A stretch of 64,000 nucleotides of DNA from Corynebacterium canis. GTDB lineage: Bacteria; Actinomycetota; Actinomycetes; Mycobacteriales; Mycobacteriaceae. Made by a program: the position numbers and the translations under genes. This document shows positions 1 through 64,000 of the stretch, piece by piece. The notes below the pieces were generated by a model, which was given only the letters and a program-made list of their open reading frames with translations, was not told where the DNA came from and did not search any database. Each line of letters starts with the position of its first letter. Position 1 is the first letter of the stretch. The stretch is from positions 2,749,353-2,813,352 of the forward strand of contig NZ_CP047080.1 in the NCBI RefSeq assembly GCF_030408595.1, given 5' to 3'.

Positions 1-29
1 CTGAACCAAATATTCGTAACGAGGTGACC

Positions 30-302
30 ATGGACTACTACACCATCGGCCTGACCCTAGCCACCGGCATCTTTATGCTTAGCTTTCTGATCACCGGGTA
101 CCGGCTCCTCGTTGGGCCAAATTCTCTCGACCGCGTCGTGGCGCTGGACGCTACCGGCGCCATGATCCAATGCTCCTTGGCCGTGTATATTTGCTGGACC
201 ATTGACACCACCGTTTCCAACGCCATGATGGTGGTGGCGCTACTCGGCTTTATCGGCACAGTGGCGCTGACTCGATTCCGAAAGCGAGACGACGCCTCAT
301 GA
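30..302 (+). CDS. mrpF: Mrp-type Na+/H+ antiporter subunit F
   Basis: Small hydrophobic protein of about 90 residues with three predicted membrane helices (about 4-26, 33-55 and 61-80) and a short charged C-terminus. Size, helix pattern and the GPNSLDRVVALD-like stretch fit MrpF/MnhF/PhaF, a subunit of the multi-protein cation/proton antiporter that exports Na+ from the cytoplasm. ATG at 30 is preferred because GAGG lies at 21-24; an in-frame GTG at 24 overlaps that ribosome site. The stop overlaps the next start (ATGA), so it is translationally coupled to mrpG. The other Mrp subunits should lie just left of the window. Confidence 0.9.
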   Translation: MDYYTIGLTLATGIFMLSFLITGYRLLVGPNSLDRVVALDATGAMIQCSLAVYICWTIDTTVSNAMMVVALLGFIGTVALTRFRKRDDAS

Positions 303-664
303 TGAACGCCCTCAGCCTCTTCTTCCTACTCTGCGGCGCCGTCTTGGCACTTTCCGCCGCCATCGGATTGGTCCGCTTCCGCGACACCATGTCCCGACTC
401 CACGCCGTGACCAAACCCCAGACCCTGGGGCTGATCTGCACCATCACCGGAACCAACCTCCACGTGCTCAATTCCGACAAACTCGGACCCGGCGAACTTG
501 GCGACCTAGGCGTGCTCTTCCTGATCATATTGTTTGCCCTGCTCACAGCCCCTGTGGTCGCGCAACGCGTGGGCCGAATCGCCCGCAAAGAAGGCCTCTA
601 CGAAGAAGCCTTCCTGTCCCGCGATGACACCGAAGGCAAAAAAGCCGCCCGCAAACACGTCTAG
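299..664 (+). CDS. mrpG: Mrp-type Na+/H+ antiporter subunit G
   Basis: A 121-residue membrane protein with three helices and the MnhG/PhaG signature: RFRDTMSRLHAVTKPQTLG near residues 26-44 and a third helix after LGDLGVLFL. It is the last gene of the Mrp antiporter operon. Its ATG overlaps the mrpF stop by 4 bases; a second ATG at 302 is also possible. The C-terminal 25 residues are charged and rich in Lys and Arg, so probably cytoplasmic. Non-coding DNA follows, so the operon appears to end here. Confidence 0.9.
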   Translation: MMNALSLFFLLCGAVLALSAAIGLVRFRDTMSRLHAVTKPQTLGLICTITGTNLHVLNSDKLGPGELGDLGVLFLIILFALLTAPVVAQRVGRIARKEGLYEEAFLSRDDTEGKKAARKHV

Positions 665-846
665 GTTCTTTAGTGTTCCCTTCGTTGGGTGGGCCTATAT
701 GGCGCCGCGGCGAAGCTTTCCGGCCCGGATCCGCAGAAATCCGCCTTGGCCAGCAGCAGACCATGCGGCGGACGAGCAAAATCAGGCGCCAGCGAGACAA
801 ACCTAGCGCTAGCGCTGCAAAACTCGGCGCCATCGGAGCTATACGG

Positions 847-1280
847 ATAGGTAGCGCACTTCACATGAAGTTTTTTACACACGAAACGCCGATTTTGTGT
901 AATTTTCATCGCTCAGAGCCGCCCAGGGCCACCCCCGCGATATTTTTTACACAGATTCGGGATTTTGATGTAAAAAATATCGGTAGACAACGTTCAACTC
1001 CGGACCTGCCAATAGGTTGTGGACGGCCTACCGCATCAAAATGGCGCAATTAAGGGAAGTTGACCATAGTCGACCAAGGGTAGCGGATTTCACGGCCTCA
1101 GAGGGGCTGCTACGACGGAAATTCATTAGTGGCCAATCATTTATTGTTTCATACCCACTTTCCAGACAGGCATCGCACATCGACAGCGGGGACACTTCGG
1201 ATAGATCCAGCTGCATTGGGATGTGCCGCAGTAAAACTCCCCTCAACGTACCCCAATCAATCGGAAGACAGCCCATAGCA
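847..1280. repeat. R1 repeat, copy 1 (locus 1, full unit)
   Basis: First copy of a repeat found six times in the window. It starts at the motif GATAGGTAGCGCAC. It holds near-palindrome P1 at 865-909 (ATGAA...TTCAT ends, TTACACA/TGTGTAA inside) and P2 at 938-982 (perfect 14-base arms 938-951 and 969-982, 17-base loop). A less conserved tail of about 290 bases follows, including the GACCAAGGGTAGC segment at 1071-1083. The unit runs to the start of copy 2, 434 bases on. One T is missing from the P2 loop compared with copies 2 and 3. I see no protein-coding signal. Confidence 0.85.
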
Positions 1281-1433
1281 ATAGGTAGCGCACTTCACAT
1301 GAAGTTTTTTACACACGAAACGCCGATTTTGTGTAATTTTCATCGCTCTGGGCCGCCCAGGGCTGCCGCTGCGATATTTTTTACACAGATTTCGGGATTT
1401 TGATGTAAAAAATATCGGTAGACAACGTTCAAC
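1281..1433. repeat. R1 repeat, copy 2 (locus 1, tail missing)
   Basis: Second R1 copy, nearly identical to copy 1 through the palindrome module: P1 1299-1343, P2 1372-1417 with arms 1372-1385 and 1404-1417. Similarity stops soon after GTAGACAACGTTCAACT at about 1433, so the tail seen after copy 1 is absent or unrecognisable here. Confidence 0.85.
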
Positions 1434-2481
1434 TTGTTAAGTGACACACTACCGATTTCGCCGCATGAGCGTTTTTGGGGGCACTGGAGTACCCACGCAA
1501 TAACTAGAGGGCCTCAAATGGCCATTTTGAATCGTGCGCGATCCACTTGAGCGCGGCGGCGGTTGGAATCCATTCGCCCTTCGCTCCCTCACCGGTGCGA
1601 ACGTCTCAACACCGAGCGACTGGAACCAGTAACAGGGGAAACTTATTTGCATATATCCGACTCCGTAGGGGCATGCGCACCCGCTAGTGTTGAAGGCTGC
1701 TTCGCGCCGGCTAGGCTTGAAGGCTGCTGCGCACCCGCTAGGCTTAGAAGCTGTTGCGCGCCATCGTGCCGATAGGCCGGGAGGGCGAAAGGGTTGGCTC
1801 GGCAGCGTCACCAAGCAATAAGCCGCTAGTTAGCACGCAATCGAGTCGATTTGCTGGCTGGCGAAGGTGGGCAACCGCTGGGGGTGTGGCGGAAGCTAGG
1901 GCAACCACGAAATGAGTGCTTCGCGTTGAAGTATGCGGCAGCTACCGAATGCATATTCGCCCAAAATGGGAGCGTTTATTGCGCACGAAATGGGCAGCAG
2001 GCTGGGGAGCATAATGCAGGGAGTGGATTCGGCGAATTGGAAAATCAGTTTGACGGATTGGGTGATTGCAGCCAAAAGACAAGGCAATGGATTTGGCGAA
2101 ATCCGTCTCGGATGCGCGAAGCGCAAACGGCCTCCGGAGCCCCCTACGCCGGTGCCCCAATAATTGGATTATTTGTACGTAACGCTTTTGCTAACTAGGT
2201 CGATGATGTGAATAAGTAAGGCAAATGCGTCCCGTTACCTGCGCTAGCCTAGTTATTTATTAATGCTGGTAACCATGTCGCTTTTGCGCCCGCCCAGCAC
2301 TGACGGAGGTTCGAGCAGCTTAGGTTTTGGTTATGGTGTTGTCGCCGAGATGAGATCCACTGCGACTAGCGTCAGCGGGTGTTCGGATTCGGCAGGCGCG
2401 GAGCAAGAGCGCGCCCAGCAGGAGGCCACCTTGCCGGATGGCAGGGTGGCTTTAGTGTTCGCGCGAGCTATTTCGGTCGAG
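1434..2481. other. Long non-coding stretch with a short tandem repeat
   Basis: About 1 kb between R1 copy 2 and the stop of the YbdK-type ligase gene. Open frames here (for example 1851-2198 and 2263-2670) have no convincing ribosome site or recognisable protein, and the last runs into the antisense of the ligase gene. The only structure I can support is the 27-base tandem repeat at 1674-1766, listed separately. No tRNA or terminator was recognised. Confidence 0.6.
1674..1766. repeat. 27-bp tandem repeat, about 3.4 units
   Basis: Units at 1674-1700, 1701-1727 and 1728-1754, with a partial unit at 1755-1766. The consensus begins TGCGCACCCGCTAGGCTTGA and ends AGGCTGC. Units differ at several positions. 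The period is a multiple of three, so one plus frame reads as 9-residue repeats (like CCAPARLEG), but there is no support for a gene around it. Confidence 0.8.
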
Positions 2482-3603
2482 CTATTTCAGGCTTTCCACC
2501 TCATCGCAGGTGGCGTCCACAACGGCCTGCCAAGATCCGGTTTCCTCGTAAAGCTTGCGTTGCCGCTGGTAGGCGGCACCTTGTTCGATGAGTTCGGGGA
2601 TGGTGGCGAGTTCGTTGTCGCAACCGAGCTCTTTGGCAAGGGGTTCGAGCAACCGGGCCATGCGCAATAAATCATCCCTGACCAGCACTTCGTCGGTTTG
2701 TCGGCTGACAATGATCTCGGCGTCGAGACCGTATCGCGCCGCGCGCCATTTGTTTTCGGCGAGATGCCAGGGCTGCAGGGAAGGCAGTTGTTGGCCGGTG
2801 TCGTAGAGCCGGTCGTAGTAGACGACGAGGCAGTGCGTAAGCGCGACGACGGCCGCGAGTTCCCGAAGTGTGCTCGTAGCATCGGCGACCCGAACCTCGA
2901 TGGTGCCCCACTTTCCGGCTGGGCGGATATCAAAGTGCATGGCGCCAGTGTGGTTGATTACCCCGGAAATCGCCTGGTCGGACATGTATTCGGACCACTG
3001 TTCCCAGTCGACAAAGCCGAAGGGCATACCGGCGGTGGGAAGCTGCTGATACAGCATGGTGCGATTGGACGCATACCCGGTATCCAGGCCGTTCCACGCG
3101 GGGGAACTGGCGGAAAGCACCAATAGGTGCGGGTAGTGGGTCATTAAGGCGTTGATAATCGGCCAGACCCGGTCGGCGTCCGAAATACCGACGTGAACGT
3201 GGATTCCCCAGATCAGCATCTGGCGGCCCCAGTACTGGGTGCGCTTGATGATCTCCTGGTAGATGCCTTTGTCGGAGACGGGCTGATCGCGCCAGTCGCT
3301 AAACGGGTGGCCCCCGGAGGACCACACGCGGACGCCTTCGGCGTGCGCCGCCTCGATCACTGCGGCGAGCCCGGATCGGAGCTCGGCCACCGCATCGGGG
3401 ACGTTCGTGTGCACCCCGGTAATCAGCTCGACGGTGTTCTGCAGGAACTCACGTTCAAGGTGTATCTCCGGGTGGTTTTTGTTCGCACGTTCGATAACGG
3501 CGGCGGCGCGGGGAGTGAGGTCGCGGGTCACTGGGTCCACGAGTGCGACTTCCCACTCAATGCCCAACGTCGGTTTCGGTGATCCTTGAAAAGGCTGAAG
3601 CAT
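2482..3603 (-). CDS. YbdK-type carboxylate-amine / glutamate-cysteine ligase
   Basis: A 373-residue protein of the GCS2 (YbdK/EgtA-like) family, ATP-dependent enzymes that join glutamate to cysteine or a similar amine. It opens with [12 protein letters not shown] (metal/glutamate site of the family), followed by IHVHVGI near residue 135, an [11 protein letters not shown] segment near residue 220 and TIEVRVAD shortly after, all typical of this fold. Length matches the 370-380 residues of YbdK proteins. Its start overlaps the stop of the LytR_C gene by one base, so the two are co-transcribed. The true substrate cannot be read from sequence; it need not make gamma-glutamylcysteine. Confidence 0.88.
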
Positions 3604-4244
3604 TAGCGGTGGAGATCCTGTGTGATAACTAGGACAACACCTGCAGGCAAACGTTCTGCTTGGGCGTCCCGGGGGGCTGCGGTAATACCGAGGGATTCGG
3701 CGAGGGATCGGGCGGTTTTCTCCTCATCACCCTTACCCGGCGTGTAGTACACGACCGAGCTGGGGAACGTGCTTTCGGAGTAGTTGCCAACCTCAGAGAC
3801 CGTGAATTCTTGGTTCCGCACCTGGTCCGCCACGCGCTGACCCAAGCCTTGAACCATGGAATTATTCAGCACACGCACAGGCACCTTGCCGCCCTGTGCG
3901 GAGTTATCTGAGGCCCCGGAATTATTGGTTTCTTGCTGTTGCGTCACCGCGCTACTCGCCACAGCCGTATTGGTTTCGCTTTGTTGTGCGGTTGATTGTT
4001 CGCCGCTCGGCTGGGCATCCGACGCGGCGGACGTCGCACCAGCCCCAGTACCAGCCCCAGCCTCGGCGCTAGCGCTCGTGGTGGTTGCGGCGGCTTGGGT
4101 ATCTGTACCGGAGGTGCCGGCGCCACGGGACAGCATAAAGATGCCCCAGGCGATGAAAAGGACGGCAATTGCCAGCAGGATCATCGCAAGTCCGCGTAAC
4201 GGCAAGCGTGGCTCGGCAGCGGGTTTCTGCTCTGGCTTACTCAT
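3603..4244 (-). CDS. Membrane-anchored LytR_C-domain protein
   Basis: 213 residues. A short cytoplasmic head rich in Pro and Lys, one membrane helix at about residues 17-38 ([20 protein letters not shown]), then a low-complexity Ala/Ser/Thr/Gln linker to about residue 120, and a C-terminal LytR_C domain (from [15 protein letters not shown] to the end). This domain occurs in cell-wall and envelope proteins of actinobacteria, so the C-terminus probably faces the wall. It lies between the YbdK-type ligase and the DUF3263 gene, the same order as in mycobacteria. Specific function is unknown. Confidence 0.8.
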
Positions 4245-4247
4245 GTT

Positions 4248-4490
4248 TTAGATCTTAGCGGCAGCTCGACGAGATGCGCGGTTATCTCGGATTCGGCGGA
4301 GTCGTGCGACGAGCTGCGGGTGCTCGGCGTAGGCTTCCGGGGCGTCGATAAGCTTGTTTAAATACTGGTGGTAGCGGACGGCGCTGAGCCCGAACTCGTC
4401 GCGGATGGCGTCTTCCTTGGTGCCAACGCAACGCGGTGCGGCCTGTTCGAACATTAGTACCGCAGAATCAAACGGGCTCAATTTAGTCAT
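4248..4490 (-). CDS. DUF3263 family small helix-turn-helix-like protein
   Basis: 80 residues starting MTKLSPFDSAVLMFEQ. The central segment (CVGTKEDAIRDEFGLSAVRYHQYLNKLID) looks like a helix-turn-helix and the C-terminus is Arg-rich, consistent with DUF3263, a conserved actinobacterial family of unknown function. The longer open frame upstream (to 4739) is antisense to def and is rejected. ATG at 4490 leaves 43 bases to the divergent def start. Three bases separate its stop from the LytR_C start, so the three minus-strand genes probably form one operon. Confidence 0.82.
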   Translation of the reverse strand: MTKLSPFDSAVLMFEQAAPRCVGTKEDAIRDEFGLSAVRYHQYLNKLIDAPEAYAEHPQLVARLRRIRDNRASRRAAAKI

Positions 4491-4533
4491 GCGCAACAGA
4501 TTAGTATGATGCGCCACAGAGTAGTGTGAAGAC

Positions 4534-5130
4534 ATGACAATTAGGCCCATCGTCATCCACGGCGACCCAGTACTGCACACACCCACAGCGCCGGTCACAG
4601 AACCTGTAGCAGAGCTGCAGGAACTTATAGCGGACATGTATGAAACTATGGACCGCGCACACGGCGTCGGCCTCGCCGCGAACCAAATCGGCGTAGGCAA
4701 ACGGCTGTTCGTATATAACTGTCCCGACGAAGACGGCACTTATCATCGCGGTTGCGTAATCAATCCTGTGCTCGAAACCTCGGAAATCCCGAAAACCATG
4801 CCGCGCACCGATGGCGAGGACGATGAGGGCTGCCTTTCCGTCCCCGGCGAGTCCTTCCCCACCGGCCGCGCGGAGTGGGCGCGCGTCACGGGTATCGACG
4901 AACACGGGGACCCTGTCACCATCGAAGGCACCGGTTTCCTCGCACGTTGTTTCCAACACGAGGTGGGTCACCTCGATGGCCTGGTGTACACGGACACGCT
5001 GATCGGCCGATGGCGGCGCCAAGCCAAAAAAATGGTCAAGCGCAACGGTTGGACGGAGGCCGGGCTGAGCTGGCTGCCGGGCGTGGACCCGGACCCCTTC
5101 GGCCACGACGATGAGGACGTAGATGAATAG
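4534..5130 (+). CDS. def: Peptide deformylase
   Basis: 198 residues. Removes the formyl group from the N-terminal methionine of new proteins. All three family motifs are present: [10 protein letters not shown] at 44-53, EGCLS at 98-102 (metal ligand Cys100) and HEVGH at 142-146 (two metal-ligand His and the catalytic Glu143). A C-terminal extension rich in Asp/Glu after residue 165 is usual in actinobacterial forms. Its end overlaps the GNAT gene by 8 bases, starting the run def-GNAT-xth-cls. Confidence 0.97.
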
Positions 5131-6091
5131 GGCGCCCCAACTCGGCGATCGAGTAATTGTTCGACGTCACGTGCCGGGCTCGGCGGGGCACCTTTCGGAC
5201 ATCATCGGGCACGTGCTGGACTTGGACCCGCTCACCGTGCGCCCGCAGGCGGTGGGCGGCCTGCCTTCCGACAAGGACGCCGTGGTTATCCCCGCCGAGC
5301 AGGTGCAGGTTTGCAAGGTGCTACCCCCGCGCCGCGTGCGCAATTCGGACATACGTGCGGTGGAGCAAGCGACGGCTGCGGCGTTTCCCGGCACCGAACA
5401 CATTTGGCACAACGGGTGGCTGTTGCGGGCGGGCGATGGCATTACGGAACGCTCGAATTCCGCGGCTCCGCTGGGGAGTTCCGCCGGCCTTTCCCAGGTG
5501 CCTCTCGAGGCAATTCGAGAATTCTATCGACGCCAAAATATGCCTACGCGTATCCTACTTCCGGATCGAATCGCGCGCTCGGCGGAGGTAGTGTGCGCGA
5601 AGTGGAAGCGCGGTCCGGATATCCTGGTAATGACGCGTCCATTGGACACCATCGATGTCCGCGAGCTGCCGGAAGGCTACGAATTCCGCGTGGATGACCA
5701 ACCCGACGAGGCCTGGCTGAATATGTACCATTTCCGCGGCAAACCGCTGCCCGTCCATGCGCTGAATTTGCTGCGCACTAGCATCGAAGGCCACATGGGC
5801 TTCGGGCGGCTGACCTGCGGCGATAGCACCGTGGCTATCACCCGCGGCACGGTGACCTATTCCGAAGACGGGCGCGCATGGCTGGGCTATTCGGCGGTTG
5901 AGGTTGCCCCCGCTTATCGACGCCGCGGCCTCGGCACCGCCCTCGGGCATTCGATGTTGCATTGGGGGCGATCATTGGGCGCTTCGGCGGCCTATTTGCA
6001 AGTGATTTCATCGAATACCCCGGGCATTGAATTGTATAAAACACTCGGTTTCATTGAGCACCACCGACACCGCTATGCGGAGGAAGGATAA
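5123..6091 (+). CDS. GNAT-family N-acetyltransferase
   Basis: 322 residues. An N-terminal part of about 170 residues of unclear role (it begins with an SH3-like [10 protein letters not shown] segment) is followed by a GNAT fold whose acetyl-CoA loop reads [16 protein letters not shown] near residue 270, with [15 protein letters not shown] at the end. It sits between def and xth, as in mycobacteria (Rv0428c position). The acceptor substrate is unknown. It overlaps def by 8 bases, so expression is coupled. Confidence 0.85.
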
Positions 6092-6101
6092 TCTTGAACG
6101 C

Positions 6102-6881
6102 ATGCGAATTGTCAATTGGAATGTGAACTCGATTCGCACCCGCGCGGATCGAGTCCTTGAGTTCTTGAGCAGGCAGGACGTGGACGTCCTCGCCATGCAG
6201 GAAACCAAGTGTAAAGACGAGCAATTCCCATACCTCATGTTCCAGGGCGTCGGCTATGAAGTCGCACACGTGGGCTATGACCAGTGGAACGGCGTAGCCA
6301 TCGCGTCGCGCGTTGGATTGACCGACGTCGAGGACCATTTCGCGGGCCAACCCGGCTTTCATAAGGATCCCGAAAAGCCGCAACAGCTCGAGGCCCGCGC
6401 GCTGGGCGCTACCTGCGGCGGCGTTCGCGTGTGGAGCTTGTATGTGCCAAATGGCCGGGAGATCGCGGACCGCCACTACGATTACAAGCTTCGCTGGCTG
6501 GATGCGCTGCGCCGCCACGCCCTCCAGGCTCCCGAACTGGCTGTCTATTTGGGCGATATGAACATAGCCCCCTTTGACACCGACGTGTGGGACATTCAGG
6601 CCTTTGCGGGCGCCACGCACGTGACGGAGCCGGAGCGCATCGCCTTCGCCCAGCTTGAGGAGGCTGGCCTGGTGGAGACCTCCCGGCGTTTCGACGCCGG
6701 CTACTCCTACTGGGACTACAAAGGCGCGCGGTTCCAGCGGGGCGAGGGCATGAAGATCGATTTTCAGCTGGCCACGCCTGCCCTTGCGGCACGCGCCACC
6801 GGCGGTTTTATCGATCGCGATGAGCGCTCCGGCAAGGGCGCTTCCGACCATGCCCCTGTGATCGTGGATTACGAGGTCTAA
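6102..6881 (+). CDS. xth: Exodeoxyribonuclease III (AP endonuclease family)
   Basis: 259 residues from ATG at 6102. DNA repair nuclease of the exonuclease III/ExoA family. Motifs: RIVNWNVNSIRTR at the N-terminus (Asn7 region), LAMQETKCKDEQFP (catalytic Glu), LGDMNIAP (Asp/Asn pair) and SDHAPVIVDYE at the C-terminus (catalytic His). The open frame extends upstream to 6027 but that part overlaps the GNAT gene; AGGAAGG at 6081-6087 precedes the chosen start by 14 bases, and ATG at 6075 is an alternative. The stop shares a base with the cls start. Confidence 0.93.
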   Translation: MRIVNWNVNSIRTRADRVLEFLSRQDVDVLAMQETKCKDEQFPYLMFQGVGYEVAHVGYDQWNGVAIASRVGLTDVEDHFAGQPGFHKDPEKPQQLEARALGATCGGVRVWSLYVPNGREIADRHYDYKLRWLDALRRHALQAPELAVYLGDMNIAPFDTDVWDIQAFAGATHVTEPERIAFAQLEEAGLVETSRRFDAGYSYWDYKGARFQRGEGMKIDFQLATPALAARATGGFIDRDERSGKGASDHAPVIVDYEV

Positions 6882-8347
6882 TGCTAGATATCAACCTGGA
6901 ATGGTGGCAGACCGTCGGTCTGATTTTCGATTACACGATCAAGATCATGGCCATCGGTACCGTGCCGGAAGGCCGCAAGCCAGGCTCTTCCAACGCGTGG
7001 CTGCTCGCCATTTTGGTGTTGCCTATCGTGGGCTTGCCCCTGTTCCTGCTCATGGGCAGCCCGTACATTAACCGCCGCCGGCACCGCGTGCAGCAGGAAG
7101 CCACGGCGATGACCGGTGATATCCATGCGGACTTGCCGGACCTCCCGGACGGCGAAGACGTCGGCTCGGAACTCTGTTCGATGGTCAAGCTGAATCGCCG
7201 CCTTACCGGCATGCCCGCGCTGCCCGGCACGGTCGTCGGCCTGCACACGGATTACCAGGCCACATTCGACCGTATGGCCGAAGTTATCGACGAGGCGAAG
7301 GAGTACGTCCACGTCGAGGTCTATATCGTGGCCTGGGACTCCAGCACCGACGTGTTTTTCCAGGCATTGCAGCGCGCCACCGCCCGCGGCGTCAAGGTCC
7401 GCCTGCTGTTTGACCAGGTGGGTTCGTGGAAATACCGGGGCTATCTATCGTTGGGCCGGCGCCTCACGGAGATTGGCGTGGATTGGCATTTGATGTTGCC
7501 ACTGCAACCCTGGCGTTGGCGTTTCCGGCGGCCTGACCTGCGCAATCACCGCAAGCTCGTGATTATCGACGGCCGCGTCGGCTTCATGGGCTCCCAAAAC
7601 CTCATCGATGACACGTACTTACTGCAAAAGAACGTCAAGCACGATCGCCGCTGGATCGACATTATGGTTGAACTCACCGGCCCGATCGTCGCCTCGATGG
7701 AAATGGTGTTTGCGGTGGATTGGTACCAGGAGTCGGGTGAAAACGTGGCGATCGTGGCCCCGAACCCCACGGTGAAATCCTCCGCGGAGAATATCCTGCA
7801 GATGGTGCCTTCGGGGCCGGGATACACCACGGAGCCAAACCTTCGGATCTTCAATACGGTGGTGCATCACGCCAAGGAGCGGATCATTTTGTGCTCCCCG
7901 TATTTCATCCCGGATGAATCCTTGCTGGAGGCCATTACCACCGCCTGCTATCGTGGGGTGCAGGTTGACTTGCTGGTCAACGAGGAGTCCGACCAGTTTA
8001 TGGTCGGCCACGCGCAATCCAGCTATTATCAGGGTCTGCTGGAGGCGGGGGTGAATATCCACCTGTATCGCGCCCCTGCGGTGCTGCATTCCAAGTTTAT
8101 GGTTGCGGACCCGCACGCCGATGCCGTGGCGATCATGGGATCGTCCAACATGGATATGAGAAGCTTCGGATTAAACTATGAAGTTTCTGTGATGGCGGCG
8201 CGCGGCGTGCTGATCGATCAGCTTACAGATTTGGCTGAGGTGTACATCAACAACTCCCGTCCACTCCCCCTTTCGGAGTGGTCCGAACGAGGGTTCTGGA
8301 GGCGCTACATTGATAACGCAATGCGTCTGACCTCGGCATTACAGTAG
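6881..8347 (+). CDS. cls: Cardiolipin synthase, phospholipase D type
   Basis: 488 residues. Two N-terminal hydrophobic segments (about 5-25 and 38-60) anchor the enzyme in the membrane. Two HKD motifs follow: HRKLVIIDGRVGFMGSQN near residue 225 and HSKFMVADPHADAVAIMGSS near residue 405, the paired catalytic sites of bacterial cardiolipin synthases, which join two phosphatidylglycerol molecules or a related pair. The start codon overlaps the xth stop by one base (TAATG). It is the last gene of this plus-strand run. Confidence 0.93.
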   Translation: MLDINLEWWQTVGLIFDYTIKIMAIGTVPEGRKPGSSNAWLLAILVLPIVGLPLFLLMGSPYINRRRHRVQQEATAMTGDIHADLPDLPDGEDVGSELCSMVKLNRRLTGMPALPGTVVGLHTDYQATFDRMAEVIDEAKEYVHVEVYIVAWDSSTDVFFQALQRATARGVKVRLLFDQVGSWKYRGYLSLGRRLTEIGVDWHLMLPLQPWRWRFRRPDLRNHRKLVIIDGRVGFMGSQNLIDDTYLLQKNVKHDRRWIDIMVELTGPIVASMEMVFAVDWYQESGENVAIVAPNPTVKSSAENILQMVPSGPGYTTEPNLRIFNTVVHHAKERIILCSPYFIPDESLLEAITTACYRGVQVDLLVNEESDQFMVGHAQSSYYQGLLEAGVNIHLYRAPAVLHSKFMVADPHADAVAIMGSSNMDMRSFGLNYEVSVMAARGVLIDQLTDLAEVYINNSRPLPLSEWSERGFWRRYIDNAMRLTSALQ

Positions 8348-8419
8348 CATGCCCCCATTTTGGGGGGATACACGACAACCATTGATTAGGCCAGCAAAAA
8401 CCTGAGCAATAAAGTTAAT

Positions 8420-8433
8420 AATATCGTTATATT
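8420..8433. promoter_or_regulatory. Candidate MarR operator
   Basis: AATAT-CGTT-ATATT, an inverted repeat with 5-base arms, 21 bases before the MarR start codon in an AT-rich stretch that probably includes the promoter. MarR proteins usually bind such AT-rich dyads and repress their own gene. Assignment is by position and symmetry only. Confidence 0.5.
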
Positions 8434-8454
8434 GCGTCCCGTAGGAGCCCACTT

Positions 8455-8931
8455 ATGGTCGAGCGACCACCACTCAATGAAGCCCACTTGCAAGATTTGG
8501 CACGGTCACTCTATGGCACGGTCGCATCGTTACGTAGATTGGCCGAAAGGCCAAACAGTGACATGGACCTCACCCAATCCGAGGTTGAGATCCTGTACTA
8601 CGTCAAACGATTCCCCGGCTGTAGCATCAGCGAAATCGCGCGCGTGCGGCAGCTCCGCACGCCGAACGTAAGCTCGACAGTACGATTGCTCACCAAGCAA
8701 GGCTTTATCCGGAGAGCCGACAGCACCACAGATCGCCGCTGCCAGCAGCTATTCCTCACCGATGAGGGCCTAGAGTGCATCTCCCGCATCTTCGATCAAT
8801 GGGCCGAGATTGTCGGTGCCATCGTCGAACGTATGAGACCGGAGGACGTGCAGGCCTTGCGCGGCTACGCGGAAACCTTTGAGTATCTGCAAACCGCCGC
8901 GCACGACCTCGCCTCCGAGATCAATAGTTAA
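8455..8931 (+). CDS. MarR-family transcriptional regulator
   Basis: 158 residues with a winged helix-turn-helix: ISEIARVRQLRTPNVSSTVRLLTKQGFIRR (about 60-90) followed by the wing STTDRRCQQLFLTDEG. GTAGGAG before ATG 8455 is a good ribosome site. The last 4 bases overlap the end of the convergent Bcr/CflA-type efflux gene, and such pairs are often functionally linked. Its ligand is unknown. Confidence 0.9.
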   Translation: MVERPPLNEAHLQDLARSLYGTVASLRRLAERPNSDMDLTQSEVEILYYVKRFPGCSISEIARVRQLRTPNVSSTVRLLTKQGFIRRADSTTDRRCQQLFLTDEGLECISRIFDQWAEIVGAIVERMRPEDVQALRGYAETFEYLQTAAHDLASEINS

Positions 8932-10124
8932 CCCTTTCGAGCGCTCCCCAGCCCGATCAGCCCGCCCGCTAGGCATGCGGATAACCCAATCCCCATGGCC
9001 AGCGCCGGGTTGTCCCCTGCGCCCATCAGGGCGCTCACGCAGCCTGCCATGATGAACTGTGCAAAACCCATCATGGCAGAGCCCGCGCCTGCGCGTTCCC
9101 GCACTACGCCCGTGCCCAAGGCCGTCGCATTGCCCAAAACCGGTCCAAGATTGGCGAGCGCAATAAACAGCAACGGTGCGGTGACGTAGAGGTGCGGGCC
9201 GAACAGGGCGTCGATAAGCACGCCGATGCCGCACGCGAACATCACCCACATTGCGTTGCGCACAAGCACATGGGGATCGCAGCGATCGACCAAACGTGCG
9301 TTAATCGCGCTGCCGAGCATGATGCCGAGCGAATTGAGCGCAAACAGCACGGAGAACCCCACTTCGGTTACCCCCAATTGCTGCTGAAATACGAAGGGCG
9401 AAGCCGAAATATAGGAGAACAAACCGCCGAATCCAAGGGCGTAGGCGACGGTGTAGCCGCGGAAGCGTCGATTGCGCAGGACGTAGCCAATGCCACCGAA
9501 AAACGCACCCACGCTGGCGGCGGTGCGACGCTCCGGTGGATGGCTTTCGCGCACGATGGTTACGGCCACTACCAGCTGCAATAGCGCGATCACGGCGAGC
9601 ACCACGAAGAGTCCTCGCCACCCGAGGGGTTGGGCGAGCAAACCGCCGACAACCGGGGCAACCACCGGCGCGAGGCCCTGAATGGTCATCATGACCGAAA
9701 ACGCTTTCGCCGCTGCGGCACCGGTGGCAAGGTCCGCGATCGTGGTACGCGCAAGCACCACGCAGGCCCCCGAGCCCAGGCCCAGGATCACGCGCGCGGC
9801 GATCAGCACCCCGATATTGGGCGCAAAAGCGCAGGCCAATGAGGCGATGGCCGCGAGCACCGCCCCTCCGATCAAAAGGCCGCGGCGCCCCCACGCGTCC
9901 GATATCGGCCCGCTGCCCACCTGCCCCAATGCCATACCGAACATAAATCCGCTCAGGGTAAGCTGCACGGCTGCGGGCGAGGTGTGCAGGTCGGCGGCGA
10001 TGTTCGGCAGGGTCGGCAGGTACATATCAATGGCAAACGGACCGCCCGCCGCGAGCAGCGCCAACGCGGATAGCAGCGTCGGGTTCAAACGTTGTTTCAC
10101 ATCAGTCCTCACGTGTTCGATCAT
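8928..10124 (-). CDS. Bcr/CflA-family MFS drug efflux transporter
   Basis: 398 residues with about twelve membrane helices. PFAIDMYLPTLPNIAADL near residue 28 is the Bcr/CflA signature, and GPISDAWGRRGLLIGG near residue 72 is the MFS loop 2-3 motif. The family exports antibiotics and small molecules using the proton gradient. It is convergent with and overlaps the MarR gene by 4 bases. Upstream, only about 90 bases separate its start from the thiC riboswitch, so this is a divergent promoter region. Confidence 0.92.
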   Translation of the reverse strand: MIEHVRTDVKQRLNPTLLSALALLAAGGPFAIDMYLPTLPNIAADLHTSPAAVQLTLSGFMFGMALGQVGSGPISDAWGRRGLLIGGAVLAAIASLACAFAPNIGVLIAARVILGLGSGACVVLARTTIADLATGAAAAKAFSVMMTIQGLAPVVAPVVGGLLAQPLGWRGLFVVLAVIALLQLVVAVTIVRESHPPERRTAASVGAFFGGIGYVLRNRRFRGYTVAYALGFGGLFSYISASPFVFQQQLGVTEVGFSVLFALNSLGIMLGSAINARLVDRCDPHVLVRNAMWVMFACGIGVLIDALFGPHLYVTAPLLFIALANLGPVLGNATALGTGVVRERAGAGSAMMGFAQFIMAGCVSALMGAGDNPALAMGIGLSACLAGGLIGLGSARKG

Positions 10125-10210
10125 GGCGCATTACACCCTAAAGTGTGGAAACTCGTGCCGGAAAGTGACATGAACGGGTGCAATTTTCACTACAGTAGGA
10201 TGCACTGTGT

Positions 10211-12017
<1,807 letters not shown>

Positions 12018-12042
12018 CCGGATCCAACCTATAGATCACCAA

Positions 12043-12084
12043 GGCTTACGGGAATGTTCACCTAGTGTTTACCTCCCGTAGGCC
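12043..12084. terminator. Possible stem-loop after thiC
   Basis: GGCTTACGGGA at 12043-12053 pairs with TCCCGTAGGCC at 12074-12084 (11 bp, one G-T pair, 20-base loop), starting 26 bases after the thiC stop. There is no clear U-tract, so it may be a weak terminator or an mRNA-stabilising hairpin. Confidence 0.45.
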
Positions 12085-12158
12085 TGTTCGTAGCTCACGG
12101 TGTGTTGAGTAGGAAACGTACGCTTGCTCGTTCTACCTACTCTCGGAGGCTGTCCATC

Positions 12159-13361
12159 GTGACGCAGAACACCACCACCGCCGACAAGAAGACCACCGCT
12201 GGGGTGGCCAAAAAGGCCCCCCAACGCGCCGCGCTTCCCCATTGGCTCTTGTGGCTTGGTACCCTCGCCACCCTGTACCTGCTGATCGTCGCCATCGGCG
12301 TGATCGGCGATGGCTTCAAAGGCCTGGGCAAAGACACTGCCCAGAGCCTGTTCGATTTTGCTACGAACCCGTTTATCGGCCTGTTCGTCGGCATCCTGGC
12401 CACGGCAATCATCCAGTCCTCTTCCACCACCACCACGCTGGTGGTCACCGCCGTCGGCGCGGGCGCGCTGCCGGTGGAGGTCGCCGTCCCAATGATCATG
12501 GGCGCGAATATCGGCACCTCCGTGACCAACACGCTGGCGTCGCTCGGTCACATCGGCAATAAGGCCGAGTTCCGCCGCGCCTTCGCGGCCTCCACGGTGC
12601 ACGATTTCTTCAACCTCACCGCCGTGGCCATCCTCATGCCTCTCGAACTTCTTTTCCAGCCGATCCAGCGTTCCGCCGGCTGGCTCGCGCACCAGATGTA
12701 CGGCACCGTCCTGCCGGAGCCTGGCGACGCGGACGTAATCGGCATGCTCACCAAACCTGTGGTCGATCTGATCGGCATGAATGGCCTGCTCGGCGCCATC
12801 GATGGCGGCGTTATTTCCGCCGCGCTCACCATTACCCTGGGCATCGCCGCGATCTTCCTTACCGTCCACTGGCTGGGCAAGATCCTGCAGATCCTTATGG
12901 TCGGCCGCGCCAAGGAGATCCTGGAAAAGTCCGTGGGCGGACACCCCGTTACTGCGCTGGCTGCCGGCGCGGGCGTGACGGCCGTAGTGCAGTCTTCCTC
13001 CGTAACCACTTCGGTGATGGTTCCGTTCGCCGGTTCGGGCGCGCTGACCACCAAGCAGATTTACCCGCTGACCTTGGGCGCGAATATTGGTACCACGATT
13101 ACCGCCTTGATCGCCGCGATGGCCGTGACGGGCCAGGGCGCGGAGCTGGCATTGCAGATCGCCCTGGTGCACTTCCTGTTTAACGTGTACGGCGTGTTCA
13201 TTATTTACGTGCTGCCGTTCCTGCGCCCGGTTCCGCTGGTGTGCGCGGAATTCTTGGCTAAAGTGGCTACTGAACATAAACCTCTCGCCCTCGCATGGAT
13301 CGTCACCGTGTTCCTCGCTATCCCTGCGTTGGCCATTTTGATCCATACTCAGCTGACGTAG
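12159..13361 (+). CDS. Na+/phosphate cotransporter (NptA/PhoU-less type)
   Basis: 400 residues with about eight to nine membrane helices and two copies of the family's inverted-repeat signature: IIQSSSTTTTLVV near residue 88 and VVQSSSVTTSVMV near residue 280, each followed by a GANIGT motif (MGANIGTSVTN, LGANIGTTITA). This is the SLC34/NptA family that imports phosphate with Na+. GTG at 12159 is preferred because CGGAGG lies at 12144-12149; the open frame reaches a TTG at 12102. Confidence 0.9.
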   Translation: MTQNTTTADKKTTAGVAKKAPQRAALPHWLLWLGTLATLYLLIVAIGVIGDGFKGLGKDTAQSLFDFATNPFIGLFVGILATAIIQSSSTTTTLVVTAVGAGALPVEVAVPMIMGANIGTSVTNTLASLGHIGNKAEFRRAFAASTVHDFFNLTAVAILMPLELLFQPIQRSAGWLAHQMYGTVLPEPGDADVIGMLTKPVVDLIGMNGLLGAIDGGVISAALTITLGIAAIFLTVHWLGKILQILMVGRAKEILEKSVGGHPVTALAAGAGVTAVVQSSSVTTSVMVPFAGSGALTTKQIYPLTLGANIGTTITALIAAMAVTGQGAELALQIALVHFLFNVYGVFIIYVLPFLRPVPLVCAEFLAKVATEHKPLALAWIVTVFLAIPALAILIHTQLT

Positions 13362-13372
13362 ACGGGCCCCCG

Positions 13373-13600
13373 ATGAAAGACGAAGAGCAAGAACGTATCC
13401 ACGCCGCCGGACTCGACGAGTTAGAACGCATGCTCGCCGAGGCGGAGGAGGAGCTCAAGGCGATCCGCGCAGAGATTGCGTTACGACGCCGCGAGCAGCG
13501 CCACCAGCAAATGCAAGCGTTGCCGGACGATTTGTCCAAGCTTGAGGGTGGTTGGCGGAATGTTTTTAGTGTGATCCGTCGCATTATGAACGAGGGTTAG
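13373..13600 (+). CDS. Small coiled-coil protein of unknown function
   Basis: 75 residues starting MKDEEQERIHAAG. Residues 5-45 are strongly charged and heptad-like (ELERMLAEAEEELKAIRAEIA), so a coiled coil is likely; the C-terminal part reads LPDDLSKLEGGWRNVF. It starts 11 bases after the Na/Pi transporter stop and is probably co-transcribed. I do not recognise a family. The motif LPxDLxxLxGxW reappears in the next small gene. The longer frame from 13295 overlaps the transporter and is rejected. Confidence 0.7.
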   Translation: MKDEEQERIHAAGLDELERMLAEAEEELKAIRAEIALRRREQRHQQMQALPDDLSKLEGGWRNVFSVIRRIMNEG

Positions 13601-13617
13601 TACCCCGCCGTACCTTT

Positions 13618-13651
13618 CGCGCCGTCAGTGATTGACGGCGCGTTCGCTTTT
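13618..13651 (+). terminator. Rho-independent terminator
   Basis: Perfect 10-base arms CGCGCCGTCA (13618-13627) and TGACGGCGCG (13633-13642), 5-base loop, then TTCGCTTTT. It closes the transporter plus small-protein unit. Confidence 0.85.
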
Positions 13652-13738
13652 CATAAGGCTGGCAGCTCTTGTATAGTGGGCCGAATTGACCAATAATGGG
13701 TATCTACCCAACAATCCGAAGGTGGTGACTTCTCCGTC

Positions 13739-13882
13739 ATGAATATCTCTTCCCTCACCGAAGCGGAACGCCTCACCCTTGCCCGCGCCGAAATTGAAAT
13801 GTTGCCAGCCGATCTGTTCAGCCTGCGCGGAAGCTGGGCACAGCTCAAGGACGCGTTCTACGAGCTCGCGCACGCCGCCTAA
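13739..13882 (+). CDS. Very small protein (47 aa), possible relative of the upstream small protein
   Basis: 47 residues starting MNISSLTEAERLTLARAEIE and ending AQLKDAFYELAHAA. A GAAGGTGGTGA ribosome-like site lies at 13718-13728, 10 bases before the ATG. It contains LPADLFSLRGSW, matching LPDDLSKLEGGW of the 75-residue protein at 13373-13600. The shared motif and coiled-coil-like composition argue that it is a real gene. Function unknown. Confidence 0.55.
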   Translation: MNISSLTEAERLTLARAEIEMLPADLFSLRGSWAQLKDAFYELAHAA

Positions 13883-13972
13883 CGGCCTCGCATCTATGCT
13901 CGAGTTGCCCACCGACGCAGTACACTCATCCATACACGGTAAGTACGTCATGCGTTTTCGGAAAGGCACTCG

Positions 13973-14434
13973 ATGTCCTCTTTTCACCTGCCGCTCTTTG
14001 GCTCAATCGCACCAGGCGGGTTTTATGAAGCCACCACAATCATTGCGGGTCGCCCCCTCACGGTCCGCGCCGATTTCGAAGAAACAGGCGAGCTCGACCA
14101 TGCCGTGATTGCGGCGCTGACGGCCTTCCTATCGGCCTTGGAGGAGCGCGTGCGGGCGGCCCGGCAGGCGATCACGGCGGGCTTTGCGGAGGACGAGGAC
14201 TGGGCGGGCGTCTATATCCACCATCACCTCGCAACGACGCTTATCGACGCCCCCGCCACCGCCACGCCCGAACAACTTGCGCGCCACTTGTTCCCCGATT
14301 GCGTGTGGCTGTCCGCGGCTGCGGAAGAACCCGCCATCATCGATTTCACGGTGGGCAAGCAATACACGGATTGCGTGCTTAAGGTGAGTTTCGATGCGAC
14401 GGGTTCAGTCACCTGCATCACGATGGAAAGCTAA
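13973..14434 (+). CDS. Hypothetical protein (possibly DUF2004-like)
   Basis: 153 residues, soluble, acidic, no signal peptide or membrane helix. It begins MSSFHLPLFGSIAPGGFYEA and has a helical middle and a beta-rich C-terminus (FTVGKQYTDCVLKVSFDATGSV). The pattern recalls DUF2004-type proteins, but I cannot confirm that. GGAAAGGCACTCG precedes the start. Its end overlaps the convergent ABC permease gene by 4 bases. Confidence 0.65.
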   Translation: MSSFHLPLFGSIAPGGFYEATTIIAGRPLTVRADFEETGELDHAVIAALTAFLSALEERVRAARQAITAGFAEDEDWAGVYIHHHLATTLIDAPATATPEQLARHLFPDCVWLSAAAEEPAIIDFTVGKQYTDCVLKVSFDATGSVTCITMES

Positions 14435-15189
14435 ACATCGCGGAATCTGATGGAAAGCATGCCAAGGATAAACAACCCGACACACCACGCAATGAAGTAA
14501 TACAAGGATCCGGTGTATTCCCACTTGGTGTGGGTAAGGTTGCCCTGGGTAAGAAAGGCCTGCAGGTTGCTAAACGGCCCGTGATTGGAGATCTGCGGCC
14601 CGTATTTAGGCAGGAAGTACACAAAGGTTTCCAGGCCGAGGAACCACGAAAGCATGATCGCCACCGCGCCGGCGGTTTGGCGCACCAGCATGGCTATGCC
14701 CATGGAGAAGGTGACCATCAGCAACGCCACCAGCGGATACGCCCAGAGCATGCGGAGCAGGTATTCGTTGTTCCACACGTCTACCTGCTTGCTTACCTCG
14801 CTGCCCGCCAAGATCTTCGCGCCGTAGATGCCGCCGATCAGCGTTACAAAGGTCATTGCGGTGGCTATCACCGTGTACAGGAACCATTTGCACACCAACA
14901 CCAAGATCCGCTGCGGCGTGGCGGTAAATGTGACCCCGACGCAATTGTGGCGGTATTCGGTGGTCACCACCATGATCGCCTGCACGATCACGGACAAAAA
15001 GCCAAAGTAGTAAATGCCCTGCGGCAGCATATTGATGTCAATGTATCCGACATCGGGCATTCCGGCATTCCACCCCAAAAGCAGCGGAATCCCGGCACCC
15101 ACAACCACAAAGAACAGGGTGGTCCAAAGCAGCGCTTTCGTGGTGCTGAGTTTGATCCATTCAGATCGTATTGTGTAGAACGGATTCAC
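14431..15189 (-). CDS. ABC-2 type transporter permease
   Basis: 252 residues with six predicted membrane helices, first helix after a short cytoplasmic head that contains the typical RSEWIKLSTTKALLW segment of ABC-2 permeases. It overlaps its ATPase gene by 4 bases. Together they should form an ATP-driven exporter; the substrate is unknown. The unit follows thiG after only 19 bases on the same strand, so it may be transcribed with the thiamine operon. Confidence 0.88.
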   Translation of the reverse strand: MNPFYTIRSEWIKLSTTKALLWTTLFFVVVGAGIPLLLGWNAGMPDVGYIDINMLPQGIYYFGFLSVIVQAIMVVTTEYRHNCVGVTFTATPQRILVLVCKWFLYTVIATAMTFVTLIGGIYGAKILAGSEVSKQVDVWNNEYLLRMLWAYPLVALLMVTFSMGIAMLVRQTAGAVAIMLSWFLGLETFVYFLPKYGPQISNHGPFSNLQAFLTQGNLTHTKWEYTGSLYYFIAWCVGLFILGMLSIRFRDV

Positions 15190-16118
15190 CGCAGCTGCTC
15201 CTTTGCCTGATATTCCACGGCATGCCCCGTCATTGCCATAAAGGCGTCTTCGAGGGATGCTTTACGCTCGGTCAGCTCAAGCACATTGATTTGCGTAGAA
15301 TACGCAAGGTTTCCCACGAAATCGGTGGTTTGATCTTGAATCACATATACCAACCGGCCTTCCTCGTCTTCTTCCTGCGTGAATTCCACGCCTTCCTCTT
15401 CCAATACCCCCGCGAATTCCAGCACGTGCGGGGTGCGCACCACCACGGATCGTTGGGAGGAATGCTTGATAAATTCGTAAGTCGAAGAATCCGCCACGAG
15501 TTGCCCGCGTCCGATCACGATCAGGTGATCCGCGGTCAGCGCCATTTCTGAAAGCATGTGGGAACTCACCATCACGGTTCGCCCCTCCGCCGCGAGCCCT
15601 TTCAGGAAATTACGCACCCACCGTATGCCTTCGGGGTCGAGGCCGTTGACCGGTTCGTCGAGAAGCAATACGCCGGGGTCCCCGAGCAGCGCGGTGGCCA
15701 ACCCGAGGCGTTGCCCCATGCCCAGCGAAAACTTACCGGCTTTTTTATTGGCCACGTCGCTTAGGCCCACGATGCCGAGCACCTCATCCGCCCTGCGCTT
15801 CGGTATTCCGTTCGACGCCGCGACCCAGCGCAGGTGGTTGACTGCGGTGCGGTTGGGGTGCACCGCTTTCGCATCTAGTAGCGACCCAACCTCACGCAAT
15901 GGGTTGCGCAAACTGCGATACCGTTTCCCGTTGACCAGAGCCATCCCTGCGGTGGGACGATCCAGCCCGAGAATCATGCGCATTGTAGTGGACTTACCTG
16001 CGCCGTTCGGCCCGAGAAAACCGGTGACAATCCCTGGCTTTACCGCAAAACTCAGGTTGTCAACGGCTGTCACTCGGCCGTACCGCTTAGTCAGCCCTTT
16101 GACTTCGATCATGCACAC
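15186..16118 (-). CDS. ABC transporter ATP-binding protein
   Basis: 310 residues. Walker A GPNGAGKST near residue 39, signature FSLGMGQRL near residue 134, Walker B VLLLDEPVNGLDP near residue 153 and a switch SSHMLSEM near residue 188. A C-terminal domain of about 90 residues follows, as in drug or lantibiotic-type ABC-2 exporters. Start is GTG at 16118 or ATG at 16112. It pairs with the permease at 14431-15189. Confidence 0.92.
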   Translation of the reverse strand: MCMIEVKGLTKRYGRVTAVDNLSFAVKPGIVTGFLGPNGAGKSTTMRMILGLDRPTAGMALVNGKRYRSLRNPLREVGSLLDAKAVHPNRTAVNHLRWVAASNGIPKRRADEVLGIVGLSDVANKKAGKFSLGMGQRLGLATALLGDPGVLLLDEPVNGLDPEGIRWVRNFLKGLAAEGRTVMVSSHMLSEMALTADHLIVIGRGQLVADSSTYEFIKHSSQRSVVVRTPHVLEFAGVLEEEGVEFTQEEDEEGRLVYVIQDQTTDFVGNLAYSTQINVLELTERKASLEDAFMAMTGHAVEYQAKEQLR

Positions 16119-16137
16119 TAGTGTGGCACATCATCCA

Positions 16138-17091
<954 letters not shown>

Positions 17092-17095
<4 letters not shown>

Positions 17096-18147
17096 TGTTC
17101 CACTTTCTCAAAGCGGTGCGGGTCCGTCAGGCGCATGATCGGGAGGGGGTCTCCAGCGATTTCAGCGAGCACCGCATCCGCCGTAAGCGCCGACAATAGA
17201 ATACCGTTTCGGCCATGGCCGCAGGCGGCAATAATGCGGTCATCCACGGCACCGATATACGGCTTATTGTCGGGAGAATAGGGACGCAAACCAGCAATTA
17301 CCTCGTCGAACGCGTAATCGTCGATGCCGGGGAAGATCAGCGCGGCGTCGTCAAGCAATTGTCGAACACCCCCAGCGGTGGGCTCTAAATCGTGCCCCTG
17401 TTCGTATTCGGTGGCGCCCACGGCAAGCCCCCAATCGCGCGGCACCAGATACACGGGACGGCCGTGCACACGTGCGCGAATAGTGCGGCGGGGCGGCTCC
17501 TGGGAGGACGAACGCCGGCGCAGGCGCAATACCTCACCCTTCACCTCGCGGATGGGCAATCCGATCAACTTTTCGGAGCCCGCGCCGGCGGCCACGACCA
17601 CGCGCTCGCCGGGCACTTCGTTCACGTCTTCGACAACGGTGCGAACCCATTTCACGCCGAGCTCATGGCAGCCACGCGCCAGCGACGTCATGGCGATTCG
17701 ATTATCCACGGCGCATTCATCGTCGCACACAATGCCGCCGCGCAAACCCCGGCGCAGGCTCGGCTCAATCACGCGCAGCTCGCGGCGGGTGACCGTGCGC
17801 AGCGCATCCGGGTAGTAGCCGGCAACGAATTCCCTAATGGTGGCAATCTCCGCCGCGTCCGCTTCATCTACGGCGGTGATCAGCGTGCCTTCACCGGTAA
17901 ACATATCGCCACCCAGTTCGGCCCCCATGTGCAGCCAACTATCCAGGGCAGCGACGCCCAGGAAGAGCATGTCCTGCTCCCCCGGCCACGCCTCGGTATA
18001 CGCGCCGAGCATGCCACCAGCGACCCAACCTGCGCCGTCGGTACCTGGCATCTCGGGAGCGTACATAGTTACGTCACATCCAGCGCTCGCTAGACGGTAT
18101 GCACAAGCCAAGCCGACGATGGAACCGCCGATGACACTTACGTTCAC
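17092..18147 (-). CDS. thiO: Glycine oxidase ThiO
   Basis: 351-residue FAD-dependent amine oxidase (DAO family) that oxidises glycine to the imine used by ThiG. N-terminal dinucleotide motif [19 protein letters not shown], and a C-terminal segment [17 protein letters not shown] typical of the family. Overlaps thiE by 4 bases and thiS by 4 bases. Confidence 0.94.
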
Positions 18148-18851
18148 TGCCCCTCCTTAGTACATTGATTGATTGCAGTTTGAAGTTCCTGGGCCGCAGC
18201 GGCTGGATTAGAAGCTTCAGTAATTGCCCGAACAACAACAATACGCCGGGCACCTGCGGCGATGGTGGTACCGACACTCCCTAAGTCGATGCCGCCGATA
18301 GCAAACCACGGCTTGCCGGACTCCCCTTCCGCTTCTCGACGCCCACCCGTCCGCTGCGCCGCGTACCGCACCAGCTCCAGCCCTACCGCGGCGCGCCCCG
18401 GCTTGGTGGGGGTGGCCCACACGGGGCCGGTGCAAAAATAGTCCACGTTCGGGTCCGCCAGGGCGGCATCCACATCGGCGGCGCTGTGGCACGATCTGCC
18501 GATGCGCACGTCCGGCCCGAGGATTTCCCGTGCGATATCCGGGGGGAGGTCTTGTTGCCCCACGTGAAACACATCCGCCTTGGCCGCGTAGGCGATATCG
18601 GCGCGATCGTTCACGGCCATGCGGACCCCGTAGCGGCCGCATACTTCCCGCAATGCTGCAAGAAATTCCAGTTCCTGCGCGGCCTCCATGGCCCCGAATT
18701 CCGCCACCCCGGGGGAGTTTTTATCGCGCAGCTGAATAATGTCTACGCCGGCGGCGCACACACTCTCAGCGAGTTCTACGAGTCCGCGAGGGTTGTTTCC
18801 ATGCACATGGCGCCGAGCATCAGTTACCAGATACAGCGTTGCGGAGTCCAT
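18144..18851 (-). CDS. thiE: Thiamine-phosphate synthase
   Basis: 235 residues. Couples the pyrimidine and thiazole units. Motifs: IIQLRDK near residue 37, VNDRADIA near residue 80, GRSCHS near residue 117, [12 protein letters not shown] near residue 145 and AIGGI near residue 180. ATG at 18851 is chosen; the frame continues to 18908 but would then overlap the divergent glnX start. First gene of the thiEOSG operon. I see no TPP riboswitch in the 40 bases between it and glnX. Confidence 0.93.
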
Positions 18852-18891
18852 GAGAAACCAGCCTAGTGCCCGTGGCGGGTATTCTGAAGCA

Positions 18892-20231
18892 ATGAGCACC
18901 CCCGTCACTCAGGATCATTGGCTGGATGCGGTGGGTTCACAAGAGCCCTCCAAACGTCAGCGCGCTTTCGCAATCGTGCGCGGCTGGCTGGATAGTCTCG
19001 ACTTCCTCTCCACCTCACCCGGCAAGCTTGCGGCGGTAACAACCCTAGTGAGTATAGCTATCTTCGCCGCAGGTTATTCCATGTCTTTGTCCTCGGACGA
19101 CCGGCAGCAAGCGTTGGACACACTCATCACCACTACCGAACCTATGTCCTACGCTTCGCATAATATTTACTCTTCGCTCTCAATTGCGGATACCACCGCC
19201 ACCACCGGCTTCGTCCAAGCGGGTGTAGAAGACCCCTCCACCCGCGACCGATATTCGGAAGCGATCCGGTTGGCCAGTATCTCCCTTGCGGAGGCAGCCG
19301 CCCAGCAAAACGAGGAAACCTCACCCCTGATTTTGGAAGTGCAGCAACAGCTTCCTGTGTACACCGGTTTGGTGGAAACCGCGCGGGCTAATAACCGCGT
19401 GGGTAATCCGGTGGGCGCGGCCTATATGGCCGAGGCCTCGGCGCTGATGCGGGAACAGATCCTGCCCACCGCCGCCAACCTTTACGCCATCACCTCCGAC
19501 GAGATGACCACGCAACAGGCGCACCTGACCAAGATACAGTGGATCCCCATTTCGGGGCTTGTCGCGGCCGTGATCCTGCTCGTGGTGGCGCAATGGTGGC
19601 TATTCCGGGTGACCCGCCGCCGCCTCAACGCCGGCTTCGTGGTGGCCACGGTTCTCATGGTGATCGCCACCGGCTGGGTGGGGGCGGCCAATTTCATGAA
19701 CTGGAGCGCGGGCTCGGCCGCCTACCAGGAGGCCTCCGCCCCGCTGTTTTCGCTGACCAATGCGCGCATCCAGGCGCAGAAGGCCCGCACGGAGGAAACC
19801 CTTTCCCTGATCCGCCGCCAGAACGTAAACACCTCGGACACCACCTTTGCGCAAGCCACCAAGCGCATCAATGAGGCCCTCGATCTTTTCGAACATAGTT
19901 CTCTCAACGAGACCACCGCGGATAAGCAAACCCTGTTGACGGCGCGCAGCAATGTGGAATCCTGGACCACGCACCACCGGTCCCTGCTGCAGGCGCAGGA
20001 TACCGGCGATTATTCCGCCGCCGTCGCACACATCTCGGGCAATACCTCGTCTTTCGACGCCCTCGACCAGGACCTCGCCGCGCTCATGGGCAAGGCCCGC
20101 ACCTCGTTGCGGTCTTATATCAATGAGGGCCTTTCCGCTACCCGCTTGGTGGCCACCCCGGTATTGTTACTTTCACTGTTTTCCGTCTTCGCAGTCTGGA
20201 TCGGAATCCGGCCTCGCTTCCAGGAGTACCT

Positions 20232-20235
<4 letters not shown>
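18892..20235 (+). CDS. glnX: Membrane protein GlnX of the GlnX-GlnH-PknG module
   Basis: 447 residues. Membrane helices at about 43-65, 220-243, 252-272 and 420-440 with extracytoplasmic loops between. It matches by position and layout the corynebacterial GlnX / mycobacterial Rv0412c protein that links the solute-binding protein GlnH to the kinase PknG. ATG 18892 is the only start clear of thiE. It overlaps glnH by 4 bases. Proposed role: pass an amino-acid (aspartate/glutamate) signal across the membrane, inferred from relatives. Confidence 0.85.
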
Positions 20236-23461
<3,226 letters not shown>

Positions 23462-23479
23462 AGCGTTCGATCACTCCCC

Positions 23480-24682
23480 TTATTGGGTGGCGATCTTCAT
23501 CGCCTTGCGGGCGATGGCCAATTCCTCGTTGGTGGGAATCACAAATACCTTCACCTGGGAATCATCGGTGGAGATTTCGCGCGCGCCATCATTAGGAAGG
23601 GCGTTGCGTTGTGGGTCGATCTTGATGCCGAAGCCCTCGAGGCCAGCCAGGGCGTCGGCACGCACGTTCGCCGCGTTCTCGCCCACGCCGGCGGTGAAGG
23701 TAATGGCGTTGACGCGCCCCAAAGCAATCATGTAGGAGCCAATATAGCGGCGCAATTGGTGAATGTACACGTTGTACGCCAGCCACGCGTCCTGATTCTC
23801 CTCTTCGATCAGGCGTGCGAGCTCGCGGAAATCGTTGACGCCGGAAATGCCCTTGACGCCGGACTTGCGGTTCAGCAATTCGTCGATTTCATCGATGCTC
23901 ATCCCGGCGCTACGGTGCAGGTGAAACACGATGCCGGGGTCGATATCGCCGGAACGGGTGCCCATGACTAGGCCCGCGAGCGGGGTCATGCCCATCGAGG
24001 TATCCACGGCCTTGCCGCCCCGAATCGCGGCGGCGGAAGCGCCATTGCCCAGGTGCAGGGTGATCTGGTTCACCGCCTCGGCGGGCATATCCAACATCGC
24101 GGGAACATGCTGGGACACATACTCGTGGCTGGTGCCGTGGAAACCGTAGCGGCGCACGCCGTGGTTCACGGCCACCTCGGCGTTAATGGCGTAGAGCGCG
24201 GCTGCCGGCGGCATGGAATGGAAGAAACCGGTATCGAACACAGCTACGTGCGGGACGTCCGGCAGGATCGCGCGCGCCACCTCGATGCCATCGATATTGG
24301 CGGGATTGTGCAGCGGGGCGAGCGGGATCAGGTCGCGGACCATATTCATGATCTCGTCCGTGATCAGCTCCGGCTGGGAAAACAGGATGCCGCCGTGCAC
24401 CACGCGGTGGCCGACGGCCACGATCTCCACATCGGAGGGGCCGCACCCGTGCGCCGTCATCAGATCGAACGCCATTGCGAGGCCCACGGAGTGATCCAGG
24501 ATCGGCGCCTCCGTAAAGTATTTTTCGCCCTCGTACTTCAGGGTAACGCGGCCGTTCGGTTCGCCGATCTGTTCCACAAGGCCGGAGGCGAAGGGCTCGT
24601 CCTTGGCGTGCTTCTTCGGGTCTACCAGCTGGAACTTAATAGAGGAGGAGCCGGAGTTCAGCACCAACACGAGTGCAGACAT
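23480..24682 (-). CDS. ackA: Acetate kinase
   Basis: 400 residues. Interconverts acetyl phosphate plus ADP with acetate plus ATP. Motifs: [12 protein letters not shown] at the N-terminus, VGHRVVHGG near residue 88, [10 protein letters not shown] near residue 147, [12 protein letters not shown] near residue 177 and FTAGVGENA near residue 325. Starts one base after the end of pta, so pta-ackA is an operon. Convergent with pknG. Confidence 0.97.
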
Positions 24683-26026
24683 TTACTTACCCCCAGCCTG
24701 GATCGCCGTAATCGCAACGGTGTTCACAATGTCCGGCACGGTGGCGCCGCGGGACAGGTCATTCACAGGCTTGTTCAAACCCTGCAGGATCGGGCCAACG
24801 GCCAACGCATGGCCGGTACGCTGCGCGGTCTTATAGCCGATATTGCCGGCCTCCAAATCCGGGAAGATAAACACGTTCGCACGCCCGGCCACTTCAGATT
24901 CCGGCAGCTTCTTGGCGGCCACGCCTGGGTCGCACGCAGCGTCGAACTGCAAGGGGCCGTCGACAAGCACCTCGGGGTCGAGCTTGCGTGCGGCTGCAAC
25001 GGCGGCGGCGGCGCGATCAACGTCGGGCCCGGTTCCGGATGTGCCGGTGGAATAGCTGAGGATGGCCACCCGCGGGTCGATGCCAAATTGCGCAGCTGTG
25101 CATGCAGAGACCACGGCGATTTCGCCAAGCTGTTCGGCGGTCGGATTGGGGTTTACGGCGCAGTCGCCGAAGGCCCACAGGCGGCCCCGCATCACCATAA
25201 GGAAGATGGAAGAAACCACGGAGGTCCCCGGCTGCGTCTTAATAATCTGGAAGCTCGGCTTAATCGTGTGCGCCGTGGTGTGGGCGGCACCGGAAACCAT
25301 GCCGTCTGCAAGCCCCTTATGAATCATCATGGTGGCGTAATAGGAAATATCCTTCATGGTCTCCCGCGCCTCCTCCAACGTCACCCCCTTGGACTTCCGC
25401 AGCTCCGCAAAATCTTGTGCGAACTCCTCCGCGCGCGGATCCGTAAGTGGGTTCGAAAGGTGCGCGGCGGAAAGGTCCAAGCCAAGCTCCTCGGCGCGCG
25501 CCAGCACCCGCTCCGGCTCGCCCAAAATGGTGAGCTCACACACGTTCTTGGCCAACAGCTGGTCCGCGGCCTGCAGGATACGATCGTCATCGCCCTCCGG
25601 CAGCACGATATGCGCCCGCGTCTGCCGCGCCCGCTCCAGCAACCAATGTTCGAACACAACGGCGCTCATGACCTGGGTCGCGGTGACGCCGGCGCTCACA
25701 CGTGCTAATTCTTCCGGATCCGCGGCGATCCCCGCCACCACTGCACCCAAAGATTCGGCCTCGCGGAGAGTAAGGTCAGCCGCGACCCCCGGTTCGCTCA
25801 AGATTGCTAAGGGTACCCCGAGTGCGGCACCACATTGGGCGTCGAAGTTGAGGTTACCTGTGCCTATATATACGACGGGTTCCGGCGCGGCGTCGGCAAC
25901 CACGTCGGCGATGTCGGCATTACCGCGGACGAGGGGTCGGACCGGCAAACCGAAAGCTTGGGCGGCTGCTGTATCTAAGCCACGACCAAGCGCCGTTAAC
26001 AGGATGGAGGGTGCGGAATGTGTCAC
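24683..26026 (-). CDS. pta: Phosphate acetyltransferase
   Basis: 447 residues. Interconverts acetyl-CoA and acetyl phosphate. A partial N-terminal domain (DRTGG-like fold) of about 110 residues is followed by the PTA_PTB catalytic domain with IVLPEGDDDRILQAA and GLADGMVSGAAHTTAHT. GTG at 26026 is chosen because AGGAC precedes it; the frame extends to 26134 without a better start. Shorter than the roughly 700-residue enterobacterial Pta, as is normal for corynebacteria. Confidence 0.94.
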   Translation of the reverse strand: MTHSAPSILLTALGRGLDTAAAQAFGLPVRPLVRGNADIADVVADAAPEPVVYIGTGNLNFDAQCGAALGVPLAILSEPGVAADLTLREAESLGAVVAGIAADPEELARVSAGVTATQVMSAVVFEHWLLERARQTRAHIVLPEGDDDRILQAADQLLAKNVCELTILGEPERVLARAEELGLDLSAAHLSNPLTDPRAEEFAQDFAELRKSKGVTLEEARETMKDISYYATMMIHKGLADGMVSGAAHTTAHTIKPSFQIIKTQPGTSVVSSIFLMVMRGRLWAFGDCAVNPNPTAEQLGEIAVVSACTAAQFGIDPRVAILSYSTGTSGTGPDVDRAAAAVAAARKLDPEVLVDGPLQFDAACDPGVAAKKLPESEVAGRANVFIFPDLEAGNIGYKTAQRTGHALAVGPILQGLNKPVNDLSRGATVPDIVNTVAITAIQAGGK

Positions 26027-26140
26027 CAAAGGTCCTTTCCTTCGCAGTGTGAATTCGCTGTCACAGCGGGTTACGTGTGATTCGCCCCATAAGTGTAGCG
26101 GAGCACACGTGGTAAAGTTGCGGTTCGCACACACTCAAAG

Positions 26141-26180
26141 AAAATGCCTGCCTTACCGCTCAACGTAAGACAGGCATTTT
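26141..26180. terminator. Strong stem-loop terminator (possibly bidirectional)
   Basis: AAAATGCCTGCCTTAC (26141-26156) pairs with GTAAGACAGGCATTTT (26165-26180), with one mismatch and an 8-base loop. A-run and T-run flank the stem, so it can act on either strand. On the minus strand it ends the CAP-like gene before the pta promoter. Confidence 0.85.
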
Positions 26181-26212
26181 GAGATTATCGACGCCGCGAC
26201 CACGCAGCGCTA

Positions 26213-26713
26213 TCACTCCGTGAAACGTACCACCACCACAAGCTGCTGTGGGCTATACGCATACCCCATGCAGTAGCGCGTGCTGGTTTCAGAAAACGCG
26301 TGGAAGGCCTCGTCGTTGAGGAACTTTGAGGCCACGGCCTGGGCGTTGAGCTGCGCGCCCAAGTCATACACATATGCGACTTCCTTTTGCCCCTCCGCCG
26401 GTGCGGTGGGGGCCCCTTGCAGGATCTCGGACGCACGGGCATTTGCCGCCGCGACGTGCTCGTACTCATCGTCGACCATAAGGGTGCCAAAATTAGCTGG
26501 CATTTGGTTTCTAATAGCGGTGGCCATGGTGTTGGCCTCCGACAAGGTCAAATTAATGTTTTGGGTATTCTGCGAAGTTGCGGCTTGCTCGCCTACCGCC
26601 TGCCCGTCGGGCGCACCCGTGATCAAGGTGACCAACAAGCTCACAAGAAAGCCGAACGTCGAACCGTGCTGCCGCAAGAAATCCATTACGGGTTTCAACA
26701 CCGAACGCGTCAC
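26213..26713 (-). CDS. Secreted or membrane-anchored CAP-like protein
   Basis: 166 residues from GTG 26713, chosen because GAGGAGG lies 8 bases upstream. A hydrophobic segment at about residues 17-33 (STFGFLVSLLVTLITG) works as signal or anchor. The rest has the pattern of a divergent CAP/SCP (YkwD-like) domain: LMVDDEYEHVAAANARASEIL, then VASKFLNDEAFHAFSETSTRYCMGYAYS and VVVVRF at the end. Role unknown, assignment moderate. Confidence 0.5.
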   Translation of the reverse strand: MTRSVLKPVMDFLRQHGSTFGFLVSLLVTLITGAPDGQAVGEQAATSQNTQNINLTLSEANTMATAIRNQMPANFGTLMVDDEYEHVAAANARASEILQGAPTAPAEGQKEVAYVYDLGAQLNAQAVASKFLNDEAFHAFSETSTRYCMGYAYSPQQLVVVVRFTE

Positions 26714-26997
26714 CCTTTGTACCTCCTCAACATAACCATCAAAAGCGCTGGCAGTGGACGTAACTGTGTTTCTTGCAAGAATTCCCACTGAACAGCGCCT
26801 AGAGCCCAAGCTCACTACTATCTGTAGGGTACCACCTACGCTACTTTGCTCAGTAAAAAATGAGTGCTAGATACCCCCGTTACGCAGGGTTTCCCCATAG
26901 TGATCTTGACCTAACCTCGAGCAAAAGTGAGGACGCGCGACAGCGTATGGTAAGGAGGAAGAACAAAACCTCGAACAACTTCAAGGATGCCTATCTT

Positions 26998-28362
26998 ATG
27001 TCTCGACCGCTGCGCGTAGCCATTGTTGGGGCCGGCCCCGCTGGAATTTACGCCTCTGACCTGCTCATGAAGTCCGAAACCCCCTGCACCATCGACCTTT
27101 ATGAGCGGATGCCAGCCCCCTTCGGATTGATCCGCTACGGCGTGGCTCCCGACCATCCGCGCATCAAAGGCATTGTCAATTCGCTGCACAAGGTTTTGGA
27201 TAAGCCGGATCTGCGGCTCTTGGGAAACGTCGATGTTGGCTCCGAGGTTACCGTCGATGAGCTGCGCGAATTCTACGACGCCATCATTTTCTCCACAGGT
27301 GCCACCGGGGACCGCGACCTGGATATCCCCGGCGCGGACCTTGAGGGTTCCTACGGCGCCGGCGAATTCGTAGGCTTCTACGACGGCAACCCGGAGTTCG
27401 AGCGTTCCTGGAATCTGGACGCAAACAAGGTTGCGGTTGTGGGCGTGGGCAACGTGGCCTTGGACGTCGCCCGCATCCTGGCTAAGACCGGCGATGAGCT
27501 GCACGTCACCGAGATCCCGGACAATGTGTATGACACGCTGAAAAAGAACCGCGCCGAGGAGATCCATGTGTTTGGACGCCGCGGCCCGGCGCAGGCGAAA
27601 TTCACCCCGTTGGAGTTGAAGGAGCTGGACCATTCGCCGACCATCGAGGTGGTGGTGAACCCGGAGGACATCGATTACGACGAAGCTTCCGAGGCCGCCC
27701 GCCGCTCCTCGAAGACCCAGGATTTGGTGTGCAATATCCTCGAGCAATACGCCATGCGCGATCCCAAGGGCGCGCCGCACAAGCTGTTTATCCACTTCTT
27801 TGAAACCCCCGTGGAGATCCTCGGCGAGGACGGCAAGGTGGTGGGCCTGAAGACGGAGCGCACGGAGCTCGACGGCACCGGTAATGTTCGCGGCACGGGC
27901 AAGTTCACCGTGTGGCCCGTGGAGGCCGTGTACCGCGCCGTGGGTTATCGTTCCGACGCCGTGACTGACGTGCCGTTCGATAGCGAGCGCGCCGTAATCC
28001 CTAACGACGGCGGGCACGTCATCGACCCCGAAACCGGCACCGCTATTCCGGGCTTGTACACCACCGGCTGGATTAAGCGCGGGCCTGTGGGCTTGATCGG
28101 CAACACCAAGTCCGATGCGAAGGAAACCACCGATATCCTGCTGGGCGACTGGGCCGCCGGCGTGCTGGAGCCCGCGCCGCAGCCGGACGAGGACGCGGTG
28201 ATCGAATTCCTGAAGTCGAAGAACATTGCCTACACCACGTGGCAGGGTTGGCATAAGTTGGATGCCGCCGAGCGCGGCTTGGGCGAGGCGGAAGGCCGCG
28301 AACGCAAAAAGATTGTCGAATGGGACGATATGGTCAGCCACGCCCGCCACGACGCCGAATAG
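26998..28362 (+). CDS. fprA: Ferredoxin/adrenodoxin-type NADP+ reductase (FprA-like)
   Basis: 454 residues. FAD motif VAIVGAGPAGIYAS at the N-terminus, PFGLIRYGVAPDHPRIK near residue 40, NADP motif VVGVGNVALDVARIL near residue 145 and the C-terminal TGWIKRGPVGLIGNT. These are the marks of the adrenodoxin-reductase family that passes electrons from NADPH to ferredoxins. ATG 26998 has AAGGA upstream; the longer frame to 26860 is not needed. Length matches mycobacterial FprA. Confidence 0.95.
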   Translation: MSRPLRVAIVGAGPAGIYASDLLMKSETPCTIDLYERMPAPFGLIRYGVAPDHPRIKGIVNSLHKVLDKPDLRLLGNVDVGSEVTVDELREFYDAIIFSTGATGDRDLDIPGADLEGSYGAGEFVGFYDGNPEFERSWNLDANKVAVVGVGNVALDVARILAKTGDELHVTEIPDNVYDTLKKNRAEEIHVFGRRGPAQAKFTPLELKELDHSPTIEVVVNPEDIDYDEASEAARRSSKTQDLVCNILEQYAMRDPKGAPHKLFIHFFETPVEILGEDGKVVGLKTERTELDGTGNVRGTGKFTVWPVEAVYRAVGYRSDAVTDVPFDSERAVIPNDGGHVIDPETGTAIPGLYTTGWIKRGPVGLIGNTKSDAKETTDILLGDWAAGVLEPAPQPDEDAVIEFLKSKNIAYTTWQGWHKLDAAERGLGEAEGRERKKIVEWDDMVSHARHDAE

Positions 28363-28366
28363 CCCG

Positions 28367-28411
28367 CAAAACCCCATCGACGCTGCGTACGCGGCCTGTT
28401 GGGGGTTTTCT
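28367..28411 (+). terminator. Stem-loop terminator after fprA
   Basis: CAAAACCCC...GGGGGTTTT: the A/C-rich arm at 28367-28376 pairs with GGGGGTTTT around 28402-28410, with an inner GCGTACGC stem. A T-run ends it. Confidence 0.75.
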
Positions 28412-28483
28412 CACGTCACATTTTCCGGTAAATTAGGCGGTGCACAACCAAATATCTGTCCGTCCAGTGTATGTTGGATCGCC

Positions 28484-28960
28484 ATGAACCATTACTTTGC
28501 TGTTTCTCATCTCTCCCAGCTCAGCGCCCTAGAAGTACATAAGCTGTACAAGCTCCGCGTGGATATTTTCGTGCACGAACAGCGCACGCCGTACGCGGAG
28601 ATCGACGATGCCGACGCCGCACCCACCACCTTCCACGTCCTCGCCTGGGATTCCGAGAAACACTTGCTGGCCACCGCGCGCCTGTACCCGGAGCAGGATC
28701 GCTGGCACCTGGGCCGCGTGTGCGTGGCCAAGCAATACCGTGGCACGGGTTTGGGCGAGGAGACTATGCACCAAACCCTGCGCCTTGCGTTCGAGCAGGA
28801 TCCGGCCCGCGATGTCTACCTCGAGGCCCAGGAGCAGCACGCCGAGTTCTACCAAAAACTAGGCTTCCGGCCCATCGGCGATGCGTTCGATTGGGACGGC
28901 GTTCCCCACATCCCCATGGTGTTGGAGAAGGACGCGCTAGCGAAGGTGTTCGCTAACTAA
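28484..28960 (+). CDS. ElaA-type GNAT acetyltransferase
   Basis: 158 residues. Begins like ElaA (HKLYKLRVDIFVHEQRTPYAEID), with acetyl-CoA loop VCVAKQYRGTGLGEETM near residue 86 and AEFYQKLGFRPIGDAFD near the end. ATG 28484 is chosen; the upstream frame overlaps fprA. Acceptor unknown. Confidence 0.9.
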   Translation: MNHYFAVSHLSQLSALEVHKLYKLRVDIFVHEQRTPYAEIDDADAAPTTFHVLAWDSEKHLLATARLYPEQDRWHLGRVCVAKQYRGTGLGEETMHQTLRLAFEQDPARDVYLEAQEQHAEFYQKLGFRPIGDAFDWDGVPHIPMVLEKDALAKVFAN

Positions 28961-29004
28961 ACCCTCACTAAATTGGGCACGACCTGCGCGGCTACAGTGA
29001 GTGC

Positions 29005-29502
29005 ATGGCATACCATGCAGATTCCACCGAACTCACCAAGAAGGAAGTGCTCACCTGGGAGGGGTTTGGCACCGCTTCCCGTGAACTCGCTGCACAGATC
29101 GCAGCCAGCGGATTCCAACCGGAGATCATTATCGCTATCGCCCGCGGCGGACTCGTCCCTGCGGGCGCTTTGTCGTATGCGCTCGGCGTCAAGCTCAATG
29201 ACACGATGAACGTTGAGTTCTATACCGACGTCAACGAGACCCTCCCCGACCCCGTACTCCTCGAACCCTTGCTCGATGAAACCTCCATCGCCGGCCACCG
29301 CCTGCTCGTGGTCGATGACGTCGCCGATTCCGGCCGCACCCTCGCGCTTGTATTGAAGCTGCTCGCCAACCAAGGCGCCGAGGTGCGAACCGCATGTTTG
29401 TTTGCCAAGAGCCGCGCCGAGATTTCCCCGGACTACGTGTGGAAACGTACGGACGAATGGATCGTCTTCCCGTGGTCGGAGAAACCCCCAGTGACCGGTT
29501 AG
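29005..29502 (+). CDS. Phosphoribosyltransferase-family protein
   Basis: 165 residues. PRPP-binding loop [14 protein letters not shown] near residue 101 and [14 protein letters not shown] near residue 40 place it with hypoxanthine/xanthine-guanine phosphoribosyltransferases. Its neighbours purT and purA are purine genes, so purine salvage is likely. Overlaps the convergent purT end by 4 bases. Confidence 0.88.
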
Positions 29503-30701
29503 TGCACGGACACCTCGCCCGCCGCTTTACGGGCCCTGCCCCTAGCGACGGTGGTGTTTTCCGCCGTCGCTAGCGCCACTCCCATGCGCCGCCGCACATG
29601 CGCCTCGGGCTTACCAAAGAGTCGAACGTCCGTTTCCTCGATCGCCAGCGCGGCCGCCAACCCAGAGTACTCAACGGATTGCTTATCGACGCCGCCGTAG
29701 ATCACCGCCGAAGCACCCGGCGACACGCAGGTCACGTCGATAGGCAATCCCAACACCGCCCGCGCATGCAATTCGAACTCGGATAGGCGCTGGCTCACCA
29801 TCGTGACCATGCCGGTATCGTGCGGTCGCGGCGATACCTCGGAGAAATACACGTCGTCACCAGCGACGAATAGCTCCACACCGAACACCCCTCGGCCCCC
29901 GAGGGCCCCGGTGATCCGCGCCGCAACGGAACGCGCATTCGCCATTGCGATGGGGCTCATCTGCACCGGCTGCCACGATTCCACATAGTCGCCGTCCTTC
30001 TGCACGTGCCCGATTGGTTCGCAGAACCACGTGGCATCATCGCCGGTGGCGGGATCGATGGAACGCACGGTCAGCAGCGTGATCTCGTAATCGAAATTAA
30101 CAAAGCGTTCGATAATCACCCGGCCGCCGGTCACGCGCCCACCGCTGCGAGCGTATTCCCACGCCGCGTACATTTCACCTTCGGAGCGCACCACGGATTG
30201 GCCCTTGCCGGAGGAACTCATCACGGGCTTAACCACGCACGGGAATCCCATGTGCGCCACTCCCTGCTGGTACTCCTCATATGTCCCCGCGAATGCATAT
30301 GCGGAGGTGGGAAGCCCCAAGCGTTCGGCGGCTAGGCGTCGAATGCCTTCCCTATTCATGGTCAGTTGGGTCGCCCGCGCGGTGGGGATCACGGTGGTAC
30401 CCGCGGCCTCCACCTCCACCAGCGCGCCGGTGGCCAAGGCCTCAATCTCCGGCACAATAAAGTCGGGTTTCACCCGCGCCACCAGCTCGTGGATGGCCAC
30501 GGGATCGGTCATATCCAGCGTGTAGTAGTAGTGGGCTACCTGCTGCGCTGGGGCGTACTGGTAGCGATCCGCGGCGTGGACTTCCACGCCCAGCCGCTGG
30601 AACGCGATGGCTACTTCTTTGCCTAATTCACCCGAACCAAGCAGCAACACGCGAGTCGCAGTCTGCGAAAGTGGGGTGCCAATCTTTTCCGGCGTAAGCA
30701 C
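29499..30701 (-). CDS. purT: Formate-dependent phosphoribosylglycinamide formyltransferase
   Basis: 400 residues, ATP-grasp enzyme that formylates GAR using formate and ATP in purine synthesis. N-terminal [16 protein letters not shown], then [19 protein letters not shown] near residue 150, and [14 protein letters not shown] near residue 290. Starts with GTG at 30701, with AAGGAG 10 bases upstream. Confidence 0.96.
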
Positions 30702-30818
30702 GTCGAAGATGCTCCTTTTATCAGTTCAAAGGCGATTGAGGACTACCCAAAGTATAACTAGCCATCAGTTTGCATTCAGAGTTTAGTAATCGAACTTTTG
30801 CGCTACCAGACCCGCACG

Positions 30819-32108
30819 CTAGGACTCCATCACGTCATGGATCACAATCGTCTGGTCCCGGCCCGGCCCCACGCCGATATAGGAAATCCGACACCCAGAC
30901 AATTCCTCCAGCCTGCGCACATAATCTTGCGCCCGCTGCGGCAGCTCCGCAAAGGTCTTGCACCCGCTGATGTCTTCCTCCCACGCCGGCATGGTCTCGT
31001 AGATCGGAACGGCATGGTGGAACTCGGACTGCGTGATGGGCATCTCGTCGTACCGCTTGCCGTCCACGTCATACGCCACGCAAATCGGAATCTCGCCGAT
31101 CCCCGTCAGCACATCCAGCTTGGTCAGGAATAAATCCGTAAACCCATTCACGCGCGAGGCGTACCTTGCGATCACCGAGTCATACCACCCACAGCGCCGC
31201 TTGCGGCCCGTGTTCACCCCGACCTCACCGCCGGTGACCTGCAGGTATTCGCCCCATTTATCAAAAAGCTCCGTGGGGAACGGCCCCGCACCCACGCGGG
31301 TGGTGTACGCCTTCACAATCCCCAACGAGGAGGTGATGCGCGTCGGCCCGACCCCGGACCCCACGCACGCGCCACCGGCCGTCGGGTTCGAGGAGGTGAC
31401 AAAGGGATAGGTGCCGTGATCTACATCCAGCATGGTGGCCTGGCCCCCCTCCATAAGCACATGCTTGCCGTTATCCAGCGCCCGGTTCAGCTCCAGCTCA
31501 GATTCCACCACCATCGGGCGCAGCCGCTCGGCGTACCCCAAGAAGTACTGCACGATTTCCTCCGCAACGATGGCTTTGCGGTTATACATTTTCACCAGGA
31601 TCTGGTTCTTTACATCCAATGCGGATCCTACTTTTTGCCGCAAGATGGATTCGTCGAAAATGTCCTGCACGCGGATGCCTACGCGCGAAACTTTGTCCGC
31701 ATACGTCGGCCCAATGCCGCGGCCGGTGGTTCCGATTGCCCGCTTGCCCAAAAAGCGCTCCTGCACCCGATCGAGCACCTGATGGTACGGCGCCACAACA
31801 TGCGCATTGGCGGAAATCCGCAGGCGGGAGGCGTTGCACCCCCGGGCTTCCAGGCCATCGATCTCATCGAACAATGCCTCGAGGTTGATCACCACGCCGT
31901 TGCCAAGCATTGGCACAGCGTTTTCTGAGAGTACGCCCGCAGGAAGTAGCTTCAACTCGTACTTTTCACCGCCCACCACAACCGTGTGCCCAGCGTTGTT
32001 GCCGCCGTTGGGTTTGACCACGTAGTCGACCTGCCCGCCGAGAATATCCGTGGCCTTGCCTTTGCCTTCATCGCCCCATTGGGCGCCGACGATTACGATT
32101 GCGGCCAT
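30819..32108 (-). CDS. purA: Adenylosuccinate synthetase
   Basis: 429 residues. First step from IMP to AMP using GTP and aspartate. GTP loop [14 protein letters not shown] at the N-terminus, [10 protein letters not shown] near residue 38, [14 protein letters not shown] near residue 127 and TTTRP-region equivalents near the end. ATG 32108 follows AGGAAG; the longer frame to 32366 runs antisense to the next gene. Confidence 0.97.
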
Positions 32109-32179
32109 TGAAAAGTCACTTCCTGTAGGAATGTAAAGAAGACGGCTTAAGATTCTACTACGCGGTAAACTCTCATTCC

Positions 32180-33019
32180 ATGCGCGTGCACGTCCTCGTT
32201 TGTGGCCGCCACGAGGGCACTGTCCCCGGTGGCCTGAGTGTTGATTATCTGCCGGAGCTTCCGGGCCGCCGCGATCTCGCCTTGTTGCCCGCCTTGGCCG
32301 CCGAGCATCTGCCGCACGATCCCACGCCCTCCCTCGCCGATATCGCCCGCCAGCCCGACGTCGCACACTTGAGCGAACCGCAGCCCGCGCCCCAGTTCGA
32401 ACACTTATCCGAGCCTCTGCGCATCGTGGTCGCCGGTTCCGACGCCGCCCTATCCGCGATCCTCACCCGCCTCATGCGTATCGACGCCCTCTGGGCCGAG
32501 CTCGCCTTTATCCCCCGGCAAGACTCCCCCACCGCCACCAATTGGAGCATTAGTTCGGACCCTTGGGAGATCGCCCTTTCCGGCCAAGTACGCCCCCTGC
32601 CATTAATCCGCGACGATGCCGGCATCGCCGTCGCCGGATCCGCCTCCATCACCTCCTGGGACGGCGCGGAACTCTACGGCGAAATCATCGTCGATTCGAA
32701 CACACTTTGCACCGGTCTCGAGGCCGGCAATCGACGCAAACACGGCGTATATGGTGCGCGCCTTGTCCCCATGCTCACCGCCCCCGGCATCGCCGCCGTG
32801 CCTTATACCACCAGCCTCGAGCCCCGCACCGGCCTGCTGGGTTTGCGCGATCGCAGCCCCCGCGGCGCCGTGGATCCCAAGCATCTCGCCACCGGCCGCG
32901 CGCTCCAGGCCGGGGGCTCAAACCTCAAGGTCACCGTCGACGATATCCCCCGTCCTCGCCCCGTCGAGCGCGTCACATTCTATCGCCACCTTCGCGACCT
33001 CCAAGCCGTCCGCCCCTAA
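32180..33019 (+). CDS. Conserved hypothetical protein next to purA
   Basis: 279 residues, soluble, no signal peptide. Divergent from purA, as Rv0358 is in M. tuberculosis. Features: [33 protein letters not shown] in the first half and [28 protein letters not shown] in the second half. The layout of a beta-alpha first domain and a beta-rich second domain is loosely like lipid-kinase proteins, but I see no clear motif. Overlaps the FUSC gene by 4 bases. Confidence 0.7.
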
Positions 33020-34170
33020 CCATCCCACACCTCGGGCGGCTGCGCAGGCGTCTCTGACGTGGGCTTTAGCACCGCCGCGGCGCTCCGACGCGATAACCCA
33101 CAGATCTGCAAAAGGTCCACGATCAACGACCTCGACTGCGCCAAAATCACGTGCGCCGATAGCACCCTTCCCTTTGCGACGTCCACCCCAACCTTGCCGC
33201 CCAGCACCCGCAGCCGCCGCACCAATACAGGCAATTCGGTATTCTCCATGACCTGACCCTTGCCATCAAAAAGCTCATAAAGGCGACGGGTGATGGCACC
33301 GAGTTCGGCGATGATCTCGATCTGCTCCTCCGAAACGGTATCCCCATCCTCCGCGAGTATGAGTGCCCGGCGGGCCAATACGCGGGTATTCCGAATGGCG
33401 TTATCCACCGGATTAAGTATGCGAATGAGTGAGCGAACGCGGCGGCGTTGGTGCCACAGCAAGGGCGAGACGTCGAGACTCTCCTTGCCAGCCTTCGCAG
33501 CAGCAATCATCGCGTTAATGCCACCCTGCGTACCCCGCGCACTGGCGAGCGCGGCCGCAATCTCCTCCGTATCATTGGTGCGCAAAGCGGCGGCCACGCG
33601 ATCGAGCACACTTGCGGTAATGCCGAGGATCTTGGCGATCTCCTTGCGGCCACTGCGCAGCGGCGACTCCGGAAACACGCCCATCACCACCAAGCCCACC
33701 ATGCCGCCGATAAACGCGTCGATCATACGATCGGTTCCACCCGAAGAACCCGGCGGCAGGATCGTCGCAATCAGGATCGAAGCGAACGCCGCCTGATTGG
33801 CCACGAGCACGCCCTTATCTATGAACGTGCCCATCGCGATCGCCAGCGTCACCGCCACCGCGATCTGCCACACGCCGGTGCCGACGCCCGCAATCATCAG
33901 GTCGCCAAGCCCCACCCCGAGACTCACACCGGCCACCAGTTCTAACGACCTCCGGAACCGCTCGCCACCCGTCGTAGACAGCACAATCACCGTGGACATC
34001 GGCGCAAAAAACGGCTGCGCATGGCCCACTAGGTTCAACGCGACCCAATACGAAAGCCCAGCGGCCAAGCCCACCTGAATAATGTACAGCCGGGAGGCAT
34101 TAAGCCGCCGAAATCCAGCCCCAATGCGAACTGCGGCAAGCTGCTTGATGCGTGAAGTTGCGGCTGACAT
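33016..34170 (-). CDS. FUSC/aromatic-acid-exporter-family membrane protein
   Basis: 384 residues. About five to six N-terminal helices (residues 28-165, with FAPMSTVIVLSTTGGERFRRSLELVAGVSLGVGLGDL) followed by a long helical cytoplasmic domain. This is the FUSC/ArAE layout. Substrate unknown. Convergent with the preceding gene. Confidence 0.85.
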   Translation of the reverse strand: MSAATSRIKQLAAVRIGAGFRRLNASRLYIIQVGLAAGLSYWVALNLVGHAQPFFAPMSTVIVLSTTGGERFRRSLELVAGVSLGVGLGDLMIAGVGTGVWQIAVAVTLAIAMGTFIDKGVLVANQAAFASILIATILPPGSSGGTDRMIDAFIGGMVGLVVMGVFPESPLRSGRKEIAKILGITASVLDRVAAALRTNDTEEIAAALASARGTQGGINAMIAAAKAGKESLDVSPLLWHQRRRVRSLIRILNPVDNAIRNTRVLARRALILAEDGDTVSEEQIEIIAELGAITRRLYELFDGKGQVMENTELPVLVRRLRVLGGKVGVDVAKGRVLSAHVILAQSRSLIVDLLQICGLSRRSAAAVLKPTSETPAQPPEVWDG

Positions 34171-34307
34171 TTCGAACCCGCGATCCCTCCGACCTAGATG
34201 GCTAAACGTGCGTCACCCCCATGGTAGCGCCCCGATTGGATAGGTCCCGCCGAGACGAAGGGCGCACTCGGCGGTGCCGAATCTCTGCGGGCCACCCTGC
34301 GTTGCGC

Positions 34308-34358
34308 CACTCGGTCCGGCATGCCATTCGGTTCGGCATCCCACTCGGTTCGGCATGC
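34308..34358. repeat. 17-bp tandem repeat, three units
   Basis: Units at 34308-34324, 34325-34341 and 34342-34358, consensus CACTCGGTTCGGCATGC, each pair differing by one to four bases. Lies just before R1 locus 2 in otherwise featureless intergenic DNA. Confidence 0.8.
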
Positions 34359-34398
34359 CACTAAATAGCGCGTCGTCGGCCTGTTGGCTGGCTGTGGG

Positions 34399-34844
34399 GA
34401 TGGGTTGTGTGCGGCACATGAAGTTTTTTACACACGAAACCCGGATTTTGTGTAATTTTCATCGCTCAGGGCCACCCAGGGCCACCGCCGCGATAGTTTT
34501 TACACAGATTTCGGGATTTTGATGTAAAAAATATCGGTAGACACCGTTCAACTCCGCAAAGGTGAATAGGTTGCGAGCGACCCACCATGTCAAATGGGGT
34601 CAGTTAACGCAATTCGTCCATGGTCGACCAAGGGTAGCGAATTTCGAGGCCTTAGCGGGGCTGCTACGGCGAAAATTCGATAGGGTCCAACCATATATCA
34701 TTTTGTAGCTACTTTCCGGGCATGTGCCAAACATCTACAGCGGGCACACTTCAGACACATCAAATCAACTTGGGGCACACCGCAGTAGACCGCCCGCCAA
34801 CGCGACACCAAACAGCACGTAGTCGACCTGGTAGCCGCGGTGGG
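34399..34844. repeat. R1 repeat, copy 3 (locus 2, full unit)
   Basis: Starts at GATGGGTTGTGTGC. P1 at 34418-34462, P2 at 34491-34536 (arms 34491-34504 and 34523-34536, one mismatch). A tail follows with GACCAAGGGTAGCGAATTTC at about 34627-34646. The next copy starts 446 bases later. Tail similarity to copy 1 continues through the CTACAGCGGGCACACTTC segment, so the whole unit is about 440 bases. Confidence 0.85.
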
Positions 34845-35033
34845 GATGGGTTGTGTGCAGCACATGAAGTTTTTTACACACGAAACCCGGATTTTGTGTA
34901 ATTTTCATCATCCTGGGCCGCCTGGGGCCGCCGGCGCGATATGTTTTACACAGATTCGTACCTTGCCATTGAAGATGTGAACTTTCGGAAGCTTCCCCGT
35001 GATGGTCATGGGGATGAGGAAGGAAGGTTCAAG

Positions 35034-35534
35034 ATGTCTGTACAGATCCCTCCGGTAGATCCGGACCGGACGTTTACTGCGGAGCAGCGCCGGGAGATCG
35101 TGTTGGCCCATGCGGAGACCAAGCATGGTCTGAAGGGAGAGTTCCTCCGGGCGGCCGGGGTGACGCCGCGGCAGTTGTATTTGTGGCGGCGGCAGCTTGC
35201 GGCGGGCACGCTCGACATCGGGTTAACACCGCGAGAAAATATTCCTATGAGTGATGAAAATATCGTGGAGTTTTCTCGGCTGACACAGCGCAATCAGGAG
35301 TTGGAGGCGCTTAACGCCGAGCTGGGGGCGGAGCGTGCGAAGCTGGAGACCGAGCGCGCGAAGTGGGAGACTGCGCGCGCGAAGTGGGAAACACGTCACG
35401 CCAAATTGGAGGCGCGGATCGCTGAATTGGAAAAGGTGGTTGCGGATAAGGATGCTGCCACCACTGCGCATGCCAAGGCGGTGGAGGCGATGGGAAAAGC
35501 TATCGCCGCCATGCAAAAATATACCGATCGTTGA
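35034..35534 (+). CDS. IS3-type transposase OrfA with coiled coil
   Basis: 166 residues. Helix-turn-helix at about 14-55 (TAEQRREIVLAHAETKHGLKG...GVTPRQLYLWRRQL) that should bind the IS ends. From about residue 78 there is a long coiled coil with near-identical heptads (AKLETER, AKWETAR, AKWETRH, AKLEARI). AGGAAGG at 35020-35026 precedes the ATG. Its stop TGA overlaps the orfB start (TGATG). CAAAAATA just before the stop might allow a -1 frameshift, but coupling by re-initiation is also possible. Confidence 0.85.
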   Translation: MSVQIPPVDPDRTFTAEQRREIVLAHAETKHGLKGEFLRAAGVTPRQLYLWRRQLAAGTLDIGLTPRENIPMSDENIVEFSRLTQRNQELEALNAELGAERAKLETERAKWETARAKWETRHAKLEARIAELEKVVADKDAATTAHAKAVEAMGKAIAAMQKYTDR

Positions 35535-36622
35535 TGCGTGGTGGCCGGAAACTTTCCCCAGAGCAGCAAGCCGATTTCGATGAGTTCGTTAAGCTTGAAG
35601 ACCATATTTTAGAGTTGCTTGCGGCGGCTGGCTATACCCAAAACGCGGCATTGAAGCTGCTTGGGCTTGCGAAAACAACCCTGTATTACCGGCGGCATCC
35701 GCGGCCGAAGAAACCACCACAACACCCAAAGGCCGCGCCGCCGAAAACGATTAGCGCCCCGGAGCGTCAACGTATCGCCGCATTGCTTCGCGACGGTCGT
35801 GAGCAGGGATTATCGGTCTATAAAATCTTTTTCAGCCATGTCGATTCCGAGGAGCCCTTGCTCGGCTCATTGCGGACGTTTTACCGCGTGAACAATGAAA
35901 TCAAAACGGTGCCAGCACCGCTGCGCCACGGCGCGCCACGGGCGCCGCAACCACCACGAATAGTGACCGCGACACGGCCCGGCGAAGTCCTGTGCTGGGA
36001 TATCACCTGGCTCCCCGGATCCTTTATGACCAAGGGATTTCACCTCTACACCGTGCTGGACTTGCACTCCCGTAAAATCGTCGGCCACACCGTACAACTG
36101 CGCCAAGACAAACACATCGCCACCGACCTCATCGCCCAAGTCATCGCCGCCGAGCAGCTCAACCACGCCAAGGTCCGAGTCCTGCACACCGACAACGGTG
36201 CTGTCATGACCTCCACCCAAATGCGCCAAATGCTCGACGCCAACGGCGTAGAACTCTCACTCATCCGCCCCGGAGTATCCAACGACAACCCTTTCGAAGA
36301 ATCCTCCCACCGCACACTCAAACACCACCGCTACGCCTTAACCAGCTACCCCAATATCAAGGCCGCCGCCAACACCATGGCCTCCATCATCGACGCCTAC
36401 AACAACCACGACCCACACAGCGGCCTCGCCGGATTCACCCCACAACAGGTCTACACCGGCGAATGGAAACCACTACTCAAACACCGCAAAGCAAAGGAAG
36501 AAATCTACTACAACACCTACCCCCAACGACGCCCACCACGATCCATGTTCCAACCACCACCAGCCACCGTCGGCATCAAAATCGGAACACCACCACCAAC
36601 CCCACAAAACCAAGTACAATAA
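35534..36622 (+). CDS. IS3-type transposase OrfB, DDE catalytic subunit
   Basis: 362 residues. N-terminal helix-turn-helix (GYTQNAALKLLGLAKTTLYYR), then the retroviral-integrase-like core with Asp156 (CWDITWL), Asp220 (HTDNG) and Glu256 (EESSHRTLK). The 35-residue spacing of the last two is the DD(35)E pattern. No frameshift or stop is seen, so it may be active. Codon use and C-rich composition in its second half differ from neighbouring housekeeping genes. TTG at 35531 is an alternative start. Confidence 0.92.
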   Translation: MRGGRKLSPEQQADFDEFVKLEDHILELLAAAGYTQNAALKLLGLAKTTLYYRRHPRPKKPPQHPKAAPPKTISAPERQRIAALLRDGREQGLSVYKIFFSHVDSEEPLLGSLRTFYRVNNEIKTVPAPLRHGAPRAPQPPRIVTATRPGEVLCWDITWLPGSFMTKGFHLYTVLDLHSRKIVGHTVQLRQDKHIATDLIAQVIAAEQLNHAKVRVLHTDNGAVMTSTQMRQMLDANGVELSLIRPGVSNDNPFEESSHRTLKHHRYALTSYPNIKAAANTMASIIDAYNNHDPHSGLAGFTPQQVYTGEWKPLLKHRKAKEEIYYNTYPQRRPPRSMFQPPPATVGIKIGTPPPTPQNQVQ

Positions 36623-36830
36623 AACCAAGAACAATCAAAGAAGTTCACAACTCAATGGCACGCGGCGATTTCTGGATTTTGGTGTAAAAAATATCGGTAG
36701 ACACCGTTCAACTCCGCAAAGGCGAATAGGTTGCGAGCGACCCACTGTGTCAAATGGGGCCAATTAACGCAATTCGTCCATAGTTGACCAAGGGTAGCGA
36801 ATTTCGAGGCCTTAGCGGGGCTGCTATGGC

Positions 36831-37055
36831 GTTTCCCCAGGAAGCCACCCTCGGCGAACAGGGAAATCGCCGTTGCGGAGGGGCGCAAAGGGGCGGGCGC
36901 GCGCGGGATGATTATGACTTTATGCACTTATGGGCGTAAAGAATCCCGCCGGGGCGATCGAACGGAGTGTTCGGACCCAAGCGGGATCAGTCAGGCTAGC
37001 GACGCACCAAGCTGAATAGCAGCACACCTAGGCGATGCTGCACCGAGCCGAGTGG
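36831..37055. other. Intergenic DNA between R1 locus 2 and fba
   Basis: Holds a weak inverted repeat, ATCCCGC (36943-36949) and GCGGGAT (36981-36987), which could be part of the fba terminator on the minus strand. Nothing else recognised. Confidence 0.4.
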
Positions 37056-38090
37056 TTACTTGCTCAGGGTGGTGCCAACCGAATGCAGGTCGCGGCAGGC
37101 TTCGACCACACGATCGGCCATGCCTTGTTCGGCCTTCTTCATGTAGGAGCGGGGGTCGTAAACCTTCTTGTTGCCAACCTCGCCGTCGACCTTCAGCACA
37201 CCGTCGTAGTTGGTGAACATGTGGCCAACGATGGGGCGAGTAAAGGCGTACTGGGTGTCGGTGTCAACGTTCATCTTGATCACACCGTAGGTCAGCGCCT
37301 CTTCGATCTTCTCCTTCTCGGAGCCGGAACCGCCATGGAACACAAAGTCGAACGGAAGGGAACCGTCGGCAAGGCCGAGCTTCTTGATGGCAACCTTCTG
37401 GCCCATGTCCAGCACCTCTGGGCGCAGCTTGACATTGCCCGGCTTGTACACACCGTGCACATTGCCGAAGGTTGCTGCCAGCAGGTAGCGGCCGTTTTCG
37501 CCGGTGCCTAGGGCGTCGATAGTCTTGCCGAAGTCTTCCTCGGACGTGTAGAGGTTCGCGCCGGCCTTAGCCTCAACGCCGTCTTCCTCGCCGCCGACAA
37601 CGCCGATTTCTACCTCGAGAATAATGTGGGCTGCGCGTGCCTTGGCAAGCAGCTCCTGAGCGATTTCCAGGTTTTCATCGATCGGAATTGCGGAGCCGTC
37701 CCACATATGGGACTGGAACAGGGGAAGCTCGCCGCGATCCACACGCTCTTGCGAAACGGCGATCAGCGGGCGGACGTACTCATCGAGCACTTCCTTCTGG
37801 CAGTGGTCGGTGTGCAGCGCAACGTTAATGTTGTAGCTCTTTGCCGCCTCGTGCGCGAAAGCCGCCAGCGCCAAGGCGCCCTTCACCTTGTTCTTCACGG
37901 AGAGGCCAGAGCCGAACTCTGCGCCGCCGGTGGAGAACTGAATGATGCCGTCCGATTCCGCCTCCGCGAAGCCGCGAAGCGCAGCGTTAATGGTTTCAGA
38001 GGAGGTGCAGTTGATGGCTGGGAACGCAAAGCCGCCCTTCTTGGCGCGGTCCAGCATCTCGTTGTAAACCTCGGGGGTTGCAATAGGCAT
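37056..38090 (-). CDS. fba: Fructose-bisphosphate aldolase, class II
   Basis: 344 residues. Zn-dependent glycolytic aldolase splitting fructose 1,6-bisphosphate. NVALHTDHCQKE near residue 90 holds zinc-ligand and catalytic residues, with EVEIGVVGGEEDGV near residue 157, FGNVHGVYKPGNVKL near residue 208 and FHGGSGS near residue 250. GGAGG lies before the ATG at 38090. Confidence 0.97.
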   Translation of the reverse strand: MPIATPEVYNEMLDRAKKGGFAFPAINCTSSETINAALRGFAEAESDGIIQFSTGGAEFGSGLSVKNKVKGALALAAFAHEAAKSYNINVALHTDHCQKEVLDEYVRPLIAVSQERVDRGELPLFQSHMWDGSAIPIDENLEIAQELLAKARAAHIILEVEIGVVGGEEDGVEAKAGANLYTSEEDFGKTIDALGTGENGRYLLAATFGNVHGVYKPGNVKLRPEVLDMGQKVAIKKLGLADGSLPFDFVFHGGSGSEKEKIEEALTYGVIKMNVDTDTQYAFTRPIVGHMFTNYDGVLKVDGEVGNKKVYDPRSYMKKAEQGMADRVVEACRDLHSVGTTLSK

Positions 38091-38201
38091 ATAAGTTCCT
38101 CCAAGTAGATGGTTTCTTCTGTTTTCGATTATGCCCCGATGCAGGGCCTCGGGTCAGGCTCTTCTTATACTTTATTGGTTTCCACTACCGAATTTGTCTG
38201 G

Positions 38202-39416
38202 TTAACGTGGGGATACTTCCGAATCGCCACCAAAAGTGACGTTGGACACTTTGGCAGCCGCTTCCATTAACATCCATCCGGACAGTTGCACGGACAGGTC
38301 CCGCTCCGGCACTTGCGAGCTGGTCACAGCACCCGCGATAGAAGATCCGACGGGCCCGGTATTGCGTGGAAGTTTCGCGTCGGCGGTCCAATCGGCGGCA
38401 AATACCGGCAGCCCATCCACCTCCAAACGGTGATTCCACACGCTGTGAGCGGAAGCGATCACAAGCCGCGAGGCCAGCTTCTTTGTCGCGCGATTCAGCT
38501 TGGTATCCCCGGACAACCGCACCGCCACCTCCGCCAGGTATCGAACAAGGATTCCCTTAAACAGGCCGCCGTCGCCGCCGCCTGTCTGCCAGTCGATCAC
38601 CCCGGCGGGGGTGGCCATTTCGCTGGCCACCGCCTGCACCAGCTCGCGGATCCGGATCACGTACGGCATGGAAGGTGAAACCTGCTCCACCCCCTCCACC
38701 GAGGCGAAATCCGCCTGATTCTCCACCCCGGATTCCTCCCGCAGCCGATCCGCGATCTCCAGACAGGCGCCGATCATCACGCCCTGGCAATACGGATGAA
38801 TGTCCTTGACCACCTCCGGGCCGTGCATGCGCAAGCGGATGCCGTCCATGACCAACCCGCGATCGTCGATAAGGTTGTCGAACACCCAATCGGTCAGCGC
38901 GCGGGCCTGCTCCACATCGCCAAGCCGCGCCATCATGATGGCGGCCGGCCCATTCGTAGGCACGTTGTAAAAGGTTTCCCGAGTGCGCCACGGCAGCACC
39001 CCCGTCAAAGAATCAATACCTGCGAAAATATCGCTCTCCAGCGCCCGCAACCCCTTGGCAAAGCGCTGCCGCCGCAGCAAACCTGCGCGATGAGCGGCAA
39101 GCGCCAACCACGCCTTATCGTCGTAGTATCGGTTGTGTTTCCAGCTCCGCAGGTTACGCACGCGGATCCCCCGCTGGGTATCCTTGATCCGCTGTTGCCG
39201 CAGCCGGGTATTGCGGCGTTGCGCGGCATCAACCAAGCAATCCAGATAGTGCGCCTGCCACCAATAATGCCAGTGTTGGAACAAGTTATCGCGCGTCGTC
39301 GGCGGCCAGCAAACAACGCAGAGGTTTGTTTTGGGTATGCCCCAGAGGCGGCGTGCGTGCCTATCGTTGATCGCCGCTTCGGCGAGGTCCGCGCGATGAG
39401 CCCATTTTTCTTCCAC
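38202..39416 (-). CDS. Glycoside hydrolase family 76 protein
   Basis: 404 residues. (alpha/alpha)6-barrel-type protein of family GH76 (endo-alpha-1,6-mannanase-like). The catalytic Asp pair is Asp99-Asp100 in NRYYDDKAWLALA. No signal peptide, so it appears cytoplasmic, as is the mycobacterial homologue next to fba (Rv0365c). Substrate unproven; possibly alpha-1,6-mannan of lipomannan type. Confidence 0.85.
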   Translation of the reverse strand: MEEKWAHRADLAEAAINDRHARRLWGIPKTNLCVVCWPPTTRDNLFQHWHYWWQAHYLDCLVDAAQRRNTRLRQQRIKDTQRGIRVRNLRSWKHNRYYDDKAWLALAAHRAGLLRRQRFAKGLRALESDIFAGIDSLTGVLPWRTRETFYNVPTNGPAAIMMARLGDVEQARALTDWVFDNLIDDRGLVMDGIRLRMHGPEVVKDIHPYCQGVMIGACLEIADRLREESGVENQADFASVEGVEQVSPSMPYVIRIRELVQAVASEMATPAGVIDWQTGGGDGGLFKGILVRYLAEVAVRLSGDTKLNRATKKLASRLVIASAHSVWNHRLEVDGLPVFAADWTADAKLPRNTGPVGSSIAGAVTSSQVPERDLSVQLSGWMLMEAAAKVSNVTFGGDSEVSPR

Positions 39417-39446
39417 GTCGTCAGCCTTTCTTAAACAGAAATTGTG

Positions 39447-40103
39447 CTACCAGGCGAGTGATAAGTCTGCATGTTGCCGGATCCATGCGTGCATTGCAAT
39501 CCCTGCCGCCACGCCAGCATTGATTGACCGAGTGGAACCGAACTGGGCAATCGAACACGTCATCAACGAGCCCTCCCGCGCAGCCGCGGTCACTCCCGGG
39601 CCTTCCTGCCCAAACAGCAACATGCAATGCTCGGGCAGCTCCGCAGTTTCCAACGGCACGGACCCCGGGGTGTTATCAATGCTCACCACCGTCAGCCCAT
39701 GCGCCTGAGCCCATGCTAGCAGGGAATTCACGTCCGGATGATGCAATAAGTGCTGATACCTATCGGTCACCATCGCGCCCCGCCGATTCCACCGCCGCCG
39801 CCCCACGATGTGCACGGTGTCTACGGCGAAGGCGTTTGCGGTGCGCACCACCGTGCCGATATTCGCGTCGTGCTCGAAGTTTTCTATTGCGATATGCAGG
39901 CTGTGCCGGCGCGCATCAATATCCGCGACGATCGCTTCTCGGGTCCAGTAGCGGTACGCGTCCACAACGTTGCGTCGGTCGCCTTCCGCCAGCAGCGCGG
40001 CGTCGAAACGCGGGGAGGTGGGCAGCGGTTCCCCCGGGTGTTCTTCGGCCCAGGGCCCCACGCCCACGCTGGTGCCCCATTCGGTAGGGCCAGGCTTATC
40101 CAA
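39447..40103 (-). CDS. SpoU/TrmH-family RNA 2'-O-methyltransferase
   Basis: 218 residues from TTG 40103, chosen because GGAGG lies 9 bases upstream; the open frame goes on to 40217 inside pyrE. SPOUT-fold motifs: IENFEHDANIGTVVRTANAF near residue 73, LLFGQEGPGV near residue 165 and FGSTRSINAGVAAGIAMHAW near the end. Methylates tRNA or rRNA ribose using SAM; the target site is unknown. Overlaps pyrE by 8 bases. Confidence 0.88.
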   Translation of the reverse strand: MDKPGPTEWGTSVGVGPWAEEHPGEPLPTSPRFDAALLAEGDRRNVVDAYRYWTREAIVADIDARRHSLHIAIENFEHDANIGTVVRTANAFAVDTVHIVGRRRWNRRGAMVTDRYQHLLHHPDVNSLLAWAQAHGLTVVSIDNTPGSVPLETAELPEHCMLLFGQEGPGVTAAAREGSLMTCSIAQFGSTRSINAGVAAGIAMHAWIRQHADLSLAW

Positions 40104-40629
40104 GGCCCAAATCCTCCAACCCCAGCAGGTACCGGTATTCCAGGCCTTGCGCTGCGATGACCTCCCCTGCGCCGGTGGCACGGTCCACCACGGTTGCCAC
40201 GCCGACCACTTCCGCACCGGCGTCGCGCAATGCCGCCACGGCCGTGAGTGGAGAGTTTCCTGTGGTGGTCGTATCCTCCACTACCAGCACCTTCTTGCCC
40301 ACGATATCGGGGCCTTCGATGCGCCGCTGCATGCCGTGCTTTTTCGCTTCCTTGCGCACCACGAACGCGTCGATGGGCCGCCCAGGCGCGTGCATCACGG
40401 CCGTCGCCACCGGGTCCGCCCCCAGCGTGAGCCCGCCTACCGCGGCGTAATCCCAATCAGCGGTGAGTTCCCGCAACAGCTCCCCAATGATTTTCGACGC
40501 CCGGTTGTGCAGCGTCGCACGCCGCAAATCCACGTAGTAGTCCGCCTCCGCCCCCGACGAGAGGGTGACCTTCCCGTGCACCACGGCGAGCTCCTTGACC
40601 AAATCGGCGAGCTCTTGCTTGTTAGCCAT
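40096..40629 (-). CDS. pyrE: Orotate phosphoribosyltransferase
   Basis: 177 residues. Makes OMP from orotate and PRPP in pyrimidine synthesis. PRPP loop VLVVEDTTTTGNS near residue 115, GLTLGADPVA near residue 65 and YYVDLRRATL near residue 31. ATG 40629 overlaps the end of the upstream gene by 8 bases. Confidence 0.95.
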   Translation of the reverse strand: MANKQELADLVKELAVVHGKVTLSSGAEADYYVDLRRATLHNRASKIIGELLRELTADWDYAAVGGLTLGADPVATAVMHAPGRPIDAFVVRKEAKKHGMQRRIEGPDIVGKKVLVVEDTTTTGNSPLTAVAALRDAGAEVVGVATVVDRATGAGEVIAAQGLEYRYLLGLEDLGLG

Positions 40630-41629
40630 TCTTTTCTCCTTTGTGCTTCCCGTCCACTGTAATGCCCAATTCATCGGATAAATCGTCGAAAATGCTGGAG
40701 CCGCGGGAAAGGTCCCGGGCTACCTTTGGCGAGATGAGTTCATCGTCGGCGGGCCGATAGCCGCGATCGCCAATACTATCGACGGCGTCGCCGCCGACCA
40801 TATGTGCGGGAAGCTCGCCGCGGGATTCCGCCACGGTGCGCGAAGGCAGATCCACGGGCGGGCGCATGGGTTTCGGCTCGAAGCGCGGCTCCGGTTCGGG
40901 TTCTGGTTCTGGATCGGGGTCTGGTTCCGGGTCGGGCTGGGATTCGGGGGCGGCTTCCGGCTCGGGTTCCGGATCATCCAGCTGTTCGAGCGGCTGCGGA
41001 AGCGGGCGGGTGGCATCCCCACCGGCAAGTTCGAGCGGTAAGGTTTCCGCAGGCGGGAGGGCACGCGCGGCGTCGGCAAGCAAGGTCAGGGGTTCCAGGG
41101 ACGCCATTTCATCGGTGACGCGGGCAACCACCCACTCCCCCTCCAGCCAAATATGGTCGGCCTCCTCCAGCGCCTCGAGGGCGGCATCCACCCGTTCGTC
41201 CACGAAACGCTCGGCCGCGCCGCTATCGTTGGAAACCACGGCGAACCCGGAGGTGTAAAGAACCCGCTGCAGATCGCTTTCAATCGCATCAAACGCGTTC
41301 GCCCGGATCGCTTGCACAATCACGTTCGAGGTCGCCCCGCGGCGAATGCCCACAAAGGTTTCCTCCCCGATATCGGCGATGGAAAAATCAACGCCGCGCA
41401 CCGTTCCGGAAACAACATCGCGGGCGGCGCCGTGGCGCTCGTTGTGCGTGAAATCCCAGTGCTGCGGCAAATGCTGGTTCTTGCGGGAGTAGGAATAACC
41501 TTGGGATTTCGCCCAATGCTTCCGATCGCTATTCGAACCTACGGACTGCCGAGCGTCCCAAAACCAAAGCGCGCCACCGCACGCGCCGAGGGCGACGCCT
41601 GCGCAAATGACCAAAACACCATATATCAC
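40622..41629 (-). CDS. Membrane-anchored protein with Pro/Glu/Asp-rich repeat
   Basis: 335 residues from GTG 41629. One N-terminal membrane helix (VLVICAGVALGACGGALWFW), a folded domain at about 40-180 and an acidic Pro-Glu/Pro-Asp run at about residues 218-250. Same position as Rv0383c, between clpB and pyrE in mycobacteria. Function unknown. The repeat gives long shadow frames on the plus strand, which are rejected. Confidence 0.75.
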   Translation of the reverse strand: MIYGVLVICAGVALGACGGALWFWDARQSVGSNSDRKHWAKSQGYSYSRKNQHLPQHWDFTHNERHGAARDVVSGTVRGVDFSIADIGEETFVGIRRGATSNVIVQAIRANAFDAIESDLQRVLYTSGFAVVSNDSGAAERFVDERVDAALEALEEADHIWLEGEWVVARVTDEMASLEPLTLLADAARALPPAETLPLELAGGDATRPLPQPLEQLDDPEPEPEAAPESQPDPEPDPDPEPEPEPEPRFEPKPMRPPVDLPSRTVAESRGELPAHMVGGDAVDSIGDRGYRPADDELISPKVARDLSRGSSIFDDLSDELGITVDGKHKGEKNG

Positions 41630-41634
41630 CCGTG

Positions 41635-42198
41635 TTAGTTTACCTGCCGATAAGAACTTTCATCGGGAGCGAAAAGCATTAACTGCGCACTTCCATAGGT
41701 AACCGTCACCGCCGCATCAAGCAGCGGGTGAGGAAAACGCTTGTTCGCAATGATCAGCGCGTCGCTCAATACGAACAGCGGGCCGCCGAGCGAACGCGAA
41801 TAACTGCTATACGCCGCCAACAGCGCGCCATAGGCCAGCAGCTTCGGATCGCGGATCAATGGCACCGCAGCCAGCCACAACCCCGCATGCACCCACGGGT
41901 ACTGCGGCCGCACCCCGCGACGCACCTGGCACAGGATCATGGCCGCGTGCCCCGCCGCGAAACAGGCGGCACCTTGCTCCAATTTGCGATTCTTCCGCAG
42001 CAACACCAAATCCCCGGCGGCGTGCCCGAGCCCGCCGAGCACCATGAGCGGGTCGCGATAATCGATCAACGGCGGCACGATCAACATCTTGGCCACCCGC
42101 TGCAATTTCCGCCGCTTGGTCAGTTTTGCCACCGTTGTTGTCGCCGTGGCGGCCGCCGAAACGAATCGTAATGGGGTGCGAAAATCAGACAGGCTCAT
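41635..42198 (-). CDS. YhhN/TMEM86-family membrane protein (lysoplasmalogenase-like)
   Basis: 187 residues, several membrane helices. Family markers: KMLIVPPLI near residue 37, GHAAGDLVLL near residue 58 and SLGGPLFVLSDALI near residue 136. Relatives hydrolyse lysoplasmalogen; activity here is inferred. Four bases separate its stop from the next start, so it is probably in one unit with the Pro/Glu-rich protein and pyrE. Confidence 0.8.
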   Translation of the reverse strand: MSLSDFRTPLRFVSAAATATTTVAKLTKRRKLQRVAKMLIVPPLIDYRDPLMVLGGLGHAAGDLVLLRKNRKLEQGAACFAAGHAAMILCQVRRGVRPQYPWVHAGLWLAAVPLIRDPKLLAYGALLAAYSSYSRSLGGPLFVLSDALIIANKRFPHPLLDAAVTVTYGSAQLMLFAPDESSYRQVN

Positions 42199-42250
42199 AC
42201 CGCTGTAGCCTAGCCTGATTTACAGCACATGTGTGGCCACGGTTCGGGCA

Positions 42251-44725
42251 CTAGTTCGTTTTATGCTCGCCCACGCTATCGTTCTGGAAAATGATCTTCG
42301 CCTCGCCAATCTCCGGCAGCCCGCCCGTGTGCGTCTTTAACAGCTCGGAGCAGCCGTTGCCAACGATCGTGTTATTGGCAAGCGACACCCCATGAATATC
42401 GCCCACAATGCGCTCGTTGCCCACCTGCCCGCCGGTCACCTCGGCGCCGACATACACCAGCGGCGTGTTCGCGTTCCTGGGCGTAAACACGTTATCCTCC
42501 ACCGTCACATTGCGCAGCGGCCCGCGGCCGCCACCATAGGTGACCTTGGACTTATCCACTGGGCTTTCAATCGTCCCATTGGACATATACGAATGCAGAT
42601 TGGTCGGCGCACCGTTCAAGTTCGATTCCGCGGAGCGGCCGTCCCAAATGGATTCGATGCCCACCACGGCCCTGCGCGCCGCGCCATCGATGGTGTTGTT
42701 TACAAAGACATTATCGTCCGAATCGGTGCCCACATACAGCAGCCAACTGGGTTGTTGTTCGCCCACCACCGTCACCGAATTGCCGCGGAACGTATTGCGG
42801 TCACTATCTTGGTACGCCTGCAATAGCGCCTGACCGTGGGAAACCTCCGTGCGCACTGTGTTGTTCAGCACTTCGTTCCCGTTTGAGTTGTAGGCGATAT
42901 GCACGCTGGAGGAATAGCTATTGCTCAGGCTATTGTGCTCCACCACATTGTTATTGCAATTGTTCTGCATGGAAATATTGCGGGTGTTCGCGGTGACCTC
43001 ATTATCCCGAATGACGCTATCGGAAACCCCAGAGAAGCTAATCCCGTAATACCCGCCGTGGATATAATTCCCGACGATCGAAATATTGCTATTCTCGTAA
43101 CGGTTCGGGCTCACGGTACCGTCGGTCACGTACCTGTCCCAGATTGGGCTGGCGCTGTTTTTAAAGCGATCGTCGGGATCGTTGCGCTCAGAATTCACCG
43201 AAATGGAAATGACCTGGCCCTTGGTTTCCTTCTCACCAACAATATTCTCTATCCGGTTGTTTTCCACCCGGATGTTCTTCAGATCCCCGCCGTCCGCGGC
43301 GAGTTCGATGCCGCGGTAGCTCAGGCCCGTCATGGTCACACCGGTAATGGTGATGTCCGTAACAGCCACGGCGGCGATACCGCGAGTGAATTTTGCGTCA
43401 CTCAAATCGATGGTGAAATTCCGTATCGTTGTCCCGCTCGCACCGCGCACGAATTCAAAGGTGCTGGTAGGGCTGTCCTGGCTGGCCTCGGTATTCACAT
43501 CGATGCTCACACCATGCCCATCGAAATACTTCACATTCTTGGGAATGGAAACGCGCTTTGTAATCACGTATCGCTGGTTCGGGCTCAGGCTCACCCCAAG
43601 GTTCCGCTCGCCCGCCAAACCCAATGCGTGCTGAATTACATCGGTGGCATCATCCGCGAATTCATAGGCGAGTAGGCTGACCTCTTCTTCGAATTTCGTG
43701 CCGTAAATCGAATTCCCAATTTGAATTTCCAGGTCCGCGCCTTTGTCCTTGGTCAAATCGCGCACAAAGCGTACCGTGGCCGCGCCGTCGGTCACCAAAA
43801 ATTCACGGTCCGCGACGTTCGCTTTGCGCGCCTCCGCGATGGTGGCGAATTTCCGCGGGCCCTCGTCAGGCTTTTTTGATTCCGTCGATTTTGTTGCGGA
43901 GGTCTTGGATTCGCTGGTCTTCGACTTCGCCGTCGTTGAGCTTTCCGAGGTATTGCTTTTCGACGTCCCGCTCTCCTCGCCGTCCTCCCCTACCGTGCCT
44001 TCCGGCTCTTCGAGATCCACATCTGGCAGCGGCTCATCGAGGCCATCCAAATCCGAATCGGATTGCTGTGGCTGGGATTGTTGCGGCTGGTTGGGTTGCG
44101 CTGGCCCCGGGGCCGGTTGCTGCTGCTGCGGCTGCTGAGGTTGGGGTTGCTGTGGCTGCTGGGATTGCTGCGGTTGCTGCGGCTGGTTTGGTTCCGGCAC
44201 GCTGGGCTGGTTGGGGGGCTGCTGTTGCGACTCCACCACATTCGGCTCCACGGCGCTGGGTTGTTCCACCGCTGGGCCCTGTTGCACCGGATTTTCCGGG
44301 GCGGCGGGCGCAACCGGCTGTTCGGGCTGCTGGGGTGAGGCTGGCTCTTGCTGCGTAGCTGGTTCCGGGGCAGTGTCTTGGGGTTGTTCCACCGCCGCAA
44401 CTGGGACCGGGAAGTTTTGGGGCATGGGCACTTCCTTACCCGAGATGCGCGGCGTTTGCGGCAGTTCGCTTTCCTCGAAATGCGGCTCCATGCGCCGATG
44501 CAGCCCTGGGCTATCCGGTACGGCCTGGGCTGGTTGCTGCACTGCGTACGCACGGGGCTCCGGCTCTTGCTGCGATGTTGGCGTGGAGGTTGCGGCCTCC
44601 TCCTGATTCCCCCGCGCCTGCGGCGCTGTCTGCTGCTGCGCATTAGGGTCCTCACAGCCGGTGAGGAACAGACAAGCAGCGATCGCGGCGGCCGCCCCCT
44701 TGATGGATAAAGGCCTGGGTCGCAT
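42251..44725 (-). CDS. Large lipoprotein with Gln/Pro-rich linker and right-handed beta-helix
   Basis: 824 residues from ATG 44725. Signal peptide with lipobox LTGC near residue 23 gives a lipid-anchored exported protein. Residues about 27-250 are Gln/Pro-rich and then Ser/Thr/Lys-rich, probably a spacer through the wall. From about 290 to 810 there are parallel beta-helix repeats with recurring N-N, V-x-x-N-x-I and NTI/NNTV turns (NosD/pectin-lyase-like fold). It resembles surface carbohydrate-active or epimerase-like proteins, but I see no catalytic signature. Confidence 0.75.
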   Translation of the reverse strand: MRPRPLSIKGAAAAIAACLFLTGCEDPNAQQQTAPQARGNQEEAATSTPTSQQEPEPRAYAVQQPAQAVPDSPGLHRRMEPHFEESELPQTPRISGKEVPMPQNFPVPVAAVEQPQDTAPEPATQQEPASPQQPEQPVAPAAPENPVQQGPAVEQPSAVEPNVVESQQQPPNQPSVPEPNQPQQPQQSQQPQQPQPQQPQQQQPAPGPAQPNQPQQSQPQQSDSDLDGLDEPLPDVDLEEPEGTVGEDGEESGTSKSNTSESSTTAKSKTSESKTSATKSTESKKPDEGPRKFATIAEARKANVADREFLVTDGAATVRFVRDLTKDKGADLEIQIGNSIYGTKFEEEVSLLAYEFADDATDVIQHALGLAGERNLGVSLSPNQRYVITKRVSIPKNVKYFDGHGVSIDVNTEASQDSPTSTFEFVRGASGTTIRNFTIDLSDAKFTRGIAAVAVTDITITGVTMTGLSYRGIELAADGGDLKNIRVENNRIENIVGEKETKGQVISISVNSERNDPDDRFKNSASPIWDRYVTDGTVSPNRYENSNISIVGNYIHGGYYGISFSGVSDSVIRDNEVTANTRNISMQNNCNNNVVEHNSLSNSYSSSVHIAYNSNGNEVLNNTVRTEVSHGQALLQAYQDSDRNTFRGNSVTVVGEQQPSWLLYVGTDSDDNVFVNNTIDGAARRAVVGIESIWDGRSAESNLNGAPTNLHSYMSNGTIESPVDKSKVTYGGGRGPLRNVTVEDNVFTPRNANTPLVYVGAEVTGGQVGNERIVGDIHGVSLANNTIVGNGCSELLKTHTGGLPEIGEAKIIFQNDSVGEHKTN

Positions 44726-44836
44726 CTCAAGGCTCCAATCAGGTCCAACAATTTCGTTGAGCACAAGATTGTGTTAGCAAACTTGCATCAAACGATGTTA
44801 GCAGCACTCATAGCGCCTATAGTGCGATAAAAATTA

Positions 44837-44873
44837 CCCACCCCCATACGTGTGTGGACACGCTGGGGGTGGG
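44837..44873 (-). terminator. Strong terminator of clpB
   Basis: CCCACCCCCA (44837-44846) pairs with TGGGGGTGGG (44864-44873), and CGTGT/ACACG pairs inside the loop. On the minus strand TAATTTTTATC follows the stem. It lies directly after the clpB stop. Confidence 0.9.
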
Positions 44874-44914
44874 CACAATCGCCAGGTCAGGCGGGGCGTC
44901 GAAAAGCGGTTCGC

Positions 44915-47437
44915 TTAGCTACCGGTAATGTCGAGCCCGTCGCCCCCGGCGGAGGCGCGCACGTGCACGGTATCGCCGTCACGGATCTCACCAGCCAAAA
45001 GCTTCTTGGCCAGCGCGTCGCCGATCGCCTGCTGAATCAGCCGGCGCAACGGACGGGCACCATATGCGGGATCGTACCCACGTTCGGCCAGCCACTTGCG
45101 GGAACCCTCGTCAAGGTCGAGGACGAGGCGCCGCGCCGCGAGCCGTTCCGCAAGCTGCGCAACCTGAATGTCCACGATATTGGCGAGCTGCTCCTGGGTG
45201 AGCGATTCGAAAACCACCACGTCATCGAGGCGATTAATAAACTCCGGCTTGAAGGCATGCTTCACGGCCTCCATCATCTGCTCCGGCGTGCCGCCCGCGC
45301 CCAAGTTCGACGTGAGGATCAGGATAGTGTTCCGGAAATCCACCGTGCGGCCCTGGCCATCGGTCAGGCGACCCTCGTCGAGGACCTGCAGCAACACGTC
45401 GAACACATCCGGGTGAGCCTTTTCCACCTCATCGAACAAAACCACGGAGTACGGGCGGCGACGCACGGCCTCGGTGAGCTGGCCGCCGGCGTCATAACCC
45501 ACATATCCGGGAGGCGCACCGACCAAACGTGCGACGGAGTGCTTCTCACCGTACTCGGACATATCGATGCGCACGATCGCACGGTCATCGTCGAAAAGGA
45601 ACCCGGCGAGCGCCTTGGCCAGCTCCGTCTTACCCACACCCGTGGGGCCCAGGAACAGGAAGGAACCCATCGGACGGTTCGGGTCCGCCACACCGGCGCG
45701 GGAACGACGAACAGCGTCGGACACCGCCTGCACAGCCTCGAGCTGGCCGACCACGCGATGCCCCAGCTCCTTCTCCATGGCCAGCAGTTTCTCCGTCTCG
45801 CCCTGCATCATCTTGCCCGCCGGGATGCCGGTCCAGGCCGAAACCACCTCCGCGATGGTGTCGGGTGTGACCTCCTCATCCAGCAAGGTGGTGTCCACGG
45901 CGGTCTCCGCGAGCTGCTTCTCCAACTCGGGGATGCGGCCATAGCGGAGCTCTGCGACGCGACCATAATCACCGTCACGTTCGGCGATCTCGGACTCCTG
46001 ACGGAGGTTTTCCAATTCCTCCTTTACCTGGCGGGTCCTATCCAAAGCACGCTTTTCGTTCGTCCACGTTGCGGTGAGCGACCCGAGCTTTTCGCGGTCG
46101 TCGGCAAGCTCACGCCGCAATGCCTCTAAGCGGTCCTTGGACGCGGCGTCCGTCTCCTTCGCCAGCGCCATCTCCTCAATTTCTAATCGACGCACCGAGC
46201 GCTCAAGCTCGTCAATTTCCTGCGGCGAAGAGTCGATTTCCATGCGTAGCCGAGACGCGGCCTCATCGACCAAGTCAATGGCCTTATCCGGCAGGAACCG
46301 GGAGGTAATGTAACGGTCCGAAAGCGTGGCGGCGGCGACCAAAGCGGAATCCTGAATCCGCACACCATGGTGCACCTCGTAGCGTTCCTTAAGCCCGCGA
46401 AGGATACCGATGGCGTCCTCCACAGAAGGTTCACCAACGTATACCTGCTGGAAGCGGCGCTCGAGGGCGGCGTCCTTTTCAATGTACTTCCGGTACTCCT
46501 CCAAGGTGGTTGCACCGACCAGGCGCAGCTCACCGCGGGCCAGCATCGGCTTGATCATATTGCCGGCATCCATCGCGGACTCGCCGGTGGCGCCGGCGCC
46601 AACGATCGTGTGGAGCTCATCAATAAACGTAATGATCTCGCCGTTGGAATCCTTAATCTCATCCAACACAGCCTTGAGCCGCTCTTCGAACTCGCCGCGA
46701 TACTTCGCGCCGGCGACCATGGAACCAAGATCCAGGGCGATCAGCGTCTTTCCCTTCAGCGATTCCGGCACGTCACCGGCGACAATGCGGCGGGCCAGGC
46801 CCTCCACGATGGCGGTTTTACCCACGCCGGGTTCGCCGATAAGCACCGGGTTGTTCTTGGTCCGGCGCGAAAGCACCTGCACCACGCGGCGAATCTCCGA
46901 ATCGCGCCCAATCACGGGGTCGATCTTGCCTTCCCGGGCGCGCTTGGTCAGGTCGGTGGAGTACTTTTCCAAAGCCTGGAACTGCCCCTCCGGGTCCTCC
47001 GTGGTGACCTTCTTATTTCCGCGCACGCTGGGGAACGCCGCGCGGATGTCCTCATAGGAAGGCAACAGCTTGGCGGTCTCATCGCTACCGTGTGCGATAC
47101 CGGCGACCAAAACCTCGGTGGACAAGAACGTATCGCCGAGCTCCGTAGCTAGGTCGCGCGCAATCCCAAACGCGGCCACCATGTCGCGGCTGAAATTCGG
47201 GTTCGCCATATTGGCGCCAGCGGCACGCGGAAAAGAATCAATCTGGGCTCGAGCGCCCGCTCGAATCGCGTCCACGTCCCCGCCCGCGGATTGCAGCACG
47301 GGTATAGCGATGCTGTCCGGCTGCTCCAAGATCGCAGCCAGCACATGGGCTGGGCGAATGTCCGGGTTACCCAACGCGGATGCGCGTTGTACAGCGGCCT
47401 GCAGGGCCTCTTGGGTTTTAGTCGTGTAATTACTCAT
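44915..47437 (-). CDS. clpB: ATP-dependent disaggregase ClpB
   Basis: 840 residues. Hsp100 chaperone that works with DnaK to rescue aggregated proteins. N-domain about 1-150, first AAA+ domain with [13 protein letters not shown] (Walker A) and [11 protein letters not shown], a coiled-coil middle domain (about 400-520), and second AAA+ domain with [14 protein letters not shown] and [14 protein letters not shown] 47437 is preceded by AGGAGAAC. A HAIR site for HspR lies at 47503-47523. Confidence 0.97.
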
Positions 47438-47502
47438 CTGTTTGTTCTCCTAGTCGTAGTTGCGCCTACTCCACTCAACCTATCAGAAAAATTTTTATTC
47501 CA

Positions 47503-47523
47503 GTTGAGTCGTTCACACTCAAC
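47503..47523. promoter_or_regulatory. HAIR operator (HspR site) between clpB and the globin/reductase gene
   Basis: GTTGAGT-N7-ACTCAAC, a perfect dyad matching the HspR-associated inverted repeat consensus CTTGAGT-N7-ACTCAAG except for the outer bases. Another half-site ACTCAAC is at 47473-47479. It is 66 bases before clpB and only 8 bases before the divergent ATG at 47532, so HspR binding could block both promoters. Confidence 0.85.
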
Positions 47524-47531
47524 CTGCAAAT

Positions 47532-48653
47532 ATGAGGCAAAATATAGGCGTGATCATCGACTGCCTTCGCGCCAATGCAGAAGAGTTCCGGAAACGTACT
47601 CAAGAACTCTTTACAAGAGCACGCCCAGAAACGTTGCTACTGTTCCCTACACCTGCGCATAGTTCACTCGTTGACGCCGTTTGTTACCTGATTAAACGGG
47701 CCCCCTTTGACGAGAAAACGGTGGCGGTTCTCCGTCAACTCGCGGCCGAACATCTTCGCTTTGGCGCCCGCCCAGAACATTACGAAATCTTTGCGCAGGC
47801 CATGTGCCGCGCTTTGCAATCCATAGCGCGCGATACTGTGCCCCCTGAGGAAATCATTGAAACGGAGGCCATCTTTACCGAGGCCGCCGAAATAATGGCA
47901 ACCGCCGCCCGCGAGGCCGAAGCCGGTGGTGAGCGAATTACTTATGAGGGGCGCGTTGTGGCCACCCAGCAACGCAGTAGGGATATTTATGTCGTGCGCT
48001 TAGAGGCGGAGCCTATTCCATTTACAGCGGGGCAATATTTACCTGTCACCATGCCGTTACTCCAAGGGCATTGGCGGTTCCTTTCTCCCGCTTTACCCCC
48101 GAATAGGTATGGTCACATGGAATTTCACGTGCGTGCAACCGACGAGTGTTCGCGCACACTTGCGAAAGCACGTATTGGCGACGAATGGATGTTTGGCACC
48201 CCACTAGGCAAAATGCACGTGGATTACCAGCGCGACATCCTTATGATCGCCCACACCACAGGCCTCGCCCCCATGCGCGCCATACTGCTGGAACTCGCCG
48301 CCCGCCAAGGCCAGCCGCGCGTGCACCTGTTTTTCGGCGCCGAATACCCAGGGGAGCTTTACGATCTGCTCGATCTATGGAATATCGCAGGCACAGCGCC
48401 GTGGTTATCGGTGATTCCGGTGTCCACGCACCCCACCGATAGTTGGTTTGTTGGCGCCACGAAGTTTTCCCAACCGCCCCGCGGCCTGCACCTGCGCCAA
48501 ACGGGCAAGCTCGGCGAGGTGGTCACCTCCTATGGCACGTGGGACGACCGCGATATCCTGATCGCCGGCCCACCCAAGGAAGTGCAATCTATTAAAGACA
48601 CCATGATTCAAGCAGGCACACCCGAATCAATCATTCAACACGACCCGCTATAG
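47532..48653 (+). CDS. Globin-like/ferredoxin-reductase-type oxidoreductase
   Basis: 373 residues. The N-terminal 130 residues are all-helical and match the globin-like domain of flavohaemoglobin-type proteins (like Rv0385). From about 140 a reductase module follows: a FAD-binding beta barrel with FTAGQYLPVTMP and an NAD domain with DILMIAHTTGLAPMRAILLEL and IAGPPKEVQSIKD at the end. The usual RxYS flavin motif is replaced by WRFLSPA. No clear ribosome site precedes ATG 47532, so it may be leaderless. Divergent from clpB with a shared HAIR operator. Confidence 0.75.
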   Translation: MRQNIGVIIDCLRANAEEFRKRTQELFTRARPETLLLFPTPAHSSLVDAVCYLIKRAPFDEKTVAVLRQLAAEHLRFGARPEHYEIFAQAMCRALQSIARDTVPPEEIIETEAIFTEAAEIMATAAREAEAGGERITYEGRVVATQQRSRDIYVVRLEAEPIPFTAGQYLPVTMPLLQGHWRFLSPALPPNRYGHMEFHVRATDECSRTLAKARIGDEWMFGTPLGKMHVDYQRDILMIAHTTGLAPMRAILLELAARQGQPRVHLFFGAEYPGELYDLLDLWNIAGTAPWLSVIPVSTHPTDSWFVGATKFSQPPRGLHLRQTGKLGEVVTSYGTWDDRDILIAGPPKEVQSIKDTMIQAGTPESIIQHDPL

Positions 48654-48705
48654 CTATCGGGCTTGGATCGTGGGGGCGACGGGTGGTTGGGGTGAGGCCT
48701 CAGCG

Positions 48706-48916
48706 GCCGATGGGTTGTGTGCAACCGCCGACCTGGGGCTGGTCTTTCTATTCTTCATTCGGGGGTCTCACGAAGAAATTCCGGACGAATCTCGCCCGAA
48801 AACACCGCAGCTCGTCCTTCCATTCTTCGTTGGACACCCCAATGAAGAAATTCCGGACGATCGCAGGTCAACGGCTGCACACAACCTATCCGGAACCGCA
48901 TACGACCCATTGGCGG
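48706..48916. repeat. R2 repeat, copy A (211 bp)
   Basis: One of two nearly identical 211-base repeats, 405 bases apart. GGTTGTGTGCAACCG near its start and CGGCTGCACACAACC near its end form 15-base inverted repeats with one mismatch. Inside are hairpin-prone TTCTTCGTTGG/CCAATGAAGAA arms and the sequence GAAGAAATTCCGGACGA twice. No gene signal. The start motif GATGGGTTGTGTGC is shared with R1 copies 3 and 4. Confidence 0.9.
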
Positions 48917-49110
48917 GAGCAGCTGGGAGAGCATTCCCAGGCGATAATGGTCGGACTTTCTCGAACCAACCCCCTTCGCCGGATCTGCCGCAGGCAGATC
49001 TAACAGCTCGAACTCGGCGTCCTGCGGAAACACCACCGCGCGGCGGCCGGCGTGTCGAATCTGCCTGAGCGCGAAGCTCGGCAGCCACTTCACCCCCGCC
49101 ACATCACGCC
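48917..49110. other. Spacer between R2 copies
   Basis: Contains ACTTTCTCGAACCAACCC at 48955-48972, repeated after copy B at 49371-49388, and a perfect hairpin GATCTGCC-GCA-GGCAGATC at 48982-49000. No gene seen. Confidence 0.6.
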
Positions 49111-49321
49111 GCCGATGGGTTGTGTGCAACCGCCGACCTGGGGCTGGTCTTTCTATTCTTCATTCGGGGGTCTCACGAAGAAATTCCGGACGAATCTCGG
49201 CCGAAAACACCGCAGCTCGTCCTTCCATTCTTCGTTGGACACCCCAATGAAGAAATTCCGGACGATCGCAGGTCAACGGCTGCACACAACCTATCCGGAA
49301 CCGCATACGACCCATTGGCGG
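49111..49321. repeat. R2 repeat, copy B (211 bp)
   Basis: Differs from copy A at a single base by eye (CTCGG instead of CTCGC, near 49200). Same inverted ends and internal hairpin arms. Ends about 70 bases before the stop of the convergent amidase gene. Confidence 0.9.
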
Positions 49322-49392
49322 ATCACCCGCGGCTTCATCTCACAAGGCTTTTTCGTGCAGTCGCGTTCGAACTTTCTCGAACCAACCCACGC

Positions 49393-50175
49393 TCACAGCA
49401 CAGGTATCGAGTCCCTGACTTCCGCAACGTGCGCCACGTCCACGTCCGCGTAGATTATTTCCTCCGCCGTCCCAGCGGTGACTATCGGCACCCCGGTCGG
49501 CCCGATGATCGCGGAGTGCCCCACCCCGACCGGCGCCCCGCCTGGGTCTTCCCCGTCCGGCGCGGCCTGGTCGCAGGCGACCACATACGAGGTGGAATCC
49601 AATGCCCGCGCGGCGGTAAGCAATTGCCATTGCTCGGTTTTCCCCGGCCCTCCGGACCACGAGGCGGGTAGCACGATCACCTGCGCCCCATCCATGGCGA
49701 GCACCTTGAATTGCTCCGGAAAGCGCACGTCAAAGCACACCGCCACCCCCACCGTAACGTCCCCGCATTCGAAGGTAACGGTCTCCTCACCAGGTTTCAC
49801 GGTGTCCGATTCCATAAATCCGAACGCATCGTAGGTGTGTATTTTGCGGTACCCGCGGTGGATCCCCGGCCCAGTAATCAGCGCCGTGTTATAGATCCGC
49901 CGCTTGCCCTTCCATTCATCGGCGGGGCTAAACATCCCCAGCACGATGATCACTCCCAAGGATTCCGCAAGTTCGCGCACGCGGGTGGCAAAGGGGCCGT
50001 CGATAGACTCGGCGCACGTGTCCAGCCGCCCGGTGCCAAACGCCTTCATGGTCGCTTCTGGGAATACCAACAGGTCAGCACCTGTTTCCACGGCTTTGCG
50101 CGCCCAGTGCTCCACCTTGGCCAAGTTATCCACTGTATCTGAACTGCTTCGGATTTGCACTGCTGCGATTCGCAT
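49393..50175 (-). CDS. Nitrilase-superfamily carbon-nitrogen hydrolase
   Basis: 260 residues with the catalytic triad Glu40 (FPEAT), Lys111 (YRKIHTYD) and Cys147 (VCFDVRFPE). This is the Nit1/Nit2-like amidase branch; in relatives such enzymes hydrolyse deaminated glutathione or omega-amides. Substrate here is inferred only. Convergent with the R2 block. Confidence 0.9.
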   Translation of the reverse strand: MRIAAVQIRSSSDTVDNLAKVEHWARKAVETGADLLVFPEATMKAFGTGRLDTCAESIDGPFATRVRELAESLGVIIVLGMFSPADEWKGKRRIYNTALITGPGIHRGYRKIHTYDAFGFMESDTVKPGEETVTFECGDVTVGVAVCFDVRFPEQFKVLAMDGAQVIVLPASWSGGPGKTEQWQLLTAARALDSTSYVVACDQAAPDGEDPGGAPVGVGHSAIIGPTGVPIVTAGTAEEIIYADVDVAHVAEVRDSIPVL

Positions 50176-50276
50176 ACCTCACACTGTATGTGGATTTTGT
50201 GTAGTTATCCACAGTTTCCGCGCGCCCCTTGCCGGTTTCCCTTCCCTCCGCCACGCGCGCCGAGCAAGGTTGAAGC

Positions 50277-50516
50277 ATGACCCTGCAATTCGATCCCACC
50301 CAGACCGTTCGTTTTCCCGCACCGATTTTAGGCACCGGTTTCCCCATCGGCGGCCCGCTTACCGACGCCGCGCTCGCCCACGCCGCCGCGCTTTGGCAAC
50401 GTGGCAGCGCCGAGCTCGAGGCTTCCACAATCCATTGGGAACACGTCGTACGTACGTTCCTGGAGCGCGGAAGCGATGTGGATGCCGCGACTGCTCGGCG
50501 GTTGCTATGCCAATAG
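50277..50516 (+). CDS. Small protein paired with a DUF1023-type hydrolase
   Basis: 79 residues starting MTLQFDPTQTVRFPAPILGTG. The middle is a predicted helix pair with a W at ALWQRGSAELEASTIHWEHVV, like a short WXG100-style helical hairpin, but no strict WxG is present. Its end overlaps the next gene by 10 bases, so it is coupled to the hydrolase. Function unknown. Confidence 0.65.
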   Translation: MTLQFDPTQTVRFPAPILGTGFPIGGPLTDAALAHAAALWQRGSAELEASTIHWEHVVRTFLERGSDVDAATARRLLCQ

Positions 50517-51589
50517 ATGCCGCACTCGCCGCCGCCTGCGCCCGTCAGCTGCGCAGCGGCTGGTTTACCCCACCCACCTTCGCCGGATTAGGCACTATTT
50601 TCGACGCCGCGGACGCCGAGGCCACCCGCATCCACCAGCGCTGGGAGGCCCTCCGCCGCACCCAGGAACTGGTGGCCGATGTGCTTTCGGATGTGGCCTC
50701 CGCCCAGCTCGATCTGGACCACGCCTGGCAGTGGGCGCGGAAATTTGGCGATGAATCCGAAACCACCACCTCGTTCCTAAACACCCTGTGCGCCATGGGC
50801 GCTGCCCTCGATGCCGCCTGCGCCAGCCAGATCGAACTGATTTGCACACCCGATGCGGTGCCGCCACGGCACAGATTCGCGGACCTTGATCGGCTTTCCA
50901 TCGACGCGATCCACGAGCTCAACGCCACGCCCGAGCTGGAGGCGATCGCGGGCCCGGACGGACGCATACTCGAATCCGGCGATGGCCACCTCGTGATCGC
51001 CTATGGCGACCTGGAACACTCCCGAAAGGTAGCCACCATCGTGGCCGGCGTCGGCTCCTCGCAGCCGGAAACTTGGGTGGGGTATGCGGGGCGCGGGCGT
51101 CGATTAGCGCAGGAAACCGGGGCTTCCGTGGTGTGGTTGGGCTACCGCGCGCCGGACAGCATTCCGGCCGCATTGGTCGCCGAACCCGCCATCGACGGCG
51201 GCGCCGCATTGCGCGAATTCCAGGCCGCGCTCGCCAATCGAAACTCTGAGCAATACCGCACGATCGTGGCGCACAGCTACGGCACGGTGGTGGCCGGGAA
51301 CGCGGCGCGCGCGGGGCTGGATGCGGACGCCCTCGTACTCCTCGGTAGCCCCGGAGTCGTAGCCGAACACGCAAGCGAACTCAAGCTGCATTCGGAGCAT
51401 CCGCGGGTGATCGCCGTGACCGGCGACCGCGATCCCATCAGCTTCGCCGCCGCCGCAGCAGGCGGGGTACACGGGCCGGACCCCACGCATCCGCGCTTCG
51501 GGGCGGAGGTTTGGGACACACCCACCGACCACAGCGGATACTGGGGAAACCAGGAATTCCTGCGGAAGGTGGGCGCGTTGGGTGGCTAG
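50507..51589 (+). CDS. DUF1023-type alpha/beta hydrolase
   Basis: 360 residues. N-terminal 140 residues helical, then an alpha/beta hydrolase of the DUF1023 type: nucleophile Ser in VAHSYGTVVAG near residue 258, acid Asp in GDRDPISFAA near residue 308 and His in DHSGYW near residue 345. No signal peptide. Such proteins often sit with WXG100-like partners in actinobacteria. Overlaps the convergent adhA by 4 bases. Confidence 0.8.
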   Translation: MPIDAALAAACARQLRSGWFTPPTFAGLGTIFDAADAEATRIHQRWEALRRTQELVADVLSDVASAQLDLDHAWQWARKFGDESETTTSFLNTLCAMGAALDAACASQIELICTPDAVPPRHRFADLDRLSIDAIHELNATPELEAIAGPDGRILESGDGHLVIAYGDLEHSRKVATIVAGVGSSQPETWVGYAGRGRRLAQETGASVVWLGYRAPDSIPAALVAEPAIDGGAALREFQAALANRNSEQYRTIVAHSYGTVVAGNAARAGLDADALVLLGSPGVVAEHASELKLHSEHPRVIAVTGDRDPISFAAAAAGGVHGPDPTHPRFGAEVWDTPTDHSGYWGNQEFLRKVGALGG

Positions 51590-52611
51590 AAACGGATGGA
51601 CATGCGGCCGTCGATACGCCCGTGCCGCATATCCTCGAACACAGAGTTGACGTCGTCGAGCTTGCACTCGGTGACGGTGGGCTTAATCATGCCGCGCGCG
51701 TAGAAGTCCAACGCCTCCTCGAGATCCTGGCGGGTGCCCACCAAGGAACCGCGAATGGTCAGCGCTTTGAACACAATATCGAAGATCGGCGCGGGGAAAT
51801 CGCCCGGCGGGAGCCCATTAAACACAATCGTGCCGCCCTTGCGCGCCATATCGATGGCCTGGCGGAACGCGTTCGGGTGCACGGCCGTAACCAACACCCC
51901 GTGCGAGCCGCCCTTCGTGTAGGCCTCCACGGCGGGGCCGGGATCCGTCTCGCGACCATTAATCACGTACTCCGCGCCGTGCTTGCGGGCAAGCTCCAGC
52001 TTATCCTCCGAAATATCCACCGCGATGACGCGCATGCCCATGGCCACCGCGTATTGCACCGCGATATGGCCAAGGCCGCCGACGCCGGAGACGACCACGA
52101 ACTGGCCGGGGCGGGTATCCGTCATCTTCAACCCCTTGTACACGGTGACGCCCGCGCACAGGATCGGGGCCACCTCAACCGGGTTCGCGCCCTCCGGTAT
52201 TCGGGCGCAATATCTGGTGTCTACCAGCATGTATTGCCCGAATGAACCGTCCACGGTGTAGCCGCCGTACTCCGCTTGGTTGCACAGCGTTTCCCACCCG
52301 GTGCGGCAATGCTCGCAACGGCCGCACGCGGACCACAGCCACACATTGCCTACGATATCGCCGACCTTGACATCATGCTCCCCCTCGCCGAGGGCGACCA
52401 CCTCGCCCACGCCTTCGTGCCCGGGGACGAACGGCGGTTCGGGTTTGACCGGCCAATCGCCTTCCGCAGCGTGGAGATCTGTATGGCAGATTCCCGAAGC
52501 AAGCAGCTTCACTAGGGCTTGGTGTGGGCCAGGCTTGGGGAGTTCCAGTTCGCCGATCACGAGCTCGGGGCCGAATTTTTCGACGATCGCGGCTGTAAAC
52601 TTCTCAGTCAT
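51586..52611 (-). CDS. adhA: Zinc-dependent alcohol dehydrogenase
   Basis: 341 residues. Oxidises ethanol or other primary alcohols with NAD. Catalytic zinc site ICHTDLHAAEGDW near residue 42 and GHEGVGEVV near residue 64; structural zinc cysteines in CGRCEHCRTGWETLC near residue 97; NAD motif VSGVGGLGHIAVQYA near residue 174. ATG 52611 follows GGAGG; the frame extends to 52641. Lies behind ald on the same strand. Confidence 0.95.
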   Translation of the reverse strand: MTEKFTAAIVEKFGPELVIGELELPKPGPHQALVKLLASGICHTDLHAAEGDWPVKPEPPFVPGHEGVGEVVALGEGEHDVKVGDIVGNVWLWSACGRCEHCRTGWETLCNQAEYGGYTVDGSFGQYMLVDTRYCARIPEGANPVEVAPILCAGVTVYKGLKMTDTRPGQFVVVSGVGGLGHIAVQYAVAMGMRVIAVDISEDKLELARKHGAEYVINGRETDPGPAVEAYTKGGSHGVLVTAVHPNAFRQAIDMARKGGTIVFNGLPPGDFPAPIFDIVFKALTIRGSLVGTRQDLEEALDFYARGMIKPTVTECKLDDVNSVFEDMRHGRIDGRMSIRF

Positions 52612-52661
52612 AGCGCCCTCCTTAAGGGGAACTTTTTTCAATATGGTGTAGAAATGACGAA

Positions 52662-52682
52662 AGACCGGTGATTCACCGGTCT
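52662..52682. terminator. Perfect palindrome between ald and adhA
   Basis: AGACCGGTGA-T-TCACCGGTCT, arms of 10 bases around one centre base. It follows the ald stop on the minus strand and precedes TTTCGTC, so it may be a partial terminator; a regulator site for adhA is also possible. Confidence 0.55.
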
Positions 52683-52698
52683 CTCCGCGAGGCTCGTC

Positions 52699-54219
52699 CT
52701 AGAACAGGCCCGTTGGCTTATCGTTATAGGAAACAAGCAGACACTTCGTTTCCTGGTAGTGGTCCATCATCATCATGTGGTTCTCACGGCCAATGCCCGA
52801 CATCTTGTAGCCGCCGAACGCAGCGTGCGCCGGGTACGAGTGGTAATTGTTCACCCAGACGCGACCAGCCTGAATATCGCGGCCCGCGCGGTAGGCGAGG
52901 TTTTGGCTGCGGGTCCAAACGCCAGCGCCGAGACCGTAAATGGTGTCATTGGCGATCGCGATTGCCTCGTCGTAATCCTTAAACGTGGTGACGGCGAGCA
53001 CCGGGCCGAAGATTTCCTCCTGGAAGCAGCGCATGGAGTTATCGCCCTTAAGGATCGTGGGCTCAATATAGAAGCCGCCCTCCAAGCCTTCGAACGTTGC
53101 GACGCCGCCGCCGGTAAGCACCTCCGCGCCTTCCGCAGGCCCGGACTCTAGGTAACCAACGATCTTTTCCATTTGATCGGCAGAGGCTTGGGCGCCCATC
53201 ATGACGTCCGTGTCCAGCGGGTTTCCGGTGCGGATCTCCTTCACCTTTTGCACGGCAAGCTTGAGGAACTCATCGGCGATGGACTCGTGCACCAGCGCCC
53301 GCGAGGGGCACGTGCAAATCTCACCCTGGTTGAGGGCAAACATGGCGAGACCCTCGATGCACTTGGCGCGGAAATCATCATCCGCGTCCATAACGTCCGG
53401 GAAGAATACCGACGGCGACTTGCCGCCGAGCTCGAGGGTAACCGGGATAACCTTTTCCGCCACCGCGCGCTGAATCTGCTGGCCCACCGAGGTGGAGCCG
53501 GTAAATGCAATCTTGGACACACGATCGGTGCTGGTCAGGGCGTCGCCCACCGCGCCACCGCGGCCGTTTACCACATTCAGTACGCCCGGCGGGAGCAGAT
53601 CTTGGATCAGCTCGAGGACCACCAGGATGGAAACCGGCGTCTGCGTGGACGGCTTAAGCACCACACAGTTGCCCGCCGCGAGCGCCGGGGCGAGCTTCCA
53701 CGTTGCCATAAGGATGGGGAAGTTCCACGGGATGATCTGCCCGACCACGCCAATTGGCTCCTTGAAGTGGTACGCGACCGTATCATTATCGATCTGCGAA
53801 ATGCGCCCCTCTTGCGTGCGCGCCACCCCGGCAAAATACCGGAAATGGTCGATGGCCAGCGGAATATCAGCGATCAACGTTTCGCGGACGGCCTTGCCGT
53901 TCTCCCACGTTTCCGCCACCGCCAGCATCTCAAGGTTTTCTTCCATGCGGTCGGCGATGCGATGCAGGATCAAGGCGCGTTCCGAGGGCGAAGTCTTGCC
54001 CCAAGCGTCTTTGGCCGCATGCGCCGCATCCAGCGCAAGCTCTACGTCCGCAGCCTGGGACAAAGGCACACGACAGAACACTTCACCGGTGACCGGGGTG
54101 ACATTATCCATATACTCGCCGCTTACCGGCGGTACCCACTGCCCACCAATGAAATTTTCATACTGATCCTTAAAGGTGATCAACGAACCGGGTGTGCCCG
54201 GGTTTGCGTAAACAGTCAT
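52699..54219 (-). CDS. ald: NAD-dependent aldehyde dehydrogenase
   Basis: 506 residues of the AldA/ExaC type, oxidising acetaldehyde to acetate. Motifs: [18 protein letters not shown] near residue 164, GSTSVGQ near residue 240, [11 protein letters not shown] near residue 262 (Glu263 region) and catalytic Cys in [11 protein letters not shown] near residue 300. With adhA it forms the ethanol to acetate route, feeding AckA/Pta. Confidence 0.95.
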
Positions 54220-54875
54220 CTGCTGGGTTTCCCTTCTTTACAACAAGCGCCCGACCTCGCGAACGCCGATACCACAGAGCCTAACCACGCGCACAAGTGT
54301 TGTAAATCATATTTTTAAAGTTTTTGGCATCTGACCTTTTGGTACCCCTCATTTCCTCGCCTTTTACAGGCCTTTTACGCGCGCGTCCGCGGCCGGAAAC
54401 CCGAATGCCAGAGCACCCCATTGCAGCACCCCCAATTCCGACAAATTGTACCAAAATTGGGAACCGTTGGGGGGTTAATCACCCCCATAGCTGTCTAACA
54501 GCAAAAATTCAGCCGAAACGCAACCTGCACTACTGTTGAGTCCTTGAACCAGCATTTGGAATTAGGTAGCAAATATTACCCCATAGCGCAGCGCTGACGA
54601 ATTTTTGACCTTGAACAAATCACACCATTGTGAGCCCCGGGTTCACGTGGAATCTAAGCGGGATTCCTGGGCGGGTGCCGCCTACTTATCCCGGAACCGC
54701 TGGGCTCAGACTTCAGTTGCCCCACACTTGGACGTGACTTAGGTCAATTTAGTCAGGTAACCCCTTGTCGCTGCAGTTCTGGACCGTCGGTCGAGTCACT
54801 TTTGCCTAGAGCCAACACGAAGCCCGTGCCAGGAAGCGATCAGCTGCCGCAACTTATGAGGCACCAGATTTGCCG
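54220..54875. other. Long intergenic region upstream of ald
   Basis: 656 bases without a supported gene. The right end of the 54.8-57.4 kb ABC/IS unit starts after it. Contains at 54689-54723 one copy of an imperfect 35-base direct repeat whose partner is at 57947-57981. I looked for tRNA and CRP-type sites and found none convincing. Confidence 0.5.
54689..54723. repeat. Island-flanking direct repeat, left copy
   Basis: TCCCGGAACCGCTGGGCTCA followed by GACTTCAGTTGCCC. Its partner at 57947-57981 shares TCCCGGAA, GGGCT and the exact 15-base tail AGACTTCAGTTGCCC. Confidence 0.7.
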
Positions 54876-55580
54876 TCAAGCAGCGCGGGAGCTCCACTTC
54901 CAGCCCACCACACTCAACCAAATGAAGGCCGAGGTCCAAAGAACAGATGCAGTGATGGCACCGAACACGGGAACCATCGAGTTATCGAGCCCACCTAATG
55001 CAACCACCATTCCGACACCAAACGGCAGAGCTGCGATGATCGAGAGATCAAGGACTCCAGCAAGGTTGATTGCCACAGCGCCAAGCAACAATAGGGGCAA
55101 ACTCACCCACTGCAACACTGCAACATCACGGCTGATTGTTCCGACGAATATGCCTGCCGCACTGACACTGATCGACTGAACAAATGCACCTAACACAGCA
55201 AACGGAACGATATTCCCAGGCAGATATCCTGTTAAAAATAGCCCACTTATAACCGCGAAGGACTGTAAGAAAGCCACTGGAAATCCGGCTGTTAGCAACA
55301 TTCCGATAATCGCACTCTTTCGGTATCCCCGATCAAAAAGCCAAAGTAACGAGCAATTTCCACGCATACCAACAATCACACCGGCTAACGCCATATAAAT
55401 ACCAAACAACTGAACAATAAAACTCATTGATAAAGAAGTTTGGACGCGTCCCGAAACATTTGCACCGTTCCCCATCCACAGTGCCATCGCGAACGCCAGG
55501 ACAGGCGCCCCTAAAGTCATAATCTGATTAATTCTTCCGCGCACTATGTATTTCATGATATAACTCAGAATCGGCTTCAC
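54876..55580 (-). CDS. ABC-2 type membrane permease, orphaned by disruption of its ATPase
   Basis: 234 residues with about six membrane helices. Overlaps the ATPase reading frame by 4 bases (start 55580, ATPase stop 55577), so it was coupled to it. Since the ATPase gene is split by an IS, the permease is probably non-functional now. AT content is higher than in the surrounding housekeeping genes, suggesting transfer. Confidence 0.75.
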   Translation of the reverse strand: MKPILSYIMKYIVRGRINQIMTLGAPVLAFAMALWMGNGANVSGRVQTSLSMSFIVQLFGIYMALAGVIVGMRGNCSLLWLFDRGYRKSAIIGMLLTAGFPVAFLQSFAVISGLFLTGYLPGNIVPFAVLGAFVQSISVSAAGIFVGTISRDVAVLQWVSLPLLLLGAVAINLAGVLDLSIIAALPFGVGMVVALGGLDNSMVPVFGAITASVLWTSAFIWLSVVGWKWSSRAA

Positions 55581-55882
55581 TTTAATTCGCTTTCTTCAAA
55601 TGATTCCAAAATAGTGCGCAGCGTAGTCGCTGCCACATTCAAATCTCGAATTTCGGCGCGCACGCGCGAATCAGTAGTCAGCTTCGCTAAAGTACTCATT
55701 ACATCGTCGACGTCATCGACACATATCAATACTCTGTTTGGATTCTGCCCTTCCCGCCTTGCAAATGGGTCAAACTCGCTAAAAATCTGCTCCGCAGCCT
55801 GTCCATCGGCACACGAAACTGAAATCACATACCCAAGCTCTGCCTTGAGTTCAGCCAACTGAAATGGACCATGAACATGTTG

Positions 55883-56772
55883 GAGGGTTATTCAACCGCT
55901 GGGGTTTTGCCGGGTGGACTTTCCGACCTCAATACCCCCGAACATAGCAAAGGCGATACAAGGTTCCGCATAATGAATCTATGACAAAACAAAACACAAA
56001 TGCCTTGTACCGCTGGGCCAATACTAGCAAATGTTCGACTGATGAGATTATCGCGCTAGCCAACGACATCGAAACCGCAGGTTATACACATCATTGCCCC
56101 CTTAGTTTGGGGTTAGTCAGTAGCCTGGAATGCGCTTTGGTCTACTACTGGAGCGAAAATCTCCCGCAACGTGTGATCGCCACGATCTATGGGGTGTCCC
56201 AACCCACGATTTCCCGCGCCATCAACGCAGTCCTTGACCTTCTGGAACGCTTTCTCCCAACCGCACCAACCGTGGAAGACCTCGTACCAACGCGCCATCG
56301 CGTCCTCGATGGGACATTGGTCCCATGCTGGTCATGGAAAGGGCAACAACAGTTGATCAGCGGCAAACGCAAAGCCACCGGCCACAACCTCGCAGTCTTG
56401 ACCGACCAGAACGGCAATATCGAGTACATCAGCCCGCCAATGCCTGGGAGATCTCACGATAAGCGCATCGCAGATAAGCTGGGCATCACCACCGTGTTGC
56501 CAGGCGACTATGTCACCGCCGACCTTGGGTACGTAGGTACTGGTTTTGACATCCCCCAGAAACGCAACAACGGGCAAAAGGTTCTCGAACCCTGGCAGCA
56601 GCGCTTCAACAACGCTCTTGCATCCATCCGCTGGGTCGTCGAACAAGCAATCGCCCACATCAAAAACTGGCGAATACTTCACACCGACTGCCGATTACCC
56701 ATAGCCACCACGAAGCGCACAATACAAACCCTTACCAAGCTATTCTTCTACAGAAACCCCTGAATAACCTTC
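55883..56772 (+). mobile_element. IS5-family insertion sequence, about 890 bp
   Basis: One transposase gene between imperfect inverted ends (GAGGGTTATTCA on the left, GAAGGTTATTCA read inward from the right, 11 of 12). Flanks carry a 3-base direct repeat TTG at 55880-55882 and 56773-56775. Insertion has split the ABC ATPase gene. Confidence 0.9.
55981..56763 (+). CDS. IS5-type DDE transposase
   Basis: 260 residues. Helix-turn-helix at about 44-85 (LGLVSSLECALVYY...VSQPTISRAINAVLDLL), then a DDE_Tnp_4-type core with Asp110 (RVLDGTLVPC), Asp181 (VTADLGYVG) and Glu221 (WVVEQAIAHIKNW). Intact, so possibly active. Its last codons reach into the right inverted end. Confidence 0.92.
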   Translation: MTKQNTNALYRWANTSKCSTDEIIALANDIETAGYTHHCPLSLGLVSSLECALVYYWSENLPQRVIATIYGVSQPTISRAINAVLDLLERFLPTAPTVEDLVPTRHRVLDGTLVPCWSWKGQQQLISGKRKATGHNLAVLTDQNGNIEYISPPMPGRSHDKRIADKLGITTVLPGDYVTADLGYVGTGFDIPQKRNNGQKVLEPWQQRFNNALASIRWVVEQAIAHIKNWRILHTDCRLPIATTKRTIQTLTKLFFYRNP

Positions 56773-57399
56773 TTGGTTGCGAATGTAAATGAGCTGGTCT
56801 GCGAGCGAATCCATTTCCTCTAAGTAGTGGGTCACCAACAGCACGGTTGATCCGTTATCGCGCAGCCTCCTGATCTCTTTCCAGAGAATATCTCGAGATG
56901 CTGGATCCAGGCCCGTCGTAGGCTCATCAAGTATTACAACGGGCGGAGATGTAGCAACAGTAGTTAGGAGTTGCAGCCGCTTTGCCTCACCACCGGATAA
57001 ACTCGATATTTTCTGATCAAGCAACTCATCCGATAGACCAAACCTTGAACGGCAGTTTTCTACCTCAGCCGAGTCAACCTGTTCCACGAATGTGATAAAT
57101 TCCCGCACAGTCAAATCATCAAAAGGTCGACCGTCCTGCCTTAATACCTTTAAGTAGCTCTTCGCGAGGTCAGCAGCCAAAGGAGGGGTCTGCCCCAACA
57201 AAGACACAGTGCCTTGCGTCGGGCGAATTAAGCCGGTGATTGTATCCAGCAACGTCGTCTTACCAGCACCATTTGGACCAGCTATCGCATAAATACTTCC
57301 TGCTTCAAGCTCTAGCGTGGCATCGCTAAAGATCCTCCTTTTGCCACGAATAACGTTAACATCCCTTAGCTCAATAACGCTATCTTTATCCACTAACAC

Positions 57400-58138
57400 A
57401 ATAACGGCATTCCCTCGTTTAATTTGATATCAAATTTAATAGACCATGCTCAGTTTTGCTATCGCACTCGCGCAGCAAACACCCCTCTATCGTCGACTCG
57501 ATTCAGAATTGGTACACCTATCTCAAATTAGCCAGCTTTTGCACTTCGCTTTCATCATATTGTCACCCTCGAGTTAGCATAAAGCAGTATATATCTATCG
57601 AAGCAGTATGAATGAGTTATCTGCAGTGCTTTGAACTATATATAGGAAATTTTGCTTATCTCAAGTTGGTGGCTTGAGTCACATAAACATCGGCCCCCGC
57701 GCGGGGGTAACAAGATAAACCATGCTGCCATGACTTCAGGCTCCTCGGACAAGCTCAATAGTTTACATGTTCACAACGGCGGTCTAACTGCAGGTTTAAG
57801 TAGCAATCGAGACGTTGGACCTTAAAGCCCTGAAGCACACCCAAGCGCCCAAGTAGACAACACTGAAACGAGTTTGCACAACCTATCACCAGTCTGCCAA
57901 ACACTAAAGTGGCGCACAGCACGCCGGCACGCGTCCGCAGCTGTTGTCCCGGAAACTGCGGGGCTTAGACTTCAGTTGCCCACGCTTCAAGCCCAAACTT
58001 GGAGTCATGTCGTCGGAACTGGGTGCCCGCCACCGGACCTGGACACCCAACGCCGACTAGCTGGCGGCAATCTTGCCTCAACCCATCGCACTTCGAGCTA
58101 CACCATTGGCAAACCCGGCTGAATGGCAGCATCAACAT
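57400..58138. other. AT-rich then GC-rich intergenic DNA at the right edge of the island
   Basis: About 740 bases. The first 300 are AT-rich and should contain the promoter of the broken ABC operon. A perfect 14-base palindrome CCCCCGCGCGGGGG is at 57694-57707. The right copy of the island-flanking repeat is at 57947-57981. No gene supported. Confidence 0.5.
57947..57981. repeat. Island-flanking direct repeat, right copy
   Basis: TCCCGGAAACTGCGGGGCTT followed by AGACTTCAGTTGCCC; imperfect match to 54689-54723. Confidence 0.7.
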
Positions 58139-58603
58139 TAGGTCGCGCACTTCATATGACGTTTTTTACACACGAATCCCGGTTTCTGTGTAATTTTCAT
58201 CGCCGGGGGCCGCCGCAGGCCTCCGTTGCGATATTTTTTACACAGATTTCGGAATTTTGATGTAAAAAATATCAGTAGACACCGTTCAACTCCGGACCTG
58301 AGGATAGGTCGACCACAACCGGATACATTAAAATGACGCGATTAGCGCAATTCGGCCATAGTCAACCATGGGCAACCAACTTCAAGCGCTGAGAAGGGCT
58401 CCTATGGCACTGCGTCAATAAAGTATTACATCGGAAACATATTGGGCTTGACCGGACCTTCCGAGGTTTAAAGTGTTGCGGAAAACCAATCGTTGGAGGC
58501 GGCGAGACAGTCGCCGAGCAAGCCAGCTTCGCCATCAATTGCGGTCCTAGCCATAAGCTCCGGAGCCTAACGGTGCAGCGAGAGCTCCAACTCCCCCATT
58601 TGG
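58139..58603. repeat. R1 repeat, copy 5 (locus 3, full unit)
   Basis: Starts near TAGGTCGCGCACTTC. P1 at 58156-58200, P2 at 58229-58273 (left arm 58229-58242, right arm 58261-58273). The tail keeps ATAGTCAACCATGGGCAACC at 58358-58377, a diverged form of the GACCAAGGGTAGC segment. The next copy starts about 467 bases on. More diverged than loci 1 and 2. Confidence 0.8.
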
Positions 58604-58780
58604 GATAGGTCGCGCACTCCACATGAAGTTTTTTTACACACGAATCCCGGATTCTGTGTAATTTTCATCATCGAGAGCCGCCACAGGCCTCCGACGCGAT
58701 ATTTTTTACACAGATTTCGAGATTTTGATGTAAAAAATATCAGTAGACACCGTTCATCTCAGCGCTTGGGGATAGGTTGC
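58604..58780. repeat. R1 repeat, copy 6 (locus 3, tail missing)
   Basis: Starts at GGATAGGTCGCGCAC. P1 58623-58668 with one extra T in the T-run, P2 58697-58741. Ends near GGGATAGGTTGCAAGC at 58768-58783. As in locus 1, the second copy lacks a recognisable tail. Confidence 0.8.
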
Positions 58781-59128
58781 AAGCAACTGAAGGGCTCATA
58801 TGAGGCCTTTTATGAGAATTCCGGGATACTTTAATAGGAACGCCAATTTCGATCCCGCAAAACAGGATCTATCGATCTTGTCCAATTTGATTGACCGTAA
58901 CCTAATTGTCCGGGAATTGCTCCACACGGAAGGTTCCCAGTTCTAAAGCTTCCTTTTCGGTAACCGCCCCATCGGGAAGTGGCCGTTTTGGCGGGGACAT
59001 CCATCCGCGCGTTACCCAACCCGCGCGTTACCCAACCCGCACATGCTACGCGCGCTCCAACCTCACCGCCCCCAGAAACACGAAATCCGCGGCACCATCA
59101 GGGATGGGTCGCGGATCGTGTACGTGTT
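58781..59128. other. Intergenic DNA downstream of hspR
   Basis: About 350 bases between R1 copy 6 and the hspR stop. The short direct repeat CGCGTTACCCAACC occurs twice at about 59008-59037. No gene or clear terminator. Confidence 0.45.
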
Positions 59129-59542
59129 TTACCGTTTGCGTTGACGTGGTTCCCACATCACCACGGCGGTAGACCTCGGTACGTGGACGATTTCGCCTCG
59201 GGGCCTAGGCTGTTGGGTTTGTAGCCGTTCGTTTTCCGTTTGCAGTGCTTCGTTTTGGGCTCGCAACCGGTCGTTTTCGCGGCGCAGCCGGTCGTTTTCC
59301 CGGTCCAAGGCAATAATGGTTTTAATGCCCGCCAGGTTCACGCCTTCTTCTTGGCTCAGCCGGTGGATTTCGCGGAGCAAATCCACGTCGTGTCGCGAGT
59401 ATCGGCGGCCGCCCCCGCGGGATCGCATGGGCGTGACTAGGCCCAAACGGTCGTACGCTCGGAGCGTTTGGGCGTGCATGCCCGCTAGTTCGGCCGCGAC
59501 GGAGATGACGAAGAACTCCGTTTCGGTCTGTTCCCTGTTCAT
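59129..59542 (-). CDS. hspR: Heat-shock repressor HspR
   Basis: 137 residues. MerR-type helix-turn-helix ([38 protein letters not shown]) followed by a coiled coil with repeated [14 protein letters not shown] heptads. Represses the dnaK operon and clpB through HAIR sites, usually with DnaK as co-repressor. ATG 59542 overlaps the dnaJ stop (ATGA), so it is the last gene of the operon. Confidence 0.95.
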
Positions 59543-60687
59543 TTCGTCCCAGCCCATCCGCTACGCGGGTCAAACCCGGAGGCTTTTTCCGCTTCTGCAT
59601 AGGTTCGTAGTGCAGTGGCGGAGACGGCGTCGAGGTTTTTGGGCACGGTGACATTGACCGTGACCAGCAAGTCCCCGGCTTTACCGTCCCGCTTTGGGAC
59701 GCCGCGTCCCCTCACCCGCAGGGTGCGCCCGTTCGGCGTCCCAGCCGGGATCTTGACCCGAACGGGAGCATCCAGCGTGGGCACACTCACTGTGTCGCCG
59801 AGTGCTAGTTCGGCGAAGCTTACGGGGACGGTGACCTCCAGGTCGTCGCCAGTCCTTGTAAAGACGGCGTCAGGTCGGACACGAACGGTGACAAAGAGGT
59901 CACCGGCGGGTTTGCCTTTGGGGCCGGCTTCGCCTTTGCCTGCGAGGCGTACTTTCTGCCCGTCGATGACTCCGGCGGGGATGCGTACGGTAATGGACCG
60001 GGTGCGATGCACGGTGCCTAAGCCGGAGCATTCGTGGCAGGGATCCGTGACTCGCTGGCCGGTGCCATCGCAATCTTCGCAGGGGGCGGAGAGTCCGAAG
60101 GCGCCGCGGCTTTCGCTGCGGTAGCCGGAACCGTGGCAAGTGGTACAAGTGGTGGTGCTGCCGGTTCGGGAGCCCGAACCGTGGCAGGCGCTACAGGGGG
60201 CTTGGCCGGTGAGTTGGATCGGGATGACCGTTCCTTTGGCCGCCTCGCGGAAATCTAGTGTAATTTCCGTTTCGACGTCGGCCCCTCGCGTAGCCCGAGC
60301 CGTGTTGCGAGTAGCACCACCGCGGTTGAAAAGGCCACTGAAGATGTCACCAAGACCACCTTCCTGGCTATATCCTCCCCCGCCGAAAATATCCGAGAAG
60401 TCCTGTCCGCGAAACCCGGCACCATAGCCTCCGAGTCCGCCGAACCCGCCAGTGGCTAGGGTTCGTTTGAACTCATCGTATTCGGCACGCTTGGATTCGT
60501 CTCCGAGAACGTCGTAGGCCTCGGCGGCTTTTTTGAAGCGTTCTTCGGCGCGTTTGTCTCCTGGATTTTTGTCGGGGTGGTTTGCGCGGGCGAGTGTGCG
60601 GTAAGCGCGCTTGATTTCTTCAGCGCTCGCGGACGAGGAAACACCCAGGTCCGCATAGTAGTCTTTTTCCGCCCATTCACTTCGCAT
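59539..60687 (-). CDS. dnaJ: Chaperone DnaJ
   Basis: 382 residues. J domain at about 8-73 ([23 protein letters not shown] motif in [10 protein letters not shown]), a Gly/Phe-rich linker, four zinc-finger CxxCxGxG repeats ([32 protein letters not shown]) and the C-terminal substrate-binding domain. Activates DnaK ATPase. Confidence 0.96.
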
Positions 60688-60761
60688 TACTGGGCTCCTC
60701 CTTCCTGAGGCTTAAATCAATGAATTTTATTGTGTGCAACCTGGTACGGGTGACATGCACA

Positions 60762-60789
60762 CGCGGGCCCACGAGAACGCGGACCCGCG
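60762..60789. terminator. Stem-loop between grpE and dnaJ
   Basis: CGCGGGCCC (60762-60770) pairs with GGACCCGCG (60781-60789), 8 of 9, 10-base loop. It follows the grpE stop on the minus strand without a U-run, so it may lower read-through or stabilise the upstream mRNA. Confidence 0.5.
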
Positions 60790-60794
60790 GTGAC

Positions 60795-61385
60795 TTAGTT
60801 TTTGCGATCGGCGATGATCACCATGGCGGTTCGAAGCAGACGGTCACCCATAAGGTACCCGCGCCGGAGCACGGTTCCGATGACCTTGTCGTCCCCTTCG
60901 GAAAAATCTTGGACGGCTTCGTGGCGTTCCGGGTCGAAGTCGTCCCCTTCCGCACCGAACTCGGCGACATTCATGCCGGCGAGCGTGGCGCGGAACTTAT
61001 CGTTCAAGGACTTCAACGGCCCTGCCTCTTCGAGCGCGCCGTGTTGCCCGGCAAGGTCGAGGTCGTCAATGAGCGGGAGAAGCGAGGTCACTACCTGCGC
61101 CTTGGCCATCTCGATCGCAACGGTGCGTTCGCGTTCCGTGCGGCGACGATAGTTGGTGTACTCGGCAGTGATCCGAAGCAGGTCTTCGGTACGCTCGGCG
61201 AGTTCCGATTCCACCTCGGAAACCTCGCCGTCTCCGTCCTGATCCGGCTCGACCTCGGTGCCCTCAACTGGCTGTTCCACTTCAGCTTCCTCCACCTGTT
61301 CGGGGGCGGCTGCTGCTTCCTCGGCTTCGGCTAACGCCTCGTCGATCGCGGCGTCGAGTTTCGGGTCACGCGGGGTGTCGCTCAC
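60795..61385 (-). CDS. grpE: Nucleotide exchange factor GrpE
   Basis: 196 residues. Acidic, poorly ordered N-terminus to about residue 65, a long coiled coil ([22 protein letters not shown]) and a C-terminal beta domain ending [20 protein letters not shown]. Releases ADP from DnaK. Overlaps the dnaK stop by 4 bases. Confidence 0.95.
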
Positions 61386-63211
61386 TTCTTGTCTTCTTCC
61401 TCGTCAACTACTTCGGCATCGACGACGTCGCTATCAGCTGAGGCTCCATCGGTGGTGGAGGCGCCAGCGGCTTCGGCTTCGTAGATCGCCTTGCCCAATT
61501 CTTGGGACACGGTAGATAGATTATCTACAGCAGTCTTGATGGCGTTGATATCCTCACCCTTGAGTGCCTCTTCAACTTCCTTAGCTGCGGTTTCAACCTT
61601 GTCCTTGATCTCGGTGGAGATCTTGTCCTCGTTCTCGGTGACGAACTTCCGGGTCTGGTACACCATGGACTCGGCGGAGTTACGCACTTCCTGCTCTTCG
61701 CGGCGGCGCTTGTCCTCTTCGGCGTGCGTCTCGGCGTCCTTGATCATGCGATCAATCTCTTCCTGAGACAGGCCGGAGCCGTCCTGGATCTTGATGGTGT
61801 TTTCCTTGCCGGTGCCCTTGTCCTTGGCGGTCACGTGCACGATGCCGTTGACGTCGATGTCAAAGGTGACTTCGATCTGCGGCAACCCACGCGGCGCGGG
61901 TGCGATGCCACCAAGCTCGAAGGAGCCGAGCAGCTTGTTGTGCGCAGCGATCTCGCGCTCGCCCTGGAAGACCTGAATCTGCACGGAAGGCTGGTTGTCT
62001 TCCGCCGTGGTGAAGGTTTCCGAGCGGGTGGTCGGGATGGCGGTATTGCGCTCAATAAGCTTGGTCATCACGCCGCCCTTGGTCTCAATGCCCAGGGACA
62101 GCGGGGTGACGTCCAGCAACAGCACGTCCTTGACCTCGCCGCGAATCACACCGGCCTGCAGCGCCGCACCAACGGCGACAACCTCGTCCGGGTTCACACC
62201 CTTGTTGGGCTCACGGCCGCCGGTGAGTTCCTTCACCAGATCGGTCACGGCAGGCATACGGGTGGAACCACCGACGAGAACCACGTGGTCAACGTCCTTG
62301 ATGGATACACCGGCATCCTTGATCACCTGGTGGAACGGCGCCTTCGTCCGGTCCAGCAGGTCCTGGGTGATGCGCTGGAATTCGGTGCGCGACAGGGTCT
62401 CGTCCAAGAACAGCGGGTTCTTGTCCGCATCCACCGTGATGTACGGCAGGTTGATACTTGCGGTCTGCGCGGCGGACAGCTCAATCTTTGCCTTTTCCGC
62501 GGCTTCGCGCAGGCGCTGCATGGCCATCTTGTCCTTGGTCAGGTCGATGCCGGTGCTGGCCTTGAACTTCTCCACCAGCCAATCCACAATGCGCTGATCC
62601 CAGTCATCGCCACCCAGCGAGTTATCGCCGGCGGTGGCGCGGACTTCCACCACACCGTCGCCGATCTCCAGCAGGGACACGTCGAAGGTGCCGCCACCGA
62701 GGTCGAACACCAGGATGGTCTGCTCCTTGTCGCCCTTTTCCAAGCCGTAGGCCAGTGCGGCAGCCGTCGGCTCGTTGATAATGCGGAGCACGTTCAGGCC
62801 CGCGATCTGGCCGGCTTCCTTCGTTGCCTGGCGCTGCGCGTCTTCGAAGTAGGCGGGGACGGTAATCACGGCGTCGGTAACTTCTTCGCCCAGGTACGCC
62901 TCAGCGTCGCGCTTCAGCTTCATCAGGGTACGCGCGGAAATTTCCTGCGGCGTGTACTTCTTTTCATCGATGCCGACGTTCCAGTCTTCGCCCATGTGGC
63001 GCTTGACGGAACGGATCGTACGGTCGACGTTGGTCACGGCCTGGTTCTTCGCCGACTGACCGACCAAAACCTCGCCATTCTTGGCGAATGCAACCACCGA
63101 CGGGGTGGTGCGGGAGCCCTCAGCGTTCGCGATAACTACCGGGTCTCCGCCTTCCAAAACGGCGACAACCGAGTTCGTGGTGCCGAGGTCAATGCCTACT
63201 GCGCGTCCCAT
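61382..63211 (-). CDS. dnaK: Chaperone DnaK (Hsp70)
   Basis: 609 residues. ATPase domain with [13 protein letters not shown] at the N-terminus, [14 protein letters not shown] near residue 170 and [13 protein letters not shown] near residue 310; substrate-binding domain from about 365 with [17 protein letters not shown]; acidic helical C-terminus. First gene of dnaK-grpE-dnaJ-hspR. Regulated by the HAIR site at 63312-63332. Confidence 0.98.
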
Positions 63212-63951
63212 AGTGTGTTCCTCCTGATGTTTAGGGTTCGTAGTGCAACATTCTCAAAGCCTGAGATTGACATCGCAGCACTCAACCTTCGATGACCACA
63301 TTAGCAGCCACCTTGAGTGGCCACCACTCAAGCTTTTCACATTGTATAACAGGCCAACTAATAAAGTTGTTCCCGCGCGACTCAACTTTTTACATAACCG
63401 CAGGCCAGCACCCCAAAAATAGTTGAAAAAACAGGCGACTTCCAGCCGGATCGCACACCCGTACGCACCAACTCAGCACCCACCACACACCATCTACACA
63501 CCGACCAAACACCCGCAAAACCTCCGCATCCACCCGCCCGCAGCACAGCTCTGCCGCCTAGTTGCCGGACCCGCCTCAACCCCACCTTTACCCCCACTAG
63601 CCTTCAGGTGATATGGGCCATAAGATCCCTTATATTCCCCATACGTCACGCATCGACTGCCGCTAGGTCTCCATACCTGTGTGTGACCCGAACGGCGATC
63701 GGCTACGGCAACACCACCATTGGATGAAAAGAGAGCCCCCTTTGCCTCAACCTTTTATGGTTTTGCTACCCCCGCGGTCACCCTCGCCGCCTTGGGCTTT
63801 TTTCGCCATGTTCGCTCCCCAAGCTGTTGGCGGGCGGACACGTCCTGCTGGGGACCGGCCACCTACCTTCCGTTGTGACCGATCCGTGTCATACCGCAAA
63901 CACTTGTAATACACGCATTTGCATACAAAGGAAGAAGGAGTCCGTCTCACC
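63212..63951. other. Divergent regulatory region of dnaK and the last gene
   Basis: 740 bases. On the dnaK side: the HAIR operator (listed separately), further ACTCAA half-sites near 63279 and 63379, and a minus-strand TATACAAT -10-like box near 63340-63350. From 63440 to 63600 the DNA is very C-rich and A-rich. From about 63600 to 63951 it is probably a long leader of the last gene, but I recognise no riboswitch class. Confidence 0.5.
63312..63332. promoter_or_regulatory. HAIR operator of the dnaK operon
   Basis: CTTGAGT-GGCCACC-ACTCAAG, an exact match to the HspR inverted repeat, about 100 bases before the dnaK start. Confidence 0.95.
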
Positions 63952-64000
63952 ATGACGTACGTCAACCGCGATCTTGAAAAGCTTCAAGAAAAGATTGTTA
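63952..64000 (+). CDS. Start of an unidentified gene, cut by the window end
   Basis: Only 16 codons are visible, MTYVNRDLEKLQEKIV, with GAAGAAGGAG at 63931-63940 as ribosome site. Not enough to name a family. Confidence 0.6.
   Translation, partial: MTYVNRDLEKLQEKIV

What the first reader, a model, noticed from the sequence alone, without database searches (positions are those of the whole stretch)
847..1433. R1: a structured non-coding repeat in tandem pairs at three loci (six copies in 64 kb)
Copies at 847, 1281, 34399, 34845, 58139 and 58604 share two near-palindromes of about 45 bases. P1 has ATGAA...TTCAT ends around TTACACA/TGTGTAA, and P2 has 13-14-base arms CGATATTTTTTACA/TGTAAAAAATATCG. 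At each locus a second copy follows the first after 434-467 bases. Arms are better kept than loops and tails. This looks like a DNA-protein site array, a structured RNA or a non-autonomous mobile unit, and I cannot match it to a known class.
Basis: seen in the sequence. Interest (0 to 1): 0.8.

Follow-up and report, generated by a model that had tools for sequence, protein, structure and literature searches.

The report
Helically phased pairs of palindromic repeats
This bacterial genome carries about 94 copies of one non-coding palindromic DNA element, mostly as side-by-side pairs between genes that point at each other and spaced in whole turns of the DNA helix, so each pair is likely a docking site that proteins would bridge into a DNA loop.

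Summary
The repeat is real and far larger than reported: about 94 copies at 57 loci, not found in 241 other genus genomes or 400 family genomes (stricter filters). Every locus is intergenic in my gene calls; 36 of 57 lie between convergent genes against 136 of 721 background junctions. Palindrome arms hardly vary (49 deviating cells in 58 columns x 76 copies; loops and middle 641 in 60), although no two loci exceed 87% identity over the whole unit (77 full copies): the arms seem constrained in place, not freshly copied. Copies come one or two per locus, never three. New result: pair spacings (327-896 b) follow a 10.2-10.45-b ladder, the helical repeat of DNA (jitter P <= 0.0002; 19 pairs without any spacer homology P 0.0004; gene-distance controls P 0.69-0.89). 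An IS3-family element has 7 of its 11 full copies inside R1 palindromes. Covariation is weak; the window has no Rfam hit; no terminator, no REP transposase. Best reading: an old species-specific REPIN/BIME-like DNA element, likely kept as paired protein-binding sites bridged in helical register. Protein, looping and function are inferred.

The parts
847..1135 (+). R1 unit, first of pair 1: lead (ATAGGT...), P1/P2 core 862-998, tail type A to about 1135
1281..1433 (+). R1 unit, second of pair 1 (core 1296-1433), followed by a different tail; P2-P2 spacing 435
34399..34700 (+). R1 unit, first of pair 2 (core 34415-34552), tail type A
34845..34956 (+). R1 unit, second of pair 2, left part (P1 and left part of P2); interrupted in the P2 loop
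34957..36667 (+). IS3-family insertion sequence, 1,711 b, two ORFs (ending 35534, HTH_Tnp_1; 35531-36622, rve), inserted in R1 P2 with target duplication ATT (34954-34956 and 36668-36670)
36668..36845 (+). Right part of the interrupted R1 unit (P2 right arm, 3' block, tail type A)
58139..58420 (+). R1 unit, first of pair 3 (core 58153-58290)
58604..58890 (+). R1 unit, second of pair 3 (core 58620-58758); P2-P2 spacing 468

Best explanation
R1 is an old, species-specific family of non-coding intergenic DNA elements in which each copy likely acts as a double protein-binding site (P1 and P2, 73 b apart) and the two copies of a pair would be bridged by the bound proteins across a DNA loop, which would explain why their spacing follows whole turns of the helix. 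SHOWN: about 94 copies at 57 loci; one or two per locus; intergenic, mostly between convergent genes; nearly invariant arms with a variable P1 loop and middle; spacing ladder of 10.2-10.45 b; partner cores more alike than random pairs; IS3-family insertions into the palindromes. INFERRED: that a host protein binds the dyads, that pairs loop, that the role is local (separating convergent transcription units or absorbing supercoils between them) or chromosome-wide (nucleoid architecture), and that the units spread long ago by an enzyme not identified.
For: Arms: 49 deviating cells in 58 arm columns against 641 in 60 loop and middle columns; 63 invariant columns of 138 where a uniform rate predicts 0.5. 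Constraint acts in place: best whole-unit identity between loci is 87%, tails average about 50%. Helical phasing: 35 P2-P2 pairs, best of all periods from 4 to 25 b is 10.45 (z 11.3; 0 of 20000 jittered sets as high); 32 distinct spacings P 0.0002; 25 pairs without long homologous spacers P 0.00015; 19 pairs without any spacer match P 0.0004; two halves P 0.011 and 0.028; distances to neighbouring genes not phased (P 0.69-0.89). P1-P2 distance 73 in 75 of 84 copies, 7 turns of 10.4. Never three per locus. Convergent 36 of 57 against 136 of 721, P 4e-12. A divergent copy at genome 1429792 has a differently spelled P2 that is still a near-perfect palindrome. In tail type B a third palindrome CGTCACNGTGACG sits 91.5 b from the P2 centre in 21 of 22 copies.
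Against: No binding protein identified and no binding or looping data. DNA loops of 400-600 b are only weakly phase-dependent in the textbook lac case (recalled). Phasing was noticed during the work, although the first test used the preset period 10.5 (R 0.48, n 30); six pairs with homologous spacers are not phased on their own (P 0.21); the best period wanders between 10.2 and 10.5, so the absolute face cannot be stated. 19 loci have a single copy. Singletons in arms are only about 2.7 times rarer per column than elsewhere (14 in 72 against 35 in 66; that set includes the 3' block chosen after seeing the alignment). Partner is the joint best core match in only 27 of 60 paired copies. Phase-locked insertion of the second copy, without later selection, could also give a ladder.
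Confidence: 0.5

Rival explanations
1. Relics of a REPIN-like or MITE-like non-autonomous mobile element: the inverted doublet of palindromes was copied round the genome by a transposase acting in trans, survived where it did no harm (between convergent genes), and has no present host role.
For: Dispersed copies with a sharp left boundary; R1-free syntenic site in G040 (263 b against about 1.3 kb without the IS); the core matches its own reverse complement and one copy folds as a long hairpin (DNA z -3.9); six pairs share homologous spacers, as if a pair had moved as a unit; few loci between divergent genes (2 of 57; background 112 of 721).
Against: No Y1_Tnp/RAYT match in the genome; no terminal inverted repeats or target duplications noticed; no recent copies, so unconstrained arms should have decayed like the tails; neutral relics do not explain helical phasing.
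Confidence: 0.22
2. A multi-copy structured RNA: each 300-b unit is transcribed and P1, P2 and tail hairpins act in RNA.
For: One unit folds better than its shuffles (RNA z -2.95); a few compensatory pairs in P1 (A-U to C-G at columns 24-42); column pair 9-50 varies only G-U/A-U; covariation score reached by 2 of 500 shuffles, a control that relatedness can fool; palindromy kept in the divergent copy.
Against: Pairs with changes on both sides 4 against 3.4 in shuffles; 19 + 7 uncompensated cells in P2 at columns 93 and 92; no stacked covarying helix in the tails; no Rfam match in the window; no terminator-like site and one promoter-like site against 1.3 in shuffles in window 660-2480; an RNA gives no reason for helical phasing of DNA spacing.
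Confidence: 0.12
3. DnaA-titration or replication-control sites: the left arms contain TTTTACACA, which fits the degenerate DnaA box, twice per core in the same direction, mostly away from the origin.
For: TTTTACACA fits TTWTNCACA (consensus recalled); the dnaA-dnaN region of this genome holds TTTTCCACA, TTATACACA, TTATCCACA and others; R1 is thinned near the origin (2 loci within 200 kb, 7.5 expected, P 0.015).
Against: TTTTACACA itself was not found within 27 kb about the origin; conservation extends far beyond this 9-mer and its last base varies in P1 (9 of 76); origin depletion is only P 0.01-0.02.
Confidence: 0.06
4. Local tandem duplication of neutral DNA, or bidirectional terminators between convergent genes.
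For: Pairs in direct orientation with partner cores alike; convergent setting.
Against: Genome-wide family, never three copies, invariant arms, helical phasing; no terminator-like site in window 660-2480.
Confidence: 0.04

Closest known systems
REPINs (REP doublets forming hairpins; Bertels and Rainey 2011, PMC3116915, abstract and outline seen)
   Same: Intergenic, high copy, two inverted palindromes able to form one hairpin, doublets better kept than singlets.
   Different: REPs are 20-40 bp (start of the abstract of PMC3733652, listing); here each palindrome is about 45 b and the unit about 300 b; no RAYT; whole units in direct pairs with helical phase.
REP palindromes as insertion targets (Tobes and Pareja 2006, PMC1525189, abstract seen)
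   Same: A resident IS inserts preferentially into the palindromes.
   Different: Unrelated repeat; the longest IS matches in the other 241 genus genomes are 395-475 b at 65-67% (two candidates scored per genome).
bcr1 of the Bacillus cereus group (properties recalled; only listings seen)
   Same: About 150-b structured intergenic repeat restricted to one lineage.
   Different: No strict pairing or helical phasing known to me.
Operator pairs that loop in helical register, such as lac (PMC1762422, listing)
   Same: Two palindromic sites on one DNA whose joint effect depends on spacing.
   Different: Here dozens of loci, mostly at 3' ends of genes, spaced 330-900 b.
Chromosome-wide architecture sites such as matS, SlmA or Noc sites (recalled)
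   Same: Many dispersed palindromic sites, possibly biased along the chromosome.
   Different: Those are single short sites; R1 is a long paired element with only weak bias.

Membership tests
REP/BIME/REPIN | High-copy, intergenic, palindromic, inverted doublet able to form one hairpin | tested here: met
REP/BIME/REPIN | REP-associated Y1 transposase (RAYT) in the genome | tested here: not met
   PF01797: no match in own genome; 5 of 14 control genomes ring
REP/BIME/REPIN | 20-40-b unit with a GTAG or CGTC tag at the stem foot (position of tag recalled) | tested here: not met
   Palindromes about 45 b; a GGTAG follows P2 on its 3' side in most copies, not 5' of the stem
MITE | Terminal inverted repeats and target-site duplication, related to an autonomous element | tested here: inconclusive
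   None noticed in the unit alignments, no dedicated search; the resident IS has unrelated ends
Known structured RNA family | Match to an Rfam covariance model at gathering score | tested here: not met
   0 in the window
Structured RNA in general | Compensatory base changes above control | tested here: inconclusive
Intrinsic terminator | G+C-containing hairpin followed by T run | tested here: not met
   0 found in window 660-2480, 2.4 in shuffles
Loop-forming paired binding sites | Site-to-site spacing in helical register | tested here: met
Loop-forming paired binding sites | A protein that binds both sites | not testable with these tools
   needs pull-down, ChIP or footprinting
IS3 family (the inserted element) | HTH orfA plus rve orfB, short target duplication | tested here: met
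   PF01527, PF00665; NF033516 best hit of orfB, 139.8 bits, under its cut-off of 160; 3-base duplication

The most novel reading that the evidence does not exclude
A chromosome-wide, lineage-specific DNA-architecture system: dozens of intergenic repeat pairs held in helical register over 31-86 turns by selection, each bridged by a dedicated protein into a small loop at the meeting point of convergent genes. That would be a first case of dispersed bacterial repeats acting as paired loop anchors.
Probability: 0.35. Interest if true: 0.9.

Novelty: new variant of a known kind. Interest (0 to 1): 0.72.

Why it matters
What dispersed bacterial palindromic repeats do for their hosts is an old open question. 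Here a sequence signature, spacing quantised to the helical turn at many loci with unrelated spacers, points to a DNA-level, two-site mechanism and makes it testable with one pull-down and one half-turn spacing experiment. The element also appears to be a natural landing pad for one IS3-family transposon.

Tried and rejected
Tried without result: distant blastn in phages and plasmids (no match); viral contigs, two patterns (none); genome contigs pattern (three hits in unrelated phyla, taken as chance, not read further); a P2 pattern with a wrong layout (0 matches). Rejected: tRNA in the window, Rfam RNA, terminator, RAYT-driven REPIN, a MITE of the resident IS (unrelated ends), replication-strand orientation (25 of 57 co-oriented, P 0.43). 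A mutual-information scan of the 300-b unit gave no stacked covarying helix. The background came from R1-centred stretches; it was replaced by 20 evenly placed stretches plus origin-proximal ones (five R1-bearing junctions are left in that background). Rows dropped: the copy at 461326 (middle inverted) was left out of alignment A1 (76 of 77 full copies); IS-split and partial copies are not in A1. The genome-wide model search scored 150 of 1466 candidates, so weak copies may be missed. The third palindrome is not confined to R1: of 4 occurrences in 912 kb of other stretches one, at 3025274, is 159 kb from any R1. No account of paired, helically phased repeats appeared in search listings 45, 54, 79 and 90 (open-licence papers only).

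Full report
OBSERVATION. All six window copies are present with the two palindromes described; the P2 of the copy at 34845 is split by an insertion sequence. The window is G000:C1:2749353-2813352 of a one-contig, 3,045,310-b genome. No call names the organism.

EXTENT. A P1 pattern with up to 3 mismatches gives 71 matches, reversed control 0. An nhmmer profile on 48 fetched stretches plus the window gives 88 non-overlapping hits, 77 of full core length, in 49 clusters. A covariance model on the whole genome gives 98 matches (150 of 1466 candidates scored); after removing 4 opposite-strand repeats of the same place and joining one IS-split copy I count 93 copies, plus one divergent copy at 1429792, about 94. 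With the loci added there are 57 loci: by my tally 38 with two copies (one partner, at 1216062, is only a fragment), 19 with one, none with three. Blastn against 242 genus genomes and the model search of 401 family genomes (stricter filters) found R1 in the own genome only; phage, plasmid, viral and genome-contig searches gave nothing convincing (the own record may be left out there).

ANATOMY. A unit is about 300 b: a lead beginning ATAGGT, the 138-b core (P1, G+C-rich middle, P2, block GGTAGACANCGTTCAAC) and a tail of about 130 b in several types (32 type A, 18 type B, 27 other of 77). Beyond the unit, partner spacers and IS copies, almost nothing is shared between loci. Mean identity over 299 columns is 69%; over all pairs of copies the core averages 88% and the tail 50%; the best whole-unit identity between two loci is 87%. 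The P1-P2 distance is 73 in 75 of 84 copies, 74 in 7, 72 in 2. Type B tails carry a third palindrome CGTCACNGTGACG, 91.5 b from the P2 centre in 21 of 22 copies; one further occurrence lies far from any R1.

CONSTRAINT. In 76 aligned cores the 58 palindrome-arm columns hold 49 deviating cells, 26 of them at two P2 columns; the 60 loop and middle columns hold 641. 63 of 138 columns are invariant where equal rates would leave 0.5. The P2 loop is an intermediate case (3.9 deviations per column per 100 copies). Singletons: 14 in 72 arm and 3'-block columns against 35 in 66 others (binomial P 0.0009), a milder contrast. Because units at different loci are old by their tails, I read this as selection on each copy rather than recent spread. 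The divergent copy at 1429792 has a P2 spelled differently (TTACATCAAAA/TTTTGATGTAA) and still palindromic, so symmetry itself seems to matter. Ordinary covariation is weak: 4 pairs with both sides changed against 3.4 in shuffles; the covariation score is reached by 2 of 500 shuffles, a control that relatedness can fool.

PAIRS. Partner cores are more alike (0.916 with lead) than random pairs (0.866; maximum of 1000 draws 0.883), though the partner is the joint best match in only 27 of 60 paired copies. In several pairs cores are 0.96-0.99 identical while the tails are unrelated, with variable end points; I read this as gene conversion inside pairs. The P1 loop and middle vary between loci, so conversion between loci does not explain invariant arms.

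HELICAL PHASING. A first test at the preset period 10.5 on 30 pairs gave R 0.48. With exact anchors, 35 P2-P2 spacings include 417, 427, 435, 448, 457-458, 467-468, 477-480, 486-491, 499-500, 507-510, 521, 541, 571, 582, 592-595, 601-610. Over all periods from 4 to 25 b the best is 10.45 (z 11.3), and none of 20,000 sets jittered by up to 5 b is as high; 32 distinct spacings give P 0.0002 at 10.20; P1-P1 (32 pairs) gives P 0.00005. Shared ancestry of spacers does not explain it: ten pairs have long homologous spacers; the 25 others give P 0.00015, and the 19 pairs without any spacer match P 0.0004. Without six of the homologous pairs P is 0.00005; those six alone are not phased (P 0.21); without the A-A pairs P is 0.002; two halves of the loci give P 0.011 and 0.028. 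Distances from R1 to neighbouring genes show no phasing (P 0.78, 0.69, together 0.89). With about 47 turns between copies the absolute face cannot be fixed, because 0.1 b in the period shifts it by almost half a turn.

CONTEXT. By a simple codon-based gene caller of my own, no R1 lies in a gene; the only genes inside R1 spans are those of inserted IS copies. 36 of 57 loci are between convergent genes, 19 co-directional, 2 divergent. In stretches not chosen for R1, 136 of 721 junctions are convergent (63 of 406 with gaps of 50 b or more); P 4e-12 and 2e-13. Loci are spread evenly except near the origin (dnaA-like gene at base 1, skew switch near 1.55 Mb): 2 within 200 kb against 7.5 expected, P 0.015; the widest two-gap arc, 533 kb about the origin with one locus, P 0.012 by simulation, though convergent junctions are as frequent there (77 in 514 kb against 59 in 398 kb). 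No bias to replication direction (25 of 57). In the relative G040 the two genes that flank the window's second pair (69% and 92% identical proteins) are 263 b apart; in G099 284 b, in G154 502 b, in G141 and G126 about 2.0 and 3.1 kb; the G016 stretch lacks the left gene; none of the six stretches has an R1 match.

INSERTION SEQUENCE. The 1.7-kb element is IS3-like. It has 11 full copies; 7 of 11 are inside P1 or P2 (353, 494, 962, 1020, 1074, 2368 and 2784 kb) with a 3-base duplication, ATT on one strand in six and GAT in one by my reading of the flanks; one abuts an R1 at 461 kb; those at 448 (1.3 kb from a pair), 1762 and 2010 kb are elsewhere. R1 cores are 0.43% of the genome: P 8e-15, or 7e-8 if only a tenth of the genome were open to it. 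The longest matches to the IS elsewhere in the genus are 395-475 b at 65-67%. Preferential insertion into REPs is known for other IS (PMC1525189, abstract).

READING. Invariant symmetric arms, a variable P1 loop, a fixed P1-P2 distance close to seven turns, copies limited to two, and pair spacing in whole turns fit a DNA element bound by protein at several dyads in one register and bridged across the pair. The IS preference fits exposed or extruded palindromes. Binding, bridging and purpose are inferences. A relic mobile element remains the main rival for the origin of the family, and may be true together with a later host role.

Noticed in passing
Type B tails, genome places listed: The single central base of the third palindrome CGTCAC(A/T)GTGACG follows the chromosome strand, not the element: T in 10 of 10 minus-strand copies, A in 10 of 12 plus-strand copies; per locus Fisher P 0.002, found after the fact.
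   Followed up: partly
G000:C1:461326-461460 (L065): One R1 core has its middle segment inverted between P1 and P2, as if recombined at the palindromes; an IS3-like copy abuts it.
   Followed up: partly
G000:C1:950215-950309, 2067171-2067294 and 1216062-1216100: Shortened R1: apparently a P1-left/P2 fusion (950 kb) and P2-only pieces.
   Followed up: partly
G000:C1:1429749-1429959 (L180:5750-5960): A single divergent R1 subfamily member with differently spelled palindromes, also between convergent genes.
   Followed up: partly
Spacers of the pairs at G000:C1:795994 and 2519475: The two longest pair spacings (721 and 896) share a 330-b stretch of 87% identity not seen in the other spacers.
   Followed up: no
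G000:C1:2866000-3045310 and 1-353000: Only one R1 locus in 533 kb about the origin although convergent gene pairs are as frequent there.
   Followed up: yes
P1 and P2 left arms: TTTTACACA fits a relaxed DnaA box (consensus recalled); the genome's dnaA-dnaN gap holds a cluster of related boxes.
   Followed up: partly
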